Positions 1 to 64,000 of a stretch of DNA of 64,000 bases are shown here, in pieces; the first letter of the stretch is position 1; each line of letters begins with the position of its first letter. Source of the stretch: Streptomyces sp. BHT-5-2 (GTDB lineage Bacteria; Actinomycetota; Actinomycetes; Streptomycetales; Streptomycetaceae); NCBI RefSeq assembly GCF_019774615.1, contig NZ_CP081496.1, positions 5,332,001 through 5,396,000 on the forward strand. The letters are read 5' to 3'. Position numbers and translations under genes: made by a program. The notes under the pieces were generated by a model. It worked only from the letters and a program-made list of their open reading frames with translations, was not told where the DNA came from and ran no database searches.

Positions 1-198
1 CCCGGCGGCAAGGGCCGCCCGCATCTCGCCCCGGTGACCGTGCGGTTCGGTGAGCCGCTGGACTTCTCGCGCTACGAGGGCATGGACCGCGACCGCTACG
101 TCCTGCGGGCGGTCACCGACGAGGTGATGAGCGACGTCATGGAGCTGTCCGGCCAGGAGTACGTGGACGTCTACGCCACCAAGGCCCGCGCCGCCTGA
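1..198 (+). CDS. PlsC-family acyltransferase, C-terminal end (partial)
   Basis: Only the last 65 codons are inside the window, in frame 1, ending at TGA 196-198. The visible tail has the pattern VTVRFGEPLDFSRY, then LSGQEYVDVYA, which is characteristic of the C-terminus of actinobacterial 1-acyl-sn-glycerol-3-phosphate acyltransferases. These membrane-associated enzymes acylate lysophosphatidic acid to phosphatidic acid in phospholipid synthesis. The catalytic HX4D motif lies upstream of the window and cannot be checked. A strong hairpin follows 21 bases after the stop, so this is the last gene of its transcript. Family call is fairly secure, exact substrate is not. Confidence 0.8.
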   Translation, partial: PGGKGRPHLAPVTVRFGEPLDFSRYEGMDRDRYVLRAVTDEVMSDVMELSGQEYVDVYATKARAA

Positions 199-218
199 CC
201 CTCCCCGCGCATGACGAA

Positions 219-248
219 GGGGCCCTGTCCGCAGCCGGACGGGGCCCC
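219..248. terminator. Bidirectional intrinsic terminator
   Basis: A 13-bp stem (219-231 with 236-248, one G-T pair) closes on a four-base loop CAGC. It sits between the converging plsC-like gene and the 5'-nucleotidase gene. There is no long T run, which is usual for Streptomyces terminators. Confidence 0.85.
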
Positions 249-294
249 TCGCCGTTCCCGGCCCGGCCGGCGGGCGCGGGCGCTGCCGGGCCGG

Positions 295-2265
295 TCAGCA
301 GGGCACCTGGAAGCCGCCGGGCGCGCGTTGGCCCTCGGCGTCGCCGGTCAGCGCGGTGCGCAGGGCGACCTCCGGGCGCGGCGACAGGGTCGCGTCGAGC
401 TGGAGGAGCTGCTGGTGCTCGGCGACGGAGCCGACGCGGGCGCCGGGGAGGTGGCCGTTGCGGGCCGTGACGCGGTCGGGTTCGGTCGGCGAGAGCCGGC
501 GTCTGGTGCGGATGTAGGCGATGAAGCTCTCGAAGTCGCGGGCGTGCCGGACGGGTTCGGTGAAGCCGGTGAAGGCGCTGAACCCGTCCTGGTTGATGAG
601 GGTGTACGAGGGCGCGGCGAGGCGGTAGCGGCGGGAGACGTCGAGCGGGCGGCCGTCTACGAGGATCTCGTCGGGGTCGATGCGGTGCCCGGCCGGGCCG
701 GAGGCGTCGAAGGTGTAGCGGACGTTGCCGGAGACGGCCAGCGGGGAGAAGGAGATGCCGCCGCCGGCGGTCGGGGCCCACTGCTGTTCCAGGGCGTCGT
801 GGATCTGCCGGCCGGTGACCGTGACGGTCATGATCGGGTCGCCGTAGCCGACCGCGCTCCACGCCTGTCCGAAGGTGACCGCGCCGCCTGACGCTTCGTC
901 ATGTACCAGGTCCCCGGCGATGATCGCGGCGCCGACCCGCGGGGCCAGCGCGATGACGGCGAGTTCGGCGGGGACGTTGCGGTGCCCGCCGGGGTCGTCC
1001 ATCGGGCCGTGCGGCCGGCGGCCCGCCCACAGCGCCCAGTCGGCGACGAGGTTGCCCATGGTGGACTCCCCCACCTCGTTGCGGCGCCGGGTGAAGGAGG
1101 CGGTCTGGGTGCCGATGCGGGTGCGGGCACGGCGGGCGCCGTAGCCGGCCCAGTAGTCGGCGATCGACTTCAGCTCCGGATCCGGCGTCACGTCACGGGT
1201 GTTGGGGTGGTTGACGGAGGTGGTCAGGGCGCGGACGACCTTGCCGGTGGACGGGTCCAGCCGCAGGTTGATCTCGTTGATGATCTGGCCGTAGCAGCCG
1301 GCCTCGACGAACGGGCGGGGCTCGCCCTTGGGGTCGGGCAGCATCATGGTGAAGGCGCAGTGCCAGTGGCCGGTGACGATGGCGTCGATGTCGGGCGAGA
1401 CCCGAAGCGCCAGTTCGTAGGCCGGGCCGGAGGGGTTGCTGCCGCTCTGGAAGTCTCCGCCGGCGACCGCGCCGTCGTGCATGCTGAGGACGATCGCGTT
1501 GACGCCCCGTCTCTTGAGGGCGGCCGCACAGCGGTTGGCGGTCTCCAGTTCGTCCAGGGTGCGCAGTCCGGGCTGGTAGGAGCCGGGGAAGGACTCGGTT
1601 CCGATGGCGGTCAGGTGGATGAAGCCGATCGGCAGCCGGCGGCCGTGGCCGGCGTCCACGTGGACGATGTTGTAGGGCGGCAGCACCCGCCGGCCGGTGT
1701 CGTGCCGGACCATGTTGGCGCTGTAGTAGGGGAAGTTCGCGCCGCGGAAGCGGTGGCCGGTGGAGTCGGTGAAGGAGACGTCCCGGCCGACCTCCGGGAA
1801 CGGCTCGCCGCGCTCCATGTGCTCGCGGAGGAAGACCGTCGACTTGTCGAACTCGTGGTTGCCGGCCGAGGCGAAGTCCAGGCCCAGCGCGTTGAGGGCC
1901 TCGATCGTCGGCTCGTCGGCGAAGGAGGCGGCGTCGAACTCCCAGCCGGAGAAGAGGTCGCCGGGGGCGAAGAAGAGGGAGTTGCGCCGCCCGGCGCGCA
2001 GCCGCTCCAGGTGGGCGGCCATGTAGGCGACGCCGCCGACGGTGTAGCGCCTGCCGCCGGCGCCGGTGATCACGGAGTTGGCGCCGGGGGCGCCCTGCAG
2101 ATAGCCGTGCAGATCGGTGATGTTGAGCAGCTGGACGTCGACGTACTCGTCGGCCGTCGCGGCGTCACGGGCGTGGCCGGTGGCGTAGGCGTTGCTGCCG
2201 ATCGCGCTGGCGGTGGCCATCGCCCCCGCGGCGGTTACGAAGGACCGTCGTCCGATGTCGCGCAC
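295..2265 (-). CDS. Tat-exported bifunctional metallophosphatase / 5'-nucleotidase
   Basis: 656 aa, GTG start at 2265 with AGGAG eight bases upstream. The N-terminus has a twin-arginine signal (RRSFVTAAGAMATASAIG, residues 6-23), so the protein is exported folded. The calcineurin-like metallophosphatase domain follows with its metal-binding motifs: NITDLHGYL (about 48-56), GDLFSGW (about 102) and GNHEFD (135-140), then GHWHC near residue 300. The C-terminal half matches the 5'-nucleotidase substrate-binding domain. The family hydrolyses nucleoside monophosphates and 2',3'-cyclic nucleotides outside the cell to recover phosphate and nucleosides. It is monocistronic. Confidence 0.9.
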   Translation of the reverse strand: MRDIGRRSFVTAAGAMATASAIGSNAYATGHARDAATADEYVDVQLLNITDLHGYLQGAPGANSVITGAGGRRYTVGGVAYMAAHLERLRAGRRNSLFFAPGDLFSGWEFDAASFADEPTIEALNALGLDFASAGNHEFDKSTVFLREHMERGEPFPEVGRDVSFTDSTGHRFRGANFPYYSANMVRHDTGRRVLPPYNIVHVDAGHGRRLPIGFIHLTAIGTESFPGSYQPGLRTLDELETANRCAAALKRRGVNAIVLSMHDGAVAGGDFQSGSNPSGPAYELALRVSPDIDAIVTGHWHCAFTMMLPDPKGEPRPFVEAGCYGQIINEINLRLDPSTGKVVRALTTSVNHPNTRDVTPDPELKSIADYWAGYGARRARTRIGTQTASFTRRRNEVGESTMGNLVADWALWAGRRPHGPMDDPGGHRNVPAELAVIALAPRVGAAIIAGDLVHDEASGGAVTFGQAWSAVGYGDPIMTVTVTGRQIHDALEQQWAPTAGGGISFSPLAVSGNVRYTFDASGPAGHRIDPDEILVDGRPLDVSRRYRLAAPSYTLINQDGFSAFTGFTEPVRHARDFESFIAYIRTRRRLSPTEPDRVTARNGHLPGARVGSVAEHQQLLQLDATLSPRPEVALRTALTGDAEGQRAPGGFQVPC

Positions 2266-2389
2266 TCGTCACTCTCCTGAGCGGGTCCGACCGTTGGGGG
2301 GACGACGGGAGAGTCAAACGAGCCGCGCGGGACAACCGGCCACCACGACGCGTACCGGGCGTGAACGGCAGGGGACAGTCGCCCCCAGG

Positions 2390-2444
2390 GGCGTGTCCTG
2401 TGGATCATGGCCGGTGCGCGCGGTCGCGATCCACGGGACACGCC
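2390..2444. terminator. Long inverted repeat, probable terminator of the MFS gene
   Basis: Bases 2390-2406 pair with 2428-2444 (17 bp with one or two G-T pairs) around a 21-base loop. It lies about 90 bases downstream of the leftward MFS gene and about 125 bases upstream of the 5'-nucleotidase start. It is a good terminator candidate, but its length and symmetry would also suit a small non-autonomous mobile element. The rest of 2266-2530 shows no gene. Confidence 0.5.
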
Positions 2445-2530
2445 TGGGCGGGGGCAGGGGGCGGGGCGGTGTCCCTCGTTCGCCTGCCGGGTGGGCCCTT
2501 ACGGGTGCCCGGGCGGGAGCGGCGGGGCGG

Positions 2531-4174
2531 TCACCGGCGCTCGGCCGGACCGCCGCCGGTGGAGCCGGCCACCGGTGCGGCCTCCGCGTCCTCCGCGGGC
2601 CGCGGCGGCGCGCTGTCGGCCAGCTTCTGGCCGCGGAGCAGGAACCACGCGGCCACCGCGGCGCCCAGCAGCACCACCGCGCCCACGCCGGCCGCGGTGT
2701 CCACGCCGCTGACGAAGGAGTCCTGAGCGGCCTTCAGCAGGGCGGCGCTCTGCTCGGCGGGGAGGTGAGCGGCGGCGTCCACGGCACCGCCGAGCGAGGC
2801 GCGGGCGGCGTCGGCGGCGGGTCCGGGGACTCCTGCGGGGGTGGCGAAGCCCTGGTAGATGCTGGTGACGATGGAGCCCAGCAGGGCGATGCCGAGCGCG
2901 GCGCCGAGTTCGTAGGCGGTCTCGGAGACCGCGGAGGCGGCGCCGGCCTCCTCCTTGGGCACGCTGGAGAGGATGACGTCGGCGGTGACCGTGAAGGCGA
3001 AGCCGGCGCCGATGCCCACGACGAAGAGGATGATGCACAGCGCGAGGGTGCCGGTGTCGGCGTGCAGGGCCGTGCAGCCGGCGAGCGAGAGGCCGACCAC
3101 CGCGAGGCCGCCGGCCACCACCAGCCGCACCGACAGCCGCCGGGCGACCCAGCCGGCGGCCAGTCCGGCGCCCACCGCGCCGACCGCGGCCGGGAGTTCG
3201 ACCAGCCCGGCGTCGAACGGCGAGCGCATCTGCACCATCTGGAGGAACTGCGAGAGGAAGAAGACCAGTCCGGACAGCCCGAGGATGGTCAGCAGGTCGG
3301 CCAGGACCGCGCCGGAGAAGCCCCGGTGCTGGAAGAGCTTCATGTTCAGCAGTGGCGAGTCGAGGGTGAGCTGGCGCCGGACGAACAGCAGCAGGGCGAG
3401 CAGACCGATGACGGCGGCCGGGCCGATGTCCCAGCGCAGGCCGTGCACCGCCGCCTCCTTGACGGCGTAGACGACGCCGACGACGCCGACCAGCGACAGC
3501 AGGACGCTGGGGACGTCCCACGGGCCCGGGTCCGGGTTGCGGGACTCCGGGATCACCTTGGCGCCGACGACGACCAGCAGCGCCATCACCGGAAGGTTGA
3601 TCAGGAAGACCGAGCCCCACCAGAAGTGGCCGAGCAGGAAGCCGCCGAGGACCGGCCCGACCGCCGTACCGGCGGAGGCCATGGCGCCCCAGATGCCGAT
3701 CGCCAGGCTGCGTTCCCTGGGGTCGTGGAAGAGGTTGCGGATCAGCGCGAGCGTGGACGGCATCAGCGTCGCACCGGCCATGCCCTGGAGGGCCCGGGCG
3801 ACGATCATCATCTCCGGGGTGCTCGCGTAGGCCGCGAGCACCGACAGTGCGCCGAACGCCACCGAGCCGATCAGCAGCAGCTTCTTCCGGCCGATCCGGT
3901 CGCCGAGGCTGCCCATGGAGACCAGCAGGCCGGCGATGACGAAGGAGTAGACGTCGCCGATCCACAGCAACTGGGTGCCGGACGGCTTCAGATCCTCGCT
4001 GAGGAACGGGGTGGCGAGCCCGAGGACGGTGGCGTCGACGGCGACCAGCAGGACCGCCAGGACCAGGACCGAGAGCGCCAGCCAGCGGCCCGGTCGGGGC
4101 TGTTCGTCCACATGGGCCGAACCGGCCCGCCCTGAGGCCGGACCGGCCTGCCTTGCGGCTATGGGTTCGCTCAT
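2531..4174 (-). CDS. MFS drug:H+ antiporter, DHA2 (14-TM, EmrB/QacA) type
   Basis: 547 aa from ATG 4174, in the usual range for 14-helix MFS exporters. Motif A is visible as GSLGDRIGRKKLLLIG (around residue 95) and motif C as GPVLGGFLLGHFWW with the following INLP (around 170-190). Both mark DHA2 multidrug or antibiotic exporters of the inner membrane. The start overlaps the stop of the TetR gene by four bases (ATGA, 4171-4174), so the two are translationally coupled and presumably co-repressed. The C-terminal tail after the last helix is low-complexity. The exported compound is unknown; an upstream frame extension to 4729 is antisense noise. Confidence 0.9.
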   Translation of the reverse strand: MSEPIAARQAGPASGRAGSAHVDEQPRPGRWLALSVLVLAVLLVAVDATVLGLATPFLSEDLKPSGTQLLWIGDVYSFVIAGLLVSMGSLGDRIGRKKLLLIGSVAFGALSVLAAYASTPEMMIVARALQGMAGATLMPSTLALIRNLFHDPRERSLAIGIWGAMASAGTAVGPVLGGFLLGHFWWGSVFLINLPVMALLVVVGAKVIPESRNPDPGPWDVPSVLLSLVGVVGVVYAVKEAAVHGLRWDIGPAAVIGLLALLLFVRRQLTLDSPLLNMKLFQHRGFSGAVLADLLTILGLSGLVFFLSQFLQMVQMRSPFDAGLVELPAAVGAVGAGLAAGWVARRLSVRLVVAGGLAVVGLSLAGCTALHADTGTLALCIILFVVGIGAGFAFTVTADVILSSVPKEEAGAASAVSETAYELGAALGIALLGSIVTSIYQGFATPAGVPGPAADAARASLGGAVDAAAHLPAEQSAALLKAAQDSFVSGVDTAAGVGAVVLLGAAVAAWFLLRGQKLADSAPPRPAEDAEAAPVAGSTGGGPAERR

Positions 4175-4722
4175 TTCTCCATGCTCCGTCGGATGCCGCC
4201 GAGCAGCAGCTCGACGATCGAGTGGTCGAGGTCGCCGCGCGCGAGGCGGCCCTCGTGCACCGCCCAGGCGCCGGCGCCGAGGAGGCCGTAGAACGCCTCG
4301 GTCAGCCAGACCGAGCTGAGGTCGACCCGGAAGTCGCCGTCCTCCTGCCCGCGGCGGAACAGCGCGGCGAGCCGGGCGTCGAGCCGGGCCCAGCCGGCGT
4401 TGACCGGGCCGCTCTCGAAGAGCTGGTTCTCGGTGAAGAGGAAGGCCAGCACGCCGGCCACCGGCTCGGCCTCGCGGACCAGCCGGCGCAGCGCCCCGGC
4501 GGCGTCCCCCTCGTCGAGCCGGGCGGCGTCCATGGCCCGGGCGAACCGCTCGATGCCGTGCTCCTCCAGGGCGCGGATCAGCGCGTCGCGGCCGGCGAAG
4601 TGCCGGTGCAGGGTCGCCCGGCTGATGCCCGCGGCGCGCGCGATCTCGTCCATCGACGTCGTCGCGCGGCGGGTGAGCAGCGCCGCGGCCTCTGTGAGTA
4701 CATGTTCCCGGTCTACGGCCAT
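4171..4722 (-). CDS. TetR-family repressor of the adjacent efflux gene
   Basis: 183 aa from ATG 4722. The N-terminal helix-turn-helix reads ATTSMDEIARAAGISRATLHRHF (residues about 18-40), followed by an all-helical ligand domain typical of TetR repressors. It is first in a two-gene operon with the MFS exporter, overlapping it by ATGA. No Shine-Dalgarno precedes the start. Instead TACTCT lies seven bases upstream of the ATG, so the mRNA is probably leaderless. A perfect 7+7 inverted repeat sits in that promoter, which points to autorepression relieved by the pump substrate. Confidence 0.9.
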   Translation of the reverse strand: MAVDREHVLTEAAALLTRRATTSMDEIARAAGISRATLHRHFAGRDALIRALEEHGIERFARAMDAARLDEGDAAGALRRLVREAEPVAGVLAFLFTENQLFESGPVNAGWARLDARLAALFRRGQEDGDFRVDLSSVWLTEAFYGLLGAGAWAVHEGRLARGDLDHSIVELLLGGIRRSMEK

Positions 4723-4729
4723 GAGACAC

Positions 4730-4760
4730 AGAGTACCCGAATGAGACACGAACGTCTCAT
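4730..4760 (-). promoter_or_regulatory. tetR promoter and TetR operator
   Basis: Minus-strand TACTCT (4735-4730) lies seven bases from the ATG. TGAGAC (4759-4754), 18 bases further up, can serve as the -35. The inverted repeat ATGAGAC-N6-GTCTCAT (4741-4760) covers the -35 and spacer, and a further ATGAGAC half-site lies at 4721-4727 over the start codon. Position and symmetry fit a TetR operator; binding is inferred. Confidence 0.65.
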
Positions 4761-4783
4761 CCTTTTCCGGCGAAAGACGGAAA

Positions 4784-4811
4784 AGGGCGGCCTCCGAGTG
4801 GAGACCGCCCT
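4784..4811 (-). terminator. argH terminator
   Basis: Stem 4784-4795 with 4800-4811, one internal mismatch, loop GAGT. It is placed 35 bases after the argH stop and upstream of the tetR promoter, separating the two leftward units. Confidence 0.75.
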
Positions 4812-4846
4812 CGCCGGCCGACGCACCCCGCGCCGGCCGGGCGCCG

Positions 4847-7556
<2,710 letters not shown>

Positions 7557-7570
7557 GGGTCTCTCCTTAC

Positions 7571-7621
7571 GATGCATACGCAGCTAGGCATAATTATGCA
7601 CTCGGCCGTATGCTTCGTCAA
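7571..7621 (-). promoter_or_regulatory. argG promoter with ARG boxes
   Basis: Minus-strand -35 TTGACG (7621-7616) and -10 CATAAT (7598-7593) are 17 bases apart. The -10 is embedded in the perfect palindrome GCATAATTATGC (7588-7599), with flanking TGCATAC (7573-7579) and GTATGC (7608-7613). This resembles a pair of ArgR operators (ARG boxes), and argR is encoded in the window. Repression by ArgR with arginine is the expected control. Confidence 0.75.
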
Positions 7622-7640
7622 CGAACATGGAAATCCCAGG

Positions 7641-8036
7641 TCAGCGCTTTCGGAGCGCCTCCTTCAGCACCGCCGCATGACTCAGCGGCACCTCTTTCGT
7701 GGCCGTCAGCAGCGTCAGCGGGCCGTCCGCCGCCAGCTCGCGCAGATGCCCCAGCGCCTCTCGCGCGGACCCCTCGGCCAGCTCGCCCCGATAGCGCTCG
7801 GCGAACTCCTCGAACCGCCCCTCCTCGTGCCCGTACCACTTGCGCAGCTCGGACGACGGGGCCACGTCCTTGCACCACTCGGCGAGCCGCGCGTCCTCCT
7901 TGGCCAGCCCCCGGGGCCACAGCCGGTCCACCAGGACCCGCGTCCCGTCCGCCGGATCCGGCGGGTCGTACACCCGCCGCACCTCGATCGTGCGCGACGG
8001 GTGCGCCTTCTTCGTTTTCTGCATCTTTGTCGCCAT
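7641..8036 (-). CDS. DUF488 family protein
   Basis: 131 aa. The core EVRRVYDPPDPADGTRVLVDRLWPRGLAKEDARLAEWCKDVAPS is typical of the single-domain DUF488 proteins; LWPRG and the WYGHEEGRFEEFAERYRGEL segment are hallmark positions. The function of the family is not established. The start ATG 8036 has no strong ribosome site, so translation may begin a few codons later (ATG in MQKTKK). It is read leftward, back to back with the tRNA gene, and ends about 85 bases before the argG promoter. No partner gene is evident. Confidence 0.85.
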   Translation of the reverse strand: MATKMQKTKKAHPSRTIEVRRVYDPPDPADGTRVLVDRLWPRGLAKEDARLAEWCKDVAPSSELRKWYGHEEGRFEEFAERYRGELAEGSAREALGHLRELAADGPLTLLTATKEVPLSHAAVLKEALRKR

Positions 8037-8104
8037 TTTTCCATCGAAACACGGTCACCGAGAGCCCTCCGGGAGGCCCGGCGGCACCCGGAATGGGGCC
8101 CGCT

Positions 8105-8134
8105 TTGGATTCAACGGCCCGGACAGGGTATTTT
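8105..8134 (+). promoter_or_regulatory. Candidate promoter for tRNA-Pro
   Basis: TTGGAT (8105-8110) and TATTTT (8129-8134) are separated by 18 bases. Transcription would begin about 40 bases before the mature tRNA. Sequence match only. Confidence 0.35.
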
Positions 8135-8181
8135 TCTGTCTGCACGCCCCGACCGGGACTTCTCCGGTCGGAACGCGGCAC

Positions 8182-8255
<74 letters not shown>

Positions 8256-8263
8256 CGGTGTCG

Positions 8264-8306
8264 AAAGGCCCGCTGATCCGGGAGAGATCCCGATCAGCGG
8301 GCCTTT
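8264..8306. terminator. Bidirectional terminator after tRNA-Pro and pstS
   Basis: A 15-bp perfect stem (8264-8278 with 8292-8306) starts with AAA and ends with TTT, so it can act on both strands. It lies between tRNA-Pro and the converging pstS-type gene, whose stop is 18 bases away. Confidence 0.9.
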
Positions 8307-8323
8307 GCGCTGTGCGGCCGCCG

Positions 8324-9469
8324 TCAGGGCAGTGCGCCGATCTCGCCGCGGACCTTGTCCACGACCGCGGCCGGCAGCGTCGCGTACCCCTGGAAGGTCA
8401 GGTTCTGCTGGCCCTTGCGGCTCGCGATGTACGTCAGGAACGCCTTGGTGGCGGGCCAGGTCTCCGGCCTGTTGCCCTTGTCGCAGACGATCTCGTAGGT
8501 GACCACGTCGATCGGGTAGGCGCCGGGGACCTTGGAGCCGTAGTCGAGGTCGAGCCTGACGTCATGACCGGTGTTGACCGTCTTGGCGCCGGCGATGGCG
8601 TGGGACGCGGAGGTCACGTTGGGGTCGGCGGGGGTCGGCGCACCGGTGTCGACGGAGATCGTGCGCAGCATCCGGTCGACCGCGTACGGCAGCTCGACGT
8701 AGCCGATGGCGCCGGTGGTGCGCTGCACCTGGGCGGCGAGGTCCGCGGAGCCCTTGGCCGCGTCGCCGCCGTGCGCCGGCCACTCCTTGGCGTGCGGATA
8801 CGGCCAGGCGCCCTGGCCGGCGGCGGCGAGATACGCCGTGAAGTTGTCCGTCGTGCCGGAGGAGTCGGAGCGGTGGAACGTCCGGATCGGGGTGTCGGGC
8901 AGCTTGGCGTCCTTGTTGAGCCGGGCGACGGCCGGGTCGTTCCACCGGGTGATCTTTCCGTCGAAGATCTTGGCGAGGGTGGGGCCGTCGAGGACCAGCC
9001 GGTCGACGCCGGGGAGGTGGAAGGCGAGCGCGATCGGGCCGCCGACGATCGGCAGGTGGATGGCACGGCCGCCGTCCGCGCAGACCTTCTCCGACCGCGT
9101 CTCCTGGTCGGCGCCGAGCGGGGAGTCCGAGCCGGCGAAGGCGGTGCGGCCGCTCAGGAAGTCGTCCTGACCGGCCCCCGAGCCGTTGCCGTCGTAGCTG
9201 ATCGTGGTGCCGGGGCAGGCCCTGGTGTACGTGGTGATCCAGTACTTCATCGCGTACTGCTGGGCCGTCGAGCCGGAGGCGTGCAGGGTGGCCGCCTTGC
9301 CGCAGGCGATTCCGGACGCGCCGGTGGCCGACGGGCTCTGCGCGGGGGCGGACGGACTGCGGGAGGGGCCTGCGCCACCGCTCGAACCGCAGGCCGTCAG
9401 GACGAGGGCGCCGCACACCGCGGCCGCCCCGAGGGCGCCGGCGCGCCCGGCCTTCCGCTGGGGATTCAC
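8324..9469 (-). CDS. pstS: Phosphate-binding lipoprotein, PstS type
   Basis: 381 aa, GTG start 9469. The signal peptide ends in the lipobox LTAC (Cys about 27), so it is a lipid-anchored extracytoplasmic receptor of a phosphate ABC importer. The PBP-like fold shows phosphate-binding segments ASGSTAQQ, NGSGAGQDDFLSGRTAFAGSDSPL and HRSDSSGTTDNF. No pstC, pstA or pstB lies in the window, so this copy is solitary here; either it serves a transporter elsewhere or is a second PstS. A TATAGT sequence (minus strand, 9612-9607) upstream could be its -10. No convincing PHO box was identified. Confidence 0.85.
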   Translation of the reverse strand: MNPQRKAGRAGALGAAAVCGALVLTACGSSGGAGPSRSPSAPAQSPSATGASGIACGKAATLHASGSTAQQYAMKYWITTYTRACPGTTISYDGNGSGAGQDDFLSGRTAFAGSDSPLGADQETRSEKVCADGGRAIHLPIVGGPIALAFHLPGVDRLVLDGPTLAKIFDGKITRWNDPAVARLNKDAKLPDTPIRTFHRSDSSGTTDNFTAYLAAAGQGAWPYPHAKEWPAHGGDAAKGSADLAAQVQRTTGAIGYVELPYAVDRMLRTISVDTGAPTPADPNVTSASHAIAGAKTVNTGHDVRLDLDYGSKVPGAYPIDVVTYEIVCDKGNRPETWPATKAFLTYIASRKGQQNLTFQGYATLPAAVVDKVRGEIGALP

Positions 9470-9655
9470 TACTCCCGTGCTCCTTCCTGCGGACCGGCCC
9501 CGGCCGACGCAGTCGAGGGTGCGGAGGCCGCGCTTCCGCGGCGTCCGCCCGTACGGCGGCGGCTCGCGCGGCGGCGAGCACGGGGTCCGTCGACGGACCC
9601 TCGGTCACTATATGCAGTTGTTCGCGCACGGGGGGTGACGGTCGTGGCGGGCGGG

Positions 9656-10213
9656 TTACGGGGCCCCGCGGCCCTCCTTCTCGGCCAGCCGCAGCAGGTG
9701 GTCGGCGAGCGCCTGCCCGCCGGACGGGGCGCGGCTGATGAGGAGGAGGGTGTCGTCTCCGGCGATGGTGCCGAGGATGTCGTGCAGCTCCGCCTGGTCG
9801 ATGGCCGAGGCCAGGAACTGGGCGGCGCCCGGCGGGGTGCGCAGGACGACGAGGTTGGCGGACGCCTCGGCGGAGATGAGGAGTTCGCCGGCGAGGCGGC
9901 GCATCCGCTCCTCCTTGGCCGACTCCCCGAGCGGGGCGCGCGGCTTGCGGTCGCCGCCCTCGCTCGGTACCGCGTAGATCAACTCGCCGCCGGTGTTGCG
10001 GATCTTCACCGCGCCCAGTTCGTCCAGGTCGCGGGAGAGCGTCGCCTGGGTGACGGAGAGCCCGTCGTCGGCGAGCAGCTTGGCGAGCTGGCTCTGGGAG
10101 CGGACCGGCTGCCGGTTGAGGATGTCCACGATCCGGCGGTGGCGGGCGGTGCGGGTCTGCGGCACGGCCGGGCCGTTGTTGTGCGGCGAGTCGGTGTCCT
10201 GCGGCTCGGTCAT
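9656..10213 (-). CDS. argR: Arginine repressor
   Basis: 185 aa, ATG 10213. The N-terminal winged helix carries [34 protein letters not shown] (about 37-70), and the C-terminal domain has the arginine-binding and oligomerisation segment [14 protein letters not shown]. Hexameric ArgR with arginine represses the biosynthetic genes at ARG boxes. It is the last gene of argC-J-B-D-R, 19 bases after argD, so it is autoregulated with its targets. The N-terminal 20 residues before the winged helix are low-complexity, as in other Streptomyces homologues. Confidence 0.96.
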
Positions 10214-10232
10214 CGTTGCGTCAGTCTCCGGA

Positions 10233-11489
10233 TCATCGTTCCCCGTCGGCCGATTCCTCGGCCCTCGTAAGGACCCCGGGGAGCTTCTGGAGGAAGGTCT
10301 CCACCTGCTCGTCGGAGACGATCAGGGGCGGGGCGAGCCGGATGACGTCCGGCGCGACCGCGTTGACCAGAAGGCCCGCGTCCTGGGCCGCCTGCTGAAC
10401 CTGTGGCGCGAGGGGCCCGGTCAAGACGATACCGAGGAGCAGGCCGGCGCCGCGGACCTGGCCGACCAACGGGTGCCCCAGGGCCTCGATTCCGGCGTGC
10501 AGCCGCGCGCCGGCCCGCCGGACGTGGTCGAGGAGGCCGTCCGCCTCGATGGTGTCCAGGACGGCCAGGGCGCCGGCGCAGACGACCGGGTTGCCGCTGA
10601 ACGTCGAACCGTGCGAGCCGGGGGTGAGCAGCTCGGCGGCCGGCCCGAAGGCGAGGGTGGCGCCGATGGGGAGGCCGCCGCCGAGGCCCTTGGCGAGGGT
10701 GACGATGTCGGCGTCGACGCCCTGGGCCGCCGACTCCAGCCAGTGCCCGGTGCGGCCGATGCCGGTCTGGATCTCGTCGACGACCAGCAGGGTGCCGGTG
10801 GCGGCGGTGATCTCCCGGGCCGCCCGGAGGTAGCCCGGCGGCGGGACGACCACGCCGTTCTCGCCCTGGACGGGCTCCAGGACGACGAGGGCGGTGTCGG
10901 TGGTGACCGCGGCCCGGAGCGCCGCCACGTCGCCGTACGGGACGTGGTCGACGTCGCCGGGCAGCGGGCGGAACGGGTCCTGCTTGGCGGGCTGGCCGGT
11001 GAGGGCCAGGGCGCCCATGGTGCGGCCGTGGAAGCCGCCGACGGTGGAGACCATGTGGGTCCGGCCGGTCAGCCGGCCGATCTTGAAGGCGGCCTCGTTG
11101 GCCTCGGCGCCGGAGTTGGAGAAGTAGACCCGGCCGGGCCGCCCGGCGAGCGCGAGCAGCCGCTCGGCGAGCGCCACGGTCGGCTCGCTGGTGAAGAAGT
11201 TCGACACATGGCCGAGGGTGGCGACCTGGTCGGAGACCGCGCGGACCACCGCGGGGTGGGCGTGGCCCAGTGCGTTGACCGCGATCCCGCCGAGGAAGTC
11301 GAGGTAGGTCCTGCCGTCGGCGTCGTGGACGGTGACGCCCTCGCCCCGGACGAGCGGGATGCGGGGAGTGCCGAAGTTGTGCATCAGGGCGCCCTGCCAG
11401 CGCCGGGTCAGTGCCTCGTTGGTGACCGGGCCGTGGTCGTTCGCCGTGCCCTGGGTGGTCGGGGTGTCCGCCGCCGTGCCGGTGCTCAT
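10233..11489 (-). CDS. argD: Acetylornithine aminotransferase
   Basis: 418 aa from ATG 11489 with GGAGGGG upstream. A class-III PLP aminotransferase converting N-acetylglutamate semialdehyde to N-acetylornithine. [17 protein letters not shown] carries the conserved aspartate that contacts the pyridine nitrogen, and [15 protein letters not shown] carries the Schiff-base lysine. [15 protein letters not shown] is a cofactor phosphate loop. The start overlaps the argB stop by four bases (ATGA), indicating coupling within the arginine operon. Confidence 0.96.
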
Positions 11490-12445
11490 GCCGTCCCCTC
11501 CGCGGTGTGGTGTACGTCGTTGCCGTGCGGGTCGGTGGTCCGCACCGGGACCGGGTCCGGGACCACCATCGTGCCGATGCCCTCGTCGGTGAAGATCTCC
11601 AGCAGGATCGAGTGCTGGACCCGCCCGTCGATGACCCGGGCGTTGCGCACGCCGTTGCGGACGGCGTGCAGACAGCCCCGCATCTTCGGGACCATGCCGC
11701 TGGCCAGGTCGGGCAGCAGCTTCTCCAACTGGCTCGCGGTGAGCCGGGAGATCACCTCGTCGCTGTTCGGCCAGTCCTCGTAGAGGCCCTCGACGTCGGT
11801 GAGCACCATCAGGGTCTCCGCGCCGAGGGCGGCCGCCAGGGCGGCGGCGGCGGTGTCGGCGTTGACGTTGAAGACGCCGGAGGCGTCGCCGTCGTCGCTG
11901 CTGCGGGCCACCGACGAGATCACCGGGATCCGGCCGTCGTCCAGCAGCGCCCGCACCGCGCCGGGGTCGATGGCGGTGATCTCGCCGACCCGGCCGATGT
12001 CGACCCGTTCGCCGTCGACGTCCGCGTAGTGCTTGGTGGCGGACATCAGCCGGGCGTCCTCGCCGGTCATGCCGACGGCGAGCGGGCCGTGCTCGTTGAG
12101 CAGGCCGACCAGCTCGCGCTGGACCTGGCCGGCCAGCACCATCCGGACGACGTTCATCGCCTCGGGCGAGGTGACCCGCAGGCCGGCCTTGAACTCCGAG
12201 GCCAGGCCCAGGAGTTCGAGCTGGGCGCTGATCTGCGGGCCGCCGCCGTGGACCACGACCGGGCGCAGTCCGGCGTGCCGCAGGAAGACCACGTCCTGGG
12301 CGAAGGCGCGCTTGAGCTCGTCGTCCACCATCGCGTTGCCGCCGAACTTGATCACCACCGTCTTGCCGTGGTGGCGGGTCAGCCAGGGCAGCGCCTCGAT
12401 GAGGGTGCGGGCCTTGGGGAGCGCGGTGTGCTTGCGGGTGGTCAT
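11486..12445 (-). CDS. argB: N-acetylglutamate kinase
   Basis: 319 aa, ATG 12445. Second step of the cyclic arginine pathway: phosphorylates N-acetylglutamate. Amino-acid kinase fold with KFGGNAMVD near residue 34, VVHGGGPQI near 64 and the nucleotide-binding [18 protein letters not shown]. It lies 64 bases after argJ and overlaps argD. In arginine pathways of this cyclic type the kinase is commonly the feedback-controlled step (family knowledge). The ribosome site before 12445 is weak; coupling to argJ may help. Confidence 0.96.
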
Positions 12446-12509
12446 GCGGCGGCCTCGTTCCGCTCCGTGGGGTGTCCGTCCGGTACGCGCCGGTGCGCGG
12501 CGGGTCCGG

Positions 12510-14750
<2,241 letters not shown>

Positions 14751-14813
14751 ACTTCCGCGCAATGGCCGGGAACGGCCGGAACGGATCGACTTCGGGCGCC
14801 CCCGGCGGCCCGG

Positions 14814-15527
14814 CTAGAGCTTCATGCCGTGGCGGGTGATGTACCAGTTGTGCCAGGTGAGCAGGGTGCCGAGCAGCGCCAGCCAGAGCACGGTGCCGGC
14901 GAGCGGGAAGGCGTCCACCGGGATCGTGTACGCCAGCACCACCCGCAGCACCGCGTCGAGCAGGAAGACCGCTCCCCACACCGCCGTGACCAGCCGCAGG
15001 TGGTGACGGAACCTCGGCTCCGCGTCCCACCGCGCCTCCCACTCGACCAGTCCGGCCTCGCCGACCTTGGCGATGACGATGCCGCGCGAGGCGGTCATGA
15101 TGAACGGCCGCCGGGTGAGCAGGGTGCCGAGCACCCACAGGCCGATCGCGGCGGTCACCCAGCTGTCCCGGATCATGATCACCCGCGGGCTGCCGGTGAC
15201 CAGCGTCAGCAACGTGCCGACCACCACCAGGCTCAGCGTGAACACCGCCATCGCCTCCACGCGGCGCTGCCGCACCATGCCGTGGACGATCCACGGCAGC
15301 AGCAGCACGCCGCCGACGGCCATCGCGAGCCACTGATCCAGGCCGACCGCGCGCAGCCCGTAGTAGGAGCCGAGCGGCAGGACGAGTTCGAAGAGCAGCT
15401 GGGCGGCGAGCCGCCGGCGCAGCCGTGCCGTACGGGCCCGGGCGGCCGCCGCGGCGGGCTCGTCCGCGCCGGGCCGTGGTACCGGTTGCGTGGCCATGGT
15501 GTGCTCCCCCGTGTCGGCAGTGGTCAT
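14814..15527 (-). CDS. VC0807-like integral membrane protein
   Basis: 237 aa from ATG 15527, chosen because it overlaps the upstream TetR stop by ATGA and has AGGAG six bases before it; ATG 15497 is an alternative. Several hydrophobic helices follow a 35-residue charged N-terminus (LLFELVLPLGSYYGLRA, AVGGVLLLPWIVHG, MAVFTLSLVVVGTLLTLVTG, and two near the C-terminus). The pattern matches the VC0807 family of membrane proteins, whose role is unknown. The tight coupling to TetR suggests it is induced by a small molecule, perhaps as a transporter or immunity-type protein. Confidence 0.75.
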   Translation of the reverse strand: MTTADTGEHTMATQPVPRPGADEPAAAAARARTARLRRRLAAQLLFELVLPLGSYYGLRAVGLDQWLAMAVGGVLLLPWIVHGMVRQRRVEAMAVFTLSLVVVGTLLTLVTGSPRVIMIRDSWVTAAIGLWVLGTLLTRRPFIMTASRGIVIAKVGEAGLVEWEARWDAEPRFRHHLRLVTAVWGAVFLLDAVLRVVLAYTIPVDAFPLAGTVLWLALLGTLLTWHNWYITRHGMKL

Positions 15528-16168
15528 GACGTTCTCCTGGTGGCGTGGTCGAAGAGGTCCGCCAGCTCCCGGCCGGCGGCCCGTACGTCGAGCTCGGGAT
15601 CGTGGCCGGCGCGGCGCACCACGTCGTCGATGGCGGCGCGGATCGCACGCACCATCACCCACGGGTCGAAGTCGCGGAACTCGCCGGCGCGTTGCGCCTT
15701 GCGCAGCTGCTCCACCTGGACGGCGAAGTTGGCCTCCGTGGTCTCCAGGAAGGCGACCATGCCGGGGTCGCCGCCGCGGAGGTTGGAGAGGACCTCGGTG
15801 ATCGCCGAGAGGTGGCTCGGATACTCGGCGAACAGGTCGAGGTTGCCCTCGATGGAGGCGCGCAGCCGGGCCGCGTAGCTCTCGTGGGCCTCGATGCGGG
15901 GCCGGAGGTACCCCTCCGCGAGCCGCAGGACCTCGGCGACGAGTTCGCGCATCAGGTCGTCCCGCCCGTCGAAGTGGTACGAGATCATCCCGGTGCTGCT
16001 CAGCCCGGCGCGTTCCGCGATCTTCGCGAACGAGGCCCGGTGGTACCCGACCTCGGCCACGACGTCGATCGCCGCGGCGACGATCTGCGCGCGGCGCCCG
16101 GTCTCCGTGAAGGAGGGCCTGGCCTTGCCCGCCGGCTTTTGCTTGCCCGAGCTGTTCTTTGCTTGCAT
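15524..16168 (-). CDS. TetR-family transcriptional regulator
   Basis: 214 aa from ATG 16168. The helix-turn-helix is in RRAQIVAAAIDVVAEVGYHRASFAKIAERAGLSSTGMISYHF (about 25-66). The 18 residues before it are Lys/Gly/Ser-rich. It heads a two-gene operon with the VC0807-like membrane protein. The promoter TTGCTC-N17-TATCGT ends seven bases before the ATG, so the transcript is likely leaderless. Two or three related TTGCT..AGCAA palindromes overlap the promoter and first codons, arguing strongly for autorepression. Confidence 0.9.
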   Translation of the reverse strand: MQAKNSSGKQKPAGKARPSFTETGRRAQIVAAAIDVVAEVGYHRASFAKIAERAGLSSTGMISYHFDGRDDLMRELVAEVLRLAEGYLRPRIEAHESYAARLRASIEGNLDLFAEYPSHLSAITEVLSNLRGGDPGMVAFLETTEANFAVQVEQLRKAQRAGEFRDFDPWVMVRAIRAAIDDVVRRAGHDPELDVRAAGRELADLFDHATRRTS

Positions 16169-16204
16169 GAGCAAGACGATAGTCGGGTTTGCTCGGCCGA
16201 GCAA
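16139..16204 (-). promoter_or_regulatory. Palindromic operators and leaderless promoter of the tetR-membrane protein operon
   Basis: TTGCTCGGCCGAGCAA (16189-16204) is a perfect palindrome covering the -35 TTGCTC (16204-16199). TTGCTTGCATGAGCAA (16159-16174) is an imperfect copy centred 30 bp away, over the start codon. A weaker third copy, TTGCTTGCCCGAGCTG, lies at 16139-16154 inside the coding region. The -10 is TATCGT (16181-16176). Confidence 0.7.
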
Positions 16205-16235
16205 GAGGGGCGTCCGGCACGACCGGCCGCCGGGC

Positions 16236-17816
16236 TCAACCGGCGTACACCTGGCCGGCGTTCGGCCGCGGCGCCGGGCGGTGGTGGGCCGCCGGGCCGG
16301 CGGCGAAGGCGCGCAGCAGGTTCTCGGTGGTGCGGGTGACGAAGGCGCCGGTACGACGGTCCATGCCGTGGTCGCGGCCGTCGTCCGAAGTGCCCGCCAT
16401 GAGGGCCTCGACCCAGCGCATGGTGCCGGTGGCGAAGACGCCGGCACCGCCGGGGACCGTGTAGTAGGCGGAGTCGGCGTGGCTGGCGCGGCCCCCGCAG
16501 ACCAGTGGGGAGTGCGCGACGATCTCCAGGGCGGCGGGCGTCGGGGCCTCCGGCGTGACCCGGTCGTACTCCACGCCGACCAGGTGCGGGAAGGCGTCGC
16601 CGGTGCGGACGCCGGTGCCCTCGAAGAGCCAGTGGCCGGCGCCGTGCACGACGTAGGGCGCGTCCGTGGGGTAGCCCTCGTAGAAGACGCCGGTCAGGGA
16701 CGACTCCGGGTCGGCGGCGGGCGGGGCGCGGAAGTCGTGGGTGGGCGGGTCCTGGTGGTCGGCGAACCGGGGGTCGTCGCGGTAGTCGGTCTTGTAGCAG
16801 GTCACGGTGCGCAGCGGGCCGCCCGGGCCGGCGTTTAGGCGGACCCGGCGGAAGCAGGCGTTGGCGCCGAGGAAGGCGACGTTGGTGCCGGTGTCGCGGG
16901 CCCGGGTGACATGGTCGCGCTGCTCCGGGGTCCAGTACTCGTCGTGGCCGAGGGAGAGCACCGCGGCGGCGCCGTGCAGCGCGGCCGGGTCGCGGTGGAC
17001 GTCCACCGAGGTGGTGTAGGCCAGGGGCAGGCCCAGCCGTTCGGCGAGGACCACCAGGGCGCGCTCGTACACCAGGAACTTCTCGGCGCCGGTGGCGTCG
17101 TAGGGACGGTCGAAGCCGACCGCCAGCGAGCGGGTGGCGTAGGCGCCGTCCGGGCCGTGGTAGAGGCTGCGGCCGCCCCAGGCGTTGTACGCCTGCCAGG
17201 TCGTCACCGCGTGCATCAGGACGGTGCGGCCGGTGGCGGCGGACGAACGGACGATCAGCGGGACGTACCGCTGATGGCCCTGGTCGGCGTCGAGGCGGAG
17301 CAGATAGGCGCCCGGCGGCCAGCCGTCGGTGCGGACGGTGGTGGTGCGCGGCCAGCCGGCCTCCACGGTGCGGGTGTCCGCGCGCAGCCGCGGGGGCGGG
17401 CCGGGCCGCCCGGCGAGCCGGTCCGAGCGCCACACGAGCCGGGCCTGGGCGCCGCCGTACCAGCCGACCCGGTAGGCGGAGACACGGAAGCCGGGTGCGG
17501 TGGTGGAGACGTGCAGGCCGAACTCCTCGCCGGGCAGCACGCTCACCCGGTCCGGGTAGCCCTCGACGGCGTCGGGCGGGCCGGTGGCGCGCAGCCGCCA
17601 GTCGGGGCTGCCGGGGCGGCTGCGCTCGGCGGTGAGCGGGTCCGCGGGGCGGTGGCCGCGCGGGGCGTCGCCCGGGGAGCCGCAGCCGGTCAGGCCGGTG
17701 GCGAGGGCCGCGATGCCGGTGGCGGCGCCGAGGAAGTGCCGGCGGTCCAGGCCGGGGCCCGGCGGGTCGTCGTCGGCGCGGTGCTCCCCCGCGCGGTGCG
17801 CTGCGCCGTCCGGCAT
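16236..17816 (-). CDS. Tat-exported lipoprotein, N,N-dimethylformamidase large-subunit-like
   Basis: 526 aa from ATG 17816. DRRHFLGAATGIAALATGLTGCG (about 24-46) is a twin-arginine signal ending in a lipobox, so the protein is probably lipid-anchored outside the membrane. An Ig-like N-terminal region (YRVGWYGGAQARLVW) precedes the domain with GHDEYWTPEQRD and FLGANACFRRVRL, the pattern found in proteins annotated as N,N-dimethylformamidase beta subunit C-terminal-like. Most such Streptomyces proteins are uncharacterised, and no small-subunit gene is nearby. The enzymatic role is therefore open; export and family are fairly clear. Confidence 0.75.
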   Translation of the reverse strand: MPDGAAHRAGEHRADDDPPGPGLDRRHFLGAATGIAALATGLTGCGSPGDAPRGHRPADPLTAERSRPGSPDWRLRATGPPDAVEGYPDRVSVLPGEEFGLHVSTTAPGFRVSAYRVGWYGGAQARLVWRSDRLAGRPGPPPRLRADTRTVEAGWPRTTTVRTDGWPPGAYLLRLDADQGHQRYVPLIVRSSAATGRTVLMHAVTTWQAYNAWGGRSLYHGPDGAYATRSLAVGFDRPYDATGAEKFLVYERALVVLAERLGLPLAYTTSVDVHRDPAALHGAAAVLSLGHDEYWTPEQRDHVTRARDTGTNVAFLGANACFRRVRLNAGPGGPLRTVTCYKTDYRDDPRFADHQDPPTHDFRAPPAADPESSLTGVFYEGYPTDAPYVVHGAGHWLFEGTGVRTGDAFPHLVGVEYDRVTPEAPTPAALEIVAHSPLVCGGRASHADSAYYTVPGGAGVFATGTMRWVEALMAGTSDDGRDHGMDRRTGAFVTRTTENLLRAFAAGPAAHHRPAPRPNAGQVYAG

Positions 17817-17950
17817 CGGTCCGCTCCCGTCCGTGCGTTCCCGGTTGGTGCCCGTCGGTGTTCGTCGGTGTCCGTCCCAGGACGATCCTGCGCCGGGCGG
17901 CGCGGGCGGACGACCGCAGCGGGCCCGAACGCGGGTACCGGCGGGCACAG

Positions 17951-17986
17951 CGGTGCCCGGCCGCCCCGCGGGACGACCGGGCACCG
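17951..17986 (-). terminator. Terminator of the DUF1059 gene
   Basis: A 10-bp perfect stem (17951-17960 with 17977-17986) with a 16-base GC-rich loop lies 20 bases after the DUF1059 stop, between it and the exported lipoprotein gene. Confidence 0.65.
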
Positions 17987-18006
17987 CCCACCGCTCCCCC
18001 GGTGGC

Positions 18007-18198
18007 TCAGGCCGGCTGCGGTATCTCGTTCCGGAGGGATTTACGGAGCTGTTCGCGCAGTTCGGGGCTGTCCGTGTGGCCGTGCACGGAGATCGCGTGC
18101 TCGGTGGCGGCGCGGAGCACTTCCTCCTCCTCGCCGATCAGGACGAGGCTGCAGTTCGTCTCGCTGGGGTGTTCCCGGCAGTCGATCATCTTGCGCAT
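18007..18198 (-). CDS. DUF1059 family small protein
   Basis: 63 aa from ATG 18198 with GAGGAGG upstream. MRKMIDCREHPSETNCSLVLIGEEEEVLRAATEHAISVHGHTDSPELREQLRKSL fits the DUF1059 family: small cytosolic proteins with conserved CREHPSE and a C-terminal H..TDSPEL segment. Function unknown. It is divergent from the methyltransferase gene, with a 133-bp shared region containing a 9-bp inverted repeat. Confidence 0.8.
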   Translation of the reverse strand: MRKMIDCREHPSETNCSLVLIGEEEEVLRAATEHAISVHGHTDSPELREQLRKSLRNEIPQPA

Positions 18199-18236
18199 CA
18201 CCCACCACCTCCTCGTTCCCAGTGTCGGCCACCGGG

Positions 18237-18286
18237 GCCGGCCCCGCCGCGCGTATACGGGGAACCGCGTATGGCGCGGCGGCGGC
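18237..18286. repeat. Inverted repeat between divergent genes
   Basis: CCGCCGCGC (18244-18252) is the exact reverse complement of GCGCGGCGG (18274-18282), and GCGTAT occurs twice inside it (18251-18256 and 18267-18272). It lies between the DUF1059 gene and the methyltransferase gene and could be a regulator site. No known motif recognised. Confidence 0.4.
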
Positions 18287-18331
18287 CGGAGCTGGTGCAG
18301 TGGAGTCAGATGGGGCGAGGAGGTGACGGCC

Positions 18332-19462
18332 ATGGCGGTCTCCGCGCCGGCCGCACCGGGCGCCGCAGGGAACGGCGGGGCCATCCGGCAGGACCGGGTG
18401 GACGCGTTCATGGACCGGGTGATCACCGACGCCGGCGCCGCGGTCGCGGGCCTGTGCACCTCCCTCGGCGACCGGCTCGGGCTGTACCGGGCGATGGCCG
18501 GCGCCGGCCCGCTGACCTCCGCCGAACTGGCCGCCCGCACCGGCCTGGTCGAGCGGTACGTCCGGGGATGGCTGGCGGCCCAGGTGGCCGGGGCGTACGT
18601 CGTCCACGCGTCGGACGGCGACACCTACCTGCTGCCGGACGAGCACGCCGCGGTCCTCGCCGACCCCGGACTCCCCAGCTACGCGGCCGGCTTCTTCACC
18701 GTGCTCCAGGCGCTGTACGCCACCGAGGACAGCCTCCTGGAGGCGTTCCGCACGGGTGAGGGCATCGGCTGGGAGGAACACGCGCCGGCGCTGTTCGAGG
18801 GCACCGCGAAGTTCTTCCGCCCCGGCTACACGGCGGCGCTGGTGCCGGAGTGGCTGGCCGCACTGGACGGCGTGGTGGAGAAGCTGGAGCGCGGCGGCAC
18901 GGTGGCGGACGTCGGGTGCGGCTTCGGCTACTCCACGGCGCTGATGGCGCGGGCGTTCCCCAACTCCCGCTTCACCGGCTTCGACTTCCACCGGCCGTCC
19001 GTCGTGGCGGCCCGCGGGATCGCGGCGGAGCAGGGCGTGGCCGACCGGGTGTCGTTCGAGGTCGCGGGCGCCGACGACTTCCCCGGCGAGGACTTCGACC
19101 TGATCACCTTCTTCGGCTGCCTGCACGACATCGGCGACCCGGGCGCCGCGCTCCGGCACGCCGAGCACGCCCTGGCCGACGGCGGCACCTGCATGGTCGT
19201 GGAGCCTGGGGGTACCTCCCGGACGCAGTCCGGGGGAGCCTCCGCGCGGGACGAGGAGAACATCAACCCGGTCGGCCGGACGCTGACCGCCGCCTCGGTG
19301 GCCGTCTGTCTGCCGACCGCGCCGGCCCAGCACGGCCCGCAGGCGCTGGGGAACCACGCGGGCGAACGGGTGCTGCGGGAACTCGCGGAAGCGGCCGGGC
19401 TGCACCACTGGCGGCTCGCGGCCCAGAGCCCGGTCAACCGTGTCTATGCCGTCGGGCGCTGA
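18332..19462 (+). CDS. Class I SAM-dependent methyltransferase with winged-helix N-terminus
   Basis: 376 aa from ATG 18332, preceded by GAGGAGG. The N-terminal 110 residues form the dimerising winged-helix domain common in small-molecule methyltransferases (LTSAELAARTGLVERYVRGWLAAQVAGAYV). The SAM-binding motif I VADVGCGFGYSTALMARAFP is near residue 190, and FFGCLHDIGDP near 265 corresponds to motif IV. The substrate is unknown. An odd Gly/Ser/Thr stretch (GGTSRTQSGGASA, around residues 294-306) interrupts the conserved VVEP-DEENINPVGR segment and is encoded by a palindromic sequence. Confidence 0.85.
   Translation: MAVSAPAAPGAAGNGGAIRQDRVDAFMDRVITDAGAAVAGLCTSLGDRLGLYRAMAGAGPLTSAELAARTGLVERYVRGWLAAQVAGAYVVHASDGDTYLLPDEHAAVLADPGLPSYAAGFFTVLQALYATEDSLLEAFRTGEGIGWEEHAPALFEGTAKFFRPGYTAALVPEWLAALDGVVEKLERGGTVADVGCGFGYSTALMARAFPNSRFTGFDFHRPSVVAARGIAAEQGVADRVSFEVAGADDFPGEDFDLITFFGCLHDIGDPGAALRHAEHALADGGTCMVVEPGGTSRTQSGGASARDEENINPVGRTLTAASVAVCLPTAPAQHGPQALGNHAGERVLRELAEAAGLHHWRLAAQSPVNRVYAVGR
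19209..19239. repeat. Palindromic element inserted in frame in a methyltransferase gene
   Basis: CTCCCGGAC, a GCA loop, then GTCCGGGGGAG form a strong hairpin preceded by GGGGGTAC. The same kind of short palindrome, with the GGGGGTACCTCCC head and a GGGGGAG tail, is dispersed in many Streptomyces genomes (from memory). Here it sits inside coding sequence and keeps the reading frame. Confidence 0.6.
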
Positions 19463-19558
19463 CCCGCCCGACGCCCCCGGCCGGTCTTCCCCCGGCCGGC
19501 CGGGCGGCCCCGCGGCCCCCGCCTTGACCCGCACCGGGGCGCTGGGCACGCTGGAGGT

Positions 19559-20323
19559 ATGAGCGCGGCCGCGGAGGCCGGACTGCGACGCATCCTCTCC
19601 GTCGTGGACCTCCTGATCGACGCCGTGGACGAGGACGCACTGGTTCCGGCGCTGCTGCCGTTGCTGCTCGGCGCGCTGCCCGGCGACAGCGTCATCTGGT
19701 CGCCGCGGCCGGACCCGGCCCATCCGCTGCGCACCCTCCCGGACGACCTGCTGACCCAGGACGTGCTGGACGCCTTCGACCGCGGGTGGCACTGCGACTC
19801 CTTCGTCCGGCACACCCGCATCGGCAGCGGCACCCCGCTGCGCCGCTCGTCCCTGCAGACCACCGGCGAGTTCCACGCGCTGCCCTTCTACACCGACGTC
19901 TACCGGCCCTTCGGCGCCGAGCGGCAGCTGGCGATGTCCTTCCCGGCGGGCTACACCGCGGACGTGCCGCGGCGGGTCACCGTGGTGGTCAGCCGCGACC
20001 ACCGGGCGAGCGACTTCACCGACGCCGACGTGGCCGCCGCCACACTGCTGCGCTCCCGCCTCAGCCGGGTCCTGGGCCGCCTCGCCCCGCCGGCCCCGGC
20101 ACCGGCCGGGGAACTGGTCACCCGCCGCGAGTCGGCGGTGCTGTGCCTGCTCGCCGACGGCCTGACGAACCAGCAGATCGCGCACCGGCTGGCGATCAGC
20201 CCCCGGACGGTCGACAAGCACCTGGAGCACGCCTACGCCAAGCTGCGGGTGAGCGGCCGGGTCGCGGCGGCCAACGCCTGGCTGACGCGGGACGCCGGGC
20301 CACCGGACGGCGGCCCGCCGTAG
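19559..20323 (+). CDS. LuxR-family transcriptional regulator
   Basis: 254 aa. The C-terminal LuxR helix-turn-helix is complete: LVTRRESAVLCLLADGLTNQQIAHRLAISPRTVDKHLEHAYAKL (about 183-226). The N-terminal 170 residues contain no recognised receiver aspartate motif or ATPase, but have a GAF-like look (FHALPFYTDVYRPFGAERQLAMSFP). It follows the methyltransferase gene by 96 bases on the same strand and may regulate it. The signal sensed is unknown. Confidence 0.85.
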   Translation: MSAAAEAGLRRILSVVDLLIDAVDEDALVPALLPLLLGALPGDSVIWSPRPDPAHPLRTLPDDLLTQDVLDAFDRGWHCDSFVRHTRIGSGTPLRRSSLQTTGEFHALPFYTDVYRPFGAERQLAMSFPAGYTADVPRRVTVVVSRDHRASDFTDADVAAATLLRSRLSRVLGRLAPPAPAPAGELVTRRESAVLCLLADGLTNQQIAHRLAISPRTVDKHLEHAYAKLRVSGRVAAANAWLTRDAGPPDGGPP

Positions 20324-20338
20324 GCCGGCGCCCGCCGG

Positions 20339-20791
20339 TCAGGGGCCGACCGGGCCCGGGTCGAGCAGCCCCAGCGTCATCCACTGCTCGGGCGCCGTCA
20401 GCGGCCGGAAGCCGATCTTCTCGTAGACGCCGTGGGCGTCCTTGGTCGCGAGGGTGATCCGGGCCAGCCCGTGCGGCGCGAGGTGCTCGGCGACGGCCTC
20501 GACGAGGGCGGTGCCCAGGCCCTTGCCGCGGTCGCCGGGGGCGATGTAGACGTCGCAGAGCCAGGCGAAGGTGACGTGGTCGGTGACGACCCGGGCGTAG
20601 CCGACCTGGCGGCCCGAACCCTCCTCGTACAGGCCGAAGTTGAGCGAGCCGGCGACGGCGCGGTCGTGGTGTGCGCGGGTGCGGCCCAGCGCCCAGTAGG
20701 AGTCGCGGGCGAGCCAGTCGTGGACCAGGTCGGAGTCCAGGCGGGCCGGGTCGGTGGAGATCTCGTAGCCGTCGAGGGCGCGGGCGGTCAT
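20339..20791 (-). CDS. GNAT-family N-acetyltransferase
   Basis: 150 aa, ATG 20791. The acetyl-CoA binding motif A is FAWLCDVYIAPGDRGKGLGTALVEAV (about 74-99), containing the R/Q-x-x-G-x-G/A-type loop as RGKGLG. The end GVYEKIGFRPL is the standard GNAT beta6 region. This subgroup (small GNAT with W..LYEEGSGRQVGYARVVTD) is widespread and its substrates are mostly unknown. It converges with the LuxR gene with only 15 bases between stops. Confidence 0.9.
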   Translation of the reverse strand: MTARALDGYEISTDPARLDSDLVHDWLARDSYWALGRTRAHHDRAVAGSLNFGLYEEGSGRQVGYARVVTDHVTFAWLCDVYIAPGDRGKGLGTALVEAVAEHLAPHGLARITLATKDAHGVYEKIGFRPLTAPEQWMTLGLLDPGPVGP

Positions 20792-20860
20792 GCGGGGAGA
20801 CTGGCAGAAGGGGCGGGCCCGCGTCGAACGCGTTGCCGGGCCCGGCCGCTTCCGTCCGGG

Positions 20861-22327
20861 TCAGGCCACCGGTACGCCCAGTTCGTCGCAGGCGGTCCGG
20901 AGCCGGCGGACGCCCTCGGCCAGTTCGGCGGCGCCGGCGGCCGAGGCGAAGCTCAGCCGGAGGTGGGCGGCCGGCGGCTCGGCGGCGAAGTAGGGGCGGC
21001 CGGCGGCCACCGCGACGCCCGCGCGCAGGGCGGCGGCGGTCAGCGCCGCCTCGTCGGTGCCGTCCGGCAGCCGCAGCCAGAGGTGGTAGCCGCCGAGCGC
21101 CGGGTGCTGCCCGGGCGCCGCCGGGTCGAGGGCCGGCAGCTCGCACCGCAGGGCGGCCCGCACGGTCTGCCGACGGGACGTCAACTCCCCGGCGATCGCC
21201 CGCAGATGGCGCTTCCAGGCGGGCGAGCCGACGAGCTCCAGCGCGGCCTCCTGGAGCGGGCCGGGGACGAAGAAGCTGTCGACGACCTGGATGGCGCGCA
21301 GCCGGTCCAGCACCGGGCCGCGGGCGGCCAGGGCGCCCACCCGCAGGCTCGGCGAGGTCGCCTTGGTCAGCGAGCGGACGTGCACCACGGTGCCGTCCGG
21401 GTCGTCGGCGAGCAGGGTCGGCGGCAGCGGCGGGGCGTCGGCGTGGCCCAGCAGCCGGGCGAAGTCGTCCTCGACGACGAAGGCGCCGGCCGCGCGGGCC
21501 ACCCGCAACACCTCCCGGCGGCGCCCGGCGGCCAGCACCGCGCCGGAGGGGTTCTGGAACAGCGGCTGGCAGACGAACAGCCGGGCGCCGCTGGCCCGGA
21601 AGGCGTCGGCGAGCAGATCGGTGCGCACCCCGTCGGCGTCCATCGGGACCGGCACCGGGCGGAGCCCCGCGGCCCGGGCGACCGCCAGCGTGCCGGGGTA
21701 GGTCGGCGACTCGACGAGGACCGGGGCGCCGGGCGCGGCGAGGGCGCGCAGCGCGGCGGTCAGGGCGCTCTGGCCGCCCGCGGTGATCAGCACGTCGCTG
21801 GCGGAGAGCGGGCCGCCGGGGCCGCCGATCTCCCGCGCGAACCAGGCGCGCAGCTCGGGCACCCCGTCGACCGGCGGGCGGCTCCAGGCGCCGGGCCGCC
21901 GGCCGGCCCGGGCGAGCGCGGCGGCCAGGGCGCGTTCGGGCTGGAGGGCGGACGGGAGATAGCCACCGTTGAGTTCGATGACGCCGGGCCCGGGGACGGC
22001 GAGGGTGGCCAGCACGCCGGAGGCGTCGACGCTGCGCGGCACCTGGTCGCCGGCCGGTTCGGCGCTCAGCGCGATCTCCTGCCAGGAGGTGTCGGCCGGG
22101 CGCGGCGCCGTCAGGTTCGGCTCGGCCCGGAACGCCCCGGCGCCGGGGCGGGTGACGACCAGCCCCTCCGCGGCCAGCTCGGCCAGCGCCCGGGAGACCG
22201 TCACCGGACTGACCCGGTGCCGCTCGATCAGGGCACGACTCGATGGCAGCTTCTCTCCGGGAGAGTAGCGCTTCAGCTCTTCTCGCAGGATCACTGCCAA
22301 CCCTGACCCACTGCTACGCTCTTGCAT
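20861..22327 (-). CDS. MocR/PdxR-type GntR-aminotransferase regulator
   Basis: 488 aa from ATG 22327. The N-terminal GntR winged helix reads GEKLPSSRALIERHRVSPVTVSRALAELAAEGLV (about 25-58). A class-I aminotransferase-like domain follows, with the PLP lysine in SLTKATSPSLRVGAL (around 307). MocR proteins use PLP or amino acids as effectors and usually control a divergent neighbour. Here the neighbour is an EamA transporter whose ATG overlaps this ATG on the opposite strand. A perfect CGATAGCGCTATCG palindrome lies 10 bases upstream. Confidence 0.9.
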   Translation of the reverse strand: MQERSSGSGLAVILREELKRYSPGEKLPSSRALIERHRVSPVTVSRALAELAAEGLVVTRPGAGAFRAEPNLTAPRPADTSWQEIALSAEPAGDQVPRSVDASGVLATLAVPGPGVIELNGGYLPSALQPERALAAALARAGRRPGAWSRPPVDGVPELRAWFAREIGGPGGPLSASDVLITAGGQSALTAALRALAAPGAPVLVESPTYPGTLAVARAAGLRPVPVPMDADGVRTDLLADAFRASGARLFVCQPLFQNPSGAVLAAGRRREVLRVARAAGAFVVEDDFARLLGHADAPPLPPTLLADDPDGTVVHVRSLTKATSPSLRVGALAARGPVLDRLRAIQVVDSFFVPGPLQEAALELVGSPAWKRHLRAIAGELTSRRQTVRAALRCELPALDPAAPGQHPALGGYHLWLRLPDGTDEAALTAAALRAGVAVAAGRPYFAAEPPAAHLRLSFASAAGAAELAEGVRRLRTACDELGVPVA

Positions 22328-22368
22328 GAGAGCCAACGATAGCGCTATCGCCTCCTCGTCGATAGCGG
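22312..22368. promoter_or_regulatory. Overlapping divergent promoters and MocR operator candidate
   Basis: CATG at 22325-22328 holds both start codons. CGATAGCGCTATCG (22337-22350) is a perfect palindrome and CGATAGCG recurs at 22360-22367. Minus-strand TATCGT (22341-22336) ends eight bases before the MocR ATG; plus-strand TACGCT (22315-22320) ends five bases before the EamA ATG. Both messages would be leaderless. Neither has a good -35 match. Confidence 0.55.
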
Positions 22369-23276
22369 TCACCGACCCCGAGCCCGCTCCGGCCGCCGGC
22401 CCCGCCGTACCGCGCCCGGCCCGCGCCTCCGGCTCCCTCCTCGCCGCCCTCGGCGTCGCCGCCTTCTCGCTGACCTTCCCGGCGACCGCCTGGGCCCTTG
22501 AGGGCATGGGCGCCTGGACGGTGGTGATGCTGCGCAGCGTGCTGGCCGCGGCCCTGGCCGGCGGCTGCCTGGCGGCCTGCCGGGTCCGGGTGCCCGAGCG
22601 CCGCCACTGGGCCGGCCTCGCGGTGGTCGCCGGCGGCGTGGTGCTGGGCTTCCCGCTGCTGACCACCCTCGCGCTGAAGACCTCCACCACCTCGCACGCC
22701 GCGGTGGTGATCGGCCTGCTGCCGCTGGCCACCGCCGCCTTCTCGGTGGTCCGCACCGGGGTCCGGCCGTCCCGTACGTTCTGGATCGCCGCGCTGGTCG
22801 GCGCCGCGGCCGTGCTCGCCTTCGCGGTGCAGCAGAGCGGCGGCGCGCCGGGCACCGGCGACCTGTGTCTCTTCGCGGCGCTGCTGGTGTGCGCGGCGGG
22901 CTACGCCGAGGGCGGCCGGCTGGCCCGCCACATGCCGGGCTGGCAGGTGATCGGCTGGGCGCTGCTGCTGGCGTTGCCGGTGACCCTGCCGGGCGCGGTG
23001 TGGGCGCTGTCCGCCGAGCCGCCGCGGCTGACCGGCCACGCGGTGGCCGGACTGCTGTGGCTGGCGGCCGGCTCGACGTTCCTGGGCATGGTGGTCTGGT
23101 ACCGCGGGATGGCCGTCATCGGCGTCTCCCGGGCCAGCCAGTTGCAGCTCGCCCAGCCGCTGCTGACCCTGGTCTGGTCGGTGGTGCTGCTCGGCGAGCG
23201 GCTGCCGCCGGCCGCGCCGCTGACCGCGGTGGCGGTCCTGGGGTGCATCGTGGTCACCCAGCGGGCCCGGACCTGA
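22326..23276 (+). CDS. EamA/DMT-family transporter
   Basis: 316 aa from ATG 22326. Ten hydrophobic segments in two five-helix repeats are visible, with the repeat signatures WALEGMGAWTVVMLRSVLAA and, in the second half, GSTFLGMVVWYRGMAVIGVSRASQLQLAQPLLTLVWSVVLLGE, typical of DMT-superfamily (RhaT/EamA) exporters of amino acids or metabolites. The first 30 residues are hydrophilic and the frame has no ribosome site, so it is either leaderless or starts later. It is divergent from, and probably controlled by, the MocR regulator. Confidence 0.88.
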   Translation: MRANDSAIASSSIAVTDPEPAPAAGPAVPRPARASGSLLAALGVAAFSLTFPATAWALEGMGAWTVVMLRSVLAAALAGGCLAACRVRVPERRHWAGLAVVAGGVVLGFPLLTTLALKTSTTSHAAVVIGLLPLATAAFSVVRTGVRPSRTFWIAALVGAAAVLAFAVQQSGGAPGTGDLCLFAALLVCAAGYAEGGRLARHMPGWQVIGWALLLALPVTLPGAVWALSAEPPRLTGHAVAGLLWLAAGSTFLGMVVWYRGMAVIGVSRASQLQLAQPLLTLVWSVVLLGERLPPAAPLTAVAVLGCIVVTQRART

Positions 23277-23476
23277 CCGCGCGGGCGGCGGACGCCCCGG
23301 ACCCGGGGTGCCGCCCGGCTCACCGGGTGCGCCCCGGGCGTGCGGACATACACTGGCGGCGACGGCAGGAGAGCCGTCCGGGCCGTTCCCGGGCCCGCAG
23401 TCCACTGGCCGTCCCACCGCCCGGCCGCCGCGTCGGCCGCCCCGGTCGGCGGCCACCCGAGGCGGGAGGAGCCCAG

Positions 23477-23686
23477 ATGCACGCGAATACGGGCGACCGG
23501 CTGCTGGTGCACGGCAGAACCGTCGGCCATGGCGATCACATGGTCGAGATCGTGGAAGTACTGGGGACCAACGGCGAACCGCCCTATCGCATCCGCGCCG
23601 AGGACGGCCACGAAACGATCATGTGGCCCGGCCCGGACTGCGTCGTCCAGCACCCCAAGTCGACCCGACCCCACACCATCAGCTGA
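23477..23686 (+). CDS. DUF1918 domain protein
   Basis: 69 aa, ATG 23477 with GGGAGGAG upstream. MHANTGDRLLVHGRTVGHGDHMVEIVEVLGTNGEPPYRIRAEDGHETIMWPGPDC is a complete DUF1918 domain, a small beta-barrel found almost only in actinobacteria. GHETIMWPGPD is its hallmark. Function is unknown. Single gene, followed by the converging glycosidase-like gene. Confidence 0.9.
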   Translation: MHANTGDRLLVHGRTVGHGDHMVEIVEVLGTNGEPPYRIRAEDGHETIMWPGPDCVVQHPKSTRPHTIS

Positions 23687-23749
23687 CGGACCCCGCGGCG
23701 GTGGCGGACCGCCCGCCACCGCCGCTCCCCTGCCCGGAACCGGCCGCGA

Positions 23750-24967
23750 TCAGCGCCGCGCGCCGCCGTAGTGGTCAGCGGCGACCCGGGACAGCGCGCC
23801 CAGCGGGTCCCGCACCACGTCCTTGGCCGAGAAGTAGACGTGTCCGCCGACCTCCCGGTGGCGGCGGGCGAAGGAGACATGGCGGGAGAGTTCGGCCGGG
23901 TCCCGCCAGGCGGTGGGCCGCGCGGTACGGCCCACCTTGTAGAGCGCCTCCCCGATGTAGAGGTCGACCCCGGTGCCCGCCACGGTGTGCGCCCACCAGG
24001 GCACCAGCTCCGCGTAGTCGGCGGCGGCGAAGCCCAGCGGCCAGTACACCTGCGGCACGATGTAGTCGATCCAGCCCTCCCGCACCCAGCGCCGGGTGTC
24101 CGCGTAGAGGTCGTCGTACGTCTGCACCCCCGCCTGGGTCCGGGAGCCGCGCGGGTCGCTCGCGGCGTTGCGCCAGACCGCGAACGGGCTGACGCCGAAG
24201 CGCACCCGCCGGTCCACCGCCAGCAACCGCCGCCCCATCTCCCGGATCAGCAGGTCCACGTTGTCCCGCCGCCAGTCGGCGCGGCCGGCGAAGTCCGCGC
24301 CGTACGCCTCGTAGGCGGCGTCGTCGTGGAACGCCTGGCCGGCGACCGGGTACGGGTAGAAGTAGTCGTCGAAGTGCACCCCGTCGACGGGGTAGCGGCG
24401 CACCGCGTCCAGCATCGCGTCCTGCACGAAGCGCCGGACCACCGGCAGCCCGGGGTTGTAGTAGAGCTTGCCGCCGTAGGGCAGCACCCAGTCCGGGTGG
24501 CGGCGGGCGGGGTGCGAGGGCACCAGCCGGCCGGGGTCGGTGTGGTTGGCCACCCGGTACGGGTTGAACCACGCGTGCAGCGCCAGTCCGCGCCGGTGCG
24601 CCTCGTGCACCGCGAAGCCCAGCGGGTCCCAGCCCGGATCGCGGCCCTGGACGCCGGTCAGGCACTGGGCCCAGGGTTCGTACGGCGACGGCCAGAGCGC
24701 GTCCGCCGTCGGACGCACCTGGAAGAACACCGCGTTCAGCCGTCTGCCGACGGCGACGTCCAGGAGCCTGGCCAGTTCCCGCTGTTGGGTTCCGCGGTCC
24801 AGGCCGGGTCTGGACGGCCAGTCGAGGTTGCCCACCGTCCCCAGCCACATCCCGCGCAGCTCCCGCCCGGAGGGCGCGCCGACCGCTTCCGGGGCGCCCG
24901 CGCCCAGCAGGCAGGCGGCCGCGCCCAGCGTCGCCGCACCGAACGCGCGGCGTGTGATCCCGTGCAT
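23750..24967 (-). CDS. Tat-exported GHL10 (glycosyl hydrolase-like 10) protein
   Basis: 405 aa from ATG 24967. HGITRRAFGAATLGAAACLLGAGAPEAVGA is a twin-arginine signal with a cleavage site near residue 31. The mature protein carries the GHL10 (TIM-barrel) signatures RGMWLGTVGNLDWPS, VFFQVRPTADALWPSPYEPW, HAWFNPYRV, VDGVHFDDYFYPYP and YIVPQVYWPLG. Family members are secreted and thought to act on cell-wall or other polysaccharides; activity here is unproven. Monocistronic; no partner gene. Confidence 0.88.
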   Translation of the reverse strand: MHGITRRAFGAATLGAAACLLGAGAPEAVGAPSGRELRGMWLGTVGNLDWPSRPGLDRGTQQRELARLLDVAVGRRLNAVFFQVRPTADALWPSPYEPWAQCLTGVQGRDPGWDPLGFAVHEAHRRGLALHAWFNPYRVANHTDPGRLVPSHPARRHPDWVLPYGGKLYYNPGLPVVRRFVQDAMLDAVRRYPVDGVHFDDYFYPYPVAGQAFHDDAAYEAYGADFAGRADWRRDNVDLLIREMGRRLLAVDRRVRFGVSPFAVWRNAASDPRGSRTQAGVQTYDDLYADTRRWVREGWIDYIVPQVYWPLGFAAADYAELVPWWAHTVAGTGVDLYIGEALYKVGRTARPTAWRDPAELSRHVSFARRHREVGGHVYFSAKDVVRDPLGALSRVAADHYGGARR

Positions 24968-25126
24968 GAAAAGCCCCCATCTCGTCCGTTTCGTCCCGAG
25001 TTGCAGGCTCAGAATGCCCGCCCCGGCGCCCTCGTCCCAGCACCTCGCGGAGTAACGTCGGGGCCGAGGCGGGCGTCGGACCCTTACGGCGTACCGCCGG
25101 TCCTGAAGATCAGCGAAAGGCACGAG

Positions 25127-25996
25127 GTGACGGACTCATTCGCCGACATTGCACGCGTCGGAGTGGTCGGCTGCGGCCAGATGGGCGCGGGCATCGCCGA
25201 GGTGTGCGCCCGCGCCGGGCTGGACGTCAAGGTTGCGGAGACCACCGGCGAGGCACTGGAGCTGGGGCGCACCCGCCTGACCAACTCCCTCGGCAAGGCC
25301 GCCGAACGCGGCAAGATCACCGTGGCCGAACGCGACACCACGCTCGGCCGGCTCAGCTTCACCACCGACCTCGGCGAGTTCGCCGACCGTGATCTCGTCA
25401 TCGAGGCCGTGGTGGAGAACGAGCAGGTCAAGACCGAGATCTTCCAGGTGCTCGACCAGGTGGTGGTCCGCCCGGACGCGATCCTGGCGTCCAACACCTC
25501 GTCCATCCCCCTGGTGAAGCTGGCGGTCGCCACCTCCCGGCCCGACCAGGTCATCGGCATCCACTTCTTCAACCCGGCGCCGGTGCAGAAGCTCGTCGAG
25601 CTGATCCCGGCACTCACCACCGGCGAGGAGACCCTCAAGCGCGCCGAGTCGCTGGTCCAGGACGTGCTCGGCAAGCACGCCATCCGCGCCCAGGACCGCT
25701 CCGGCTTCGTGGTGAACGCCCTGCTCATCCCGTACCTGCTCTCCGCGATCCGGATGTTCGAGTCCGGCATGGCCAGCCGCGAGGACATCGACAACGGCAT
25801 GGAGATGGGCTGCGCCCACCCGATGGGCCCGCTCAAGCTCTCCGACCTGATCGGCCTGGACACCGTCGCCTCGGTCGCCGCGTCGATGTACGAGGAGTAC
25901 AAGGAGCCGCTGTACGCCGCTCCCCCGCTGCTCCAGCGGATGGTGGACGCGGGGCGGCTGGGCCGCAAGAGCGGGTCGGGGTTCTACTCCTACTGA
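25127..25996 (+). CDS. 3-hydroxybutyryl-CoA dehydrogenase
   Basis: 289 aa from GTG 25127 with GAAAGG upstream. NAD(P)-dependent oxidation or reduction of 3-hydroxyacyl-CoA, in fatty-acid or polyhydroxybutyrate/ethylmalonyl-CoA metabolism. RVGVVGCGQMGAGIAEVCARAG (about 10-31) is the Rossmann loop, SNTSSIP and GIHFFNPAPVQKLVE contain the catalytic Ser and His, and NALLIPYL the conserved Asn. Length equals the short, single-domain Hbd type. A 12-bp terminator hairpin follows 33 bases after the stop. Confidence 0.93.
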   Translation: MTDSFADIARVGVVGCGQMGAGIAEVCARAGLDVKVAETTGEALELGRTRLTNSLGKAAERGKITVAERDTTLGRLSFTTDLGEFADRDLVIEAVVENEQVKTEIFQVLDQVVVRPDAILASNTSSIPLVKLAVATSRPDQVIGIHFFNPAPVQKLVELIPALTTGEETLKRAESLVQDVLGKHAIRAQDRSGFVVNALLIPYLLSAIRMFESGMASREDIDNGMEMGCAHPMGPLKLSDLIGLDTVASVAASMYEEYKEPLYAAPPLLQRMVDAGRLGRKSGSGFYSY

Positions 25997-26029
25997 GCCG
26001 CCTCCCCCGCGGTGGGGGAAACGGGGGCC

Positions 26030-26066
26030 GTCCGCCCGCCGCTCGGGGATGGTTCGGCGGGCGGAC
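26030..26066 (+). terminator. Terminator of the 3-hydroxybutyryl-CoA dehydrogenase gene
   Basis: Perfect 12-bp stem 26030-26041 with 26055-26066, 13-base loop. It opens the 341-bp non-coding stretch 25997-26337. Confidence 0.85.
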
Positions 26067-26145
26067 CCGGCCGGCGGGCGCCCGACCGCCGGCGGCTTCG
26101 GCCCCCGTACTTAGAGTCAACTCCCTTCCGCCCGTTGATGACAGC

Positions 26146-26226
26146 GTGTGAATGCGCCAACTCGGCGCGCCCGCTTCACACCCCGTGCGAAACGCTCACG
26201 TTGCGTCACTTCGCACGGGGTGTGAA
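26146..26226. promoter_or_regulatory. Paired 17-bp dyad operators upstream of a small membrane-protein gene
   Basis: TTCACACCCCGTGCGAA (26175-26191) and its exact reverse complement TTCGCACGGGGTGTGAA (26210-26226) are separated by 18 bases. A GTGTGAA half-site is at 26146-26152. Each 17-mer is itself a dyad (TTCGCAC-GGG-GTGTGAA, one mismatch between arms). A third identical copy precedes the regulator gene at 27187-28524. The remainder of 25997-26337 (26227-26337) holds only the leader of the small gene. Confidence 0.75.
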
Positions 26227-26337
26227 CCACTGACCCGTATCTCCCCGGCGCACACACTCCCGCCTTACACCCCTGCGCAGTTGACTGGTCGAGGTATCCA
26301 CCCGACCGTCACCAGGAGAAGGAAAGAGGAGCGGAAC

Positions 26338-26595
26338 GTGACCGCCCACCGGGACCCCGACATTCTCGCCGCCGACTTAGCGGAGCTGCGGCGCCTACTC
26401 GACGTGCGCACCGCCAAGGTCGACGGCCAGCTGCGGCTACAGGCCCAGCGCTGCGAGCAGAACACGCGGGACGCCGACGAACTCCAGGCCCGCCTCACGC
26501 GGTTGGAGAGCCGCCGCTGGCCGCTGCCCTCGCTCGCCGCACTCGCCGGGCTCGCCGCGGGGGCGGCCGCCTTGTGGCAGGCGTCCGGGCACTGA
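26338..26595 (+). CDS. Small coiled-coil, C-terminally membrane-anchored protein with a TTA codon
   Basis: 85 aa from GTG 26338 with a very strong GAGGAG six bases upstream. Residues 5-60 are charged and heptad-like (LAADLAELRRLLDVRTAKVDG...DADELQARLTRLESR), predicting a coiled coil; residues about 63-81 (LPSLAALAGLAAGAAALW) form one membrane segment, leaving the coil in the cytosol or outside. Codon 14 (26377-26379) is TTA, so translation depends on the rare leucine tRNA encoded by bldA, which in Streptomyces ties expression to development. No family recognised. It lies behind paired dyad operators. Confidence 0.8.
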   Translation: MTAHRDPDILAADLAELRRLLDVRTAKVDGQLRLQAQRCEQNTRDADELQARLTRLESRRWPLPSLAALAGLAAGAAALWQASGH

Positions 26596-26607
26596 GGCCG
26601 GCCGGCC

Positions 26608-27138
26608 TCAGCCGAGCCGGATGTGGTGGAGCATCAGCAGGGCCGCGGCCATGTTCGCGGCCGGCACCTCCCCCCTCGCCACCATGTCGGGCACCAGCTT
26701 GAGGTCGACCCACTCCCGCCGGTCCGACTCGAAGTCGTCCTGCGGGGCGCCGAGGTACTCGGCCCGGTCGGACCAGTAGATGTGGTGCCGCGCGTCGGTG
26801 AGGCCGTTGGACGGCTCCACCGAGAGGAGGTGTTGGAGGGGTCCGGGTCGCCACCCGGTCTCCTCCTCCATCTCCCGCGCGGCCGCGGCGGCCGGATCCT
26901 CCCCGTCCTCCACCACGCCGGCGGCCAGCTCCCAGCCCCAGCTGTCGGTGATGAACCGGTGCCGCCACAGCAGCAGCACCTCATTGGCCTCGTTGACCGC
27001 GGTGGCCACCGCCACCGGCCGCATCCGGATCAGGAAGTGATCCAGGTGACGGCCGTCGGGGAGTTCCACATCGGCCAGATTGACCCGGAACCAGGGGTTC
27101 GCGTAGACCGGCTTTTCGCTGAGATTGTTCCAACGCAC
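26608..27138 (-). CDS. NUDIX hydrolase
   Basis: 176 aa, GTG start 27138. The Nudix box is intact: GVVEDGEDPAAAAAREMEEETGW (about 74-96), with the metal-binding REMEEE core. The N-terminus EKPVYANPWFRVNLADVELPDG and the beta-strand arrangement resemble ADP-ribose/ADP-sugar pyrophosphatases, but substrate cannot be read from sequence. It is 48 bases downstream of the TPR-like regulator on the same strand and is probably co-transcribed with it. Convergent with the small TTA gene, 12 bases apart. Confidence 0.9.
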   Translation of the reverse strand: MRWNNLSEKPVYANPWFRVNLADVELPDGRHLDHFLIRMRPVAVATAVNEANEVLLLWRHRFITDSWGWELAAGVVEDGEDPAAAAAREMEEETGWRPGPLQHLLSVEPSNGLTDARHHIYWSDRAEYLGAPQDDFESDRREWVDLKLVPDMVARGEVPAANMAAALLMLHHIRLG

Positions 27139-27186
27139 GTAACTGCCACCTTCCGCTTGAGGGCCGGCAAGGTGACACGAGCCCGG

Positions 27187-28524
27187 TCACAGCGGAACGC
27201 GCAGCACCTCGTCGATGAGATCGGCAGCCTCGTCCGTCGCGGAGCTCCCGGTCTCCGCCAGATGCTCGCGCACCGCCCGCAGCCGGTCCCGCAGGCGTTG
27301 CGACTCCATGCCCCGGGCCTGCTCCGTCATCTCCGCGGCGTTGGCCACGGCCCGGTCCGCATCCCCTTGGCGCAGCTCGATATGGGTGAGCATGGCCAGC
27401 CGGTGAACCCGGCCGCGGTCGTGTGCGGGGGTGTCCACGGCGGCGTCCGCCTGCTCCCGGGCGGCCCGCAGGTCCCCGAGGCTGAGCAGCGCCTCCGCCA
27501 CTTGTACGTTCACCAGGCCCGGCTGCACATAGCCGGTCTCGTCGGGCTCCAGCCCCGGGCGGATCCGCTCCGCCGCGGCCTCGGCCCGCCGGATGCGGTC
27601 CAGTGCGCCGGTGCCGTCGCCCAGCCGCGCGTACGCCTTGGCCTGCATGGCGTAGAGGTCGGCGGAGAGCGCCGGGGTGAGCTGTCCGCCCGCGGCGCGC
27701 AGGGCCGCCTCCGCGAAGGCGACCGCCTGGCGGTGTTCCCGTACGAAGAGGGACTGGTTGACCAACAGCGCGATGATGTACGCGCCGAGTCCGCGGTCCC
27801 CGCTGGCCTTTGCCAGCCGCAGCGCCTGATGGAAGTAGCGCTGGGCCAGCCCGAGAGCGTCCGAGTCGTACGCGCAGATGCCCGCCACGGCCACCAGCCC
27901 ACCGGTCGCCCGGTGCAGCTGACGTCCCGTCGCGTCGCTGTAGCTGCCCCGCAGCAGCGGCGCCGCCTCGGTGTTGAGGAACCGCACGATGCGTGCTCTG
28001 GTAGCGATACCACCCGCCTTCCGGTACATCTGCTCGTAGTGGGTCCGCGCCGTCCGCAGCATCTCGATGTCGGCCATCCCGACCCGGGTCAGCCCGTCGC
28101 GCGAGACGTCGAAGTCCTCCGGCGGGTTCTCCCACTCCCATACGGGGATGATCGCCGAGGTGCCGGTGAGCGCGGGGGCCGCGACCACGTGCGGCCGCTG
28201 CTGCTCGTCGGACCGCCACAGCGCGGTGGCCCGCTCCACGAACCCCGACAACGGGGTCCCCGGCGCCTGCCGCGCCCCCGGCCCGCTGAGCCCGATGTCG
28301 GCCAGGCTCACCGGCCGGTGCAGCCGCTCGCCGAGGATCTCGCAGATCAGGTCCGGCACCTGCCCCCGCGGCCGCTGCCCCTTGAGCCACCGCGCCACGG
28401 CGGTGTGCTCGTAGCGCAGCGCGAGCCCGCGCCGCCGTCCGAGCTGGTTGATCCGCGCGGCGAGTCCGGCGTGCGAGACGCCGGACTCGTCCAGGATCGC
28501 ATCGAGCAGCGTGTTGGGCTCCAT
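27187..28524 (-). CDS. Large HTH/TPR-like transcriptional regulator
   Basis: 445 aa, ATG 28524. Residues 1-75 form an atypical XRE-like helix-turn-helix (LLDAILDESGVSHAGLAARINQLGR...LRYEHTAVARWLKGQRPRGQVPDLICEILGERL). From about 150 to 440 the protein is all-helical with repeated A-x-x-Y/L patterns (ARTHYEQMYRKAG, ALGLAQRYFHQALRLAKASGD, DLYAMQAKAYARLGDGTGALDRI) typical of TPR arrays. Such regulators are widespread in Streptomyces and some influence development and antibiotic output. A perfect copy of the 17-bp dyad lies 53 bases upstream, implying autoregulation. The NUDIX gene follows. Confidence 0.85.
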   Translation of the reverse strand: MEPNTLLDAILDESGVSHAGLAARINQLGRRRGLALRYEHTAVARWLKGQRPRGQVPDLICEILGERLHRPVSLADIGLSGPGARQAPGTPLSGFVERATALWRSDEQQRPHVVAAPALTGTSAIIPVWEWENPPEDFDVSRDGLTRVGMADIEMLRTARTHYEQMYRKAGGIATRARIVRFLNTEAAPLLRGSYSDATGRQLHRATGGLVAVAGICAYDSDALGLAQRYFHQALRLAKASGDRGLGAYIIALLVNQSLFVREHRQAVAFAEAALRAAGGQLTPALSADLYAMQAKAYARLGDGTGALDRIRRAEAAAERIRPGLEPDETGYVQPGLVNVQVAEALLSLGDLRAAREQADAAVDTPAHDRGRVHRLAMLTHIELRQGDADRAVANAAEMTEQARGMESQRLRDRLRAVREHLAETGSSATDEAADLIDEVLRVPL

Positions 28525-28577
28525 GCCTCGCCCCCAAGGACGTACGGACTCCGTAAGTCCAGCGTAATCAGGGGGAG

Positions 28578-28594
28578 TTCACACCCCGTGCGAA
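28578..28594 (-). promoter_or_regulatory. Third copy of the 17-bp dyad, upstream of the regulator
   Basis: On the minus strand this reads TTCGCACGGGGTGTGAA, identical in sequence and in orientation relative to the gene as the copy at 26210-26226. It ends 53 bases before the regulator start codon, a normal operator distance. Confidence 0.75.
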
Positions 28595-28635
28595 TCGGGC
28601 CGGGGCCGCGGCCGGAAACGGGGCGGAAAACGGGA

Positions 28636-28669
28636 CGGGCCCCCGCCCACCAGTGTGGACAGGGGCCCG
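28636..28669 (-). terminator. pheST terminator
   Basis: Stem CGGGCCCC/GGGGCCCG (28636-28643 with 28662-28669) with an inner CCAC-CAGT-GTGG hairpin, 25 bases after the pheT stop. Confidence 0.8.
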
Positions 28670-28693
28670 ACAGCCGGCACGGGGCCGCGCGGG

Positions 28694-31219
28694 TCAGCCG
28701 CGCAGCACGGCGCCCACCCGCTCGACCGCGACGGCGACCGCCGCGTCCCGGGCCGCGGTGGCCTCGTCGGCCGTCAGCGTCCGGTCCGGCGCGCGGAACC
28801 GCAGGGCGTAGGCCAGCGACTTCCTGCCGGCGCCCACCTGCTCGCCGGTGAAGATGTCGAACAGCCGCAGCGACTCCAGGAGTTCGCCGGCGCCGTCCCG
28901 CAGGGCGGCCTCGACGTCCGCCGCCGCCACCGAGGCGTCGACGACCAGCGCGACGTCCTGCGTGGCGACCGGGAAGGTGGAGATCCGCGGCGCCTTCAGC
29001 GCACCGGCCCCGGCCCGCTCCAGGCGGTCCAGGTCGATCTCCATCGCGCTGGTGCGCTCCGGCAGGCCCATCGCCTTGACGACCCGCGGGTGCAGCTCAC
29101 CGGCGTTGCCGACGAGCACCTCCTCGCCGTCGATCAGCGCGAGCAGCGCCGCGCACCGGCCGGGGTGCCACGGGGCGTGCTGGTCCTGGCGGACGATCAG
29201 CTCGACGCCGGCCTCACGGGCGACGACCCGGCCGGCCTCGATGGCGTCGGCCCACCCGGACGGGTACCCCGCGCCCCACCAGCCGGCCTGCTCACGCGCA
29301 CCGGCGAGGACCACGGCGGCCCGTCGCGGCTGCTGCGGCAGCGAGGCGTCCAGCGAGGCGATCTCGTCGTCGGTCGGCCGGCGGTCGACCACCAGGCGGC
29401 GGGCCGGCTGCTCCTGGCCGGTCGCCCGGAACACCGGACCGGTCTCGAAGAGCGCCAGGTCGTGGTTGCCGCGCCCGTAGTTGCGGCGCAGCGCGGCCAG
29501 CAGCCCCGGGACGAGGGTGGTGCGGAGGTCCGGCTCCTCGTCGGAGAGCGGGTTCACCAGGGTGACCGCGTCCCGCCGCGGGTCGTCCGCCTCGATGCCG
29601 AGCTGGTCCAGGACGGCCGAGCCGGTGAACGGGTAGTTCAGCGTCTCGACGTAGCCGGCGCCGGCCAGCGCCCGGCCGACCCGGCGGTGCAGGCGCTGAC
29701 GCTCCGTCAGCCCACGGCCGGCGGGCGGCAGCGGCAGCGTGGAGGGCAGGTTCTCGTAGCCCTCCAGCCGGATGACCTCCTCGGCCAGGTCGTTGGGGTC
29801 GCCGAGGTCGGGGCGCCACGACGGCACCGTGACCACCAGCTCGTCCTGCCCGTAGACGTCGCAGCCGACCTGCTGAAGGCGGCGCACGACGGTCTCCCGC
29901 CCGTAGGTCACACCGGCGACCTTGTCCGGGTGGTCCGCCGGGATGGTGATCGTCCGCGGCCCGCGCGGCGAGACGACCTCGGTGACGCCGTCCTCGGCGG
30001 TGCCGCCGGCGAGCAGCACCAGCAGGTCAACGGTCCGCTGGGCCGCCGCGGAGGCCGCCTCGGGATCGACCCCGCGCTCGAAACGCTTGGCGGCCTCGGA
30101 GGACAGCCGGTGGCGGCGGGCGGTCCGGGCGATGGCGATCGCGTCGAAGTGCGCGGCCTCGATCACCACGTCGGTGGTGCCGCGCAGCCGCCCGGTCTCC
30201 GGGTCGACGGCCGGCGCGGCGATCTCGGTGTTGGCGCCGCCCATCACACCGGCCAGCCCGATCGGGCCGCGGTCGTCGGTGATGACCAGGTCCTCGCCGT
30301 CCAGCACCCGCTTGGTGCCGTCCAGGGTGACCAGCTCCTCGCCGGGGGCGGCACGGCGCACGCCGATCGGGCCCTCGACGGTGGCGCGGTCGTAGGCGTG
30401 CAGCGGCTGTCCCAGCTCCAGCATCACGTAGTTGGTGACGTCCACGGCGAGCGAGACCGGCCGCATGCCGGCCTTCTGCAGCCGGCGCTGCATCCAGATC
30501 GGGGTGCGGGCCTCCGGCTCCAGGCCGGTCACCGTGCGCGCGGTGAAGCGGTCGCAGCCGATCGGGTCGGCGACCTGGACCGGGTAGCCGCCGGCGTTCG
30601 GCGGCTCCACGTCCAGCAGCGCCGGGTCGCGCAGCGGCAGCCCGAACGCGATGGCCGCCTCGCGGGCCACACCGCGCATCGACAGGCAGTAGCCGCGGTC
30701 CGGGGTGACGGCGATGTCCAGCACCTCGTCGCGCAGCTCCAGCAGCTCGATCGCGTCGGTGCCGACCTCGTACTCCGGCGGCAGCACGATGATGCCGTGC
30801 GTGCCGTCGTCGCCCATGCCCAGCTCGTCGCCGGAGCAGATCATGCCGTGCGACTTCTTGCCGTAGGTCTTACGGGCGGCGATCTTGAAGTCGCCGGGCA
30901 GCACGGCGCCCGGGAGCACGACCACGACCTTGTCGCCAACCGCGAAGTTCCGCGCACCGCAGACGATCTCCTGCGGCTCACCGGTGCCGTTGGCCCGGCC
31001 GACGTCGACCGTGCAGAAGCGGATCGGCTTCTTGAAGCCCTCCAGCTCCTCGATGGTCAGCACCTGGCCGACGACCAGCGGGCCGCTCAGACCCTCGCCG
31101 AGCCGCTCGACGGTCTCGACCTCCAGGCCGACCTCGATGAGCTTCTCCTGTACGTCCCGGCCGGTCGTCGTCGCCGGCAGGTCGACGTATTCCCGCAGCC
31201 AAGAAAGCGGGACCCGCAT
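28694..31219 (-). CDS. pheT: Phenylalanyl-tRNA synthetase beta subunit
   Basis: 841 aa from ATG 31219, sharing one base with the pheS stop (TGATG). Starts [15 protein letters not shown]. The tRNA-binding OB domain spans about 40-155 ([13 protein letters not shown]...[12 protein letters not shown]), B3/B4 editing region about 210-370, B5 about 400-475, and the FDX-ACB anticodon-binding domain is at the end ([21 protein letters not shown]...[18 protein letters not shown]). It forms the alpha2-beta2 enzyme charging tRNA-Phe, and its editing site clears Tyr-tRNA-Phe. Length is normal. Confidence 0.98.
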
Positions 31220-32349
31220 CAGATCTCCATCCCGAACGGCCGGGTGAACCGGACGTCGCCCTCGAACATGTCGCGCATGTCTTCCACGTTGTGCCGGAAC
31301 ATCAGCATCCGGTCGATTCCGAACCCGAAGGCGAAGCCGCTGTACTTCTCGGGGTCGACACCGCAGGCGATCAGCACCTTGGGGTTGACCATGCCGCAGC
31401 CGCCCAGCTCGATCCAGCCCTCGCTGGAGCAGGTGCGGCAGGGCCGGTCGGGGTCGCCCACGGACGCGCCGCGGCAGACGTAGCAGACCATGTCCATCTC
31501 GGCGGACGGCTCGGTGAACGGGAAGTAGTTGGGCCGCAGCCGGGTCTTCATGTCCGGACCGAACAGCGCCCGGACCATGTGGTCCAGGGTGCCCTTGAGG
31601 TCCGCCATGGTCAGGCCCTCGTCGACGGCGAGCAGCTCGATCTGGTGGAAGACCGGGGAGTGCGTGGCGTCCAGCTCGTCGGTGCGGTAGACCCGCCCCG
31701 GGCAGACGACGTAGACCGGCGGCTCGCGGTCGACCAGCGTGCGGGCCTGCACCGGCGAGGTGTGGGTGCGCAGCACCACGCCCGACTCGGCCGAGTCGGC
31801 CCGGGCGCCGTTGGCCTTCACGAAGAAGGTGTCCTGCATCTGGCGCGCCGGGTGGTCGGGCACGAAGTTCAGCGCGTCGAAGTTGAACCACTCGGCCTCG
31901 ACCTCGGGGCCCTCGGCGACCTCGTAGCCCATCGCGACGAACACGTCGGCGACCCGCTCCATGAAGGTGGTCAGCGGGTGCCGGGCGCCGGGCGCGACCC
32001 GGTCGTAGGGCAGCGTGACGTCCACCGCCTCCTCGACCAGGACGCGGGCGTCGCGCTCCGCCTCCAGCTCTTCCTGCCGGGCCTTGAGCGCCTGGCTCAC
32101 CCGGCCGCGGGCCTGGCCGACGCGCTTGCCGGCGTCCGCCTTGGCCTGCGGGGGGAGGGCGCCGATCTCGCGGTTGGCGAGGGCGAGCGGCGAGGTGCCA
32201 CCGGTGTGCGCGATCTTCGCCTGGGCGAGCGCGTCGAGGTCACCCGCGGCGGCGATGGCGGCCAGCGCCTCGTCGACCCGTCGGGCGATCTCTTCCGGTT
32301 TCAGGGCTTCGACCTCGACAGGGTCGTACGACTTATTGGGTGCGGACAT
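31219..32349 (-). CDS. pheS: Phenylalanyl-tRNA synthetase alpha subunit
   Basis: 376 aa, ATG 32349. N-terminal coiled coil (about 1-95) then class-II catalytic core with motif 2 ([10 protein letters not shown].....[28 protein letters not shown]) and motif 3 [13 protein letters not shown] near the C-terminus. An insertion carries four cysteines ([19 protein letters not shown]), a zinc-ribbon-like feature seen in actinobacterial PheS. It is first in the pheS-pheT operon. A TAGACT -10 with neighbouring direct repeats lies about 95 bases upstream. Confidence 0.98.
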
Positions 32350-32420
32350 CTCTTCCCGTGCTTCCGGTGGACTGGCTTGGCTTGGCTCGCGTCGCCTCGG
32401 CTCGCCCGCGATGCTGGTGC

Positions 32421-32448
32421 GCCAAAGGTGCCAAAGGTCAAGTCTAAG
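32421..32448 (-). promoter_or_regulatory. pheS promoter region with direct repeats
   Basis: Minus-strand TAGACT (32446-32441) is a -10 candidate. Just downstream ACCTTTGGC occurs twice in tandem with a 10-base period (32439-32421 on the minus strand), a good place for a regulator. No T-box or peptide leader was recognised in 32350-32504. Confidence 0.4.
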
Positions 32449-32504
32449 GGGGACGGCCGACGCGGCAGGTCCGAGCCCCTACGGGGCGCCCGCCGCCATC
32501 TCCG

Positions 32505-33620
32505 TCAGGCCATGAAGGCCGGAGCCGCGACGGGCAGGCTGAATCGGAACTGCGCGCCGCCGGCCGGGGCCCGGCCGACCGTGATCGTGCCGCCGTGGGC
32601 CTCGACGATGCCCTTGACGATATAGAGGCCCAGCCCGGTGCCGCCGCGCTTGCTGCCCCGCCAGAAACGGGTGAACACACGGCTCATCGACTCCTCCGGG
32701 ATGCCGGGACCCTCGTCGCTCACGGTGACGCTCGTCCCCTCTCCGCCGCCGGTGTCCTTCGCCGGTCCCACCTCGATGGTGACCGTTCCCTCACCGTGGC
32801 GCACCGCGTTTTCCAGGAGGTTCCCCAGCACCTGGTCCACTTTGTCCGGGTCCGCCCACAGATCGGGCAGCGGCTCCCGCATCCGGATCAGGAAGCGGTC
32901 CGGCCGCTGGCCCGCGGTGGTCTGCGCCTGCACGTGCCGCCGGACCGCGGCGATCATGTCGACCCGCTGCCGGCGGACCTCCAGCCGCCCGGAGTCGATC
33001 CGGGAGATGTCCAGCAGCTCGGCGATCAGCCGGGTGACGCGGTTGGCGTCGGCGTCCACCGTCTCCAGCATCAGCCGCTTCTGGTCGTCGGTGAAACGTT
33101 CCCACTTCTGGAGGAGGGTCGCGGTGAAGCCCTTGACGGAGGTCAGCGGCGACCGCAGCTCGTGGGCGACGGTGGCGATCAGCTCCGCGTGACTCAGCTC
33201 GGTGCGCCGCCGGGCCTCGGTGCCGCGCAGCGCGATCACCAGCCGGCGCACCGGACCGGTGGGCCGGCTGCGGACGTACCGCGCGGAGACCAGCACCTCC
33301 CGCCCACCCAGCAGCAGATTCCGCTCCGGTTGGCCGCGGCGGATGGCGAGTCCCCCGTACGGGTCGGTCAGCTGCCACCAGCGGCGCCCTTCGAGGTCCT
33401 GAAGCGGCAGTGCGTCCCCGACCGGGCGGCCCAGCGCGGCCGGCGGCTCGATGCCGGTGATCCGGGCGGCGGCGGCGTTGAAGCAGATCACCCGGCCGTG
33501 CTCGTCGGCGACGACCAGGCCGTCCGGGAGGTCGTCGGGGGTCAGTCCCAGCTCCGCGCCGGCCGCCTCGGACGGGCAGCCACCAGCGGTGGCAGTACGT
33601 GCCGAAGTCCTCGCCGTCAT
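32505..33620 (-). CDS. Orphan PAS-domain sensor histidine kinase
   Basis: 371 aa from ATG 33620. A PAS domain spans about 30-135 (PDGLVVADEHGRVICFNAAAARITG). The dimerisation and phosphoacceptor domain follows with His153 in ATVAHELRSPLTSVKGF. The ATP-binding domain has the N box GNLLENAVRHGEGT, G1 DEGPGIPEE, F box FTRFWRG and G2 GGTGLGLYI. There is no membrane segment or response-regulator gene nearby, so it is a cytosolic orphan kinase, located between pheS and the RNA methyltransferase gene. Signal and partner unknown. Confidence 0.92.
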   Translation of the reverse strand: MTARTSARTATAGGCPSEAAGAELGLTPDDLPDGLVVADEHGRVICFNAAAARITGIEPPAALGRPVGDALPLQDLEGRRWWQLTDPYGGLAIRRGQPERNLLLGGREVLVSARYVRSRPTGPVRRLVIALRGTEARRRTELSHAELIATVAHELRSPLTSVKGFTATLLQKWERFTDDQKRLMLETVDADANRVTRLIAELLDISRIDSGRLEVRRQRVDMIAAVRRHVQAQTTAGQRPDRFLIRMREPLPDLWADPDKVDQVLGNLLENAVRHGEGTVTIEVGPAKDTGGGEGTSVTVSDEGPGIPEESMSRVFTRFWRGSKRGGTGLGLYIVKGIVEAHGGTITVGRAPAGGAQFRFSLPVAAPAFMA

Positions 33621-33694
33621 CGCCGTGTTACCCCCTTCCGGGCCGGAGCTGGCAACACTACTAGCTCGGCCCGGACCCACCGCCGGGATCGCGC

Positions 33695-34558
33695 CTACGC
33701 CCCTCCGGCGGGTGACGTCGAGCGGCACCCTCCCGGCGTGCGCTGGGCGCGCGCGGAGGCGTACAGGCACACGGCGGCCGCGGTCGCGAGGTTGAGGCTC
33801 TCGGCCCTGCCGTGGATGGGCACCCGGACGACGGCGTCGGCCAGCGCCCTGGTCTCCTCGGGCAGCCCCCACGCCTCGTTGCCGAAGACCCAGGCGCTCG
33901 GCCCGCCCATGGAGCCGGCGTCCAGCTCGGCGTCCAGATCGCGGTCACCGGCCCCGTCCGCGGCCAGGATCCGCACCCCGGCGCCCCGGAGCCCGCTCAC
34001 CACCTGCTCCACCGGCACGCCCACCGCCACCGGCAGATGGAACAGCGAACCCACCGACGCCCGCACCGACTTGGGGTTGTAGAGGTCCACCGAGGCGTCG
34101 GTCAGCACCACCGCGTCGGCGCCCGCGGCGTCCGCGCAGCGCAGCACCGTGCCGGCGTTGCCGGGGTCGCGGACGTTGGCCAGCACCGCGACCAGCTGCG
34201 GGCGGGCGGCGAGGATCTCGTCGAACGGCGAATCCAGGAACCGGCAGACGCCCACCAGCCCCTGCGGGGTGACGGTCTGGGAGATGTCCGCGACGGTCCG
34301 GTCGTCGGCGAGGTGCACCCGCGCGCCCGCCGCCCGGGCCGCCTCGACGATCTCCGCGTACCGCTCGGCGGCCTCGACGGTGGCGAACAGCTCGACGAGG
34401 GTGGGCGATCCGCCGGTCCGGTGCGCGACGGCCTCCCGGACGGCCTGCGGCCCCTCGGCGATGAACCGGCGTTCCTTGCCCCGGAAGTGGCGCCGGGCCA
34501 GCCGCCGGGCGTCGGCGACTCGCGGGGAACGCGGGGAGATCAGCTCGGGGGTGCCCAT
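33695..34558 (-). CDS. SpoU/TrmH-family RNA 2'-O-methyltransferase
   Basis: 287 aa, ATG 34558. SPOUT methyltransferase with an N-terminal substrate-binding domain (RRHFRGKERRFIAEGPQAVREAV) and the three knot motifs: LANVRDPGNAGTVLRCADAAGADAVVLT (motif 1), AWVFGNEAWGLPEE (motif 2) and VRVPIHGRAESLNLATAAAVCLY (motif 3). It methylates 2'-hydroxyls in rRNA or tRNA with SAM; placement downstream of rplT in Streptomyces favours 23S rRNA, which is inference. Confidence 0.93.
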   Translation of the reverse strand: MGTPELISPRSPRVADARRLARRHFRGKERRFIAEGPQAVREAVAHRTGGSPTLVELFATVEAAERYAEIVEAARAAGARVHLADDRTVADISQTVTPQGLVGVCRFLDSPFDEILAARPQLVAVLANVRDPGNAGTVLRCADAAGADAVVLTDASVDLYNPKSVRASVGSLFHLPVAVGVPVEQVVSGLRGAGVRILAADGAGDRDLDAELDAGSMGGPSAWVFGNEAWGLPEETRALADAVVRVPIHGRAESLNLATAAAVCLYASARAQRTPGGCRSTSPAGGA

Positions 34559-34615
34559 GGACGGCGGCTCGCTTCTTTCGTTCGGTGAGGGCTCGGGGAA
34601 GGGTCCGCAAACGCG

Positions 34616-34647
34616 GCGGACCCGCAGGCCGGGGCCCGCGGGTCCGC
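34616..34647 (-). terminator. Terminator of the infC-rpmI-rplT operon
   Basis: 10-bp perfect stem (34616-34625 with 34638-34647) with a GC-rich 12-base loop, 45 bases after the rplT stop. A separate 17-base perfect dyad, GACGTCGT-C-ACGACGTC (34654-34670), lies between it and rplT. Confidence 0.75.
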
Positions 34648-34691
34648 AATCACGACGTCGTCACGACGTCACAACGCTGTCAGGCTGCGCT

Positions 34692-35078
34692 TCAGGCGGC
34701 GGCCTTCGGGGCGTTGACGTCGCTCGGCAGCGCCTTCTGCGCGGCCTCGACCAGCGCGGCGAACGCACCGGCGTCGTTCACGGCGAGGTCGGCGAGGATC
34801 TTGCGGTCCACCTCGATGTTGGCGGCCTTCAGACCCTGGATGAAGCGGTTGTAGGTCATGCCGTTGGCGCGGGCAGCGGCGTTGATGCGCTGGATCCACA
34901 GCTGACGGAAGTCGCCCTTGCGCTTCTTGCGGTCGTTGTAGTTGTAGACGAAGGAGTGGGTCACCTGCTCCTTGGCCTTGCGGTACAGGCGGGAGCGCTG
35001 ACCGCGGTAGCCGCTGGCCTGCTCCAGGATCGCCCGGCGCTTCTTGTGGGCGTTGACTGCCCGCTTGACGCGTGCCAC
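34692..35078 (-). CDS. rplT: 50S ribosomal protein L20
   Basis: 128 aa, GTG 35078 with AAGGAG upstream. [38 protein letters not shown] is the conserved rRNA-binding N-terminus. The protein assembles early onto 23S rRNA. Last gene of infC-rpmI-rplT. The C-terminal tail [10 protein letters not shown] is a short actinobacterial extension. In other bacteria L20 represses its own operon; no such site could be confirmed here. Confidence 0.98.
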
Positions 35079-35184
35079 TTGTTAACTCCTTGTAGCGGGG
35101 CCGTGGTTGTTCGTCACACGGCCCGAATCGACGTGGGTCCCGGTCGGGTCGGCGCGCTCCGCCCGTGCGGCGGAGCGCCCCGGC

Positions 35185-35379
35185 TCACTTGCCGAGAAGC
35201 TTCTTGATCTTCGCGGCGTCGCCCGGGGCCATCTCGGCGTTGCCGGTGAGGCGGCGCGTCACGCGGGACGACTTGTGCTCGAGCAGGTGGCGCTTGCCGG
35301 CGCGCTCGCGCAGCACCTTGCCGGAGCCGGTGACCTTGAAGCGCTTGCTGGCACCGCTGTGCGTCTTGTTCTTCGGCAT
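35185..35379 (-). CDS. rpmI: 50S ribosomal protein L35
   Basis: 64 aa from ATG 35379 ([21 protein letters not shown]), the universal L35 start; an upstream in-frame extension is not used. [15 protein letters not shown] is conserved. Middle gene of the infC-rpmI-rplT operon, 105 bases before rplT. Confidence 0.98.
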
Positions 35380-35502
35380 GCGCCGTTCTCTCCTCGTCAG
35401 TGGCGCCCCCACCGGCGGAGACCGGCATGCGGGAGCGTCAGATGTGTCGGTTGTTCCGGGGCTGGCGCCCCGGCCTGGATCCGGGGCAGCTCACCCAAGA
35501 GC

Positions 35503-36117
35503 TCACGCCTCGGCGTGCTCCTCAGTGGGCTCCGCGGGAGCCACACCCTGGCGCTCCGCCTTGCGGGCGGCCTGCGCCTCGCGGGCCTCGGCCATCGCCT
35601 CGGTCTTCTTCTTGTGCGGACCGAGGACCATGATCATGTTCCGGCCGTCCTGCTTCGGGTTCGACTCGATGAAGCCGAGGTCCTGGACGTCCTCCGCGAG
35701 CCGCTGGAGCAGTCGGAAGCCCAGCTCGGGGCGGGACTGCTCGCGACCACGGAACATGATCGTGATCTTGACCTTGTCACCCTGCTTGAGGAACCGGACG
35801 ACGTGACCCTTCTTGGTGTCGTAGTCGTGCGGGTCGATCTTCGGCCGGAGCTTCATCTCCTTGATGACCGTGTGCGCCTGGTTCTTGCGCGCCTCACGGG
35901 CCTTCATGGCCGACTCGTACTTGAACTTTCCGTAGTCCATGAGCTTGCAGACCGGCGGGCGGGCGTTCGCCGCCACCTCGACCAGGTCGAGGTCGTACTC
36001 CTGCGCAAGCTCCAGGGCCTTGGCAAGCGGCACAATGCCGACCTGCTCGCCACTGGGACCGACGAGTCGCACCTCGGGGACGCGAATCCGGTCGTTGATG
36101 CGGGGCTCGGCGCTGAT
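35503..36117 (-). CDS. infC: Translation initiation factor IF-3, with an ATC start codon
   Basis: 204 aa if read from ATC 36117. The mature start (I/M)[26 protein letters not shown] matches the N-termini of actinobacterial IF-3. AGGAGG sits four bases upstream of the ATC, and no ATG, GTG or TTG is in frame between there and about 40 codons upstream. IF-3 proofreads start codons, and in E. coli infC itself uses AUU for autocontrol, so a non-canonical start here is expected. [18 protein letters not shown] and [34 protein letters not shown] are conserved. The C-terminus has an acidic tail. Confidence 0.95.
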
Positions 36118-36400
36118 GGATCCTCCTCGGTAGCACCACGCGACGGCCTGGCGGACTGCCGCGTAACGTCTGTTCGGTGTGACCAACCGCGCCGGCGCAC
36201 GAAAAACGCCCCGGACGGGACACAGGCGGGGCTCCACGTGGCTCAGGAGCACCGCCGCGAAGTCTCCGCGGGGCGCAGCCGGACCGTTGACCCGCCAATC
36301 AGAGATTGGTCGGGTGGGAGATCGGAGCCTCCACTTGTGGGCCGGTCACATGCGTGTCCGGCCGGTCGGAACACCAGGATACACGAGTCAAGAGGGCGGC
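36118..36400 (-). promoter_or_regulatory. Structured infC leader
   Basis: Within the 423-bp gap 36118-36540, the minus strand carries a hairpin CCAAT-ctctg-ATTGG extended by ACCCG/CGGGT (36290-36315). It is followed by a CCGCG/CGCGG stem-loop (about 36251-36271) and then a terminator-like hairpin with five T residues (36202-36232), all before the infC start. TATCCT (36381-36376) is a -10-like candidate. The order suggests transcription attenuation of the IF-3/L35/L20 operon. Confidence 0.5.
36202..36232 (-). terminator. Intrinsic terminator inside the infC leader (attenuator candidate)
   Basis: Minus strand: GCCCCG, a 13-base loop, CGGGGC, then GTTTTT. A true T run is rare in this genome, which makes this one of the most canonical terminators in the window. 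It lies about 85 bases upstream of infC, on the same strand. Confidence 0.6.
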
Positions 36401-36540
36401 CCCACTCCGCGCGTCGGCCCGCACCGGCCCGGGGCCCGCGGCGGGGCGGCGGCGGGGCGGCGCGCTCCCGGGCGCGGGCCCGCCGGACGGTGGCCATAGG
36501 CTGGGGGCGAGACCGCCACCAGGAAGTGAAGCCCCAGCAC

Positions 36541-36930
36541 ATGAGCGAGCAGACCCCCCAGCAGCCGGCCGCCCCCGAGACCGGCGGCGCGGCCCGGCCC
36601 GACTTCGAGACCATGACCCGGGACATCGCGGAGGTGCCGGCGGTCGAGGTGATCACCACGGTCGCGGTGCACCTGATGAGCTCGGCGGCGGTCAACCTCG
36701 GACTCGCCGAGGACGGCGCGGACCACAAGGACCTGGACGAGGCCCGCAAGCTCATCCACGCGCTGGCCGGGCTGGTCACCGCCAGCGCCACCGAGATCGG
36801 CTCCTACCACGCGGCACCGCTGCGGGACGGGCTGAAGTCGCTGCAGCTCGCCTTCCGTGAGGCGTCGGTGGTGCCGGACGAGCCGGGCCAGGGCCCCGGG
36901 GAGAAGTTCACCGGGCCGGTCTACGGCTGA
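36541..36930 (+). CDS. DUF1844 protein
   Basis: 129 aa from ATG 36541; GTG 36526, in frame, is a possible alternative. The segment TRDIAEVPAVEVITTVAVHLMSSAAVNLGLAEDG...DLDEARKLIHALAGLV is the DUF1844 domain, conserved beside infC in many actinobacteria. The helix pattern is compact and cytosolic, with a disordered, Pro-rich N-terminus. Function unknown. It is divergent from infC and ends at a strong bidirectional terminator. Confidence 0.9.
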   Translation: MSEQTPQQPAAPETGGAARPDFETMTRDIAEVPAVEVITTVAVHLMSSAAVNLGLAEDGADHKDLDEARKLIHALAGLVTASATEIGSYHAAPLRDGLKSLQLAFREASVVPDEPGQGPGEKFTGPVYG

Positions 36931-36963
36931 CGACCGCCGCGCGGGCAGTCGCGGCAGAGCACG

Positions 36964-37000
36964 ACGGGCCCCGGCCGGATGCGTTCCGGCCGGGGCCCGT
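36964..37000. terminator. Bidirectional terminator between DUF1844 and aquaporin genes
   Basis: 16-bp perfect stem (36964-36979 with 36985-37000) and a five-base loop, between two converging genes. Confidence 0.92.
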
Positions 37001-37028
37001 CCGCGTACGGGGCCGGCTCCGGTGCTCC

Positions 37029-37796
37029 TCAGACGCGGCCGCCGGGGGCCGGCTCGTCGGGGGTCTTCGGCTCGCCGCGGGCCGCCCGGTCGGCGATCAC
37101 CACCGGCTCCTGGGGCGGGTGGGTGATCTGGTGCACCACCGCAGCCAGCGCTCCGCCGATCAGTGGCGCGACGAGGAACAGCCACACCTGGGTGATGGCC
37201 GCGCCGCCCGCGAAGATGGCGGGGCCCAGGCTCCGGGCCGGGTTCACCGAGGTGCCGTCCAGCGGGATGCCGATGAGGTGGACGGTGGCCAGGGCCAGAC
37301 CGATCGCCAGGCCGGCGAAGCCCACCACGGCCACTTTGTGGGTCACGCTGAGCACCACGAAGACGAACAGGAAGGTCATCACGATCTCGGCCACGAACGC
37401 GCCGCCGAGGTTGATGTGGACCGCCGAGCGGTCGCCCCAGCCGTTCGTGCCGAAGGCCGCGTGGGTCTGGAGGCCCGGCACCTGCTTGGCGACCAGGAAG
37501 AGCAGGGCCGCGCCGACGATGCCGCCGAGGATCTGGGCGATCCAGTACTCGACCGCCGTGCGGACCGTGATGCGCCGGGCCACCAGCATGCCGAGCGTCA
37601 CCGCGGGGTTGATGTGGCAGCCCGAGATCGGGCCGAGCGCGTAGGCAAGCGCCAGCATGACGAAGCCGAAGGACAGCGCGATGCCGAAGGTGCCGATGTA
37701 CTCGCCGGCCAGCACCGCGGCGCCGACGGCGAAGAACACCAGGAGCAGCGTGCCGAGGAACTCGGACACGACCGTGCGGGTCTCCGTGGTCTCCAT
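37029..37796 (-). CDS. Aquaporin / MIP-family channel
   Basis: 255 aa, ATG 37796. Six membrane helices with both half-helix NPA motifs: GCHINPAVTLG (about 60) and TSVNPARSLGPAIF (about 186). Arg after the second NPA is retained. His and Cys in GCHINPA and the narrow AqpZ-like spacing suggest a water channel rather than a glycerol facilitator, but this is inference. The C-terminal 30 residues are hydrophilic. Monocistronic. Confidence 0.9.
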   Translation of the reverse strand: METTETRTVVSEFLGTLLLVFFAVGAAVLAGEYIGTFGIALSFGFVMLALAYALGPISGCHINPAVTLGMLVARRITVRTAVEYWIAQILGGIVGAALLFLVAKQVPGLQTHAAFGTNGWGDRSAVHINLGGAFVAEIVMTFLFVFVVLSVTHKVAVVGFAGLAIGLALATVHLIGIPLDGTSVNPARSLGPAIFAGGAAITQVWLFLVAPLIGGALAAVVHQITHPPQEPVVIADRAARGEPKTPDEPAPGGRV

Positions 37797-37916
37797 GGGC
37801 TCTCCTCGCGTGGATCTTGAGCTCTCCTGGCATTGTGCGGCCCGGAGGGCGAAGCCGCCCGTCGACGCGGGCGGCGACCGGGCGACGAGGAGTCCACGGG
37901 CTCGGGTCCCCGGGGG

Positions 37917-38648
37917 TCAGCGCTGGTAGAGGGGGGCTCCGGTGGTGTCGGCACCGGGCGGGAGGAGGGCCAGGTCGAGGCCGCGGACGAGGCGGGCGCG
38001 CAGGGTCTCGTCGGTGGCGAGGGCCTGGGCCAGACGCTGGGCGGTCTCGGCGGGGACGGCGTCGGCGGCCAGGCCGAGGGCGAGGGTGCCGTCGGTCTCC
38101 GCGGACGGCGTCAGCCGGGCGACCAGGACCGCGGGCTCGGCCGCGAGGAGGGTGCGCAGCGCTTCGGTGACGGCCGGGTCGGCGAGCGGGTCGGCGGTGG
38201 TCCGGCCCTCCGCGAGGGCGCGCAGGGCGGCGCCGGTGAGCTGGTAGGTGACCGGGCCGGCCAGGTCGAGGACGACGGTGTCGGCCTGCTCGTGTGCGGC
38301 GGCCAGCAGCGCCTGGCGGAGCGGCACCGCGACCGGGCGGGCGTCCGGCCGCCAGCGCCGCAGGCTGTCCATGGAGGTGAAGGCGGGGAGGGCGCGGCGG
38401 CCGTCGGGTGCGGTGAGGGTGGGCACCGCCATGTCGCTGGTCTTCTCCCGGCGCAGCCCGTCGGGGCCGGTCTCGACCTCGCCGAGGACCGCGACGACCG
38501 GGACGAGCAGGCGGGCGTCCGCCAGGGCGGCGAGCAGGTCCGGTTCGGTGCCGGGGTCCGTCGCGTACGCCGCGAGCGCCGCGGCGAGGGCGGGGTCGGC
38601 GGAGCCGTTGTCGTCGGCGAAGCCGGGGTTCGGGATGTTCTTCTGCAC
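37917..38648 (-). CDS. SseB-domain protein
   Basis: 243 aa from GTG 38648. The N-terminal SseB domain is clear (ALADARLLVPVVAVLGEVE...EKTSDMAVPTLTAPDGRRALPAFTSMDSLRRWRPDARPVAV). The C-terminal half repeats a helix-strand pattern. An upstream GTG (38687) with a better ribosome site gives 13 more residues, but it lies inside a dispersed repeat (38683-38762), so I prefer 38648, at which homologues also begin (NIPNPGF). Function is unknown in actinobacteria; the name comes from enterobacterial sequences. Confidence 0.8.
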   Translation of the reverse strand: MQKNIPNPGFADDNGSADPALAAALAAYATDPGTEPDLLAALADARLLVPVVAVLGEVETGPDGLRREKTSDMAVPTLTAPDGRRALPAFTSMDSLRRWRPDARPVAVPLRQALLAAAHEQADTVVLDLAGPVTYQLTGAALRALAEGRTTADPLADPAVTEALRTLLAAEPAVLVARLTPSAETDGTLALGLAADAVPAETAQRLAQALATDETLRARLVRGLDLALLPPGADTTGAPLYQR

Positions 38649-38682
38649 GGGCCCGAGCGTATCCGCTGCGCTTGGCTTGCTT

Positions 38683-38762
38683 CCCACGTCGTCGGCCTCC
38701 CCGCCGTAGGGGTTCGCCGCCGTTTTTGCGCCTGCGGCGCGGGGCCGCTGCGCGGGGCTGTC
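38683..38762 (+). repeat. Dispersed repeat, copy A
   Basis: An 80-base sequence closely matching, in inverted orientation, 57530-57605. Shared blocks include CGTAGGGGTTCGCC and GCGCCTGCGGCGCGG, the latter a small hairpin. It overlaps the upstream candidate start of the SseB gene. Confidence 0.7.
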
Positions 38763-38818
38763 GGGTGCGGTGCCGGGAGTGGGTGGAAAGCCGGTGGGTG
38801 GGGGCTTGGGTGAGTGGG

Positions 38819-39991
38819 TCAGTGCTGGTTGGTGGGGCGGTTTCGCCAGAGGAAGTAGGCGGTGGTGGTGAGGGTGAGGCCGGTGGCGGCGAGGGTCCAG
38901 GGGAGCCAGTTGACGGGGGTGCCGTCGTCGGGGTCGGGGGCCGGGCCGGGGCCGAAGTAGCGGTGGGGGTAGGCGGCGGGGGCCGGCTTCTGGGGGGTGG
39001 GGGCCAGGTGTGCGGCGGCCTTGAGGGCGGCGGCGGGGTCGATGAGGCCGGCGCCGTAGTCGTCGTCGCGGCCGCCCTGGGGCCGGTGCTGGGCGGTGCT
39101 GGTGAGCAGGGTGCGGATCTGGGCGGGGCCGAGGTCGCGGTGGGCGGAGCGGATCAGGGCGATGGCGCCGGAGGTGAAGGCGGCGGCGGGGCTGGTGCCC
39201 AGGCCGGAGACGTAGCCGGTGCCGTGGTCGGCCATGAGGATGTCGTCGCCGGGGGCGCTGACCGTGGCGTACCAGTGGCGGGTGGAGAAGGAGGCGCGGG
39301 TGTCCAGGTGGGTGACGGCGGTGGCGGCGATCACGCCGGGGTAGGCGGCGGGGTACGAGACGTGGTCGCCCTTCTCGCCGCCGTTGCCGGCCGAGGCGAC
39401 CACGGGGATGCCCTTGCCGAGGGCGTACTGGATGGCGGCGTCCTCACGGGGGTCGGGGTGGGCGGTCTCGCTGTCGTCGCCCAGCGACATGTTGATCACG
39501 TCGGCGCCGTGGTCGGCCGCCCAGCGGATGCCGTCGGCGAGGGCGCCCGGCCGCTGGTCGCGGGCCCGCCGCCGGTCGGGGTCGTGGTCCTCCAGGATCA
39601 CCCGGACCGGCAGGATCCTGGCCTCGGGGGCGACGCCGAGGATGCCGTCGGAGCGGCCGGCGCCGTGGCCGTGGCCGGCGATGACGCTGGCCATGCCGGT
39701 GCCGTGCTGGGCCCAGGTGTCGTCGCCGGGGCGGGCGCCGAAGCCGATCAGGTCCTTCTCGGGCAGCACCTGGCCCTTGAGGTCGGGGTGGTCGGCGTCC
39801 ACTCCGGTGTCCAGGACGGCGACGGTGATCCCGGCGCCCTTGGTGGTCTGCCATGCCTCCTGGGCGTGGATGGCCGCCAGCCCCCACTGCTGGGCGCGGA
39901 TGGCGTCCGCGCGGGCCGGCAGGGCGGGCAGGACGGCCAGCGCGGCGGAGGTCAGGGCGAGGGTCGCGGCCCGCAGCGCGGTCCTGATCAC
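38819..39991 (-). CDS. Mycosin-like subtilisin-family serine protease
   Basis: 390 aa, GTG 39991 overlapping the upstream gene's stop (GTGA). A signal peptide (about 1-29) is followed by the S8 fold with catalytic Asp in AVLDTGVDADHPDLKG (about 60), His in HGTGMASVIAGHGHG (about 96) and Ser in GTSPAAAFTSGAIALI (about 257). A C-terminal membrane helix (WLPWTLAATGLTLTTTAYFLW) anchors it. This architecture is that of mycosins, the proteases of type VII secretion. GTSPAAA replaces the usual GTSMAAP. No other ESX gene is present. Confidence 0.9.
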   Translation of the reverse strand: MIRTALRAATLALTSAALAVLPALPARADAIRAQQWGLAAIHAQEAWQTTKGAGITVAVLDTGVDADHPDLKGQVLPEKDLIGFGARPGDDTWAQHGTGMASVIAGHGHGAGRSDGILGVAPEARILPVRVILEDHDPDRRRARDQRPGALADGIRWAADHGADVINMSLGDDSETAHPDPREDAAIQYALGKGIPVVASAGNGGEKGDHVSYPAAYPGVIAATAVTHLDTRASFSTRHWYATVSAPGDDILMADHGTGYVSGLGTSPAAAFTSGAIALIRSAHRDLGPAQIRTLLTSTAQHRPQGGRDDDYGAGLIDPAAALKAAAHLAPTPQKPAPAAYPHRYFGPGPAPDPDDGTPVNWLPWTLAATGLTLTTTAYFLWRNRPTNQH

Positions 39992-41400
39992 TGCGGGTCC
40001 TCCGTGGGTTGGGTGGGGATGCCGGACGCCGTGCGGAAGGTGGCGCTGATCTTGTCCGCGAGGCCCTTGGCGTCATGGCCGAGGCCGGATTCGGCGGGGG
40101 CGGTGGCGGTGCCGGGCTGGACGGCGGCGTCGGCGGGCTGCGGGTCGGTGATCTCGCGGCCGTCGACGAAACCGGAGACGGCGTAGACCACGACGGGTAT
40201 GTCGGTGAGTATCCGCACCGTCCAGCTGGCGCGCTGGGCGGGGCCGAAGTCCTCGGCGGGGGTGCCCTGGGCGGCCAGCGGCAGCGGCATCAGGGTCTTG
40301 CGGGTGGCGAGGTTGTTGGTGCTGAAGCGGGCGTTGAGGTTCATCATCCCGGCCCGGTCGGCCTTGGTGGTCTGGGCGCCGACGGTGATGACGTCGGTGC
40401 GGGTGGCGTCGACGTAGGTGGCGCGCAGCAGACGGGCGCAGCCGGCCGGGGCGAGTTCCTTGGCGAGCGGGCCCTCGTAGGCGGCGGCGCAGTCGGTGTC
40501 GGGGGCGACGGCGATCCGGATCCAGCTGCGGTCGGCGCCGCCGGGGCCGGCGGCCAGGCCCTGGACGGTGCGGGGGAAGAGGGTGTCGACGGGGGTGTTG
40601 CGCCAGGCGTCCTGGCCCTTGGCGAAGGCGGCCTCGGGCGTCGGTACGGCCTTGGCGGGGGCGTCGGTGAGCCAGCTGCCGGCGGCCGCGCCGACCATCA
40701 GCCCGATGCCGAGGACGAGGCAGGCGGCCGCGGCGACGACCCGGGTGCCCGGCAGGCGGTCGGCCGGCGAACGGCGCGGGGCGGCGCCGGCCGCGGCGGG
40801 GCGGCCGGGGGCCGGGGGCCGGCCCGGGGCGGGCCGGGTCGCGGGGGCGGCCGGGGGCGTGGGAGCGGCCGGGGCCGGGGGGCTGGCGGCGCGGTCATGG
40901 GGCGCGTCCCACTGGGCCCCGCTGTTGGCGAGGTGGAAGGCGGCGGTGTCGCGGAACGACCGGGGGGCGCCGGCGGGGGGCGGCGGGGCGGCCGGCGGTT
41001 CCGTGCGCGGGCGGGGCGGGGCGGCCGGCGGGGCCGGGGGCGCGGGCGGGGCGCTCGGGGCCGGTGGGGCGGCGGGGGCCGGCGGGGTGACCGGGCTCGC
41101 GGGGGGTGTCCGGGGGCCCTCGGCGGGGAGCGGCCGACGGGCGGCGGGGGGCGTGGCCGAGGGGGCGGCCGGCGACGCGGGCGGCGGGACGTCGGGGTCG
41201 GCGGGGACCGGGCGCAGGACGGTGGTCTCCGGGTCCAGGTCGGCGGGGGGCCCGGGCGGGCGGCGGGGCGGGCGCGGGGGTATGGGTGGGATGCGCGGAG
41301 CATCGGCGTAATCGGCGTCGGCGCTCACCAGCGCTCCCCCTCGCACGGTGTGCCCCGGACCCGACAAGCAATCGGGGCAGGGTGGCTCGTATCCGGACAT
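39988..41400 (-). CDS. Proline-rich single-pass membrane protein coupled to mycosin
   Basis: 470 aa from ATG 41400 (MSGYEPPCPDCLSGPG); GTG 41436 is an alternative without ribosome site. A CxxC pair (PPCPDC) at residues 8-11 is followed by about 200 residues of Pro/Ala-rich, probably unstructured, cytosolic sequence. A membrane segment (VVAAAACLVLGIGLMVGAAAGSWL, about 235-258) and a 200-residue extracytoplasmic domain (DTLFPRTVQGLAAGPGGADRSWIRIAVAPDTDCAAAY...) follow. No family recognised beyond homologues beside mycosins. It overlaps the protease gene, suggesting they act together at the membrane. Confidence 0.75.
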   Translation of the reverse strand: MSGYEPPCPDCLSGPGHTVRGGALVSADADYADAPRIPPIPPRPPRRPPGPPADLDPETTVLRPVPADPDVPPPASPAAPSATPPAARRPLPAEGPRTPPASPVTPPAPAAPPAPSAPPAPPAPPAAPPRPRTEPPAAPPPPAGAPRSFRDTAAFHLANSGAQWDAPHDRAASPPAPAAPTPPAAPATRPAPGRPPAPGRPAAAGAAPRRSPADRLPGTRVVAAAACLVLGIGLMVGAAAGSWLTDAPAKAVPTPEAAFAKGQDAWRNTPVDTLFPRTVQGLAAGPGGADRSWIRIAVAPDTDCAAAYEGPLAKELAPAGCARLLRATYVDATRTDVITVGAQTTKADRAGMMNLNARFSTNNLATRKTLMPLPLAAQGTPAEDFGPAQRASWTVRILTDIPVVVYAVSGFVDGREITDPQPADAAVQPGTATAPAESGLGHDAKGLADKISATFRTASGIPTQPTEDPQ

Positions 41401-41543
41401 CACGCCGCTGACCTGCTGGTTGCGGTGTCGAGCCACTGTAAGGGCTGGCGCGCCCGGTGCTCCAACCCCTGGACGCCCCGGCGCCGCTTCCGGCGCGGTT
41501 CGTCCCCTTACCCCGCGGTAGCACCGTCTGGCAGGCTGCGGCC

Positions 41544-42767
41544 ATGTCGCAGCACTCCGCCGGCACGTATGCCGACAAAGCCTCCTACGACCGGGCCACC
41601 GCCGATCTCGACGCGCCGCTGGCCGTCGTGGATCTGGCGGCCTTCGACGCCAACGCCGCCGATCTGGTGCGCCGCTCGAAGGGGAAGCCGATCCGGGTGG
41701 CCAGCAAGTCGGTGCGCTGCCGGGCGCTGCTGGAGCGGGTGCTGGCCCGGGAGGGCTTCGCGGGGATCATGAGCTTCACGCTCGCCGAGTCGCTGTGGCT
41801 GGCCCGCTCGGGCTTCCCGGACGTGCTGCTGGCCTATCCGTCGGCGGACCGGGACGGCTTCGCGGAGCTGACCGGGGACGCCGCACCGGCGGCGGCGGTG
41901 ACGGTGACGGTCGACGACCCCGCGCAGCTGGATCTGATCGACGCCGCGCGGGCGGCCGGCCCGGGCCGCGGCGAGGAGGTGCAAGTCTGCCTGGAGCTGG
42001 ACACCTCGTACCGGCTGCTGGGCGGGAAGGTCCGGGTCGGGGCGCGGCGGTCGCCGCTGCGGGATCCGGAGGCGCTCGCCGCGCTGGCCCGGACGGTGGT
42101 GGGGCGCCCCGGTTTCCGGCTGGTGGGGCTGATGGCCTACGAGGGGCATGTGGCGGGGGTGGGCGACGAGGTCGCCGGGAAGCCGGTGTCCTCACGGGCG
42201 ATCCGGGTGATGCAGGCGGCGGCCCGGAAGGAGCTGGCGCAGCGGCGCTGGGAGGCGGTGCGGGCGGTACGGGCGGTGGCACCGCGGCTGGAGTTCGTCA
42301 ACGGCGGCGGGACGGGGAGCGTGCAGCACACCGCGGCGGAGGCGGCGGTGACGGAGATCGCGGCCGGTTCGGGGCTGTACGTCCCGCGGCTGTTCGACAA
42401 CTTCCGGTCGTTCCGCGGGCGTCCGGCGGCGCTGTTCGCCCAGCCGGTGGTGCGGCGGCCGGGGCCGGGTGTCGTCACGGTGCTGGGCGGCGGCTATCCG
42501 GCGTCGGGGGTGGCCGGTGCGGACCGGCTGCCGGAGCCGTGGCTGCCGGCGGGGCTGCGGTACGACCCGCAGGAGGGGCCGGGCGAGGTGCAGACGCCGC
42601 TGCTGGGGTCGGCGGCGGACGGGCTGGCGGTCGGCGACAAGGTGTGGTTCCGGCACGCCAAGGCCGGTGAGCTGTGCGAGCGGTTCGCGGAGCTGCACCT
42701 GGTCGAGGGCGACCGGGTGGTGGCGACGGTGCCCACGTACCGGGGCGAGGGCCGCACCTTCCTGTGA
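41544..42767 (+). CDS. Alanine racemase-fold PLP enzyme (D-threonine aldolase/D-amino acid lyase-like)
   Basis: 407 aa from ATG 41544. The TIM-barrel PLP domain starts APLAVVDLAAFDANAADLVRRSKGKPIRVASKSVRCRALLERVL, where the lysine of VASKSVRC is the expected PLP lysine. MAYEGHVAGVGD and FVNGGGTGSVQHTA are the phosphate-binding loops. The C-terminal part ends in GDKVWFRHAKAGELCERFAELHLVEGD, with His and Cys of the metal-binding DSD1-like domain. It probably acts on a D-amino acid or hydroxy-amino acid; exact substrate not readable. Weak ribosome site. Confidence 0.8.
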   Translation: MSQHSAGTYADKASYDRATADLDAPLAVVDLAAFDANAADLVRRSKGKPIRVASKSVRCRALLERVLAREGFAGIMSFTLAESLWLARSGFPDVLLAYPSADRDGFAELTGDAAPAAAVTVTVDDPAQLDLIDAARAAGPGRGEEVQVCLELDTSYRLLGGKVRVGARRSPLRDPEALAALARTVVGRPGFRLVGLMAYEGHVAGVGDEVAGKPVSSRAIRVMQAAARKELAQRRWEAVRAVRAVAPRLEFVNGGGTGSVQHTAAEAAVTEIAAGSGLYVPRLFDNFRSFRGRPAALFAQPVVRRPGPGVVTVLGGGYPASGVAGADRLPEPWLPAGLRYDPQEGPGEVQTPLLGSAADGLAVGDKVWFRHAKAGELCERFAELHLVEGDRVVATVPTYRGEGRTFL

Positions 42768-42819
42768 CGGTGTCACGGGGCGGCGGTGCGGCCCTCGTTC
42801 GGTGTCCGACAGGCCCGGG

Positions 42820-44106
42820 TCAGCCGTGGATCCGGTCCCGCTGGTCGGCGACGACGGTGCCGTCGGGGCGGCGGACCGGGCCGAGCGTGCCGTCGGTGTG
42901 GGTGTAGCCCTTGGTGGCGCAGGGGTAGACACCGGACTTCCGGGGCAGCGGGTCGATGAACATCGGGTTGACCACCCAGCGGCCGTCGGCGTTGTCGTAG
43001 CCGCGGCACATCAGCTCGTCCTTGTTGCGGTTGATGGCCAGGTGGGCGCCGGTGGCGTCGCCGACGAAGGTGACGTCGGTGTTGGCGTCGCCGCCGCCGA
43101 GGGCGATGCGGTGCGCCGGATCCTGCTTCCGCCACGCCTCGGCGCCCTTGATGCCAAAGATCTCCTGATTGATCCAGCAGCGCTTGCCGTCGATGTACGG
43201 GATGACCTCGCCGCGGCCGTCCTTGACGTCGCCGCAGCCGGCGATGGTGGTGGTGAGCCGGCCGTCGCGGACGCGGCTGCGGATGCCGAGGGTGTGCCGG
43301 GCGTCCACCCCGACGCCGCCGGACCACGCCTCGGCGACGGTCTCGGAGGACGCGGAGACGATGTAGACGTCGAAGCCGGCCCGCTTGAGCGTGCGGATCA
43401 GGTCCTTCTGCTGGTCGTAGTAGCGGACGTAGCCGGCCAGCTTGTGGGTGCCGACGGTCTGCACGGCGCCGACGGGCGCGGCGAGGTTCTCGGCGCGGGC
43501 GCGCTTGGCGTACGCGGTGAGGGTGGCGGGCTTCAGGCCGGCGAACAGCTGCGGTATCCAGGCGTAGTCGGGGACCGTGCGGCGGTGGTTCCAGTCGCCG
43601 GCGAACGCCTCGGCGCCGCTCATGGTCTTCGCCGTGCCGCGGATCTCCATGATCTCGTCGGCGCAGGCGGTGTTGTGGGAGGTGGGCAGCGGGCGGCCGG
43701 GGGTGCCGGTGCCGCAGGCCCGGGTCAGCGCGCGGTCGGCGGCGGGGCTGAGCCAGGGGCTGGTGTCCCGCCAGCTGGTGGGCCGGGGCAGCTTGTCGTG
43801 CCGGAGCATCCAGGCCAGCGTGGCGTCGGAGATGTCGTTCTTGACGACGGTGTTGTCCCAGTCGAAGGCGGCGACCGGGCGGGGGCCGCCGTGCCCCGAA
43901 CAGGTGCCGCGTTCGTCGATCATCTTCTGGAGCTTGGCGCGGTTGTCGCCGTACCAGGGCAGGTCCTTGGAGAGCTGCGGGCAGCGGGCGCGGCTCGGCG
44001 CATTGCCGGGGGCGGCGGCGGTGGCCGGCGTGGTGGCCGTGAGGGCGGTGAGGGCGGCGGTGCCGGCGAGGCCGAGGGCGAGCAGCCGCCTGAGGGGCGC
44101 GGTCAT
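42820..44106 (-). CDS. Secreted HAD-superfamily phosphatase
   Basis: 428 aa from ATG 44106 with GGAGGA upstream. A Sec signal peptide (LLALGLAGTAALTALTATTPATAA, to about residue 32) precedes the HAD core. Motif I is AAFDWDNTVVKND (nucleophile Asp near 80), motif II IVSASSE and motif IV region FVGDATGAHLAINRNKDE. DWDNT and the large cap resemble extracellular phosphorylcholine-type phosphatases. It lies 76 bases downstream of the SDR gene on the same strand and may be weakly linked to the ethanolamine cluster, which would suit a head-group phosphatase. That link is speculation. Confidence 0.8.
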   Translation of the reverse strand: MTAPLRRLLALGLAGTAALTALTATTPATAAAPGNAPSRARCPQLSKDLPWYGDNRAKLQKMIDERGTCSGHGGPRPVAAFDWDNTVVKNDISDATLAWMLRHDKLPRPTSWRDTSPWLSPAADRALTRACGTGTPGRPLPTSHNTACADEIMEIRGTAKTMSGAEAFAGDWNHRRTVPDYAWIPQLFAGLKPATLTAYAKRARAENLAAPVGAVQTVGTHKLAGYVRYYDQQKDLIRTLKRAGFDVYIVSASSETVAEAWSGGVGVDARHTLGIRSRVRDGRLTTTIAGCGDVKDGRGEVIPYIDGKRCWINQEIFGIKGAEAWRKQDPAHRIALGGGDANTDVTFVGDATGAHLAINRNKDELMCRGYDNADGRWVVNPMFIDPLPRKSGVYPCATKGYTHTDGTLGPVRRPDGTVVADQRDRIHG

Positions 44107-44182
44107 GTGTCCTCCGTGGTCAAGGGGGAAGCACGGCGGGACCGGCACCCGGTGGCGCCGGCCCCGCTGTTGATCATGGACC

Positions 44183-44983
44183 TTACAGGGGGGTGACGTA
44201 GGCGCCCGCGATGCCTCCGTCGACGAGGAATTCGGCGGCGTTGACGAACGAGGAGTCGTCGCTGGCGAGGAAGGCGACCGCGGCGGCGATCTCCTCGGGC
44301 TCGGCGAACCGGCCGACCGGGACGTGCACCAGGCGGCGCGCGGCGCGCTCGGGGTCCTTGGCGAACAGCTCCTTCAGCAGCGGGGTGTTGACGGGGCCCG
44401 GGCAGAGCGCGTTGACGCGGATGCCCTCGCGGGCGAACTGCACGCCCAGCTCGCGGGACATCGCCAGCACGCCGCCCTTGGAAGCCGTGTAGCTGATCTG
44501 CGAGGTGGCGGCGCCCATCACGGCCACGAAGGAGGCGGTGTTGACGATGGAGCCGCCGCGCCCGGTCTGCGCGAACTGGCGCTGCATGTAGGGCAGGGCG
44601 TGCTTGCAGCAGAGGTAGACCGAGGTGAGGTTGACCTCCTGGACGCGCTTCCAGGCGTCCAGGCCGGTGGTGAGGATGGAGTCGTCGTCGGGGGGCGAGA
44701 TACCGGCGTTGTTGAAGGTGACGTCGATCGAGCCGTAGGTCTCGAAGGCGGTCCGGTAGAGCGCCTCGACCTGGTCGGAGTCGGTCACGTCGACCTTGAC
44801 GAAGGTGCCGCCGACCTCCTCGGCGGCGGCCTTGCCGGCCGCCTCGTCGATGTCGGCGCAGACGACGTTCGCGCCTTCGGAGGCCAGTCGGCGGGCGGTG
44901 GCCAGGCCGATGCCGCTGCCGGCTCCGGTGATCACGGCGGTACGGCCGACGAGGCGGCGGCACACGGCGGTCTGGTCGGTCAC
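44183..44983 (-). CDS. Short-chain dehydrogenase/reductase
   Basis: 266 aa from GTG 44983 (AGGAG five bases upstream). Classical SDR: VITGAGSGIGLATARRL is the NAD(P) loop, NNAGISPP follows strand 4, and the catalytic Ser-Tyr-Lys are in NTASFVAVMG and YTASKGG. The C-terminus GIAGAYVTPL is typical. It is 35 bases after the aldehyde dehydrogenase gene, so third gene of the glnA4-like operon. It may oxidise or reduce an aldehyde or alcohol intermediate of the pathway; this is inference from position. Confidence 0.9.
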   Translation of the reverse strand: MTDQTAVCRRLVGRTAVITGAGSGIGLATARRLASEGANVVCADIDEAAGKAAAEEVGGTFVKVDVTDSDQVEALYRTAFETYGSIDVTFNNAGISPPDDDSILTTGLDAWKRVQEVNLTSVYLCCKHALPYMQRQFAQTGRGGSIVNTASFVAVMGAATSQISYTASKGGVLAMSRELGVQFAREGIRVNALCPGPVNTPLLKELFAKDPERAARRLVHVPVGRFAEPEEIAAAVAFLASDDSSFVNAAEFLVDGGIAGAYVTPL

Positions 44984-45018
44984 TTGCTCTCCTCGGTGCT
45001 GGTTGTTGCGGTGCGGGG

Positions 45019-46392
45019 TCACGAGCCGGCCGGCTCGGTGCCGATGAAGATGTTCTTGGTCTCGGTGAAGGCGGCCAGCGCGTCCGGGCCCAGTTCGCGG
45101 CCGAGGCCGGACTGCTTGAAGCCGCCGAACGGGGTCCAGTAGCGCACCGCGCTGTGGGAGTTGACGGAGAGGTTGCCGGCCGCGACGGCCCGCGCGACGC
45201 GCAGGGCCCGGCCCACGTCACGGGTCCACAGGGAACCGGCCAGGCCGTATTCGGTGGCGTTGGCGAGCCGGATCGCGTCGGCCTCGTCGTCGAAGGGGAT
45301 GGCGACGGCGACCGGGCCGAAGATCTCCTCGACGGCGGTGCGGTCCTCGGGGCGGCCTTCCAGGACGGTGGCCGGGTACCAGAAGCCCTTGCCGGACGGG
45401 GCCTCGCCGCGGATGGCGGCCGGCGCGTCCTCGGGGACGTAGGAGCGGACCCGGTCGCGCTGGGCGGCCGAGATCAGCGGGCCCATCCGGGTGGCGGGGT
45501 CGGCCGGGTCGCCGGCGGTGAACGCCTTGACGGCGGGCTCCAGCAGCTCCAGGAACCGGTCGTAGACGCTCCGTTGGACGAGGATGCGGCTGCGGGCGCA
45601 GCAGTCCTGGCCGGTGTTGTCGAGGAACGATCCGGGTGCGGCGGCCGCGGCGGCCTCGATGTCGGCGTCGGCGAAGACGATGTTGGGGCTCTTGCCGCCG
45701 AGTTCGAGGGTGAGCCGCTTGGTCTGCGCGGCGCACTGGGCGGCGATCCGGCGGCCGGTCGCGGTGGAGCCGGTGAAGACGACCTTGGCGACGCCGGGGT
45801 GGTCGACCAGTGCGCTGCCGGTGACCGGGCCCTCGCCCGGCAGGACCTGGAAGAGGCCCTCGGGGAGCCCGGCCTCCAGGGCGAGTTCGGCGAGCCGGAG
45901 CGCGGTGAGCGGGGTGGTCTCGGCGGGCTTGAGGAGGACGGCGTTGCCGGCCGCCAGGGCGGGGGCGGTGCCCCACGCGGCGATCGGCATCGGGAAGTTC
46001 CAGGGGGCGATGACGGCGACCACGCCGAGCGGCTCCTGGACGGTGATGTTCAGGCCGCCGGGCACCGGGATCTGGCTGCCGGTCAGGCGCTCCACTCCCC
46101 CGGCCGCGTAGTGCAGCAGGTCGCGGACGTTGCCCGCCTCCCAGCGGGCGTTGCCCAACGGGTGGCCGGCCTCGCGCAGTTCCAGTTCGGCGAGCGGCTC
46201 GACCGCCGCGTCGACGACGTCGGCGAAGCGGCGCAGCAGCCGGGCCCGGTCGCCGGGGGCCACCGCGGCCCAGCGCTCCTGGGCGGCCGCGGCCCGGCGG
46301 ACCGCCGCGTCGACCTCGTCGGGCGAGGTGGTGGGGACGGTGGCCACCACCTCCTCGGTCGCCGGGTTGAGGATGGTCAGCTCTTGCAACAC
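45019..46392 (-). CDS. NAD-dependent aldehyde dehydrogenase
   Basis: 457 aa, GTG 46392. APWNFPMPIAAWGTAPALAAGNAVLLKPAETTP binds the cofactor, VFTGSTATGRRI is the dinucleotide loop, LELGGKSPNIVF holds the general-base Glu and NTGQDCCARSRILV the nucleophilic Cys near residue 268. It is nine bases after the glutamine synthetase-like gene. In gamma-glutamylated amine catabolism this step oxidises the gamma-glutamyl aldehyde to the acid, which fits its place here. Confidence 0.93.
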   Translation of the reverse strand: MLQELTILNPATEEVVATVPTTSPDEVDAAVRRAAAAQERWAAVAPGDRARLLRRFADVVDAAVEPLAELELREAGHPLGNARWEAGNVRDLLHYAAGGVERLTGSQIPVPGGLNITVQEPLGVVAVIAPWNFPMPIAAWGTAPALAAGNAVLLKPAETTPLTALRLAELALEAGLPEGLFQVLPGEGPVTGSALVDHPGVAKVVFTGSTATGRRIAAQCAAQTKRLTLELGGKSPNIVFADADIEAAAAAAPGSFLDNTGQDCCARSRILVQRSVYDRFLELLEPAVKAFTAGDPADPATRMGPLISAAQRDRVRSYVPEDAPAAIRGEAPSGKGFWYPATVLEGRPEDRTAVEEIFGPVAVAIPFDDEADAIRLANATEYGLAGSLWTRDVGRALRVARAVAAGNLSVNSHSAVRYWTPFGGFKQSGLGRELGPDALAAFTETKNIFIGTEPAGS

Positions 46393-46401
46393 GGGCGTTC
46401 C

Positions 46402-47769
46402 TCACATGCGCTCGAAGGAGCGGTACCGCTCCCAGTCCGTGACGGCGGCGTCGTAGGCGTCCTGTTCGACGCGGGCCATGTGGCGGTAGTGGTCGACGAC
46501 CTCGTCGCCGAAGGCGGCGCGGGCGATCGGGCTGCGCTCCCACAGCTCGGCGGCCTCGCGCAGCGTGGTGGGGACGTGTGCGGCATCCCCCGTGTAGGCG
46601 TTGCCGGTGGTGGCGCCGGGGAGCTCCAGCTCGTGCTCTATGCCGTAGAGGCCGGCCGCGACCATGCCGGCGACCGCGAGATAGGGGTTCACATCGCCGC
46701 CGGGCAGGCGGTTCTCCAGGCGGTGGGAGCGGCCGTGGCCGACGACCCGCAGGGCGCAGGTGCGGTTGTCCGGGCCCCAGGCGACGGCGGTGGGCGCGAA
46801 GGAGCCGGGGCGGAACCGCTTGTAGGAGTTGATGTTGGGGGCGTAGAGCAGCGTGAAGTCACGCATCGCGGCGAGCTGGCCGGCGAGGAAGTGGCGCATG
46901 GTCCGCGACATGCCGTAGGGGGCGCTGTCGTCGGCCAGGACCGGCCGGCCCTGCTCGTCCTGGAGCGAGAGGTGGATGTGACAGGAGTTGCCCTCGCGCT
47001 CGTCGTACTTGGCCATGAAGGTGAGCGCCATGCCCTCCTGGGCGGCGATCTCCTTGGCGCCGGTCTTGTAGATGCTGTGCTGGTCGCAGGTGGTGAGCGC
47101 CTCGTCGTAGACGAACACGATCTCGTGCTGGCCGAGGTTGCACTCGCCCTTGGCGGACTCGACGGTCATGCCGGCCGCGCCCATCTCGTTGCGGATCCGG
47201 CGCAGGACGGGCTCGACCCGGCCGGTGCCGAGGACGGAGTAGTCGCCGTTCCACTGGTTGGCCGGGGTCATCTGGCGGTAGCCGCGTGACCAGGCGTCCT
47301 CGTAGGAGTCCTTGAAGAGCATGAACTCCAGCTCGGTGCCGGCATGGGCGGTCCAGCCACGCTCGGCCAGCCGGTCGAGCTGGCGGCGCAGGATCTGCCG
47401 GGGCGAGGCGGCGACCGGGGAGCCGTCGTGCCAGGCGAGGTCGGCGGTGATCAGGGCGGTGCCCGGGTTCCAGGGGGTGCGGCGGAGGGTGGCGGGGTCG
47501 CCGTGCATGGCGAAGTCGCCGTAGCCGCGCTCCCACGAGGACATCGCATAGCCGTCGACGGTGTTGAGGTCGACGTCGACGGCGAGGAGGTAGTTGCAGC
47601 CCTCCGTGCCGTGTTCGAGGACGGTGTCGAGGAAGTAGCGGGCGGCGAACCGCTTGCCCTGGAGCCTGCCTTGCATATCGGTGAAGGCGAGGACGACAGT
47701 GTCGATCTCCCCGTTGTCGACGAGGGCGGTGAGCTCCTCGACGGAGAGCGGGGGCCTGCGGTCTGCCAC
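46402..47769 (-). CDS. glnA4: GlnA4-like gamma-glutamylethanolamide synthetase
   Basis: 455 aa, GTG 47769 with AGGAGG seven bases upstream. Glutamine synthetase fold with metal/substrate motifs AGTELEFMLFK, ESAKGECNLGQHEI, GNSCHIHLSL, KRFRPGSFAPTAVAWGPDNRTCALRVV and RLENRLPGGDVNPYLAVAG. Compared with true GlnA it lacks the adenylylation-loop tyrosine segment. The GlnA4 paralogue of S. coelicolor ligates glutamate to ethanolamine. Neighbouring ethanolamine-type permease, aldehyde dehydrogenase and gamma-glutamyl hydrolase-fold genes support that activity. A polyamine substrate remains possible. Confidence 0.85.
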   Translation of the reverse strand: MADRRPPLSVEELTALVDNGEIDTVVLAFTDMQGRLQGKRFAARYFLDTVLEHGTEGCNYLLAVDVDLNTVDGYAMSSWERGYGDFAMHGDPATLRRTPWNPGTALITADLAWHDGSPVAASPRQILRRQLDRLAERGWTAHAGTELEFMLFKDSYEDAWSRGYRQMTPANQWNGDYSVLGTGRVEPVLRRIRNEMGAAGMTVESAKGECNLGQHEIVFVYDEALTTCDQHSIYKTGAKEIAAQEGMALTFMAKYDEREGNSCHIHLSLQDEQGRPVLADDSAPYGMSRTMRHFLAGQLAAMRDFTLLYAPNINSYKRFRPGSFAPTAVAWGPDNRTCALRVVGHGRSHRLENRLPGGDVNPYLAVAGMVAAGLYGIEHELELPGATTGNAYTGDAAHVPTTLREAAELWERSPIARAAFGDEVVDHYRHMARVEQDAYDAAVTDWERYRSFERM

Positions 47770-47803
47770 GGTGGTGCCTCCTGTCGCTGCATCCGGAGGT
47801 CAT

Positions 47804-47824
47804 AAGGTATGCACACGAACCATT
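47804..47824. promoter_or_regulatory. Candidate FadR-type operator 1 (divergent glnA4/regulator)
   Basis: The sequence runs AAGGTATGC, five variable bases, AACC, one base, TT. It lies in the 73-bp region between the divergent glnA4-like and regulator genes and matches the permease promoter site at 48707-48727 in 16 of 21 positions at the same spacing. The arms AAGGT/ACCnTT are roughly symmetrical. Confidence 0.6.
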
Positions 47825-47842
47825 GATTGGGAAGGGGTTCCG

Positions 47843-48574
47843 ATGAACGGTGCGGCCGACCGACTGGCGCCGGTGCTCCGGCCGGTCCGGGCGGGCAACG
47901 GCTTCGAGGAGGCCCTGGAGCAGATACTCCAGATCGTCCGGCTCGGGCTGGTGCCGCAGGGCGAACGGCTGCCCGCCGAGCGGGAGTTGGCGGAGCGGCT
48001 GCAGATCAGCCGGGTCACCCTGCGCGAGGTGCTCAAGGTCCTCCAGGACGAGGGTCTGGTGGAGAGCCGGCGCGGCCGCTACGGCGGCACCTTCGTGCGG
48101 ATCCGCACCGAGGGCCCCGACGAGGCGGAGCTGCTCCGCCGGGTGGACCGGACCGACGTGGAGGACGTCCTCCGCTTCCGCGAGGTGCTGGAGGTCGGCG
48201 CGGCCGGGCTGTGCGCCGCACACGGGCTGTCGGACGAGCAGGCCGAGCGGCTGCGCGAGGCGCTGGCGGCGACCCAGGACGCGCCGCTGGCCGACTACCG
48301 CCGGCGCGACACGCTGCTCCACCTGACCCTGGCCGAGCTGTCCGGATCGCCGTCGCTGGCCGCCCAGTACGCCGCCGTCCGGGCCCGCGTCAACGAGCTG
48401 CTGGACTGCATCCCGCTGCTGGTGCGCAACCTGGAGCACTCGCAGAACCAGCACGCCGCGCTGGTGGAGGCGGTACTGGAGGGCGACGCCGACGGGGCCC
48501 GCGAGGTGATGCGGGAGCACTGCTGCGGCACCGCGGCGCTGCTGCGCGGCTTCCTGGCCGGCCCGGTCGCATAG
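47843..48574 (+). CDS. GntR/FadR-family repressor of the ethanolamine cluster
   Basis: 243 aa from ATG 47843 with GGGAAGGGG five bases upstream. Winged helix: QGERLPAERELAERLQISRVTLREVLKVLQDEGLVESRRGRYGG (about 41-84). The C-terminal FCD helical domain has metal-ligand positions in EVLEVGAA, HLTLAELSG and HAALVEAV with HCCG near the end. FadR-type regulators usually bind short palindromes and respond to the pathway substrate. Divergent from glnA4 and upstream of the permease, both with the same candidate operator. Confidence 0.92.
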   Translation: MNGAADRLAPVLRPVRAGNGFEEALEQILQIVRLGLVPQGERLPAERELAERLQISRVTLREVLKVLQDEGLVESRRGRYGGTFVRIRTEGPDEAELLRRVDRTDVEDVLRFREVLEVGAAGLCAAHGLSDEQAERLREALAATQDAPLADYRRRDTLLHLTLAELSGSPSLAAQYAAVRARVNELLDCIPLLVRNLEHSQNQHAALVEAVLEGDADGAREVMREHCCGTAALLRGFLAGPVA

Positions 48575-48660
48575 GCCCCGTCGTCGAACTCCGCCTGCCG
48601 CCCGGCGCCCCGCACGTCCCGGGCCGTCCGCTCTGCACCTTCCCGTAACCAGTGTTTTAC

Positions 48661-48681
48661 ACCCGGGTTTTGCGCCCGGGT
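48661..48681 (+). terminator. Terminator of the FadR-type regulator
   Basis: ACCCGGG, loop TTTTGCG, CCCGGGT: 7-bp perfect stem, then TCTTG. It separates the regulator message from the permease promoter. Confidence 0.65.
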
Positions 48682-48706
48682 CTTGCGCTGAGCCACCCGG
48701 ACGGCA

Positions 48707-48727
48707 AAGGTATGCGGCTAAACCTTT
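48707..48727 (+). promoter_or_regulatory. Candidate FadR-type operator 2 (permease)
   Basis: Same arrangement as operator 1: AAGGTATGC-N5-AACC-N-TT; here the outer arms AAAGGT and ACCTTT are perfectly symmetrical. It ends 33 bases before the permease start. Confidence 0.6.
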
Positions 48728-48760
48728 ACTCCGGTTGTCCCCGCAAGGCAGGAGCGGCAC

Positions 48761-50233
48761 ATGGCCGACAGCACCCATGCGCAGACCGCAGCGAACGCCG
48801 CGTCCCCCGGTGACGGCCCACCGGACGGCGACGCCTATCTGGAGCGCCGGACGCTGCGCCGGGGCAGCGCCGGCCCACTGCTGCTGACCGGCCTCGGGGT
48901 GGCCTATGTCGTCTCCGGCGACTTCTCGGGCTGGAACAACGGGCTGGCGCAGGGCGGCTTCGGCGGCCTGGCGATCGCCGCGGTCCTGATGGGCCTGATG
49001 TACACCTGCCTGGTCTTCGCACTGGCCGAACTGGCCTCGATCCTGCCCACCGCCGGCGGCGGCTACGGCTTCGCCCGGCGGGCACTGGGCACCTGGGGCG
49101 GCTTCCTGACCGGCACCGCGATCCTGATCGAGTACGTACTGGCGCCGGCCGCGATCTCGATCTTCATCGGCGACTACGTCGAGTCGCTGGGGCTGTTCGG
49201 GCTGCACTCCGGCTGGCCCGTCTACCTCGCCTGTTTCGCGCTCTTCATAGGCATCCACCTGTGGGGCGTGGGCGAGGCACTGCGGTTCAGCCTGGTCGTC
49301 ACCGCGATCGCGGTCGCCGCGCTGCTGGTCTTCGCGGTCGCCGCGCTCAGCGACTTCCATGTGGACGCGCTCAACGACATCCCGGTCAAGTCCGGGGCCT
49401 TCGGGGCGAGTTCGTGGCTGCCGTTCGGGGTGCTGGGCATCTGGGCGGCGTTCCCGTTCGGGATGTGGTTCTTCCTCGGCGTGGAGGGCGTCCCGCTGGC
49501 CGCCGAGGAGACCAAGGACCCGGCCCGCTCGCTGCCCCGCGCGATGGCCGCGGCGATGGGCGTCCTGCTGCTGCTCGCGCTGATCACCTTCGTCGCGGCG
49601 ACCGGGGCGCGCGGCTCGGCCGCCATCCAGTCCGTCGGCGACCCGCTGGTGCAGGCGCTCCAGCCGCACGGCACACCGACCACGGTCGGCCGGATCGTCA
49701 ACTACGCCGGGCTGGCCGGGCTGGTGGCGTCCTTCTTCTCCCTGATCTTCGCCGGCTCCCGGCAGCTGTTCGCGCTCTCCCGGGCCGGCTACCTGCCCCG
49801 CTTCCTCTCCCTGACCAGCCGTCGCAAGGCGCCCTACCTGGGGCTGCTGGTCCCCGGCGCGCTGGGCTTCGGGCTCGCCGCGGCGACCGGCGACGGCGCC
49901 CGGATGCTCAATGTCGCGGTCTTCGGGGCCACCATCTCCTATGCGCTGATGGCCCTTTCGCACCTCGTGCTGCGCCGCCGCGAACCCGGTCTGCACCGCC
50001 CGTACCGCACGCCGGGCGGCATGCTGACCTCCGCCGTCGCCCTCGTCCTGGCATGCTCGGCGCTGGTGGCGACGTTCCTGGTCGACAAGGAGGCCGCGTT
50101 CATCGCGCTCGGCGTCTACGGGGTCGCCCTGGCCTACTTCGCCTTCTACTCCCGTCACCGGCTGGTGGCCGCGGCGCCCGAGGAGGAGTTCGCGGCGCTG
50201 GCCGCCGCCGAGGCCGAACTCGCCCGCGACTGA
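48761..50233 (+). CDS. APC-superfamily permease, ethanolamine permease type
   Basis: 490 aa, ATG 48761 with GGAG upstream. Twelve hydrophobic segments. LLLTGLGVAYVVSGDFSGWNNGLAQGGFGGLAIAAVLMG is the signature first pair of helices of the ethanolamine permease (Eat) subgroup, and GMWFFLGVEGVPLAAEETKDPARSLPRAM is also typical. It imports ethanolamine (or a related amine) across the inner membrane. It is followed after 37 bases by the gamma-glutamyl hydrolase-fold gene, likely an operon. Confidence 0.85.
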   Translation: MADSTHAQTAANAASPGDGPPDGDAYLERRTLRRGSAGPLLLTGLGVAYVVSGDFSGWNNGLAQGGFGGLAIAAVLMGLMYTCLVFALAELASILPTAGGGYGFARRALGTWGGFLTGTAILIEYVLAPAAISIFIGDYVESLGLFGLHSGWPVYLACFALFIGIHLWGVGEALRFSLVVTAIAVAALLVFAVAALSDFHVDALNDIPVKSGAFGASSWLPFGVLGIWAAFPFGMWFFLGVEGVPLAAEETKDPARSLPRAMAAAMGVLLLLALITFVAATGARGSAAIQSVGDPLVQALQPHGTPTTVGRIVNYAGLAGLVASFFSLIFAGSRQLFALSRAGYLPRFLSLTSRRKAPYLGLLVPGALGFGLAAATGDGARMLNVAVFGATISYALMALSHLVLRRREPGLHRPYRTPGGMLTSAVALVLACSALVATFLVDKEAAFIALGVYGVALAYFAFYSRHRLVAAAPEEEFAALAAAEAELARD

Positions 50234-50270
50234 CCACCGGACCGCACCGCACCGCATGGAGGACCACCCG

Positions 50271-50981
50271 ATGTCCCAGCCGCAACCACCCCTCATCGGC
50301 ATCAGCACCTACCAGGAAGAGGCCCGTTGGGGGGTGTGGACGCTGCCCGCCGCGCTGCTGCCGGCCGGCTATCCGCGCCTGGTGCGGCGCTCGGGCGGGC
50401 TGGCCGCGCTGCTGCCGCCCGGCGACCCGGAGACCGCCGCGGCGACCGTCGCCCGGCTCGACGGACTGGTGATCGCCGGGGGCGCCGACATCGCCCCGGC
50501 GCGCTACGGTGCCGAGCCGCACCCCCGCACCGGCCCACCCGCGCTCGACCGGGACGCCTGGGAACTGGCCCTGATCGAGGCGGCGTTGACCGCCGGGGTG
50601 CCGCTGCTGGGCATCTGCCGGGGACTGCAACTGCTGAACGTGGCACTCGGCGGGAGTCTCGTCCAACACCTGGACGGACACTCCGGCCCGCCCGGGGTCT
50701 TCGCCCGGCACGAGATCAAGCCGGTGCCCGGCACGCTGCTGGGCGCGGCGCTGCCGGAGCCGGTGGCCGTGCCGACCTACCACCACCAGGCCGTGGACCG
50801 GCTCGGCAGTGGGCTGGTGGCCTCGGCCTACGCCGAGGACGGCACCGTCGAGGCGGTGGAGCTGCCGGGCGCCACGGCCTTCGCGCTGGCGGTGCAGTGG
50901 CACCCCGAGGCCGGCGACGACACCCGGGTGATGGACGCCCTGGTGGCCGCGGCCCGCGCGGCGTCCCCGGCCGGCGTGTGA
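50271..50981 (+). CDS. Class-I glutamine amidotransferase-like gamma-glutamyl hydrolase (PuuD type)
   Basis: 236 aa from ATG 50271; ATGGAGG eight bases upstream acts as ribosome site. Nucleophile Cys in LLGICRGLQLLNVALGGSL (about residue 118) and the His-Glu of the triad in AVQWHPEAGDD (about 216). Peptidase C26 members hydrolyse gamma-glutamyl amides, here presumably releasing glutamate from the oxidised gamma-glutamyl intermediate. This would complete the ethanolamine pathway with the ligase and aldehyde dehydrogenase. Gap 50982-51256 after it shows no convincing gene. Confidence 0.88.
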   Translation: MSQPQPPLIGISTYQEEARWGVWTLPAALLPAGYPRLVRRSGGLAALLPPGDPETAAATVARLDGLVIAGGADIAPARYGAEPHPRTGPPALDRDAWELALIEAALTAGVPLLGICRGLQLLNVALGGSLVQHLDGHSGPPGVFARHEIKPVPGTLLGAALPEPVAVPTYHHQAVDRLGSGLVASAYAEDGTVEAVELPGATAFALAVQWHPEAGDDTRVMDALVAAARAASPAGV

Positions 50982-51256
50982 TTCCCTGACGGCCCGGCGG
51001 CGAGCGGCTCGCCCTCCCCGCGCCCTCTCCCCACAGCCCCCGGCCCGCGGTCACCCGTCCCGGTCGGAGCGCTCCGCCGCGCGCATGCTGCCCCGCTCCG
51101 TGGAGCAGGCCGAGGAAGCCCGGCAGCTGCTCGCCGCCCTCGTCCCCGCATCCGACTCCGACGAGGCCGTCTTCCCGGACGCCGCCTGGACGGACGACGC
51201 GCGCGCCGACGCGCCGGCCGCGCACGGCGGCCGAGCCCGCGCGGCGCCGCAGGCCC

Positions 51257-51850
51257 TCAGCCCCGGAAGTCGTCCGCCACGCCCACCAGCAGCACCCGGC
51301 TGTCCGGGGCCAGTGCGCGCCAGCGGTGGGTGATCCCGCCGGAGCAGTAGAGGGTGTCGCCCGGGGCGAGCTCATAGCGGCGGCCGTCCGCCTCGGCCTC
51401 CACCGCGCCCGCCACGACGTACATCAACTCGTCGTGCGGGTGCCGGAATTCCCGCTGCCAGCCGTGCGGGCCGGTGAACTCCAGGGCGTGCAGCTGCTGG
51501 TGGCCGCGGACCAGCGGGCGCACCCGGCCGGTCTCGCCGTCCTCGGGGACCGCCGCCGAGCCGGCCCGCACCACATCGACGGTGCGCGGCCCGTCGGCGG
51601 CGGCCAGCAGCCGGACCGCGGTGGTCTCCAGGGCGTCGGCGATGAGCTGGAGCGAGCGCATGCTGGGGCGGGCCCGGTCGTTCTCGACCTGGCTGAGGAA
51701 GGGGGCGGACAGCCCCGTCGCGCGGGCGAGTTCGGCCAGCGTCAGCTCGCGCGCGCGACGCCGCCGGCGCACCGCCGCCCCCACCCGCGGCACTTCCGCC
51801 GCGGCCCCGGTCCCGCCCATCCCCTGCCCCGCACCCTCGCCCTCGCGCAT
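51257..51850 (-). CDS. XRE-cupin transcriptional regulator
   Basis: 197 aa from ATG 51850 with AAGGAG seven bases upstream. XRE helix-turn-helix at about 27-75 (LTLAELARATGLSAPFLSQVENDRARPSMRSLQLIADAL), then a C-terminal cupin (FRHPHDELMYVVAGAVEAEADGRRYELAPGDTLYCSGGITHRWRAL). Such regulators sense a small ligand in the cupin pocket. It is divergent from the arylsulfotransferase-like gene, with GTTTGA-containing repeats between them. Confidence 0.92.
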   Translation of the reverse strand: MREGEGAGQGMGGTGAAAEVPRVGAAVRRRRRARELTLAELARATGLSAPFLSQVENDRARPSMRSLQLIADALETTAVRLLAAADGPRTVDVVRAGSAAVPEDGETGRVRPLVRGHQQLHALEFTGPHGWQREFRHPHDELMYVVAGAVEAEADGRRYELAPGDTLYCSGGITHRWRALAPDSRVLLVGVADDFRG

Positions 51851-51911
51851 CCGCGGACTCCTTATCGCGCCGTTCACAGCACTGCAACAGACCGCCCCTA
51901 GCGTCTACGCT

Positions 51912-51953
51912 GTTTGATCCCATCAAACAAAGTTTGACAAGACGCAGTTTGAC
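51912..51953. promoter_or_regulatory. GTTTGA repeats, candidate XRE-cupin operator
   Basis: GTTTGAT-CCC-ATCAAAC (51912-51928) is a perfect inverted repeat. AGTTTGAC follows twice (51931-51938 and 51946-51953). The set lies between the divergent regulator and the arylsulfotransferase-like gene, immediately before the latter's ribosome site. Confidence 0.6.
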
Positions 51954-51966
51954 GAGGGGAATTCGC

Positions 51967-53100
51967 ATGACCTCCGGCCTGACCGCAGTCGATCAAAACA
52001 CACGCCGCCGCCGCGGCACCGGCCTGATCGCGCTCGACGCCGACGCCGCCCACGACGGCTACACGCTCTACGCCCCGCTCACCGGCGGCGGCCAGGTCCT
52101 GCTGATCGACCTGAACGGCACCGTCGTCCACCGCTGGCGACTGCCGCACCGCCCCGGCCGGCACGCCCGCATCCTCCCCAACGGCAACCTCGCCTACAAC
52201 GCCGCCCTCCCCGACCAGGACGCGCTCTTCCCCATGTGGCACAAGTACCGCGGCGGGCTGATGCAGGAGATCGCCCCCGACGGCACGGTGCTGCGGTCCT
52301 TCACCGACCCGCTCCAGCACCACGACGCCCATCACCTCGGCGACGGGCGGATCCTCTACTCCGCGCTGGAGCCGCTGACCGGCGACCGGGCCGCGGCGGT
52401 CCGCGGCGGCGTCCCGGGCTCCGCACCGAACGGCACGGTCCACGCCGACACCCTGCGCGAAGTCGACGCGGACGGGCGGCTGTTGTGGTCCTGGCGCGCC
52501 GCCGACCACCTCGACCCGGACGCCTATGCGCTGCACCCCGCCTACTCCCGCGAGCACTGGCCGCTGATCAACTCCGTGCAGCCGCTGGCCGACGGCAACA
52601 TCCTGGCCAGTCTGCGCAGCACCTCGGCGGTGATCGTCATCAGCCGGGCGACCGGCGAGGTCCTGTGGCGGACCGAGCCCGGGCTGGTCGCCCAGCAGCA
52701 CCATCCCACCGAACTGCCCGACGGCAACCTCCTGATCTTCGACAACGGCGTCTTCCGGCCCGGCTGCGACGTCCCCTACTCCCGCGTCATCGAGGTGGCA
52801 CGGGCCACCGGCGCGATCGTCTGGGAGTACCACGACCCGGCCCGGGAGGCGTTCTTCGCGCCCTTCATGGGCAGCGCCCAGCGGCTGCCCAACGGCAACA
52901 CCCTGGTCACGGACTCCCCCGCCGGCCGGCTCTTCGAGGTCACCGCCGAGGGCCGGGTGTGCTGGGAGTACGTCGTCCCGGAGTTCGGCGCGTACCGGGA
53001 GCCGGAGGTCGGCGAGCTGTTCCCCAGCCAGAACAACGCGGTCTTCCGCGCCTACCGCTACGCCGCCGGGGAACTCCCCTGGCTGCCGCGGCGGGCGTGA
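51967..53100 (+). CDS. Arylsulfotransferase (ASST)-family protein
   Basis: 377 aa from ATG 51967, GAGGGG upstream. Repeated blade-like segments (GGQVLLIDLNGTVVHRWRLP, LPNGNLAYNA, LADGNILASLRSTSAVIVISRATGEVLWR, LPDGNLLIFDNG, LPNGNTLVTDSPAGRLFEVTAEG) indicate a beta-propeller, and the conserved histidines of HHDAHHLGDGRILY and QQHHPTELPDG fit the ASST family. No signal peptide, unlike periplasmic enterobacterial enzymes. PAPS-independent sulfate transfer between phenols is the named activity; for this clade it is unproven. The nucleobase permease starts four bases after it. Confidence 0.8.
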   Translation: MTSGLTAVDQNTRRRRGTGLIALDADAAHDGYTLYAPLTGGGQVLLIDLNGTVVHRWRLPHRPGRHARILPNGNLAYNAALPDQDALFPMWHKYRGGLMQEIAPDGTVLRSFTDPLQHHDAHHLGDGRILYSALEPLTGDRAAAVRGGVPGSAPNGTVHADTLREVDADGRLLWSWRAADHLDPDAYALHPAYSREHWPLINSVQPLADGNILASLRSTSAVIVISRATGEVLWRTEPGLVAQQHHPTELPDGNLLIFDNGVFRPGCDVPYSRVIEVARATGAIVWEYHDPAREAFFAPFMGSAQRLPNGNTLVTDSPAGRLFEVTAEGRVCWEYVVPEFGAYREPEVGELFPSQNNAVFRAYRYAAGELPWLPRRA

Positions 53101-53103
53101 GCG

Positions 53104-54405
53104 ATGGCCGTCCCCGCGCCCGTCGTCGCACCGGTCGACGCACGGGTTCCCCCGTCCCGGCTGCTGCCGCTCGCCGTCCAGCACGTCCTGGCGATGATCG
53201 CCGCCCCGATCTCCACCGTCTTCCTGCTGGCCGGCGGACTGCGGCTGCCGCCCGCGCGCACCGCCGCCCTGCTGAGCGCCACGCTCGTGCTGTGCGGGGC
53301 CGGGGCGCTGCTGCAGTCCTTCGGGGTGCTGCGGATCGGCGCCCGGCTGCCGTTCATGATGCTGCCCGGCGGCGCGGCGGCCGCGATCTTCCTGCAGATC
53401 GCCCGCGAGCACGGCGCGGCCACCGCCTCCGGCGCGGTACTGCTCGCGGCCGCGCTGCTGCTGGCCGTACTGCCGCTGTACGGGCGGATCGTACGGTACT
53501 TCCCACCGCTGGTGATGGGCTCGACGGTGCTGGTCATCGGCATCGACATGGTCGCCACGACGGCCCCGATGGCGGCCGCCGGCAGCGTCCCGGCGCTGGT
53601 CACCGTCGCCGCCACCGCGCTGGGCCTTCTGCTGCTGCGCGGCGTCCGGCGGCAGCTGTCGGTCCTGCTGGGCATGGCGGTGGGCTCCGCCGCCGCGGCC
53701 CTGGCCGGCACCCCGTTCCGCGCCGTACCGGGCGACGGGGTGCTGGCCCTGCCCCGCCTCCTCCCCTACGGCGCACCGCACTTCGACCTGCTCGCCGCGC
53801 TCCCGCTGCTGGTCTTCGCGCTCGCCTCGCTGGCCGAGGCGACCGGTCAGACGGTGCTCAACAGCGAGGCGGTGGGCCGGACCCCGCAACCGTCCCGCGA
53901 CGTGCCGCGCACCGCCCGCGCGGACGCGGTGGCCTCGCTCGCCGCCGGGCTGTTCGGCGGCACGACCATGGTGACCAGTGCGGAGAACATCGGCATCGTC
54001 CGACTCACCGGCGTACGCAGCCGCTCGGTGACCGCGGCCGCCGGGGCGCTGCTGGTGGCCTGCGGGCTGCTGGCCCCGGTCGCCCGGCTGGTGGCGGCGC
54101 TCCCGGTGCCGGTCGTCGGCGGGGCCGCCCTGGTGATCTACGCGGTGATCGCCGCCATGGGCGTCGACATGCTGCGCCGTACCGACCTCGCCGACCGCGC
54201 CGCCTCCACCGTCGTCGCCCTCACCCTCCTCGCCGGCCTGCTCCCGGTGCTGGCCCCGCGGCTCTACGCGCCCCTGCCCGGCTGGGCGCACGCCCTCCTC
54301 GGCAGCGGCGTACCGGCCGCGGCCCTGACCGCCGCCGTGCTCACGGCGCTCCTCCACCGCCTGGCCGCGCACCACCCGGCGCCGGCCCCGACCGGCGCGA
54401 ACTGA
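53104..54405 (+). CDS. NCS2-family nucleobase (xanthine/uracil) permease
   Basis: 433 aa from ATG 53104, three bases after the previous stop. About 12 to 14 helices. The QHVLAMIAAPI segment at the N-terminus and the half-helix motif GTTMVTSAENIGIVRLTGVRSR (around 283-304) mark the nucleobase-cation symporter-2 family. LASLAEATGQTVLNSEAVG carries the substrate-binding Glu region. Co-transcription with an ASST-like protein suggests the true substrate may be a different planar aromatic compound. Confidence 0.88.
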   Translation: MAVPAPVVAPVDARVPPSRLLPLAVQHVLAMIAAPISTVFLLAGGLRLPPARTAALLSATLVLCGAGALLQSFGVLRIGARLPFMMLPGGAAAAIFLQIAREHGAATASGAVLLAAALLLAVLPLYGRIVRYFPPLVMGSTVLVIGIDMVATTAPMAAAGSVPALVTVAATALGLLLLRGVRRQLSVLLGMAVGSAAAALAGTPFRAVPGDGVLALPRLLPYGAPHFDLLAALPLLVFALASLAEATGQTVLNSEAVGRTPQPSRDVPRTARADAVASLAAGLFGGTTMVTSAENIGIVRLTGVRSRSVTAAAGALLVACGLLAPVARLVAALPVPVVGGAALVIYAVIAAMGVDMLRRTDLADRAASTVVALTLLAGLLPVLAPRLYAPLPGWAHALLGSGVPAAALTAAVLTALLHRLAAHHPAPAPTGAN

Positions 54406-54473
54406 CGCCGCCCGACGCCGACCGGCCGGCCGGCCACCCCCGGACCGGCAGCCCCGCGGCTCGGCCCCTGCCG

Positions 54474-54524
54474 CATCAGGTCGTACGCCCCATCAGGTCG
54501 TACGCCGCGTCAGCCCGTACGCCG
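54474..54524. repeat. 17-bp tandem repeat at the 3' end of a LysR gene
   Basis: CATCAGGTCGTACGCCC, CATCAGGTCGTACGCCG and CGTCAGCCCGTACGCCG are consecutive units, with a partial fourth. The third contains the LysR stop codon. Confidence 0.7.
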
Positions 54525-55463
54525 CGTCAACCCCAGCAGATCCCGGGCCGGCCCCGCCGGACGGTGGCCGGCCGGCCACACCGCGCGCAGCTCACGCCCC
54601 AGCCGCAGCCCGCGCAACGGCACCTCCACCAGCCGGCGGGCGGTCAGCTCCTCACGGACCGCCAGCTCGCTGAGCACCGTCGGGGCCGCCTCGCTGACCA
54701 CCGCGGACTTCACCGCGGTGGTGGAGGCCAGCTCCAGCAGCGGCTCGGCCAGCCCGCCGGCGTCGGCCAGCGCCGCGTCCAGCACCTGCCGGGTGCCCGA
54801 ACCGCGCTCCCGCAGGATCAACGGGGTCGCGGCCAGCTCGGCGGGGGTCAGCTCGGTGCGCCGCCGGGTCCACGGGTGGGACGGGGCGGCCACCACGATC
54901 AGCCGGTCGTGCCCGATCACCGCGCCGTCCAGCCCCTGCGGGACGTCCAGCCCCTCCACGAAGCCGAGGTCCGCCTCGCCCGCCAGCAGCCGCGCGGCCA
55001 CCGCCGTCGTGTTGCCCGCCAGCAGCGACACGGCCGTCCCCGGACGCTGGGCGCGCAGCGCGATCAGCCAGCCGGGCAGCAGGTACTCGGCGATGGTCAT
55101 GCTGGCCGAGACCCGCAGCCGGGAGTCGCGCCGCCCGCGCAGCGCCTGGGCGCCCGCGTCGAACTCCTCGGCGGCCTCCACCACCCGGCGCGCCCAGTCG
55201 GTGACCAGCGCCCCGGCGTCGGTGAGCCGGGAACCGCGCGGCGACCGCTCGACCAGCGCCACCCCCAGCTGCTGCTCCATCGCCCGGATCCGGCTGCTGG
55301 CGGCGGGCTGGGTGATGCCCAGCGCCCGGGCGGCCCGGCCCAGGCTGCCGAGCCGGGCGACGGCCAGCAGCAGCTCCATCGCCCCGAGATCCGGCACCCG
55401 GTGGTGCAGCGGCCCACCGGAACCCGCCGCCCGCTCCGACCGCCCATTACTCTCACCGCTCAT
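54510..55463 (-). CDS. LysR-family transcriptional regulator
   Basis: 317 aa, ATG 55463. Winged helix at about 27-85 (AMELLLAVARLGSLGRAARALGITQPAASSRIRAMEQQLGVALVERSPRGSRLTDAG), then a two-lobed effector domain (LRVSASMTIAEYLLPGWLIALRAQRPGT...). It is divergent from the TDT-family transporter with 70 bp between starts and probably activates or represses it. A TTATGCCCTCATA sequence in the gap fits the LysR T-N11-A rule. Confidence 0.92.
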   Translation of the reverse strand: MSGESNGRSERAAGSGGPLHHRVPDLGAMELLLAVARLGSLGRAARALGITQPAASSRIRAMEQQLGVALVERSPRGSRLTDAGALVTDWARRVVEAAEEFDAGAQALRGRRDSRLRVSASMTIAEYLLPGWLIALRAQRPGTAVSLLAGNTTAVAARLLAGEADLGFVEGLDVPQGLDGAVIGHDRLIVVAAPSHPWTRRRTELTPAELAATPLILRERGSGTRQVLDAALADAGGLAEPLLELASTTAVKSAVVSEAAPTVLSELAVREELTARRLVEVPLRGLRLGRELRAVWPAGHRPAGPARDLLGLTRRTG

Positions 55464-55472
55464 AACCCCACC

Positions 55473-55485
55473 TTATGCCCTCATA
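55473..55485. promoter_or_regulatory. LysR T-N11-A motif
   Basis: TTATGCCCTCATA with TATG/CATA dyad, 10 bases from the LysR start and 48 from the transporter start. Confidence 0.45.
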
Positions 55486-55533
55486 GACACAAGATCCCTG
55501 GTGGCCACGGCCGGCCCGCGCGACGCTTTTCTC

Positions 55534-56670
55534 ATGCAAACGCTCGTCCACGCCCCCGCCGGGACTCCCGCCACCAGCGGTGATGCCCCCGGCACCGGCC
55601 CTTCGGTCCGCCACCTCGGCCCCAACTGGTACGCCGCCGTCATGGGCACCGCGATCGTCGCCAACGCCGGCGCGACGCTGCCGCTGTCCGCCCCCGGCCT
55701 CCGCCCGGCGCTCCGCGCGGTGTGGGTGCTGTCCGCCCTGATGCTGCTCGCCCTGATGACGGCACGCACCGTCCACTGGGCCCGCCACCGCGACCAGGCC
55801 CGCGGCCATCTGCTCGACCCCGCCGTCGCCCCGTTCTACGGGTGCCTGTCGATGGCGCTGCTCGCGGTCGGCGGCGGCACCCTGGCGGTCGGCCGGGACC
55901 TCCTCGGCGAGCCCGCCGCGGTCGCCGCCGACGCGGTGCTGTGGACCGCCGGCACGCTGGTCGGTCTGGCCGCTGCCGTGGGCGTCCCGTATCTGATGGT
56001 GGCCCGGCACCGCATCACCGAGGGCAGCGCCTCACCGGTGTGGCTGCTGCCGGTGGTCGCCCCGATGGTCTCGGCGGCGCTCGGCCCCGCGCTGATTCCG
56101 CACCTGCCGGCCGGCCAGCCGCGCGAGGCCATGCTCCTGGCCTGCTACGCGCTGTTCGGGATGTCGCTGCTGGCGACCCTGGCCATCGTGCCGATGGTGC
56201 TCGGCCGGCTGTTCCACCACGGGCCGCTGCCGCTCGCCCTCACCCCGACCCTCTTCCTCGTCCTCGGCCCGCTCGGCCAGTCCACCACCGCCGTGAACAA
56301 CCTCGCCGACGCCGCCCCCGGCATCGTCGCCCCCGCGTACGCACACGCCATGAGCGCCTTCGCGATGCTCTACGGCGTCCCCGTGATGGGCTTCGCCCTG
56401 CTGTGGCTGGCGCTGGCGGCGGCCATGGTGGTGCGCGCCGTCCGGCACGGCATGGGCTTCGCGATGACCTGGTGGGCCTTCACCTTCCCGGTCGGCACCT
56501 GCGTCACCGGTGCCACGGGCCTGGCCCGGCACACCGGCCTGCTCGCCTTCGGCTGGCTCGCGGTGGCGCTGTACGTGTTCCTGGTGACGGCCGTCGCGGT
56601 GGCTGGCGCCCGCACCGCCCACGGACTGCTGCGCGGCACCCTGCTCTCCCCGCCCCGGCCGTCGGCCTGA
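55534..56670 (+). CDS. TDT-family (TehA-like) dicarboxylate/anion transporter
   Basis: 378 aa from ATG 55534. Ten hydrophobic helices; HLGPNWYAAVMGTAIVANAGATLP at the start is the TDT signature and FGMSLLATLAIVPMVLGRLFHHGPLPLALTPTLFLVLGPLGQS the helix 6-7 region. Family members are tellurite-resistance/C4-dicarboxylate or sulfite channels. Controlled presumably by the divergent LysR. Substrate unknown. Confidence 0.87.
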   Translation: MQTLVHAPAGTPATSGDAPGTGPSVRHLGPNWYAAVMGTAIVANAGATLPLSAPGLRPALRAVWVLSALMLLALMTARTVHWARHRDQARGHLLDPAVAPFYGCLSMALLAVGGGTLAVGRDLLGEPAAVAADAVLWTAGTLVGLAAAVGVPYLMVARHRITEGSASPVWLLPVVAPMVSAALGPALIPHLPAGQPREAMLLACYALFGMSLLATLAIVPMVLGRLFHHGPLPLALTPTLFLVLGPLGQSTTAVNNLADAAPGIVAPAYAHAMSAFAMLYGVPVMGFALLWLALAAAMVVRAVRHGMGFAMTWWAFTFPVGTCVTGATGLARHTGLLAFGWLAVALYVFLVTAVAVAGARTAHGLLRGTLLSPPRPSA

Positions 56671-56673
56671 CCC

Positions 56674-57414
56674 TCACGCCCCGCCGGTCCGGAGCAGCGC
56701 CGCCTCGTCCAGCGCCGCCGCCAGCACCCCCGGCGCCGTCACCAACGAGGGCCCGTACCACGTCAGATGACGCCCGCTGACCAGCGCGGCGGGCAACCGG
56801 GGAAACGCCTCGGGCCCGTCCTCCGCCGTGAAGCGGTACGGCTCGTCGGGCAGCACGACCAGGTCCGCCGCGACGGCGTCGAGCTCCGCCGACGCGATCC
56901 GCGGATACCGCTCCGCATGGCCGGCGTAGACGTTCCGCACCCCCAGCCGGGCCAGCACGTCCCCGGCGAAGGTGTCCCGCCCCAGCACCATCCAGGGCCG
57001 CCGCCACACCGGCACCACCGCGGCCCGCTCCGGCGGCCGCACCGGCAACGCCCGCCAGGCGTCCTCCGCCGCGTCCAACCACCCCGGCCGAGCCACCCCG
57101 CACCCGGCCAACACCCGCCCCAACTCCGAAAACGCCTGCGCCACGCTCCGCACCTCGGTCACCATGACCTCCAGCCCGGCCCCCCGCAACGCATCGAGAT
57201 CCTGCGCCCGGTTCTCCTCCTCGTTGGCCACCACCAGATCCGGCGCCAGCCCCACGATCCGCCCGACATCGGGATTCTTCGTCCCCCCGACCCGCACCAC
57301 GTCGAGCCCCGCCGGCCGACTGCACCAGTCCGTCGCCCCCACCAACGCACCCGGCGCACTCACCCCCACCGCCTCACTCAACGACGGCACCAACGACACC
57401 ACCCACAACTCCAT
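56674..57414 (-). CDS. Helical-backbone metal-complex receptor (BtuF-like) without signal peptide
   Basis: 246 aa from ATG 57414 (GGTGGGGGG immediately upstream); GTG 57435 is possible. VVSLVPSLSEAVGVSAPGALVGATDWCSRPAGL and the following VGGTKNPDVGRIVGLAPDLVVANEEENRAQDLDAL are typical of cobalamin/siderophore-binding class-III receptors, as is VYAGHAERYPRIASAELDAVAADLVVLPDEPY. No lipobox or signal is present, so it may be cytosolic, an unusual location for this fold, also seen in other actinobacterial homologues. Substrate not known. Confidence 0.85.
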   Translation of the reverse strand: MELWVVSLVPSLSEAVGVSAPGALVGATDWCSRPAGLDVVRVGGTKNPDVGRIVGLAPDLVVANEEENRAQDLDALRGAGLEVMVTEVRSVAQAFSELGRVLAGCGVARPGWLDAAEDAWRALPVRPPERAAVVPVWRRPWMVLGRDTFAGDVLARLGVRNVYAGHAERYPRIASAELDAVAADLVVLPDEPYRFTAEDGPEAFPRLPAALVSGRHLTWYGPSLVTAPGVLAAALDEAALLRTGGA

Positions 57415-57529
57415 CCCCCCACCGTACGCACCCACCCAACCCCCCGCCCGGAACCGACCGTTGACACAACCAGCACCGCCCCACCCACATCACCCCCACC
57501 CACCCTCTTCATGACCACCCACGGGAGGT

Positions 57530-57605
57530 GACGGGCCCGCGCAGCGGACACCGCGCCGCAGGCGCAAACGGCGAACCCCTACGACGGGAAAGCCGACAAC
57601 GTGGG
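57530..57605 (-). repeat. Dispersed repeat, copy B
   Basis: 76-base inverted copy of 38683-38762, about four-fifths identical by eye with three short gaps. It ends three bases from the stop of the small secreted protein gene. The rest of 57415-57607 is C-rich and shows no gene. Confidence 0.7.
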
Positions 57606-57607
57606 AT

Positions 57608-58027
57608 TCACCCCCGCCGGCAGAGGCGATACGCCCCACCCGCCACCGCCAACAGCGCCAACCCCCCGACCGCCTGCGCCACACCGACCCCCTCGGCCCG
57701 CCCCTCGGTCACCGTGACGGTGTCCACGTGCCGGACCCCACCGCGCCCGCACTCGATGGTCACCCGGTAGCGGCCCGGCTCCGCCTTCTCGCCGACCCGG
57801 ACCTCCGCGGCCATCCCCCGGGCGACGGGCCGCAGCGCCACCGCCCCGAACAACTCCGAGGCCGCGGTGGCCTCCCGGGCCGGCCCGCACCGCCCGCCGT
57901 CGCTGATGCTGACCCGCTCGCCGGCCACCACCGGATCCGGCAGGGCCCCGGCCCGGGCGGCGGGTGCGGCCGCGCCGAGCGCGAGCAGGCCGAGCAGCAC
58001 GGCGGCGACGGGGCGGGCGTTCGGCAC
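57608..58027 (-). CDS. Small secreted, C-terminally anchored protein
   Basis: 139 aa from GTG 58027 with GGGAG six bases upstream. Signal peptide ARPVAAVLLGLLALGAAAPAARA (about 4-26), a short beta-rich mature part with two cysteines (GGRCGPA and TIECGRG), then a membrane helix VAQAVGGLALLAVAGGAYRLCRRG at the C-terminus. The layout resembles small cell-wall exposed actinobacterial proteins. No family recognised. Confidence 0.65.
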   Translation of the reverse strand: MPNARPVAAVLLGLLALGAAAPAARAGALPDPVVAGERVSISDGGRCGPAREATAASELFGAVALRPVARGMAAEVRVGEKAEPGRYRVTIECGRGGVRHVDTVTVTEGRAEGVGVAQAVGGLALLAVAGGAYRLCRRG

Positions 58028-58156
58028 GTTCGGCTCCCGGGCCGGCCGCGGCCGCTCCGGCCGCCGGGGACGGACACCGGCCCAGGCCGAGCGAACCACC
58101 CGCCGGCCCGCCCGGCCAGCCGGGCGCGCCCGGTCAGGTGGCCGCCCGGCGCCGGA

Positions 58157-60757
58157 CTACTTCACCGGCGCCATCTTGTCCACGATGCCCGGGTGGTCGT
58201 CGATCCACTTCTCGACGCCCTTGTCCTCGTTGCCCTTTCCGGCGTCCTGGATGTCCTTCTCCAGGCTGCCGAGCTCGTCGGGGGTCATCTTCCAGTTCTT
58301 CAGCCAGCCGTGGAACTCCGGGAACTTCTTCGGGAAGCTCTTGTTGCCGAGCGTCTTGATCTGGTTGTTGGCGCCCCAGGTGCCCTTGGGGTCGGCGAGC
58401 TTGGTGAGCTGGTACTTGCTGTACGCCCAGTGCGGCGACCACAGGACGACCGCGATCGGCTCCTTCTTGTGGTACGCCCGGTCCAGCTCGGCGAGCATCG
58501 CGCTGGTGCCGGCCGAGGTGACCTCGAAGTCCGACAGGCCGTAGGCGGGCAGCACGGTGCTCTTCAGGCGCTGCATCTCACCGGTGCCCGGCTCGATGCC
58601 GACGATCCTGCCCTTGAACTCGTCCTTGTGGGCCCGCAGATCGTCCATGGACTTGACGTCCTTGACGTACGACGGGACGGCGATCTCCAGCGAGGTCTTG
58701 TCGTACCAGGCGCCGACGTCGGTGAGGTCGTTCTGGTACTTGTCCCAGTACTGCTTCTGGGCGACCGGCAGCCAGGCGTCGGTCTCCACGTCGATCTGGC
58801 CGCTGGACAGGCCGGTCCACATCGGCCCGATGTCGAGGTTGCGCAGGTTGGGGTGGTAGCCGCGCTTCTCCAGGACGTTCTTCCACAGGTAGGCGGTGGC
58901 GATGCCCTCGTCCCACGCCGGGTAGCCGATGCCGGGTGCCTTGCCGGCGTCCGCGCCCTTGGCGTAGGTGGCGTGCGCGGACGGGGCGATCTTCTCGACG
59001 AGACCGGGGTGCTGCTTCAGCCAGCTGCGCACGCCGTCCTGCTCGTGGCCCTCACCGGCCGACTTGATGGCGTTCTCCAGGCTGGTGAGCTGCTTCTCGT
59101 CCAGGTGGAAGTTCTTCATCCACCTGGCGACCTCGGGCATGTCCTCGGCGAAGCCCTTGCGGCCCAGCATGTGCAGGCCGTCGCCGGAACCGAAGGCGCC
59201 CTTGGGGTCCTTGAGCTTGGTGAGCTGGTACTTGTCGTACGCCCAGTGCGGGGACCACAGCGTGACCGCGATCGGCTTCTTCTGGTGGACGGCGCGGTCC
59301 AGCTCGCTCAACATGGAGGCGGTGCTGGACTCCTGCACCTGGTAGTCGCCGGTCAGGCCGTACTCCGGCAGCACCTTGTCCTTGAGGATCTTCATCTCGC
59401 CGGCGCCCGGCTCGATGCCGGTGATCCTGCCGCCGAACTCGGCGCTCTTCCCCTTGAGATCGTCGAGCGTGTGGACGTCCTTGACGTACGACGGGACGGC
59501 GATCTCCAGCGAGGTCTTGTCGTACCAGGTGCCGAGGTCCTCCAGCTTGTCCTTGTACTTCTTCCAGTACTCGGCGTGGGTGACCGGCAGCCAGGCGTTG
59601 GTCTGGACGTCGATGTCGCCGCGGGCCTGCCCGGCGAAGAGCGGGCCGGCCTCCAGGGCCTGGGCCTTGGGCTTGTAGCCGCGCTCCTCCAGGATCTCCT
59701 TCCAGAGGTAGGTGGTGGCCTTGCCCTCGTCCCAGTTGACGTAGCCCAGGGTGATCGGCTTGCCGTTGCCGCCGCCGGAGCCGCTGCCGCCGTTGTCCAT
59801 GAAGCGCATCCCGCCGGCCAGCAGCGCCAGGACGACGATGCCGACCATGGCCACCGAGGTCGCCGGCCGCCAGTGCAGGAACTTCCAACGTCCCAGCGCC
59901 GCCTGCGCCTTGGCCAACGCCCGCCGGCCGAGCGGCGAGACCCGCTGGTTGAGCGCGCCGGTCATCCGGTCCAGGTACATCGCGAGGATGACCACGGCGA
60001 GGCCGGCCTCGGCGCCCAGCGCGACGTTGACCGAGCTGATGGCGTTGTAGACGGACGCGCCGAGGCCGCCGCCGCCGACCATGCCGGCGATCACGACCAT
60101 GGACAGCGCGAGCATGATGACCTGGTTGACACCGGCCATGATCGTGGGCAGCGCCAGCGGCAGTTGGACCCGCAGCAGGGTGCGCCGCGGGTGGGTGCCG
60201 AACGCCTCGGCCGCCTCGACGAGTTCCTCGTCCACCTGCCGGATGCCCAGCTCGGTCATCCGCACCGCGGGCGGCATCGAGAAGACGATGGTGGCGACGA
60301 TGCCGGGGACGACACCGAGGCCGAAGAAGAGGATGCCGGGGATGAGGTAGACCATCGCCGGCATGGTCTGCATCAGGTCCAGGACCGGGCGCAGGATGCC
60401 GCCGACGATCCGGCTGCGGGCCGCCCAGATGCCCAGCGGCACCGCGACCACGACGGTGATCAGGCAGGCCACCAGCACCAGCGAGAGCGACTCGATGGTC
60501 GGGCTCCACTGCTCGATGGAGTCGATCAGCGCGAAGCCGAGGAAGGTGAGCACCGCGGCCGGCAGCCCGCGCAGCCACCAGGCGAGCACCGCCAGGATGC
60601 CGGCCAGGAGCAGCGGTTGGGGGGCCGCGAGGACGGTGTGGATGGCGTTGTAGAGGCCGTTCAGGACGGTGGTGAGGAGGTTGAACAGCCAGTCGAGGTT
60701 GTCCCGCAGCCAGTTGACGGCGTCGTTCGCCCAGCTGCCTATCTGGATCCTAGGCAT
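58157..60757 (-). CDS. OpuA-type osmolyte ABC permease fused to two tandem substrate-binding domains
   Basis: 866 aa from ATG 60757, overlapping the ATPase gene stop by eight bases. Residues about 1-300 form a ProW-like permease (EAAEAFGTHPRRTLLRVQLPLALPTIMAGVNQVIMLALSMVVIAGMVG is the EAA loop). A further helix (about 305-325) leads to OpuAC domain 1 (about 330-600, ITLGYVNWDEGKATTYLWKEIL) and OpuAC domain 2 (about 605-866, GIGYPAWDEGIATAYLWKNVL). Both repeat DKTSLEIAVPSYVKDV. It imports glycine betaine/proline-like solutes in osmotic stress. Two receptors in one chain is unusual. Confidence 0.92.
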   Translation of the reverse strand: MPRIQIGSWANDAVNWLRDNLDWLFNLLTTVLNGLYNAIHTVLAAPQPLLLAGILAVLAWWLRGLPAAVLTFLGFALIDSIEQWSPTIESLSLVLVACLITVVVAVPLGIWAARSRIVGGILRPVLDLMQTMPAMVYLIPGILFFGLGVVPGIVATIVFSMPPAVRMTELGIRQVDEELVEAAEAFGTHPRRTLLRVQLPLALPTIMAGVNQVIMLALSMVVIAGMVGGGGLGASVYNAISSVNVALGAEAGLAVVILAMYLDRMTGALNQRVSPLGRRALAKAQAALGRWKFLHWRPATSVAMVGIVVLALLAGGMRFMDNGGSGSGGGNGKPITLGYVNWDEGKATTYLWKEILEERGYKPKAQALEAGPLFAGQARGDIDVQTNAWLPVTHAEYWKKYKDKLEDLGTWYDKTSLEIAVPSYVKDVHTLDDLKGKSAEFGGRITGIEPGAGEMKILKDKVLPEYGLTGDYQVQESSTASMLSELDRAVHQKKPIAVTLWSPHWAYDKYQLTKLKDPKGAFGSGDGLHMLGRKGFAEDMPEVARWMKNFHLDEKQLTSLENAIKSAGEGHEQDGVRSWLKQHPGLVEKIAPSAHATYAKGADAGKAPGIGYPAWDEGIATAYLWKNVLEKRGYHPNLRNLDIGPMWTGLSSGQIDVETDAWLPVAQKQYWDKYQNDLTDVGAWYDKTSLEIAVPSYVKDVKSMDDLRAHKDEFKGRIVGIEPGTGEMQRLKSTVLPAYGLSDFEVTSAGTSAMLAELDRAYHKKEPIAVVLWSPHWAYSKYQLTKLADPKGTWGANNQIKTLGNKSFPKKFPEFHGWLKNWKMTPDELGSLEKDIQDAGKGNEDKGVEKWIDDHPGIVDKMAPVK

Positions 60758-61949
60758 CGGCGGCCACCGTCCCCTCGGTCCGACCATGGGGCGCGGCGTC
60801 AGCCGCTCCGGTGGAGCCGGTGCTCGCACCGGAGGATGCCGGGCCCGACGGGGGCGGCACCGCGCCGGCCTGCGCCGCCGGCCGGCCCGGCTCCCCCAGC
60901 ACGGCGAGCAGCCGCTCCGCGGTGACCGCGCCGGCCAGTTCGCCGCCCTCGTCGGTCACCGCGACCGGTACGGAGCTGGCCGAGCAGGCGCCGAACAGCT
61001 CCACGAGCGGGGTCCCGGTGCCGACGGTGGCGGGCGCGGCGGCCCGGAACTCGGCGGCGGTGGTGAGCTTCGCACCGTCCGGACCGGTCATCCCGAGCAC
61101 GGTGCCGACCTCGGCCATCACCGCGCCGGCCGTCAGCACCCGGCTGCGATCGACGTCCTGGATGAAGGAGGCGACGTAGTCGTTGGCGGGCCGTACCAGG
61201 ATGTCCTCGGCGCTGCCGGTCTGGACGATCCGGCCGTCGCGCATCACCGCGATCCGGTCGCCGAGCCGCATCGCCTCGTTGAGGTCGTGGGTGATGAAGA
61301 CGATGGTCTTCTTCAGCGTCTTCTGCAGCTCCAGCAGCTGGTCCTGCATGTCGCGGCGGATCAGCGGGTCGAGCGCGCTGAACGACTCGTCCATCAGCAG
61401 CAGATCGGCGTCGGTGGCCAGCGCGCGGGCCAGCCCGACCCGCTGCTGCATACCGCCGGACAGCTCGTCCGGCCAGGACTTCTCCCAGCCCTTGAGCCCG
61501 GCGAGCTCCAGCGCCTGGGTCGCACGCTGCTCCCGCTCGGCGCGCGGCACGCCCTGGACCTCCAGGCCGTAGGCGGCGTTCTCCAGCACGCTGCGGTGCG
61601 GGAAGAGCGCGAAGTGCTGGAAGACCATGGAGATCTTCCGGGAGCGGACGGCGCGCAGCTCCTTGTCGCTGAGCGAGGTGAGGTCCTGGCCGTCGAAGCG
61701 GACGGTGCCCGAGGTCGGCTCCAGCAGCCCGTTCAGCATGCGCAGCAGCGTGGACTTGCCGGATCCGGACAGACCCATGACGACGAAGATCTGGCCCTCG
61801 TCCACCTCGATGGAGGCGTCGATCACCGCGGCGGTGGCGCCTTCGGCCCGCAGTTCGTCCCGGCTCGCGCCGGCCTGGAGTCGGTGGACGGCGTCCTCGG
61901 GTCGTCTGCCGAACACCTTGAAGAGGTGCTCGGCTTGCAGCCTGGACAC
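60750..61949 (-). CDS. proV: Glycine betaine/proline ABC transporter ATPase
   Basis: 399 aa from GTG 61949 with GAGAGG five bases upstream. Walker A GLSGSGKST, Q-loop FQHFALFPH, signature ELSGGMQQRVGLARAL, Walker B LLLMDE, switch His in VFITHDLNEAM. The N-terminus VSRLQAEHLFKVFGRRPEDAVHRLQAG and the C-terminal regulatory tail (about 290-370, one or two CBS-like segments; YVASFIQDVDRSRVLTAGAVM) are typical of OpuAA/ProV. The last 35 residues are disordered. Eight-base overlap with the permease-receptor gene. Confidence 0.94.
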   Translation of the reverse strand: MSRLQAEHLFKVFGRRPEDAVHRLQAGASRDELRAEGATAAVIDASIEVDEGQIFVVMGLSGSGKSTLLRMLNGLLEPTSGTVRFDGQDLTSLSDKELRAVRSRKISMVFQHFALFPHRSVLENAAYGLEVQGVPRAEREQRATQALELAGLKGWEKSWPDELSGGMQQRVGLARALATDADLLLMDESFSALDPLIRRDMQDQLLELQKTLKKTIVFITHDLNEAMRLGDRIAVMRDGRIVQTGSAEDILVRPANDYVASFIQDVDRSRVLTAGAVMAEVGTVLGMTGPDGAKLTTAAEFRAAAPATVGTGTPLVELFGACSASSVPVAVTDEGGELAGAVTAERLLAVLGEPGRPAAQAGAVPPPSGPASSGASTGSTGAADAAPHGRTEGTVAADA

Positions 61950-62153
61950 ATATACCTCTCTTGTCGCACGAGAAACGACCTGCCGCCCCCGCTGGCAGGT
62001 CGTGGTGCGGGACGAGTTCGGCTCGTCTTCACCGGCCGCCCGTTGCACAGCGCAGCCGGGTCCGCTCCGGCTGCGCGCCTGCCCGGGTTCATCAGGCTCA
62101 AACACATCGGTGATTCACCTCACAACGAAGGCACGTTTGGGGCATACGGCATC
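61950..62153 (-). promoter_or_regulatory. Structured leader upstream of the osmolyte importer operon
   Basis: Minus strand carries a 10-bp hairpin (61975-61984 with 61994-62003), extended by CGCAC/GTGCG, ending 26 bases before the proV start and followed by TTTCTC. A second 9-bp stem-loop lies at 62051-62075. Together they suggest an RNA leader; the region also holds the upstream DNA of the exonuclease gene. No known riboswitch was recognised. Confidence 0.4.
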
Positions 62154-63092
62154 ATGCGGGGTGTGACTCGACGCCTGATGCTCCTCGACACCGCCTCCCT
62201 CTACTTCCGCGCCTACTTCGGGGTACCGGAATCGGTCAGAGCCCCGGACGGCACCCCGGTGAACGCGGTGCGCGGCCTGCTGGACTTCGTCGCCCGGCTC
62301 GTCCAGGACCACCACCCCGACGACCTCGTCGCCTGTATGGACTTCGACTGGCGCCCCCAGTGGCGGGTCGACCTGATCCCCTCCTACAAGGCACACCGGG
62401 TCGCCGAGGAGGCCCCCGCCGGCTCGACCGCTCCCGACGAGGAAGAGATCCCGGACACCCTCTCCCCGCAGGTCCCGGTGATCGAGGAGGTGCTGGACGC
62501 GCTGGGCATCGCCCGGATCGGCGCCGCGGGCTACGAGGCCGACGACGTCATCGGCACCCTGACCGCGCGGGCCAAGGGGCCGGTCGACATCGTCACCGGC
62601 GACCGCGACCTCTTCCAGCTCGTCGACGACGCCCGCGGCATCCGCGTGCTCTATCCGCTCAAGGGCGTCGGCACCCTCCAACTCACCGACGGGGCGCTGC
62701 TGCGCGAGAAGTACGGCGTGGACGGCCCGGGGTACGCGGATCTGGCGCTGCTGCGCGGCGACCCCAGCGACGGCCTGCCGGGCGTCCCGGGCATCGGCGA
62801 GAAGACCGCCGCCAAGCTGCTGGACGCCTACGGCGACCTGGCCGGCGTCGTGGCCGCCGCCCAGGACCCGGCCTCGCGGATCACCCCGGCGCAGCGCAAA
62901 CGGATCGTCGAGGCGGGCCCCTATCTGGCCGTCGCCCCGAAGGTCGTCCGGGTGGCGACCGACGTACCGGTCCCGGACGTCGACCTCGCCCTGCCGGACG
63001 AGCCGGCCGACCCCGAGCGGCTGGAGGCGCTGGCCGCCCGGTGGGGCCTGGGTGGCGCATTGCAGCGGTTGCTGATCACTCTCGCCCGATGA
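62154..63092 (+). CDS. 5'-3' exonuclease (PolA N-terminal/FEN-like)
   Basis: 312 aa from ATG 62154; GTG 62163 is an alternative. RLMLLDTASLYFRAYFG (N-terminal metal-binding Asp), VACMDFDWRPQWR, YKAHR, GYEADDVIGTLTARA, VTGDRDLFQLV and GDPSDGLPGVPGIGEKTAAKLL are the conserved carboxylate and helix-hairpin-helix motifs of flap-type 5' nucleases. Stand-alone version of the Pol I exonuclease domain, acting on RNA primers or flaps. Function in repair or replication is inferred. Confidence 0.92.
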   Translation: MRGVTRRLMLLDTASLYFRAYFGVPESVRAPDGTPVNAVRGLLDFVARLVQDHHPDDLVACMDFDWRPQWRVDLIPSYKAHRVAEEAPAGSTAPDEEEIPDTLSPQVPVIEEVLDALGIARIGAAGYEADDVIGTLTARAKGPVDIVTGDRDLFQLVDDARGIRVLYPLKGVGTLQLTDGALLREKYGVDGPGYADLALLRGDPSDGLPGVPGIGEKTAAKLLDAYGDLAGVVAAAQDPASRITPAQRKRIVEAGPYLAVAPKVVRVATDVPVPDVDLALPDEPADPERLEALAARWGLGGALQRLLITLAR

Positions 63093-63097
63093 CCTGT

Positions 63098-63116
63098 TAG
63101 GTTAGGTATACCTAAG
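63098..63116 (+). promoter_or_regulatory. Iron box (DmdR/IdeR/DtxR operator)
   Basis: TTAGGTTAGGTATACCTAA is a near-perfect match to the 19-bp actinobacterial iron-box palindrome TTAGGTTAGSCTAACCTAA. It starts five bases after the exonuclease stop and ends 52 bases before the siderophore-interacting gene. Confidence 0.9.
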
Positions 63117-63168
63117 CGGCGGCGCGGCCACGGGGCGCGCCGCCCTCGACCGCGTCAGGGGAGACACC

Positions 63169-64000
63169 GTGGCAGCAGAGCGACCGGCCCGCAGCACGCC
63201 CACACTGCACCGCGCCCGGGTGCGGCGCACCGAGCGTCTCACCCCGCACATGATGCGCGTCGTCCTGGGCGGCGAGGGACTGGCCGCGTTCGACACCGGC
63301 CCGTACACCGACCACTACGTCAAACTCGTCTTCCCGCTGCCGCACATCGGCTACCCCGAGCCGTTCGACATGGGGCGCATCCGGGCCGAGCTGCCGCGCG
63401 ACCAGTGGCCCCGGACCCGCACCTACACCGTGCGCGCCTGGGACCCCGAGGCGCGCGAGCTGACCGTGGACTTCGTCGTGCACGGCGACACCGGGCTGGC
63501 CGGGCCGTGGGCGCTGGCCGCGCGGCCGGGCGACGAGATCATGTTCCTCGGCCCCGGCGGCGCCTACGCCCCGGACCCGACGGCCGACTGGCACCTGCTC
63601 GCCGGCGACGAGAGTGCCCTGCCGGCCCTCGCCGCCGCACTGGAGCGGATGCCGGCGGACGCCGTGGTGCACGCCTTCATCGAGGTCGCCGGCCCCGAGG
63701 AGCGGCAGGAGCTGACCGTGCCGCCCGGCGCGCAGATCACCTGGCTGTACCGCGACACCGCCCCGGTCGGCCGCGAACTGGTCGCCGCCGTACGGGCGTT
63801 GGACTTCCCCGCCGGCCGCGTCCACGCCTTCGTGCACGGCGAGGCGGGCTTCGTCAAGGAGCTGCGCCGGCTGCTCCGGATCGAGCACGCCGTCCCCCGC
63901 GAGGCACTGTCGATCTCCGGCTACTGGCGCACCGGCCACGACGAGGACGGCTGGCAGGCCGGCAAGCGCGCCTGGAACCAGCAGGTCGAGGCCGAACAGG
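63169..64000 (+). CDS. Siderophore-interacting FAD protein (partial)
   Basis: At least 277 codons from GTG 63169, GGGGAG upstream; runs off the window. FAD_binding_9/SIP family: HRARVRRTERLTPHMMRVVLGGEGL, then the flavin motif RTRTYTVRAWDPEARELTVDFVVHG and GPWALAARPGDEIMFLGPGG; the C-terminal SIP part has HGEAGFVKELRRLLRIEHAVPREALSISGYWRTGHDEDGW. It reduces ferric siderophores in the cytosol to release iron. The iron box upstream implies induction under iron limitation. Confidence 0.93.
   Translation, partial: MAAERPARSTPTLHRARVRRTERLTPHMMRVVLGGEGLAAFDTGPYTDHYVKLVFPLPHIGYPEPFDMGRIRAELPRDQWPRTRTYTVRAWDPEARELTVDFVVHGDTGLAGPWALAARPGDEIMFLGPGGAYAPDPTADWHLLAGDESALPALAAALERMPADAVVHAFIEVAGPEERQELTVPPGAQITWLYRDTAPVGRELVAAVRALDFPAGRVHAFVHGEAGFVKELRRLLRIEHAVPREALSISGYWRTGHDEDGWQAGKRAWNQQVEAEQ

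What the first reader, a model, noticed from the sequence alone, without database searches (positions are those of the whole stretch)
26146..28594. Three identical 17-bp dyads link a TPR-like regulator to a small membrane-protein gene
Seen in sequence: TTCGCACGGGGTGTGAA occurs at 26210-26226, as its exact reverse complement at 26175-26191, and again (minus strand) 53 bp upstream of the regulator. Each unit is itself a dyad. Three perfect 17-mers in 2.4 kb are not chance. Inference: the regulator binds these sites, represses or activates itself plus the NUDIX gene, and controls the small coiled-coil membrane protein. This would be a compact regulatory circuit. I know no published regulon for the motif.
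Basis: partly seen in the sequence, partly recalled or inferred. Interest (0 to 1): 0.68.

Follow-up and report, generated by a model that had tools for sequence, protein, structure and literature searches.

The report
Operator sites of a Streptomyces regulator
Three identical DNA sites in a Streptomyces genome look like docking sites for the regulator encoded beside them, which appears to control itself and a small membrane protein related to one that phages keep among their cell-bursting genes.

Summary
In detail: three exact copies of a near-perfect dyad and no other copy with 0 or 1 mismatch in the 9.13 Mb genome. The site TTCRCACNNNGTGYGAA lies upstream of the orthologous regulator in 80 of 80 Streptomyces loci (68 exact, 12 with 1-2 mismatches) and of all 3 assessable orthologs from other families, 46-55% identical. 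In 121 Streptomyces genomes it goes with the regulator: 98 of 111 with it, 1 of 10 without. The regulator is an NsdA-family TPR protein, not NsdA itself. The small gene is the second target: 74 of 76 loci that hold it carry a site. The third copy is lineage-specific.

New here: the small protein belongs to phrog_5225, whose phage members sit in the lysis cassette behind the endolysin. Chromosomal copies at this locus group together among phage and prophage copies. Best reading: an autoregulated NsdA-family/NUDIX operon took a phage lysis-cassette protein as its dedicated target. Binding, sign of control and the small protein's activity are untested.

The parts
26175..26191 (-). Distal operator copy upstream of the small gene
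   Evidence: Exact copy. 13 of 76 small-gene loci, all among the window's nearest relatives (L068-L083), have such a second site with 0-1 mismatch 146-166 nt upstream of the start, 35-56 bp from the proximal one.
26210..26226 (+). Proximal operator of the small gene
   Evidence: Exact copy. In relatives 73 of 76 small-gene loci have a site with at most 2 mismatches 90-120 nt upstream of the start; in 58 of the 73 it has 2 mismatches, mostly because the right arm reads GTGTGCG.
26253..26258 (+). Putative -10 of the small gene (CACACT)
   Evidence: In the 73 aligned loci CACACNCTCCC (N: G 43, T 25, A 4, C 1) is nearly invariant; the hexamer CACNCT begins 27 nt after the end of the proximal operator in these. 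Its promoter role is inferred.
26338..26595 (+). Small membrane-protein gene, 85 aa: long helix 7-60 plus C-terminal hydrophobic helix 64-82; family phrog_5225
   Evidence: AlphaFold model, pLDDT 81.6, pTM 0.44; PHROG match 6.2e-18 for this protein, all 31 members of the alignment match; phage homologs. Membrane insertion is inferred from the sequence.
26608..27138 (-). NUDIX hydrolase gene, 48 bp downstream of the regulator on the same strand
   Evidence: Pfam NUDIX 3.8e-19; matched beside the regulator in 80 of 80 loci, cut by the contig end in one; start of the gene also beside the regulator in a different family, L039.
27187..28524 (-). NsdA-family TPR regulator, 445 aa
   Evidence: NCBIfam NF053720, 396.6 bits against cut-off 75; model pLDDT 89.8 with an N-terminal helical domain 5-68 and an all-helical array 150-441.
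28561..28566 (-). Putative -10 of the regulator (TACGCT)
   Evidence: TANNNT begins 12 nt after the end of the operator in 78 of 80 loci; in 39 loci of other searches, 30 at the same place, 4 one base further, 2 otherwise, 3 without a site. Promoter role inferred.
28578..28594 (-). Operator of the regulator gene, overlapping its inferred -35 region
   Evidence: Exact copy; best match within 300 nt upstream of the regulator has 0 of 14 mismatches in 68, 1 in 8 and 2 in 4 of 80 loci.

Best explanation
The 17-mer is the operator of the NsdA-family TPR regulator encoded at 27187-28524. A dimer binds the dyad at its own promoter, over the -35 region, and so sets its own level and that of the NUDIX gene behind it, most likely by repression. 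It also binds upstream of the small gene at 26338, which runs towards the NUDIX gene and whose product is a captured phage lysis-cassette membrane protein (coiled-coil-like helix plus C-terminal membrane helix). A signal read by the TPR domain would change binding and so the dose of that membrane protein. Shown: site conservation, co-occurrence with the regulator, and the family of the small protein. Inferred: binding by this protein, dimerisation, repression of its own promoter (about 0.6; at the small gene the sign is open), the signal, the direction of capture, and what the membrane protein does.
For: Only 3 copies in the genome, all here. Site in 80 of 80 orthologous loci, with C3, C5, A6, C7, G11, T12, G13 and G15 invariant while the bases next to it vary. 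Exact 14 of 14 upstream of orthologs at 58% (L208, same genus), 55%, 55% and 46% (L209-L211, other families); L212 is cut and could not be judged. Exact motif in 98 of 111 Streptomyces genomes with the regulator and 1 of 10 without, Fisher 3.9e-7. Of the 13 with the regulator but no exact motif, 11 have a 1-2 mismatch site at the same place. Of 54 motif loci inspected, 45 adjoin the regulator and 1 the small gene. 74 of 76 small-gene loci carry a site. Small protein in phrog_5225, found behind the annotated endolysin in 6 of 7 phage regions opened.
Against: No binding or expression data. The sign is not settled: the operator is centred near -32 at the regulator but near -47 at the small gene if CACNCT is its -10, and a locked spacing upstream of -35 is as usual for activators. 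Regulator-bearing loci L180, L184 and L206 have no recognisable site. 8 of 54 inspected motif loci are at neither gene. 45-46 of 111 regulator-bearing genomes showed no small gene at the locus, so it is not essential to the regulator. The phage relation gives the family's setting, not its activity; all 7 opened phage records call it a hypothetical protein. The genomes are related, so counts are not independent events.
Confidence: 0.72

Rival explanations
1. The regulator is an activator at the small gene, and perhaps at its own promoter too, with the operator standing in for a -35 element as the pho box does for PhoB (recalled comparison).
For: The -10-like hexamer keeps its distance from the operator in the 73 aligned small-gene loci and in 78 of 80 at the regulator, although distances to the start codons vary. 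By eye no -35 hexamer stands at the regulator.
Against: At the regulator the operator covers the -35 region, the classic place for autorepression. In the 46%-identity ortholog L211 the site ends 22 bp before the start codon with no TANNNT after it, which fits a repressor better. The spacing is one base longer in 4 and different in 1 of 36 further loci with a site, besides L211.
Confidence: 0.35
2. Another transcription factor owns the motif, and the regulator gene is just one of its targets.
For: Eight of 54 inspected motif loci are not at this locus, and one genome without the regulator, G089, has a motif.
Against: Strong co-occurrence with the regulator, the same site beside orthologs in other families, and by eye no shared gene context at the eight other places, as expected of chance matches.
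Confidence: 0.08
3. The repeats act as RNA hairpins or terminators, or are a mobile repeat, rather than operators.
For: Inverted repeat structure.
Against: At the regulator the site lies upstream of the conserved -10-like hexamer, so it would not be in the transcript. Outside the locus there are no copies with 0-1 mismatch. Base identity, not only pairing, is invariant. RNA folding was not computed.
Confidence: 0.03

Closest known systems
NsdA (SCO5582) and NsdB (SCO7252), TPR-like negative regulators of Streptomyces antibiotic production
   Same: Same NCBIfam subfamily NF053720.
   Different: Scores 101.7 against the NsdA cut-off of 830; this genome has a separate true NsdA (L030, 942.5 bits). 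NsdA of S. rimosus is reported to bind 49 target genes (PMC12243394, abstract and passages; 'motif' and 'palindrom' do not occur in its main text); the regulator here seems to be local.
Autoregulated XRE-family regulators with palindromic sites upstream of their own gene
   Same: Dyad in the own promoter; a 2025 survey (PMC12565409, abstract and passages) rests on this rule.
   Different: The survey's main text does not mention NsdA, TTCACAC or GTGTGAA; its supplementary motif tables were not read. No Pfam HTH model matched the regulator.
Lysis-cassette membrane protein of Streptomyces phages (SV1 gp23, Eklok gp22, phrog_5225)
   Same: About 34-54% identity in local alignments, similar length and order of parts, shared RWPLPS-like segment in most.
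   Different: Here it stands without endolysin or holin gene beside it, at a conserved chromosomal place behind the regulator's operator.
LysF1b single-TMD holin of mycobacteriophages Girr and NormanBulbieJr (PMC13056207, abstract and passages)
   Same: Second, single-TMD membrane protein of a cassette that also has a two-TMD protein.
   Different: LysF1b has an N-terminal TMD, N-out-C-in; ours has a C-terminal hydrophobic helix. The paper links LysF1b to DUF2746; ours has no Pfam match.

Membership tests
NsdA family TPR-like regulatory protein (NF053720) | Score above the curated cut-off over the whole length | tested here: met
   396.6 bits, cut-off 75, residues 6-430
NsdA itself (NF050130) | Score above the equivalog cut-off 830 | tested here: not met
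   101.7 bits; the genome's NsdA is L030 with 942.5 bits
XRE-type DNA-binding proteins | N-terminal helix-turn-helix domain | tested here: inconclusive
   Helices 5-14, 18-31, 40-47, 56-68 in the model, but no Pfam HTH match
TPR proteins | Superhelical array of helix pairs in the C-terminal part | tested here: met
   Foldseek hits listed are mostly TPR proteins, best E 5.6e-4, though with low TM-scores of about 0.3-0.4 on the query; all-helical 150-441
RRNPP peptide-sensing regulators | HTH plus TPR with a cognate signal peptide | tested here: inconclusive
   RapH at rank 6 of the fold search (E 1.4e-3) and RapJ at E 0.054, no better than other TPR proteins; no signal peptide gene was looked for
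Phage lysis-cassette protein family phrog_5225 | Significant match to the profile over most of its length | tested here: met
   E 6.2e-18, profile positions 3-90 of 92; 31 of 31 members match
Phage lysis-cassette protein family phrog_5225 | Gene lies next to endolysin and holin-like genes | tested here: not met
   Neighbours are a 3-hydroxybutyryl-CoA dehydrogenase gene and NUDIX; of 14 copies away from the locus that I chose to inspect, 11 have an endolysin match beside them
LysF1b-type holins | Single N-terminal TMD, N-out-C-in | tested here: not met
   Hydrophobic helix is C-terminal, residues 64-82
Holins in general | Membrane lesion or lysis on expression | not testable with these tools
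   Needs expression

The most novel reading that the evidence does not exclude
Streptomyces captured one membrane protein of a phage lysis cassette in one event and put it under a dedicated operator of a TPR sensor-regulator. The cell thereby gained a switchable membrane effector: either it permeabilises or lyses hyphae in a programmed way, or, as a partial copy of the cassette, it pairs with the lysis proteins of incoming phages and spoils their timing, a lysis-interference defence kept by the host.
Probability: 0.25. Interest if true: 0.82.

Novelty: new variant of a known kind. Interest (0 to 1): 0.62.

Why it matters
It gives a likely cognate operator with base-level conservation for an NsdA-family regulator, so ligand and target questions about this family become testable with one short probe. 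It also shows a phage lysis-cassette protein held as a chromosomal gene beside the regulator in about half of the Streptomyces genomes sampled (65 of 121), apparently under host control, a direct handle on controlled membrane damage or phage interference in these bacteria.

Tried and rejected
Wrong frame: I took the small gene from 26340, which is out of frame; those results for the small protein are void and were redone from 26338. One search scanned loci without turning those on the minus strand and was redone. Wider regulon: the eight motif places away from the locus share, by eye, no gene context. Paralogs: upstream of 13 NsdA-family matches in this genome the best resemblance has 3 or more mismatches, but for only 8 of the 13 does the match start near the N-terminus, so for the other 5 that stretch is not the promoter; the genome-wide count of 3 places is the firmer statement. 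A pair of weak matches at 4571306/4571505 (L005, L014) was read and left. Module shared with phages: SV1 gp24, beside the phage homolog, is an NsdA-family regulator, and ToastyFinz gp24 is its 84% relative. I rejected common descent of the pair, because in BLAST they are 28-30% identical to our regulator and 36-38% to the paralog L025, and the best site in those two phage stretches has 4 or more mismatches. Paper searches for the motif, for four S. coelicolor locus tags guessed from memory and by other descriptions gave nothing relevant. The sequence search against solved structures gave no convincing relative. The consensus promoter scan found no sigma-70-like site. dN/dS for the small gene (median 0.46 over 254 pairs, largest 0.86) suggests purifying selection, but the simple method is unsure at this G+C bias.

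Full report
Observation. The 17-mer TTCGCACGGGGTGTGAA is present exactly three times at the stated places. Shuffled windows give on average 0.19 matches with up to three mismatches, and none of 100 reached three. In the whole genome there are three exact copies, none with one mismatch, 3 with two and 17 with three; the reversed control pattern gave 6. The looser pattern TTCRCACNNNGTGYGAA has the same three places only (one search counts 3 on each strand).

Genes. The regulator (27187-28524, minus) is in the NsdA family of TPR-like regulators (NF053720, 396.6 bits, cut-off 75), not NsdA itself (101.7 of 830 bits); the genome's NsdA is a different gene, L030, with 942.5 bits. A NUDIX gene follows 48 bp behind it on the same strand. 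The small gene runs from 26338 to 26595 (85 aa), towards the NUDIX gene. A 3-hydroxybutyryl-CoA dehydrogenase gene lies before it. The next gene beyond the regulator was read as pheT from its ORF translation, by recognition and not by a search.

Conservation at the regulator. Taking the best match within 300 nt upstream of the regulator, 68 of 80 match all 14 fixed positions of TTCRCACNNNGTGYGAA, 8 miss one, 4 miss two. Positions C3, C5, A6, C7, G11, T12, G13 and G15 never vary, while the bases just behind the site do. A TANNNT hexamer begins 12 nt after the site in 78 of 80. In 39 loci it is at the same place in 30, one base further in 4, different in 2, and 3 (L180, L184, L206) had no site; these genomes overlap in part with the 80. 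The operator thus covers about -40 to -24 if the hexamer is the -10. Orthologs of 58% (L208, same genus), 55% (L209, L210) and 46% (L211) identity, the last three from other families of the class, carry an exact 14 of 14 site; a fourth from another family, L212, is cut at its start and could not be judged. In L211 the site ends 22 bp before the start codon with no TANNNT after it, which favours repression there.

Co-occurrence. Of 121 Streptomyces genomes at least 95% complete, 99 have the exact motif; the reversed pattern is in 1. The regulator is in 111. 98 of the 111 have the motif against 1 of the 10 without regulator, Fisher p 3.9e-7 (genomes are related, so this is not a count of independent events). 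Of the 13 with regulator but no exact motif, 11 have a site with 1-2 mismatches at the same place, 2 (L180, L184) none. I looked at 54 motif loci: 45 adjoin the regulator, 1 the small gene, 8 neither, in contexts that look unlike. The place list was cut, so the position of the other motifs was not checked.

Conservation at the small gene. 76 of the 80 loci hold the small gene; of the other four, L106 ends before it and L124, L125 and L144 gave no match. 74 of 76 have a site with at most two mismatches within 220 nt upstream; 73 lie 90-120 nt before the start, one (L084) at 153; L093 and L094 have none at that limit. In most the right arm reads GTGTGCG and the centre varies (GGG, ACC, GCC and others), as expected of a dyad read by its arms. 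CACACNCTCCC stands at a fixed distance behind the site in the 73, nearly without variation. If CACNCT is the -10, the operator is centred near -47, not over the -35, so the sign of control may differ from that at the regulator. The distal extra copy of the window is shared with 13 of the 76 loci, all near relatives, at spacings of 35 to 56 bp.

What the small protein is. It has no Pfam or NCBIfam match. The model is a long helix 7-60 and a second helix 64-82 (pLDDT 81.6). Against PHROGs all 31 aligned members match phrog_5225, a family of unknown function. The window's protein finds 23 of 50,697 phage records, the ortholog of L142 finds 50, all Streptomyces phages. I opened seven phage regions. 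In six (Eklok, SV1, Mojorita, Alderaan, ToastyFinz, BabyGotBac) the gene is the second small gene behind the annotated endolysin; the first is hydrophobic by eye, annotated holin in Alderaan and in phrog_4316 for SV1 and Eklok. In phiSAJS1 all neighbours are hypothetical. In Eklok two further small genes follow on the same strand; in the other six the next gene is on the opposite strand. Copies in Streptomyces chromosomes away from the locus lie in prophage-like cassettes: 11 of 14 regions that I chose have an endolysin match beside the gene, 3 (L251, L253, L255) do not. The window's own genome has only the copy at this locus. 83 of 121 genomes have some copy; 65 have it within 3 kb of the regulator, one more, G017, has both on different contigs. 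In a tree of 54 rows the 31 core copies are on one side of one branch (support 89/90, in 88% of bootstrap trees), with phage and prophage copies on the other. The support is moderate, the root is unknown and 85 columns are few, so capture from a phage is the likely but not proven direction.

Mechanism. Most likely the regulator binds the dyad as a dimer, represses its own operon, and uses the second operator to set the dose of the membrane protein; the TPR domain (fold search led by TPR proteins) would take the signal. Repression at the own promoter is inferred from position. At the small gene I leave activation and repression nearly even.

Literature. The mycobacteriophage paper PMC13056207 (abstract and passages) reports a single-TMD protein, LysF1b, acting as a holin in a two-protein cassette; its TMD is N-terminal, ours C-terminal, so I do not file ours with it. 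The NsdA papers PMC12243394 (outline and passages), PMC5567329 (passages) and PMC6637917 (passages) treat NsdA and NsdB. In the held library I found no paper on this motif (text searches; other searches), and saw none on a host-kept lysis protein under such a regulator in the listings, which were read as listings only. Supplements were not searchable.

Noticed in passing
L214 4245-5594 (phage SV1 gp24) and L219 3362-4711 (ToastyFinz gp24): SV1 carries an NsdA-family TPR regulator (422 bits), and ToastyFinz an 84% relative of it, right beside the lysis cassette, facing the homolog of the small gene as the host operon does; the likeness of arrangement may be coincidence.
   Followed up: partly
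window about 26280-26287 and the same region in relatives: A GTTGACTC-like element recurs in many of the printed small-gene upstream sequences (by eye, output cut) between the CACACNCTCCC block and the start; it may be a second promoter's -35 or another factor's site.
   Followed up: no
Small-gene upstream regions of many relatives, e.g. L142, L110: A GCATATGC palindrome stands just behind the proximal operator in many relatives but not in the window (by eye).
   Followed up: no
L005/L014 (genome C1:4571306-4571521): Two weak motif matches (3 and 2 mismatches) lie about 200 bp apart in one region; whether this is chance was not tested.
   Followed up: partly
L087, L115, upstream of the regulator: Some relatives have the end of what looks like an SpoIIE/RsbU-type phosphatase gene just upstream of the regulator, so the neighbour on that side changes between lineages (recognised by eye, not searched).
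   Followed up: no
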